The notes beneath the pieces were generated by a model. It did no database searches. It was not told the DNA's origin and saw only the letters and a list, made by a program, of their open reading frames with translations. The translations under genes were made by a program, and so were the position numbers. Source: Kiritimatiellia bacterium (GTDB taxonomy: Bacteria > Verrucomicrobiota > Kiritimatiellia > RFP12 > UBA1067). From it: a stretch of DNA of 12,990 bases. Each line of letters opens with the position of its first letter. The first letter of the stretch is position 1. Shown here in pieces: positions 1 through 12,990 of this stretch. The DNA lies in assembly GCA_017547265.1 (NCBI GenBank), contig JAFYQC010000099.1, positions 1 to 12,990 on the forward strand, in the 5' to 3' direction.

Positions 1-261
1 TAGGAAATCGTCGGCAAGGTCGCAAACTTCCTCATCGCGCTCATCAAGGAATCGGAGCACACGTGGTATGAAATAAGCGCACTCCTCGTATGTTCCAGCT
101 GGCAGATAGCTTTGGAATATGTTACGCAATTCCTGAAATCCCATTTTTTCATCGGGAACGGCAAGAATGGCAGCGCACTCCTCTGGCGAGAAATCGTAAT
201 TGGGGTCGCTCAACTTTGTCGGGCGAGGATATGGAATCTGGTTTTGGCGTATCTCTGTCAT
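1..261 (-). CDS. Unrecognised protein, N-terminal part, cut by window edge
   Basis: An uninterrupted minus-strand frame runs from the ATG at 261 to base 1 with no stop, giving the first 87 residues of a protein that continues outside the window. It begins MTEIRQNQIPYPRP and is acidic and hydrophilic, with no signal peptide or membrane segment and no motif I can assign. A stretch reading LPAGTYEECAYFIPR is followed by an acidic helix-like tail (LDERDEEV). The start lies 39 bases after the stop of the secretin-like gene on the same strand, so it is probably the last visible member of that transcription unit. A G-rich stretch about 15-20 bases upstream could serve as a weak ribosome site. That it is a real gene is supported by the open frame to the edge and the operon spacing; the function is unknown. 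Confidence 0.6.
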   Translation of the reverse strand, partial: MTEIRQNQIPYPRPTKLSDPNYDFSPEECAAILAVPDEKMGFQELRNIFQSYLPAGTYEECAYFIPRVLRFLDERDEEVCDLADDFL

Positions 262-300
262 AGTGGTCGGAGCCCTGCCCCCAGGATAATCCCCTTTCGC

Positions 301-2265
301 CTATGGATCAATCAAACGGGGCGTGACGAAGATAAAGACAAACTTATCCTCGTCGCCTTTGCGCCTGTCAGCGCCACCGCCGAAGACGTATGTCGCGCCT
401 GGCCTCATGCTGACTTTCGTGTCTGTGCTCGCGCGGACAGGGAAGAACGGCTGTTCCATAGCGAGGTCGTATGTCGCCGCGCCCTTCCACTTCGCCTTCG
501 CGCCGTAGTCCTTCCACTTGGGCTCGCCCACAAGGTATGTATACAATTCGACATCGATAAGATTGCCGTCATCCGTCAATGTCGGCGTTATTTGCACGAT
601 CGTCCCGACCTCACGCATCGTAAACGACTGCGGCTCTACGGCCGCGCCCGTGGAGTAGTTTCCGTAGATGGTGTTCGTGCCGACCGTCTGATTCCATTCC
701 GCAAGCAACACGTCGTAGTCAGTCGGATAGATGTATTCCGTGAGCCCCTTGAGAACCGTCTCCTCCCCTGGGCGTGTGACGAGGCGCGGCGACTCGAGAA
801 GCCTGGCGCCGCCATGCGCCATCAGCCGATTCTGCAAGACCGCCGCATTGACGCGGTTCGTGCCGAAGTAGCCGACATCCGAAAGGGCCTTCCTGTCCGC
901 CGATATGTATCGAATGTCAAGCTCGATATTTTTGCCATCGTTAAAAGAACTCGCCCAGACCTTCGCAACCTTGGCAAGGTTCTCGGGTGTGTTCTTTATC
1001 CAGAGGCGATTGAGCGACCTGAGTTTGTGGAGAGACGAACCCTCCGGCCATTCTACGCCAGCGCCTTCAGTGAAGAACTCCTTCCATTCGCGCTCGTCTT
1101 CTGCGACTTCGGCGGCCCTTTCCTCTTTCGTCTTGGGTTTTGCGTCTGGATCGGGACATGCAGACATCGTGCAGCCAGTAAATGTCTGATAGTAGAATGT
1201 CCACGATTCCATTCCTTCGGACTCAAACTTGCGACGAACCTCAGGATCGCCCAAGCGCCGACTCGGCGGCTCACACTCGCCACCATCGCTGTCAACAAGC
1301 CGCGCCGTGACAAAGACAAGGACGAACTTGTCTTCGTTTGCCCTGAGGGAATCAGTCACGCCGCCGAAGACGAGGGTGCGGCCAGGGCGGACGCTGACCT
1401 TCGTGTCGACGCTCGCCCTAACGGGGAAAAACGGCTGTTCCATCGAAAGGTCGTATGTCGTCGAACCTTCCCACTTCGCCTTCGCGCCGTAGTCCTTCCA
1501 TTCGGGCTCACCCACAAACTGTGCATTGATCCAAAGATCAATCAAGCTTCCGTCATCCGTCAATTCCGGCGTCACCTGGACAATCGTCCCGACCTCGCGC
1601 ATCGTAAACGACTGCGGCTCGAGGGCACCCAACACACATTGACAAGAATTCGTTCCTGGCACAGCGTCATTGCATGGCAAGGCGACGCAACCAGCAGGCA
1701 GCCGAGGCAGCTGCAAATCATAGTCCGTCGGATAGATGTATTCCACTACTTGCTTGCCGACGGCATCTTCACCCGGACGCGTAACGACGCGCACCGACTC
1801 AAGGAGCTTGGCGTCTTGGCGCGCCATCAGCCGTTCCTGCAAAACCGCCGCGTCGACGCGGTTTGTGTCGAAGTAGCCAACCGCTTCAAGCGCCGCACGG
1901 ACAGTCTCAACGAAGCGAGTGTCGATTTCGACATTAAATGACTTCAGCGCGAATTCGTCGAGAATCTTCTCGAACTTCGCAAGGTTCTCGGGAGTGTTCC
2001 GCACATTCAAAGTTCCCGCAGTCTTCACGTGGACAATGCTGGAACCTTCCGGCCAGTCGACACCCAAAAGGCCAAGTGCACATTTGTAAGAATCATCCTC
2101 CCCTTCTTTCTTCAGCCATGTTTCCGCATCCTCGTCCAGCGACATGCGTTCAAAGAATCCGCTTGTAATCGGATACACCCGCAGTTCCATCGGCTCGGCG
2201 GCCGACACTTCGCCAAGGCAGGCCACGCCCACCACAAGCACCACAGCAAACCATGTCCTCTTCAT
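301..2265 (-). CDS. Exported secretin-like protein with two tandem modules
   Basis: This 654-residue protein starts with a typical signal peptide (MKRTWFAVVLVVGVACLGEVSA, written here as residues 1-22, cleavage near A22-A23). The rest is two copies of one module, about residues 26-325 and 346-654. Each copy has a short N-domain-like segment (GVDWPEGSS at 68-76, GVEWPEGSS at 403-411, then NTPENLAK at 90-97 and 425-432). A C-terminal secretin-like part follows: LLES.R.VTRPGE, YIYPTDYD, EPQSFTMREVGTIVQ at 216-230 and 544-558, a TDDG-L-ID strand, MEQPFFPVRAS.DTKVS, and a final FV.VT.RL. The order matches the conserved core of GspD/PilQ secretins (Pfam Secretin family). No C-terminal lipoprotein-pilot or complete N0-N3 array is visible, so it may not form a classical secretion pore. 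The ATG at 2265 has a good GGAAGGAA site 7 bases upstream. It follows protein B by 39 bases. Confidence 0.75.
   Translation of the reverse strand: MKRTWFAVVLVVGVACLGEVSAAEPMELRVYPITSGFFERMSLDEDAETWLKKEGEDDSYKCALGLLGVDWPEGSSIVHVKTAGTLNVRNTPENLAKFEKILDEFALKSFNVEIDTRFVETVRAALEAVGYFDTNRVDAAVLQERLMARQDAKLLESVRVVTRPGEDAVGKQVVEYIYPTDYDLQLPRLPAGCVALPCNDAVPGTNSCQCVLGALEPQSFTMREVGTIVQVTPELTDDGSLIDLWINAQFVGEPEWKDYGAKAKWEGSTTYDLSMEQPFFPVRASVDTKVSVRPGRTLVFGGVTDSLRANEDKFVLVFVTARLVDSDGGECEPPSRRLGDPEVRRKFESEGMESWTFYYQTFTGCTMSACPDPDAKPKTKEERAAEVAEDEREWKEFFTEGAGVEWPEGSSLHKLRSLNRLWIKNTPENLAKVAKVWASSFNDGKNIELDIRYISADRKALSDVGYFGTNRVNAAVLQNRLMAHGGARLLESPRLVTRPGEETVLKGLTEYIYPTDYDVLLAEWNQTVGTNTIYGNYSTGAAVEPQSFTMREVGTIVQITPTLTDDGNLIDVELYTYLVGEPKWKDYGAKAKWKGAATYDLAMEQPFFPVRASTDTKVSMRPGATYVFGGGADRRKGDEDKFVFIFVTPRLIDP
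451..533 (-). repeat. Second copy of the secretin-module DNA duplication
   Basis: This block matches 1435-1517 in the same orientation, 984 bases apart, with about 11 mismatches in 83 by hand count. It encodes the WKDYGAKAKW...YDL.MEQ segment of module 2. The retained DNA identity shows that the two modules arose by internal duplication, with this stretch kept similar by selection or gene conversion. Confidence 0.75.
1435..1517 (-). repeat. First copy of the secretin-module DNA duplication
   Basis: Direct-repeat partner of 451-533, encoding WKDYGAKAKW...YDLSMEQ of module 1. The protein modules align over about 300 residues with an offset of 328-335 residues, but DNA similarity is clearest here. 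Confidence 0.75.
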
Positions 2266-2272
2266 GCTCGCG

Positions 2273-2280
2273 TTCCTTCC
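2273..2280 (-). promoter_or_regulatory. Shine-Dalgarno site of the secretin-like gene
   Basis: GGAAGGAA on the minus strand, 7 bases before the ATG at 2265. It fixes the start at the residue that gives a complete signal peptide. Confidence 0.7.
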
Positions 2281-2304
2281 ATGTTCAATGTTATTTCACA
2301 AACC

Positions 2305-3270
2305 CTATTTCTTCGTCGGCGCTCCAAGCAGTTCGCGCAGGCGCGGCAAATCGAGCTTGAGGGGACGCCCTTCTTCTTCTTCGTCGTCATCATCCACAAG
2401 CTTCTTTCCCGACAGATTTCCCGACAGAAAAGCCTTTAGAATGTCGATGTCGCCGGCTCTGACTAAAGTCCGATTGCCGTTGATGACCCACGCCAGTCTT
2501 TCAAAGCGTTCAAGCGACACGCTGTCATCCTCTTCGTATGAAAAATTACCAAGAAACTTCGTGCGAAGGCTTTCACTTTCGCCGCGCTCTTCGATAATGT
2601 CGGACAAGTCGACTCGTACCCAGCCTGCAGGATCGGAAGACCGAGCAGGAAGCCGTTTGAACTCGCCACCGCACTCGCCGTACAGCTTGCCGGCTGGCGG
2701 AGGAGCCCACCAGATGGACGCGTAACCCCGCACCTCGCCCGCCTCCGAGATATCCCTCGCCCTGATCAACCCTTCGGGATTGATCGTGCGCACCGCGCAG
2801 TTCGTCGCCCCGTACGACACTACCTGCACCTCTTCGCCAATCTTCCAATGGAAACGTGCCTTCTCTTCCTCCAGGCGTGGCCGTCCGATGATCTTGGCCC
2901 TCATTGGTATTTTAAGGTCCTTCGCAGAATGGCACTTTTTGCAAAGGACCGATTCGTCGAGCGTTATGTCGAGTCCGAGCGCCTTGAGACTCTTCGCGCC
3001 GTCACGATAGCGGTCAAGACTATCCGCCATCATCTTGCGGTTTTTAGGATAGACGGTATGCGTCCCGCACTTCTTGCAGACATACTCGAAAGTCGCAGAT
3101 TCCGGCATTGATACCACATAGCACATCGCCGAAGCCCCGCGCCTGACCTTCGGCTCGGGCGAGGCGGCGAGCTTGTCGAGCATCGCGTTCAGCTCGTCGC
3201 GGTCGAAGTCCTTGCCCTCGGCCGCGAGCGCCGACAGCACCGCGACCCCGACTCCTATTTGCATCTTCAT
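2305..3270 (-). CDS. Exported zinc-ribbon-like protein B, paralogue of A
   Basis: This 321-residue protein is a paralogue of the product at 4301-5272. The open frame extends further upstream into the radical SAM gene, but the chosen ATG at 3270 matches the start of the paralogue (MK.QIGVGVAVLSALA) and sits 7 bases after a TATAAT. An ATG nine bases earlier overlaps that hexamer. Residues 1-18 resemble a short signal peptide (hydrophobic run then ALAAEG). The shared segment FDRDELNAMLDKLAASPEP follows, then AMCY at 48-51. CKKC (65-68) and CKKC (110-113) are probably a split zinc ribbon. The middle (about 143-175) is strand-rich and might be SH3-like, which is tentative. DPAGWVRV (213-220), LAWVING (259-265) and the end LPRLRELLG are shared with A. 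Residues 292-300 are a run of acidic residues absent from A. It lies 20 bases after the radical SAM gene. I cannot name a family or function. Confidence 0.75.
   Translation of the reverse strand: MKMQIGVGVAVLSALAAEGKDFDRDELNAMLDKLAASPEPKVRRGASAMCYVVSMPESATFEYVCKKCGTHTVYPKNRKMMADSLDRYRDGAKSLKALGLDITLDESVLCKKCHSAKDLKIPMRAKIIGRPRLEEEKARFHWKIGEEVQVVSYGATNCAVRTINPEGLIRARDISEAGEVRGYASIWWAPPPAGKLYGECGGEFKRLPARSSDPAGWVRVDLSDIIEERGESESLRTKFLGNFSYEEDDSVSLERFERLAWVINGNRTLVRAGDIDILKAFLSGNLSGKKLVDDDDEEEEGRPLKLDLPRLRELLGAPTKK
3159..3270 (-). repeat. Conserved 5' end of gene B, direct copy of gene A 5' end
   Basis: The first 112 coding bases match 5161-5272 with about 13 mismatches by hand count, and the similarity continues through the TATAAT and the GTCG behind it. 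The remainder of the two genes is much more diverged, so this block was either duplicated with its promoter and held under strong constraint or homogenised by gene conversion. Confidence 0.7.
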
Positions 3271-3277
3271 GTTCGAC

Positions 3278-3286
3278 ATTATACCA
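3278..3286 (-). promoter_or_regulatory. Extended -10 promoter of gene B, leaderless start
   Basis: Minus-strand TGG-TATAAT, a perfect -10 with a TGn extension, ends 7 bases before the ATG at 3270. The expected transcription start then falls at or next to the ATG. There is no Shine-Dalgarno and no clear -35; the upstream region is the end of the radical SAM gene. Gene B may therefore be transcribed both from here and by read-through. Confidence 0.55.
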
Positions 3287-3290
3287 CAAA

Positions 3291-4304
3291 TCACGAGAAG
3301 CCGGTCTCGCGTTCTACTCCGTTGGCGAGAAGCGGGTCGGGGGCGGACGGCGAACCTAGGAAAACACGCGCGGCTTCGCGGCAACCGCCCAGGCACTTCG
3401 CCGCGCGCGCACAACCAGCGCACATCTCGGGCAGGTAGTCGTGGCGAATAAAATGCATCCACTCCTCGCTCTCGGGAAGCCGCTCCCACTCGTTCCAGCG
3501 GAGAATCTCGACAGGACTGTGGTTGCAGGCGCGGATCATTCCGTTCGGCCCGACCGTGAAGAACTCCGTTGCCGCAGAGCAGCCGGTCGAGACCTGCAGG
3601 AACTTGTATTTCTCCGTGTCGATCAGGCACTCTGGAAGTTCCGTTCCGAAATGTCCATACCGCTTCGCACGCGAAAGCACTTCCTCCGCGACATCGGCAA
3701 CCTCGCGCACTTCCTCTGCCGTCAGCATAAGTTCTGGATGCGAAAGCCCGCGCCCACCGGGCAGAAAGCGGTTCAAGAGCAGCGAGTCCGCGCCAGCGAC
3801 AAGCGCGGCGGAAATCGTCTCGTAGAGTTCCGGCAAGTTGAGCTTCGTGACCGCGACGCCCACGGTCGTTCCACAGCCGAGCTCGCGGGCGCGCGCGAAC
3901 ACGCCAAGAATGTGCTCGACAGGCGTGTCGCTGTCGGTGTTCTCCGCAAACGACTTTAGCCCCGGCATACTGACAGAAAGGCGAATCCCGCGCTCGGCGC
4001 AGAAGCGCAAAACATCGTCCGTCACGATCCGCCCGTTCGAGAGCAAGTTCACAAGCGCCCGCTTCGACGCGAAGTCAACGAGATCGAGACACCCTTCCTT
4101 CATCAGCGCCTCGCCGCCGGTGAAGGAGAACTGGCGAACGCCGTTCGCGGCGAATTCGTCGATAAGCCGCTTCCACTCGTCGACGGACATTTCGGCACTC
4201 GGCTTTATCATGCCCGCAAACCACGGACACGAGCAAAACCGGCAGGCGTGGTTGCAGCGGTAGGTCAGTTCCAGCGCCGCAACAGGCGGAAGAACGGTCG
4301 TCAC
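3291..4304 (-). CDS. Radical SAM/SPASM domain protein
   Basis: This 337-residue protein carries the radical SAM cluster motif C17-x3-C21-x2-C24 (RCNHACRFC) and the FTGGEAL motif (61-67) that contacts S-adenosylmethionine. Its C-terminal part is SPASM-like, with C242, C260 in GMIRACNH, and C295, C298, C304, C308 in CAGCARAAKCLGGC, so it should bind at least one auxiliary iron-sulfur cluster. Known relatives with this layout modify peptides or proteins (PqqE, AlbA, anaerobic sulfatase-maturating enzymes). The start is GTG at 4304 and forms a GTGA overlap with the stop of gene A, giving translational coupling; GGGAGAG lies 8 bases upstream. It has no signal peptide, so it acts in the cytoplasm. 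Its position between paralogues A and B suggests that these, or something they bind, are its substrates or partners. No short precursor peptide gene is visible nearby. Confidence 0.85.
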   Translation of the reverse strand: MTTVLPPVAALELTYRCNHACRFCSCPWFAGMIKPSAEMSVDEWKRLIDEFAANGVRQFSFTGGEALMKEGCLDLVDFASKRALVNLLSNGRIVTDDVLRFCAERGIRLSVSMPGLKSFAENTDSDTPVEHILGVFARARELGCGTTVGVAVTKLNLPELYETISAALVAGADSLLLNRFLPGGRGLSHPELMLTAEEVREVADVAEEVLSRAKRYGHFGTELPECLIDTEKYKFLQVSTGCSAATEFFTVGPNGMIRACNHSPVEILRWNEWERLPESEEWMHFIRHDYLPEMCAGCARAAKCLGGCREAARVFLGSPSAPDPLLANGVERETGFS

Positions 4305-5272
4305 TTCTTCGGCTCTCCCAGCAGCTCGCGCAGACGAGGGAGTTGCGACTTCATCGAGATTGAATCGCCATCAGATCCATCACGAAGATACACATTGCCC
4401 TTCATGAATTTCTCCAAAAGCTCGACGTCTGACCTGTCGGCAAGGACACGCTTGCCGTTTATCACCCACGCGAGCGACTCTATGCGCTGAAGATGCGCGT
4501 CCTCGCCTTCTTCATACACACGGTTGCCAACCATGGTCAATTCTACAGAATAGGCATTGGGCGAGCCCGTCAGGATCCTCAGCGGTGCTTCTACCCGCAC
4601 CCAACCCGCAGGATCGCCTGGTTTTGCGGCCAGGCGAGTCAACACATCACCTTTCTTTGCAAAGAAGGCGCCACGACCCTTGACGAGCGGCAGATAGCGC
4701 ACATTCACTTCGTCGCCCGTCACATGCCCGTCTTTGTCGATGAACTTTTCCGAAATCCAGTATTCAGGATCGCGAGGCAACACACTGCAATAACGGCGCC
4801 CCCATTCTTTCACAATTACAGGATCCCCGACACGAAGTCCGAAGCTCTCGTATACCCACTTGTTGTCCGGGGTTCGCCTCGGCTCGGCAACAATCACTCC
4901 AGCGGTCGGAATGCCCAAGTCCTTCAACGAGGCACAATGCCTACAAAGCGCCGACTCGTCAAGCTTGATGTCAAGCCCCATTCCCCGCAACTTCACGGCG
5001 CTGTCACGATAAAAGGCAAGCTGAGACTCCAAGCCCTCGTAGTTCTCAGGGTAATGCGTGCGCGTTCCGCACTTCTTGCAGAGATAGTCAAACGACTTCT
5101 CTTCCGGCATCATCACACTATAGCACATCGCGGTAGGTCCGTGCTTGACCTTCGGCTCGGGCGATGCTGCGAGCTTGTCGAGCATCGCGTTAAGCTCGTC
5201 GCGGTCAAAGTTCTTGCCCTCGGCCGCAAGTGCCGACAACACCGCGACCCCTACTCCTATCTGAGTTTTCAT
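4301..5272 (-). CDS. Exported zinc-ribbon-like protein A
   Basis: This 323-residue protein starts MKTQIGVGVAVLSALAAEG, which looks like a short signal peptide with cleavage near ALA-AEG. FDRDELNAMLDKLAASPEP and AMCY (48-51) follow. CKKC (65-68) and CRHC (110-113) probably bind one metal across a 41-residue loop. The segment at about 145-178 (LRVGDPVIV...YWISEKFI) could be an SH3-like barrel, which is a guess from spacing. DPAGWVRV (220-227), LAWVINGKR (267-275) and PRLRELLG (312-319) are shared with paralogue B. The start is set by homology with B and by the TATAAT 6 bases upstream; there is no Shine-Dalgarno. Its stop overlaps the radical SAM start by 4 bases. I do not recognise the family; export and metal binding are inferred. 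Confidence 0.75.
   Translation of the reverse strand: MKTQIGVGVAVLSALAAEGKNFDRDELNAMLDKLAASPEPKVKHGPTAMCYSVMMPEEKSFDYLCKKCGTRTHYPENYEGLESQLAFYRDSAVKLRGMGLDIKLDESALCRHCASLKDLGIPTAGVIVAEPRRTPDNKWVYESFGLRVGDPVIVKEWGRRYCSVLPRDPEYWISEKFIDKDGHVTGDEVNVRYLPLVKGRGAFFAKKGDVLTRLAAKPGDPAGWVRVEAPLRILTGSPNAYSVELTMVGNRVYEEGEDAHLQRIESLAWVINGKRVLADRSDVELLEKFMKGNVYLRDGSDGDSISMKSQLPRLRELLGEPKK
4313..4319 (-). promoter_or_regulatory. Shine-Dalgarno site of the radical SAM gene
   Basis: GGGAGAG inside the last codons of gene A, 8 bases before the GTG at 4304. It supports the unusual GTG start and the 4-base stop-start overlap. Confidence 0.55.
5161..5272 (-). repeat. Conserved 5' end of gene A, direct copy of gene B 5' end
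   Basis: Partner of 3159-3270, with about 13 mismatches in 112 bases. At protein level 45 of the first 51 residues are identical, far above the similarity of the remaining 270. Confidence 0.7.
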
Positions 5273-5278
5273 GACGAC

Positions 5279-5287
5279 ATTATATCA
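5279..5287 (-). promoter_or_regulatory. Extended -10 promoter of gene A, leaderless start
   Basis: Minus-strand TGA-TATAAT ends 6 bases before the ATG at 5272, which puts the predicted transcription start on the A of the ATG. No -35 of recognisable quality and no Shine-Dalgarno is present. It lies in the 45-base gap after the GH127 gene, so the A-radical SAM-B unit can be expressed separately from GH127. No convincing terminator is visible in that gap. Confidence 0.6.
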
Positions 5288-5317
5288 AAATTCCAGCGAA
5301 ACGAATTTCCGACGCGG

Positions 5318-7324
5318 TTAGGGATTTTCCGCAAACCACACCTGAAGCTCGTTGCCGGGCTCGCGGTTGCCCCAGAGGAAATACGGAATCAGCACAAGAC
5401 CGTTCGACGCCTTGAGCGCGGGGAACGTCTTGTCGCCGATAGAAATCGTCGTGTCCGCAAACGTCGCGTCGGCAGGAAGCGACGCACCATACGCCTTGCC
5501 TCCATTGTCGAAACCTTCGGCGCAGTAGACGATCGGTCCGCGCTGCACGGCGAGACGTCCGCGGTCTGCGGCGACCTTCTCGTTCGCGCGGATGCGCTTG
5601 ACCGGCATCGGCAGCTCGAGGACGACCTTGTCGCCAATTTTCCACTTGCGCTCTATCGTCACGTAGCCGTCATCGCCAACCTTAGCGGCAACGCGCTCGC
5701 CATTGACGGAAAGCGAGACATCGGAAGCAGACGAGGGAGATGTCTGGACATAGAGGTCGCTCGGCACGGGACGCCCTCTCGCCCAGCCGGGGATACGAAC
5801 CTTGAGCGCAATCGCGGCGCGCCAGTCCTTCGAGGCGCTTGGCGCAGGTTCGAGGACGGCAAGCTCGGCGCGACCACTCCACGGATAGTCCGTTTTCTGC
5901 CGCACGCGCACAAAGCCGCCAGCCGCATCGTCGTTATAGTCGATAGTCGCTTCGCCCTCCACGAAGAGATTCCAGTAGACGACACCCTTCTTCGACGCGT
6001 ATGCCATCGACGGCACCTGCGGGATAAACCGCACGTCGTTCACCGGGCAACATGAGCAGCCAAACCACTTCGAGCGCTTGTAGCCGCCCTTCGACGCGAG
6101 CGGATTCGGGTAGAAGAACTCGTCGCCCGAAAGCGAGATGCCAGAGAGGAAGCCGTTGTAGAGCGTCCGTTCGAGGACGTCAATGTACTTCGCATCGCCC
6201 TTCGCGCGGAACATCCTGTCGTTCCACAGCATGTTCGCTATCGCGGCGCAAGTCTCGAGATACGCCTCACCGCTGTCGTTCGGCAAGTCGTACGCGCCGT
6301 TGAACGCCTCCCACATGTTGCCGTACTTCGGATGCTTGAAGCCGTGACGCGCCCCGATGCCGCCGGTGAGATAGAGCTGTCCGCCAACGACATCCTCCCA
6401 GATGCGGTCTATCGCGTCGATATACGACTTGTCGCCCGCAAGCGCGGCGACGTCAGCCATGCCGCAATACATGTAACCGGCGCGGACGGCGTGTCCGATG
6501 GCCGTCTTCTGCTCGACTACCGGCTCGTGGTCCTGGAGGGTTGCGCCCCATGTCGGACGCAAGTCTTTCCGCCCGCGCATGTCGAGGAAGAACTTGGCGA
6601 GGTCGAGATACTTCTTCTCGCCCGTAACGCGATATAGCTTCGCGAGGGCAAGTTCCACCTCCTGATGGCCAGCAGTCGACTTTATCTGCGTCGGCCCGTT
6701 GCCAAACGTGCGGCACATCAAGTCAGCCGAGCGACGGGCGACATCGAGGAAGTCGGTCTTGCCAGATGTCTCGTAGCGCGCCACGGCCGCCTCGATCATG
6801 TGTCCCTGATTGTAGAGCTCATGCGAATCGGAGAGATTGCTCCAGCGCACCGGCCCCATCATCATGACGCCCCACGCCTTCTTGTCCGCGGCGGAGAGAC
6901 TGAAACCGAGTGTCCGCGCCGAGTAGAGATAGCCGTCCGGCTCCTGCGCCTTTGCGACCTGCCCGATCAGCCAGTCGAGCTTGCGCCCAAGTTCCTCGTC
7001 GGGATGCTGGGCGAGGACATACGCCGTTCCTTCCATCACCTTGTAGACGTCAGAGTCGTCGAATGGAGTTCCGCTGAACGTGCCGAGCGCGCGCGCCGCG
7101 GCGTTCGTCAAGTTCGCGATACGCGGCGTCTCGGCGCACTTCGCCCAGTCGGTCACGAGCGTCGAAACGCGGTTTGTCTCCAGTCGGTCGAACCAGAAAC
7201 CGCCAGTTGCCCGAGCAGACGCGAACGACGCGTTCTTTATCGGATAGTCACACATCTCCGCTTCGCCCGCAAAGGCGCAGCCCCCAGCGACGGCCAATGC
7301 CGCCGCAACTCCGTGTAGTTTCAT
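5318..7324 (-). CDS. Exported GH127 beta-L-arabinofuranosidase-like enzyme
   Basis: This 668-residue protein belongs to glycoside hydrolase family 127 (formerly DUF1680). Members such as HypBA1 release L-arabinofuranose from plant cell-wall glycans and hydroxyproline-rich glycoproteins, using a zinc-bound cysteine nucleophile. A signal peptide occupies residues 1-20 (cleavage near AFA-GEA), so it acts outside the cytoplasm. An alpha/alpha-barrel core follows with EPDGYLY (128-134), HELYNQGHMIEAA (168-180) and GGIGARHG (321-328). By alignment with HypBA1 from memory, E339 in WEAF is the likely acid/base, E357 and C359 in LETCAA are zinc ligands, and C425-C426 in CSCCPVN are nucleophile and ligand. 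C423 adds a further cysteine beside them. The C-terminal third is beta-rich and ends near the usual family length. A clear AAAGGGGAA ribosome site precedes the ATG. It heads the minus-strand gene file. Confidence 0.88.
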   Translation of the reverse strand: MKLHGVAAALAVAGGCAFAGEAEMCDYPIKNASFASARATGGFWFDRLETNRVSTLVTDWAKCAETPRIANLTNAAARALGTFSGTPFDDSDVYKVMEGTAYVLAQHPDEELGRKLDWLIGQVAKAQEPDGYLYSARTLGFSLSAADKKAWGVMMMGPVRWSNLSDSHELYNQGHMIEAAVARYETSGKTDFLDVARRSADLMCRTFGNGPTQIKSTAGHQEVELALAKLYRVTGEKKYLDLAKFFLDMRGRKDLRPTWGATLQDHEPVVEQKTAIGHAVRAGYMYCGMADVAALAGDKSYIDAIDRIWEDVVGGQLYLTGGIGARHGFKHPKYGNMWEAFNGAYDLPNDSGEAYLETCAAIANMLWNDRMFRAKGDAKYIDVLERTLYNGFLSGISLSGDEFFYPNPLASKGGYKRSKWFGCSCCPVNDVRFIPQVPSMAYASKKGVVYWNLFVEGEATIDYNDDAAGGFVRVRQKTDYPWSGRAELAVLEPAPSASKDWRAAIALKVRIPGWARGRPVPSDLYVQTSPSSASDVSLSVNGERVAAKVGDDGYVTIERKWKIGDKVVLELPMPVKRIRANEKVAADRGRLAVQRGPIVYCAEGFDNGGKAYGASLPADATFADTTISIGDKTFPALKASNGLVLIPYFLWGNREPGNELQVWFAENP

Positions 7325-7330
7325 CGATTG

Positions 7331-7339
7331 TTCCCCTTT
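7331..7339 (-). promoter_or_regulatory. Shine-Dalgarno site of the GH127 gene
   Basis: AAAGGGGAA on the minus strand, 6 bases before the ATG at 7324, confirming the start that yields the full signal peptide. Confidence 0.75.
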
Positions 7340-7359
7340 ATTTCACTCGTGCATATTTT

Positions 7360-7390
7360 ATCATATCGCGGCGATTGCGTACACGGTCAA
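7360..7390 (-). promoter_or_regulatory. Sigma-70-type promoter of the GH127 gene
   Basis: Minus-strand TTGACC (7390-7385) and TATGAT (7365-7360) are separated by 19 bases. The implied start near 7353 gives a leader of about 29 bases containing the ribosome site, unlike the leaderless genes elsewhere in the window. The spacer is slightly long and the overlapping AT-rich run allows other -10 choices. Confidence 0.5.
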
Positions 7391-7479
7391 AGCGAGGCTA
7401 GAGTTTATATAGCCCCGATGAACAATAGGTGAAACGCTTTTTTGCAAGTGAAATGGTCGTTTTTCTCCTGACAAGACGA

Positions 7480-7703
7480 AACTCCGAGCGTTAGGGCTCT
7501 CGCTACCGCTCCGCCGCTTCGCGATGTCTCAACGGCGATTCCGTGCGTTGGATTGTCTTTTGTGGCTGCCTTCGGCAGAGGAGGTCTGGAGGATACTTCC
7601 TCCAGCTTAAAGACGATCTGTATCATTCAGCGAGAGACGAATGGTGGGCGCGAAGCAAATGAAATTCTGCGGAGCGGTAGCGAGAGCCCTGCTGATCGGA
7701 GTT
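7480..7703. repeat. 224-base inverted-repeat unit, MITE-like
   Basis: The left arm 7480-7514 and right arm 7669-7703 are inverted copies: an outer 8-base match (AACTCCGA / TCGGAGTT), 5 non-matching bases, then a perfect 22-base match (7493-7514 against 7669-7690). The core between the arms is 154 bases. The layout fits a small non-autonomous element or a pair of dispersed extragenic repeats. I see no target-site duplication and no transposase in the window. Confidence 0.6.
7586..7605. repeat. Perfect 8-bp hairpin in the inverted-repeat core
   Basis: CTGGAGGA-TACT-TCCTCCAG is a perfect stem with a four-base loop. A second small stem, CTGCC-TTC-GGCAG, lies just upstream at 7566-7578. Neither is followed by a T-run on either strand, so they are not ordinary intrinsic terminators; they may belong to the repeat element. 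Confidence 0.5.
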
Positions 7704-7795
7704 AAATTCGGCGAGCAGAACGTGGTTCGGATTGGCAGCGGATCAAAATGGGGAAACTCCAGAAAGCGAGGGGGTGGGCGAGTGACGCATATAAA

Positions 7796-7804
7796 TGGTA
7801 AAAT
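7796..7804 (+). promoter_or_regulatory. Extended -10 promoter of hrpA, leaderless start
   Basis: TGG-TAAAAT ends 6 bases before the ATG at 7811, so the expected transcription start is the A of the ATG. There is no Shine-Dalgarno and no good -35. Confidence 0.5.
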
Positions 7805-7810
7805 AGCGCC

Positions 7811-10800
7811 ATGTCAGACGACAACGACTTTAACTATCCTGGAGAGCTCCCGATTTGCGAACATCGGGAGGAGATTCTCGCTCTCCTCGAGAAGAACGAC
7901 GTCGTAATCGTCTGCGGCGACACAGGCTCAGGAAAGACAACACAGCTCCCTAAGATGGCAATGGAGCTCGGCCGCGGAAAGAACGGCCGGCGCATCGCAT
8001 GCACACAGCCGCGCCGCCTCGCCGCCGTCACGGTCGCAGAACGCGTTGCGGAGGAATTGAAGTCGCCCGTCGGCGGCATCATCGGATACCAGCACCGCTT
8101 CGGGAGAAAAGTCTCCGACTTGACGCGCGTCAAGTTCATGACCGACGGCGTCCTTCTCGCGGAGACTCGTTCCGACCCGCTTCTTCGCGCCTACGACACG
8201 ATCATCGTCGACGAGGCGCACGAGCGTTCGCTCAACGTAGACTTCCTTCTCGGGATTCTCAAGCGCATCTTGGAAAAGCGACGCGACCTCAAAGTAATTG
8301 TCTCGTCTGCGACATTGGACACCGAGCGTTTCTCGCAGTTCTTCGGCGGTGCACCGACGCTTTCCGTCCCTGGGCGACTCTTCCCGATAGAGATACAATA
8401 CCGCGAACCGCTAGACGGCGAAGAAGCAGATCTCCCACGCGAAATCTCCGCCGCGATTCGGACGCTCCCGCCGAATGACGACGTACTCGTGTTCCTTCCG
8501 GGAGAACGCGATATACGCGAGACGGCGGACTATCTCCAGCGAAGCCAGTTCCACTGCGACGACGAGACGATTCCCCTTCTCGCATCGCTTCCCGCGGCCG
8601 AACAGCAGCGGGCGTTCCGACTCTCAGAAAAGCGCCGTGTGATACTCGCGACGAATGTAGCCGAGACTTCGGTGACAATTCCCGGTATCCGCGCAGTCGT
8701 TGACTCTGGGCTTGCGCGAATCTCGCGCTATGTCCATAGGACGCAAGTGCAGCGTCTCCAGATCGAGCCAGTCTCGCAGGCATCGGCGCGGCAACGCGCG
8801 GGGCGTTGCGGCCGCCTCGGACCTGGCACCTGCATACGGCTCTATTCCGAAAAGGACTTCGAATCGCGCGAAGCGTACACACCGCCAGAAGTGCTGCGGT
8901 CGTCGCTCGCAGGCGTGATACTGACGATGCTCGACTTGCGGCTCGGGAGCATCGAGACATTCCCCTTCATCGACCCGCCGAGGCCGACGATGATACGCGA
9001 GGGGCTAAGGGAGCTTCTCGAACTCGGCGCGATACGTCACGACGCGGATCACGACATCGCGCTCACCGCGATAGGCCACAAGCTCGCGCGGATTCCGGTA
9101 GAGCCGCGCCTTGCGAGAATGCTGCTCGCAGCTTCGCAGTTCGCCACACTTCCATCGGCGCTCCCGATTGTCGCGGCGATGAGCTGCGACGACCCGAAGC
9201 GACGCCCAGTCGACGAGAAGGAGAAGGCGGACCAGGCGCATGCGCAATTCCGCGTTACTGGATCAGACTTCCTCGGTACGCTGAAGCTCTGGAAGTGGTG
9301 GGACGAAAAGTCGAAGGAACTTTCGCAGACGCAGCTGAGGAAACTCGCGCCAAAGACATACCTTTCGTATCCGAAGATGCGCGAATGGCGCGATCTCGTG
9401 AGACAACTTACGGACCTTTCGAAGCATCTTGGCCTCGACATCGAAAGTGACAACGGCGGCCCTGACGCGCTGCACCGTGCGCTTCTAACAGGGCTTCTTG
9501 CCCGCATCGGGCACCTCGACCCCGAGACGAATGACTACCGCGGCGCACACGCGCTCAGGTTTGCGCTACACCCAAGTTCCATTTTGGGAAAGCGCAGTCG
9601 CACGCCGCACCAAGCACCAAGCACCAGTGCCAACGGCGCGAAGGCACCAGCAACGCGAAAGCACCTCTCTCCCGAATGGATCGTTGCTGGCGAACTTGTC
9701 GACACCTCGCGCCTCTTTGCGCGCAACGCTGCAGAAATCGACGTTCGCTGGATAGAGCCGCTTGCAGGCGACATCGCAAAGCACAGCTACCGCTCGCCAG
9801 AATGGGACGCGGAGAATGGCTTTGTCCGCGCGACCGAGCAAGTCACGCTCTACGGGCTCGTGATCGTTCCCGCAAGGCGACGCGACTACAGCCGCATCGA
9901 TCCTGCGCTCTCGCGGCAGATGTTCCTTTTCCACGGACTCGTAATGGGAGAGTTCCCACACCCTCCCCCTTTAGTCCGCGAGAACGCCACGCTAATTGGA
10001 GAGATAAAGAAGCGCGCCGAACGGTTGCGCCGCCCAGAGCTTTTCGATGCGAACGCGCTCTTCCGCCACTTCGACGAGGCGATTCCGCGCGAGATCGTAT
10101 CGACGCGCGATCTCGCAAAGTGGCTTCGCGTGGCGACGGACGAGGAGAAGTCGCGTTTCCGTCTCGACAAGCGGCAGTGGCTCCCGAAAGTCGGCATCTC
10201 GTCCGCGGCGTTTCCCGACTCGATACGCATAGGCGGCGTCAAGCTTGCGCTCTCTTACCGCCACACGCCGGACGATCCGGAGCGCGACGGCATTACATGC
10301 ACGGTCAGAAAATCCGACGCGGCGGTACTGAAACTCTGGAGCGCCGACTGGCTCGTACCAGGAGCGCTTCCTGAAAAGCTCGCGTTCCTTCTCGGCGTCC
10401 TTCCGTCTTCGCTGCGGCGCGTCGTCTCGCCAATCTCCGACACGGTGGCAATAATAGCCCCGCTTCTCTCGCCAGGAGAAAAGCCGCTCGTCGACGCCGT
10501 GCGCGAAGTCCTGAAAGTCCACAACGGCATCGCGATTCCCGCGACAGCGTGGGAGAACGTGAAATATCCACCGCACCTGCTCGTCCGATACCGCATCAAG
10601 GACGAAGATGGAAGAATCGTCGCAGAGACGCGCGACCTCGAGGCGGCCCTTGCCGCCGCAGGCGTCGGCGGACGAAGCGCAAGCGCATCGTCGCCGCACG
10701 ACGACGAAAAGCACTTCAGCTGGGATTTCGGAACTCTCGACGAAAGGCAGACTGTTTCGTCTGCTGGATGGACGCTCACGCACTATCCCGCACTTTCAGA

Positions 10801-11566
10801 CGAGGGCGACGGCGTGAAGATCAAGCTCTTCAAGTCAGCGGACGATGCCGCGCGTGCGCACGAAGCGGGCGTAGTCCGGCTCTTCTTCCTGCGGCTCACG
10901 CAGCATACGCGCCCTTCTTTCGCGACGAACCGCCTGCCTCTTTCGGCGGGGCTCTATCTCGGCACGATTGGCTACGAGCGATCGCGGATCGCAGACGACC
11001 TTCTCTGGGCGGCGATACGCATGGGAGCAGTCGCGGGTTTCGCGCCGATACGCACGAAAGAAGATTTCGAAACGCGCTTTAAGGAGCGGCGCGGCGCAAT
11101 CGACGCAGCAAAGGCGGAACTCTCCGCGCTTTTTTCCTCCATCCTCGAATCGGCCGCGGGATGTGCGGAGCGACTTGAGACGGCCGCGCCCGCCGAGGAC
11201 ATCTACGACGCGGTGGAAACGCAACTTGCGTGGCTCGTGTTCCCAGGGTTTCTCAAGGCCGTTCCGCCAGAGCGGCTAAAGCACTACGACCGCTACCTTC
11301 GCGGCATTCGCGTCCGCATCGACCGCGCGAGGTCTAATCCATCGGGAGACAGGACGAAGGAATCTCGCGTCGAGCCATACTGGGAGCGATACCGCGAGGC
11401 GATTCTCGGCAAAGGACCAAAGATCGCAAACCGCGACGCGCTCGCAGAGTACCGCTGGATGGTCGAGGAATTTCGTGTTTCCGTCTTCGCGCCCGAGGTG
11501 CGCGCTGCGATCCCCGTAAGCGAAAAGCGCCTCGACGCGAAATGGGCCGAGGCGCTTGGCGAGTGA
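7811..11566 (+). CDS. hrpA: ATP-dependent DEAH-box RNA helicase HrpA
   Basis: At 1251 residues this is close to E. coli HrpA (about 1300). HrpA is a cytoplasmic RNA helicase implicated in mRNA processing and ribosome rescue. Visible motifs are Walker A GDTGSGKT (36-43), motif Ia QPRRLAA (66-72), DEAH (134-137), SAT (166-168), motif V ATNVAETSVTIPG (280-292) and motif VI QRAGRCGR (328-335). An HA2-type region spans about 370-490, and the long C-terminal HrpA-specific part (DUF3418) runs from about 680 to 1245. The N-terminus is shorter than in E. coli, with only 35 residues before Walker A. The ATG is set by the adjacent -10 element. Residues about 593-621 form a low-complexity insertion just before the usual EW/KW-AGELV-TSRLFAR segment. 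Its stop is 4 bases from the convergent nitroreductase stop. Confidence 0.93.
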   Translation: MSDDNDFNYPGELPICEHREEILALLEKNDVVIVCGDTGSGKTTQLPKMAMELGRGKNGRRIACTQPRRLAAVTVAERVAEELKSPVGGIIGYQHRFGRKVSDLTRVKFMTDGVLLAETRSDPLLRAYDTIIVDEAHERSLNVDFLLGILKRILEKRRDLKVIVSSATLDTERFSQFFGGAPTLSVPGRLFPIEIQYREPLDGEEADLPREISAAIRTLPPNDDVLVFLPGERDIRETADYLQRSQFHCDDETIPLLASLPAAEQQRAFRLSEKRRVILATNVAETSVTIPGIRAVVDSGLARISRYVHRTQVQRLQIEPVSQASARQRAGRCGRLGPGTCIRLYSEKDFESREAYTPPEVLRSSLAGVILTMLDLRLGSIETFPFIDPPRPTMIREGLRELLELGAIRHDADHDIALTAIGHKLARIPVEPRLARMLLAASQFATLPSALPIVAAMSCDDPKRRPVDEKEKADQAHAQFRVTGSDFLGTLKLWKWWDEKSKELSQTQLRKLAPKTYLSYPKMREWRDLVRQLTDLSKHLGLDIESDNGGPDALHRALLTGLLARIGHLDPETNDYRGAHALRFALHPSSILGKRSRTPHQAPSTSANGAKAPATRKHLSPEWIVAGELVDTSRLFARNAAEIDVRWIEPLAGDIAKHSYRSPEWDAENGFVRATEQVTLYGLVIVPARRRDYSRIDPALSRQMFLFHGLVMGEFPHPPPLVRENATLIGEIKKRAERLRRPELFDANALFRHFDEAIPREIVSTRDLAKWLRVATDEEKSRFRLDKRQWLPKVGISSAAFPDSIRIGGVKLALSYRHTPDDPERDGITCTVRKSDAAVLKLWSADWLVPGALPEKLAFLLGVLPSSLRRVVSPISDTVAIIAPLLSPGEKPLVDAVREVLKVHNGIAIPATAWENVKYPPHLLVRYRIKDEDGRIVAETRDLEAALAAAGVGGRSASASSPHDDEKHFSWDFGTLDERQTVSSAGWTLTHYPALSDEGDGVKIKLFKSADDAARAHEAGVVRLFFLRLTQHTRPSFATNRLPLSAGLYLGTIGYERSRIADDLLWAAIRMGAVAGFAPIRTKEDFETRFKERRGAIDAAKAELSALFSSILESAAGCAERLETAAPAEDIYDAVETQLAWLVFPGFLKAVPPERLKHYDRYLRGIRVRIDRARSNPSGDRTKESRVEPYWERYREAILGKGPKIANRDALAEYRWMVEEFRVSVFAPEVRAAIPVSEKRLDAKWAEALGE
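9587..9673 (+). repeat. Low-complexity in-frame insertion in hrpA with 7-base repeats
   Basis: The coding stretch for residues about 593-621 is rich in Ala, Pro, Ser, Thr, Lys and Arg and lacks the short FKKPPKW-type link I expect in HrpA here. It contains GCACCAA twice plus GCACCA in tandem (9607-9626), followed by two more GCACC copies. It looks like a short repeat inserted in frame without breaking the gene. Confidence 0.5.
11523..11557 (-). terminator. Possible intrinsic terminator of the nitroreductase gene
   Basis: On the minus strand AAGCGCCTCG (11557-11548) pairs perfectly with CGAGGCGCTT (11534-11525) around a 13-base loop, and the stem runs into TTTT then CG. It begins 13 bases after the nitroreductase stop. 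It lies inside the last codons of hrpA, whose coding sequence constrains it. The T-run is short and the loop long, so strength is uncertain. Confidence 0.4.
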
Positions 11567-11570
11567 CGGG

Positions 11571-12401
11571 CTACCGCCTGTAGACTATGTTCGCGTAGCC
11601 GTCGCGCTGAACGCCGCGCGGATAACTGACCGCCCCACGCCCGAAGAGAATCGCGTAGAACGGTGTCGTGCGACGAATCCCGATTGTCACCTCGAGAAGT
11701 TCGGGAACCTCTTTCTGCACGAGCCCGAGGAACCCACACCAGCAAGTCGAGATTCCGTTAGCGTTTGCAAGCAACTCGAAGTGGGAGCAGGCGATAGTGA
11801 CGTCCTCGCGCGGCGTAGTGACGCCAGGGCAAGTTTCGTCAGACGAGACGATTAGAAGCCCGGTTGCGCCGCGGAAAAACATGTCCTCTCCGCCATTTCT
11901 GAGCTTAATCGCCGGCACGGCTAGCCAGCGCGGCAGGAGCTTCGTGCCGTCGCGGTGGTTCTCGATTGCCTTTATGAATTCGCCGCGGAAACGATCCATC
12001 GCCGCGCGCGTCGGGATGCAGGTGAAGGTAAGGGCGCGCGCGTTGCATCCGGTCGGAGAGTTGCCGAGGGTTTTAAGCACGCGATCAAGCGCTTCCTGAT
12101 CAACATCGTCGCTTGAGAACCGGCGAACGGAACGGCGCGTCCTGAGCCAGTTCTCGGCAGCCGCCGCGCTTGGAAGCTCAAGCCCTTTCGTGACTACGGA
12201 TTCTTCCGCGCGTCGTCCGTCGAATGTCACGGCACCGACGGGGCAGACCGCGAGGCAGTGCTGGCACTTCATGCATCTCTCGGGAAACGCCATCCGCGGC
12301 AGACCGTCGGCCTCCATACGCAACGCGCGGAACGCGCAGTCTCTCACGCAGGCACCGCATTTCAGGCACTTCGCAGCATTGACTTCAAATAGTTCGCTCA
12401 T
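11571..12401 (-). CDS. Ferredoxin-nitroreductase fusion protein
   Basis: This 276-residue cytoplasmic protein joins a two-[4Fe-4S] ferredoxin domain (C12, C15, C18, C22 and C43, C46, C49, C53, residues 1-60) to a nitroreductase-fold domain from about residue 85. The latter begins with the FMN-phosphate-binding RRSVRRF (89-95) and includes SPTGCNAR (115-122) and a C-terminal GR segment. Such fusions are common in anaerobes. They are thought to pass electrons from low-potential donors to FMN and then to an unidentified acceptor, so the true substrate cannot be read from the sequence. It has its own promoter, with a TATACT 7 bases before the ATG and no Shine-Dalgarno. Upstream, ispE lies on the same strand 137 bases away. 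Confidence 0.88.
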   Translation of the reverse strand: MSELFEVNAAKCLKCGACVRDCAFRALRMEADGLPRMAFPERCMKCQHCLAVCPVGAVTFDGRRAEESVVTKGLELPSAAAAENWLRTRRSVRRFSSDDVDQEALDRVLKTLGNSPTGCNARALTFTCIPTRAAMDRFRGEFIKAIENHRDGTKLLPRWLAVPAIKLRNGGEDMFFRGATGLLIVSSDETCPGVTTPREDVTIACSHFELLANANGISTCWCGFLGLVQKEVPELLEVTIGIRRTTPFYAILFGRGAVSYPRGVQRDGYANIVYRR

Positions 12402-12408
12402 GTGACAC

Positions 12409-12438
12409 AGTATATCTAAAAACCACCGTCCCCGTCAA
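12409..12438 (-). promoter_or_regulatory. Sigma-70 promoter of the nitroreductase gene, leaderless
   Basis: Minus-strand TTGACG (12438-12433) and TATACT (12414-12409) are 18 bases apart, the best -35/-10 pair in the window. The expected start is one base from, or at, the ATG at 12401. The rest of the 137-base gap after ispE holds GGTGG repeats and a T-run inside the spacer, with no clear hairpin. Confidence 0.65.
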
Positions 12439-12538
12439 ACCACCACCTCCATTGTTTCCGCATCTACAAAATCTCCACCATAACCTCTGCGGAGACAGAA
12501 GACAACGAAGGGAAAAGAAAGCGAGAAAACAGTGGAAA

Positions 12539-12990
12539 TCAGAGCGTGTGGACGGCCCAGGCGGAGAGGCCCTTTTTGCGAAGGGACTCCGCGACTTCCT
12601 CTGCCCGCGCCGCGGACTCGACAAGCCCGAATACCGACGAGCCACTGCCGCTCACAGTTGCGCCAAGAACGCCCGCCGTACGGAGCGACGCAAGCGCGTC
12701 GGCAATCTCGGGATGCAAGCGACACGCGGGAAGCGCAAGATCGTTCACGAGCAAAGCGGAAATGCGTCCAAGATCGCCCGTCTCAAGCGCCGCAAGACAC
12801 GCCTCTGTCGCTGACGGCGCAGCGAGATCGCGCGGCAAGCAACGCGCGTAGACCTCGCGCGTCGAAGTATGGACGCCGGGATTGGCGACGACTAGATCAA
12901 GACGAGGACAGGCGACGCGCTCAACCGCCTCGCCGCGCCCCTGCATCACGACAGGGCCGCCAAGCACGAGCGCTGGAACATCGCTTCCCA
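12539..12990 (-). CDS. ispE: 4-diphosphocytidyl-2-C-methyl-D-erythritol kinase, C-terminal part
   Basis: The open frame reaches the right edge and encodes the last 149 residues, about half of a usual 280-290-residue IspE. IspE is the GHMP-family kinase that phosphorylates CDP-methylerythritol in the MEP route to isoprenoids. The visible part starts GSDVPALVLGG, the region just after the ATP-binding loop, followed by GRGEAVERV. Near the C-terminus VSGSGSSVFGL is the conserved glycine-rich GHMP motif 3. A GTG at 12967 is an internal codon, because homology continues upstream of it to the edge. The MEP pathway agrees with a bacterial source. Confidence 0.85.
   Translation of the reverse strand, partial: GSDVPALVLGGPVVMQGRGEAVERVACPRLDLVVANPGVHTSTREVYARCLPRDLAAPSATEACLAALETGDLGRISALLVNDLALPACRLHPEIADALASLRTAGVLGATVSGSGSSVFGLVESAARAEEVAESLRKKGLSAWAVHTL

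Follow-up and report, generated by a model that had tools for sequence, protein, structure and literature searches.

A conserved gene pair of gut Kiritimatiellota suggests modification of a Cys-Tyr segment in large, putatively exported proteins by a radical SAM/SPASM enzyme

To our knowledge, few SPASM enzymes act on whole proteins instead of short peptides. QhpD is a SPASM-type enzyme and its protein substrate is exported. In quinohemoprotein amine dehydrogenase, the radical SAM enzyme QhpD makes thioether bonds of the Cys-Asp and Cys-Glu types (PMC8326336), sulfatase maturases are SPASM enzymes converting a sulfatase residue, either Ser or Cys (PMC8326336), CteB has an open auxiliary cluster that is able to bind a substrate cysteine (PMC8326336, PMC6231123) and PqqE uses an aspartate ligand (PMC8326336, PMC6231123). 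Here we compare these systems with a locus in a window of 12,990 nucleotides, by which we mean the whole stretch of DNA that was analysed. Its features are:

4301..5272, minus strand: A, an ORF of 323 aa, proposed substrate of R, probably exported
3291..4304, minus strand: R, radical SAM/SPASM enzyme of 337 aa with a GTG start
2305..3270, minus strand: B, an ORF of 321 aa, paralog of A and second proposed substrate of R
301..2265, minus strand: S, 654 aa, with two secretin-like halves
4301..4304, minus strand: GTGA, the 4 nt shared by the stop of A and the start of R
5120..5125, minus strand: Cys50-Tyr51 of A (TGC TAT), which we propose as the target of R owing to its conservation and its presence following R
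5069..5080, minus strand: first CxxC pair of A (C65, C68), invariant in the A-family conservation analysis
4934..4945, minus strand: second CxxC pair of A (C110, C113), invariant in the same analysis
4233..4256, minus strand: CX3CX2C radical SAM motif of R (C17, C21, C24)
3381..3581, minus strand: SPASM cysteines of R (C242, C260, C295, C298, C304, C308)
3118..3123, minus strand: Cys50-Tyr51 of B, read from the sequence

The lengths, coordinates, shared minus strand and GTGA overlap that a preliminary description had given for A, R and B are all exact, and R is indeed a radical SAM protein, as it carries a PF04055 domain (E 7e-19) in addition to the CX3CX2C motif. The SPASM motif reads CX9-15GX4C - CX2CX5CX3C - C; both blocks are there in R and the usual last cysteine is missing. 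Together with a near-invariant D323-P324, this resembles PqqE with its aspartate ligand. PqqE also gives the best NCBIfam score for R (84 bits) and, ahead of SkfB, the closest solved chain (6c8v, 46 bits), but the score widely misses the cut-off of 381. QhpD and, according to our proposal, R are both radical SAM enzymes acting on cysteines of a protein, but R scores 30 bits against the QhpD model TIGR03906, whose cut-off is 453. Likewise, anaerobic sulfatase-maturating enzymes are SPASM enzymes acting on a single Cys or Ser of a protein, as is proposed for R, and a SPASM enzyme adjoining a Cys-bearing substrate, the arrangement that we propose for A and R, is described for CteB and the ranthipeptide and sactipeptide maturases. 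Unlike the latter systems, R has no RRE domain, and there is no room for one at its N-terminus, since the first cluster cysteine is already residue 17; A and B, with 321-323 aa and predicted folded domains, are not short precursors, which agrees with the earlier remark that they are longer than usual RiPP precursors. Among the eight window proteins scanned we found no amine dehydrogenase, sulfatase, transporter or peptidase and no PqqD-like or RRE-type Pfam match. A role of R in defence was rejected, as we obtained just weak viperin-type matches, such as any radical SAM core may give.

A and B are related beyond chance (BLASTP 265 bits, E 6e-92, 46% identity across 328 columns) and, as had been noticed before, share C65/C68, C110/C113, AMCY, DPAGWVRV, LAWVING and PRLRELLG in the same order. 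Residues 1-43 are near-identical (93% at the amino acid and 89% at the nucleotide level). In this part synonymous changes are few: they affect 10 of 40 identical residues, whereas in residues 61-323 they affect 59 of 104 (Fisher p 0.0007). Recombination as well as constraint therefore probably contributes to the near-identity of the 5' ends. The two genes flanking R do not form a recent tandem pair, since B pairs with a protein of genome G086 on the tree and not with A, and since L001 and L003 show the order A-R-S with no B in between (left out of the tree were the rows of L095, L096, L101, L168 and L169, a 75-aa protein of G035, the short L106 fragment and the duplicate L161).

The A/B family has no Pfam or NCBIfam match above cut-off; zinc ribbons, FmdB-type or other, gave only sub-threshold matches (best: B, 18 bits vs 34), and Foldseek against the PDB returned nothing at E 0.001 for A (best E 1.2) or for the short core (best E 0.74). 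A likeness to proteins with bacterial SH3 (PF08239) and DUF1287 domains runs through homologs and paralogs: PF08239 is present in many of the listed A homologs, but A and B themselves have no match to it at E 1, and in the DUF1287 paralogs the CxxC and SH3 parts are fused to DUF1287, with neither the helix nor the Cys-Tyr segment and no adjoining R. A hydrophobic N-terminal stretch, as expected of exported proteins, occurs in A, B and 112 of 120 and 48 of 53 listed homologs, compared to 12 of 120 R proteins, which served as control; this backs the predicted export of A and B that the preliminary description had put forward. The two R partners of the window have 321-323 aa and those of other loci mostly about 190-410 aa, with the 75-aa protein of G035 as the exception. 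Proteins resembling A and R also occur in the protein lists under the labels Fermentibacteria and Thermoguttaceae.

Outside the window, an A-family gene lies upstream of R on the same strand in all 29 R copies with a readable start and upstream DNA (28 by HMM within 3 kb, L160 by eye). Counted as R were genes with about 38% or more identity to the window R, plus fragments of 69% or more; L002 and L115 are among the 29 despite incomplete R copies, whereas L116/L161, L162, L163, L165, L166 and L167, which have no readable start, and L164, an R remnant within a contig with no A-family match, were left out. Also outside the count are G172, whose more distant R-like gene (37% to the R of G175) counts against our reading, as the 14 kb read around it contain no A-family gene, and a group of radical SAM matches of about 29-35% identity to R, which was set aside as a different family (nine loci read, some partly). 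The pairing is kept even where R identity falls to about 38-51%. Many of the pairs overlap by GTGA or ATGA, and the GTGA junction of the window, through which A and R are likely translationally coupled, recurs at L001, L002, L092 (two), L093, L094, L097, L099, L108 and L115. When frames of at least 60 aa within 5 kb of R were crudely clustered, no third gene family spanning near and most distant R loci emerged besides A, R and their antisense frames.

From these results we conclude that what is conserved is R together with an A-type gene upstream, and not the sandwich of R between A and B that was first described, which is real in the window but lineage-specific. The gene order A',A',R,A' of G269 resembles a sandwich. 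S, with a Pfam match to PF00263 (E 1.5e-11) and an Amuc_1098 score far under cut-off, neighbours A-R at 6 of 28 other loci (L001, L002, L092, L093, L108, L115) and is at most an accessory to the pair. A GH127 gene was rejected as a component, since tblastn matches were confined to the window, L093 and L094 (29 sequences searched), and an Rfam scan of the window gave nothing at the gathering score.

Of the 122 rows of the A set 120 are filled, and all of these have Cys50 and Tyr51; in the short A-family set, 50 of 51 have the equivalent residues. Among residues 41-60, only Ala48, Cys50 and Tyr51 are near-invariant across both sets. Readable R partners carry Cys-Tyr in 24 of 26 cases, and the two exceptions, in G175 and G527, accompany the only readable R copies from which CX2CX5-6CX3C, the second SPASM half, is missing. 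Conversely, A relatives also exist in 10 R-less genomes, which in part goes against the earlier reading, for which homologs widespread without a radical SAM neighbour would have counted as a refutation. In nine of the ten (G033, G066, G082, G089, G135, G258, G287 with ATRY as its motif, G304, G558) the relatives have no Cys-Tyr and keep the CxxC pairs; the tenth, G127, speaks against the link, as its decayed A-like gene keeps ACCY and no R was detected. R-less status was assigned in two search orders, one with a threshold of E 1e-20 and the other with thresholds of E 1e-45 and 1e-35, and may reflect incomplete assembly, since the genomes are drafts. G033 and G135 hold matches of the 29-35% identity group. 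We therefore reject the CxxC pairs, which the preliminary description had put in the foreground, as the enzyme-linked feature, because relatives in R-less genomes keep them; it is the Cys50-Tyr51 segment that tracks R.

Cys50-Tyr51 thus co-occurs with an R that has the full SPASM domain. At the genome level, the association has a Fisher p of 4e-6 (19/2/1/11 across the 33 genomes in which an A-family gene could be read), for genomes that are related and were found partly via A and partly via R. A tree-based test yielded 4 independent pairs on starred branches, with about 2 differing in Cys-Tyr the same way and 0 the opposite way (sign test p 0.5), which means that few independent evolutionary events lie behind the association. 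All 19 Cys-Tyr-less matches were read (11 + 3 + 5). The 18 rows without Cys-Tyr comprise 7 from R genomes, 3 from the shortened-R genomes G175 and G527, and 8 from genomes without detected R. Several further cases speak against the link: P0275 and P0293 have no Cys-Tyr though the remainder of the domain is present, L126 shows GMCR in an R-bearing genome, and in G073 and G119, which have contig-edge R fragments, the relatives seen are all without Cys-Tyr. Cys-Tyr copies away from R occur at L117, L118 and L127, in genomes having R elsewhere. G035 offers the reverse case. Here a lipoprotein-like protein of 75 aa, encoded between A' and R, retains DCY, whereas the first CxxC pair is replaced by D and T and the protein ends thereafter; its only matches in 161 genomes are itself and the adjoining A'.

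Taken together, we consider it fairly probable that R is a maturase which modifies the Cys50-Tyr51 segment of A and B before their export. Of the roles suggested earlier for A and B, namely substrates, metallo-partners or delivery proteins of the enzyme, that of substrate is the best supported, though only in part: the connection to R stands on the 29 linked copies, and the focus on the CxxC pairs had to be corrected. If A were instead a metal-binding or RRE-like docking protein that presents another substrate, with Cys50 binding the auxiliary cluster of R, this would fit the two invariant CxxC pairs, the lack of room for an RRE domain in R, and the case of CteB, whose open auxiliary cluster is bound by a cysteine of the substrate that takes no part in the crosslink (PMC6231123, PMC8326336). 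We regard such a helper as unlikely, however, since signal-like hydrophobic N-termini would be odd in a cytoplasmic protein, since no third family among frames of at least 60 aa spans near and distant R loci, and since the 75-aa G035 protein keeps Cys-Tyr without the CxxC domain.

Two further explanations appear less plausible still. The one invariant cysteine of A besides the CxxC pairs could be turned into a formylglycine-type aldehyde in the manner of sulfatase maturases, placing a reactive aldehyde on A outside the cell, but Tyr51, for which such chemistry has no need, is equally invariant, and the best 25 of 67 NCBIfam matches for R include no sulfatase-maturase model. The sulfatase motif, C-x-P-x-R (C/S-x-P/A-x-R), is also missing at Cys50, residues 50-54 being CYSVM in A and CYVVS in B, which altogether makes this conversion improbable. 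Several copies per genome, contig breaks within R, an internal deletion in the L002 R copy, the shuffled order of A, R, B and S and the probable recombination of the A/B 5' ends would all suit an amplified or mobile cassette in which A and R are merely co-inherited and R acts on something unrelated. Nevertheless, the pairing survives at 38-51% R identity, in other lineages and with different A forms and neighbours, and a viral collection yielded no confirmed relative of either the A core or R, so that we hold co-inheritance of this kind to be very improbable.

According to the maturase reading, R would recognise in the cytoplasm a conserved stretch after the signal segment (helix 24-36 followed by PxP) and modify the adjoining Cys50-Tyr51 segment, with Cys50 and/or Tyr51 as target, whereupon A and B would be exported to the cell envelope. 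In the predicted model of A, residues 44-52 have pLDDT values <50 and the remaining fold is mostly confident, which speaks for this reading; the motif block of the short form has a mean pLDDT of 77, which is not low and speaks against it. Our guess is that the chemistry is most likely a cysteine-based bond, i.e. a thioether or a Cys-Tyr crosslink, since only Ala48, Cys50 and Tyr51 are near-invariant in this region and since, without the last SPASM cysteine, the auxiliary cluster of R could be open to a substrate thiolate, as in CteB. The modification may provide an envelope protein with a site that is stabilised or cofactor-like, and the SH3 domains of homologs and DUF1287 of paralogs point to the cell wall.

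The literature searched, largely in the form of abstract openings, contained no description of the A-R pair, and a literature search found nothing joining radical SAM with Kiritimatiellota, nor SPASM and radical SAM with Lentisphaerae. The hosts are little-studied gut bacteria. Only tentatively do we suggest that this is an undescribed system of PVC bacteria, perhaps extending beyond them, in which an RRE-free SPASM enzyme would introduce a new Cys-Tyr modification, perhaps a cofactor or crosslink, into large exported envelope proteins, with an internal signal behind the export signal replacing the leader peptide. The comparison names an enzyme and two candidate residues in a family that has neither a curated name nor a fold match. 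If true, it would represent a new protein modification, which is directly checkable, and provide the first function for one uncharacterised radical SAM gene of gut Kiritimatiellota.

The preliminary description rightly placed a radical SAM/SPASM enzyme (R, 337 aa) beside two paralogous CxxC-pair proteins (A, 323 aa, and B, 321 aa), which are 46% identical across their length. These genes lie on the minus strand in the following transcription order (below, G-, L- and P-numbers denote genomes, fetched loci and listed proteins, respectively).

7324-5318, minus strand: GH127 glycosidase, first
5272-4301, minus strand: A, second, after GH127
4304-3291, minus strand: R, third, its start overlapping A by GTGA
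3270-2305, minus strand: B, fourth
2265-301, minus strand: S, fifth, with two secretin-like halves in one protein

The match of S to the Amuc_1098 pilus protein model was far under the cut-off of that model. On the plus strand, positions 7811-11566 of the window encode a DEAH-type helicase with DUF3418 (1251 aa), and an ORF of the same length is present in L001 and L002. The nearest loci are found in the drafts RUG14632 (uncultured bacterium), RGIG2266 (Kiritimatiellae, goat duodenum) and RUG673 (uncultured Lentisphaerae), in which A is 94-96% identical.

To follow the linkage of A and R, we searched 161 genomes from the order to which the nearest relative belongs, 387 from the phylum of that relative, and two additional orders with 28 and 137 genomes. 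This yielded 29 R copies outside the window with a start and upstream DNA, R fragments without a readable start being left out. For 28 of these copies, an A-core HMM identified a family member on the same strand no more than 3 kb upstream; in the last one (L160, genome G527) the frame, read by eye, is an A-type protein with two domains whose end meets the start of R. R identity across these pairs ranges from 98% to about 38%. G172 carries a more distant R-like gene (37% identical to the R of G175); the 14 kb read around it contain no A-family gene, and this R-like gene was left out of the count. Besides A, R and their antisense frames, a crude clustering of frames of at least 60 aa within 5 kb of R revealed no third family spanning the near and the most distant R loci; S occurs in seven sequences, including the window, and another family is shared by L114 and three others. 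B is not always a member of these loci: it is missing between R and S in L001 and L003, the order in G086 is B-like gene, S, A, R, and G269 carries two A-family genes before R and one after. The R copy at L002:4264-4584 lacks about residues 48-231 with the frame kept; repeated copies may have been misassembled here.

Neither A nor B matched a Pfam or NCBIfam family above cut-off. Among the 120 listed of 202 relatives of A in the protein collection (E 0.001), many carry the bacterial SH3 domain PF08239, for which A and B themselves gave no match. A short core form without the SH3 part has at least 53 relatives according to an alignment search, mostly of about 180-215 aa. The aligned proteins have in common a hydrophobic N-terminus, a short helix, Ala-x-Cys-Tyr, CxxC, LDE...CxxC and a Leu-Leu-Gly end. 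The N-terminal stretch is strongly hydrophobic in 112 of 120 A-like and 48 of 53 short proteins, versus 12 of 120 R proteins used as a control; lipobox-like cysteines occur in 3 (strict pattern) or 12 (loose pattern) of the 53 short proteins. At L112:7516-8745, an A-family protein adjoining R has no visible signal segment and a C-terminal DUF4116 repeat array. AlphaFold2 predicted A and the short core with mean pLDDT 83 and 86, and neither model had a PDB match at E 0.001.

Within residues 41-60, Ala48, Cys50 and Tyr51 are near-invariant in both alignments; Cys50 and Tyr51 are found in all 120 filled rows of the A-like set and their equivalents in 50 of 51 short ones. The 59 A-family rows taken from loci comprise 38 with Cys-Tyr (36 outside the window), 18 without and three cut by contig ends. 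Among the 29 R partners, 26 are readable at the motif and 24 of them have Cys-Tyr; of these 24, 19 belong to an R with a readable C-terminal part, in which the second SPASM block is present (CX2CX6CX3C in L110 and L111; in L002 the internal deletion lies outside it), and five to a cut one. For the two partners without Cys-Tyr (G175, G527), the adjoining R lacks that block, and no other readable R copy does. The protein at L160:6927-8123, which lies before an R whose SPASM end is shortened, has two tandem A-type domains, neither with Cys-Tyr. We also read A relatives in ten genomes without detected R. In nine of them (G033, G066, G082, G089, G135, G258, G287, G304, G558) the CxxC pairs are retained and Cys-Tyr is absent; the first five are without the entire segment of helix and Cys-Tyr, and G287 reads ATRY. 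G035 shows the reverse: between its A-family gene and R lies a lipoprotein-like protein of 75 aa that keeps DCY, carries Asp and Thr where the first CxxC pair would be, and stops thereafter; 161 genomes yielded no further example.

The proposal that A and B are substrates is the best-supported reading, an A-type gene lying upstream of all 29 R copies, whereas the CxxC pairs, suggested as a place to look, are kept without R. Each of these R copies has its partner, but A homologues do not always neighbour R. Cys50-Tyr51, and not the CxxC pairs, would be the likeliest target region. Our search of open-licence papers found no description of the A-R pair.

Several observations deviate from this pattern. 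In G127, the tenth genome without detected R, the A-like gene no longer has the helix or the second CxxC pair but retains ACCY. P0275 and P0293 lack Cys-Tyr, and variant motifs occur in genomes with R (GMCR in L126, LCVM in a G070 relative). Cys-Tyr copies away from R were seen in G002, G003 and G142, all of which have R elsewhere. In G073 and G119, R is present as fragments at the edges of contigs, and the relatives seen there all lack Cys-Tyr. The genomes being drafts, a missing R may reflect missing sequence. Counted by genome, 19 have R and Cys-Tyr, two R and only Cys-Tyr-less relatives, one Cys-Tyr without full R and 11 neither (Fisher p 4e-6; 4e-7 in an earlier, smaller table), the genomes being related and found partly via A and partly via R. 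With the motif columns left out of the tree, Cys-Tyr changes five times or more, and starred branches force three of these changes. The independent-pairs test had only four pairs on starred branches; the motif differs in about two of them, each time in the direction expected (p 0.5). The association is consistent but depends on few events.

R contains a Radical_SAM domain, a CX3CX2C motif and both main SPASM blocks and lacks the usual last SPASM cysteine. It stayed below cut-off in each of the best 25 of 67 NCBIfam matches; among solved structures, PqqE and SkfB are the closest to it. Since the cluster motif begins at residue 17, R has no RRE domain, and the likeliest recognition element would be the conserved stretch behind the signal segment of A. 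There, 10 of 40 residues identical between A and B carry a synonymous change versus 59 of 104 elsewhere (p 0.0007), so that part of this identity is probably due to recent recombination. Residues 44-52 of the A model fall under pLDDT 50, which would fit a flexible target; such flexibility is not general, since the corresponding block of the short-form model averages 77. The absent last cysteine could leave an auxiliary cluster of R accessible to a substrate cysteine, as described for CteB; alternatively, a residue such as the near-invariant D323 could close it, as an aspartate does in PqqE (PMC6231123, PMC8326336). We therefore prefer a cysteine-based bond, without committing to a particular product. 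Radical SAM enzymes acting on proteins have precedents in QhpD and the sulfatase maturases (PMC8326336); however, R fails the QhpD model and the sulfatase motif is absent from A, so we claim membership in neither group.

L029, L080, L081, L082, L086 and L088 contain another radical SAM group, with about 32% identity to R, a length of about 274 aa and a shortened SPASM end, in each case (e.g. L080:1474-2298) directly behind a short lipoprotein-like gene of the pattern MKLSKK...GKALGGLLAG...GC followed by MGxYP or VGxxP; L084 has a looser version. This looks like another enzyme-substrate pair.

Two A paralogs without Cys-Tyr (L120, L125) end in DUF1287 (E 4e-70 and 5e-70), and from these fusions it follows that the CxxC and SH3 part is also a module of other proteins. 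Together, the SH3 domains of homologs and the DUF1287 of paralogs suggest a role at the cell wall; candidate effects of the proposed modification would be a stabilising crosslink or a reactive site.
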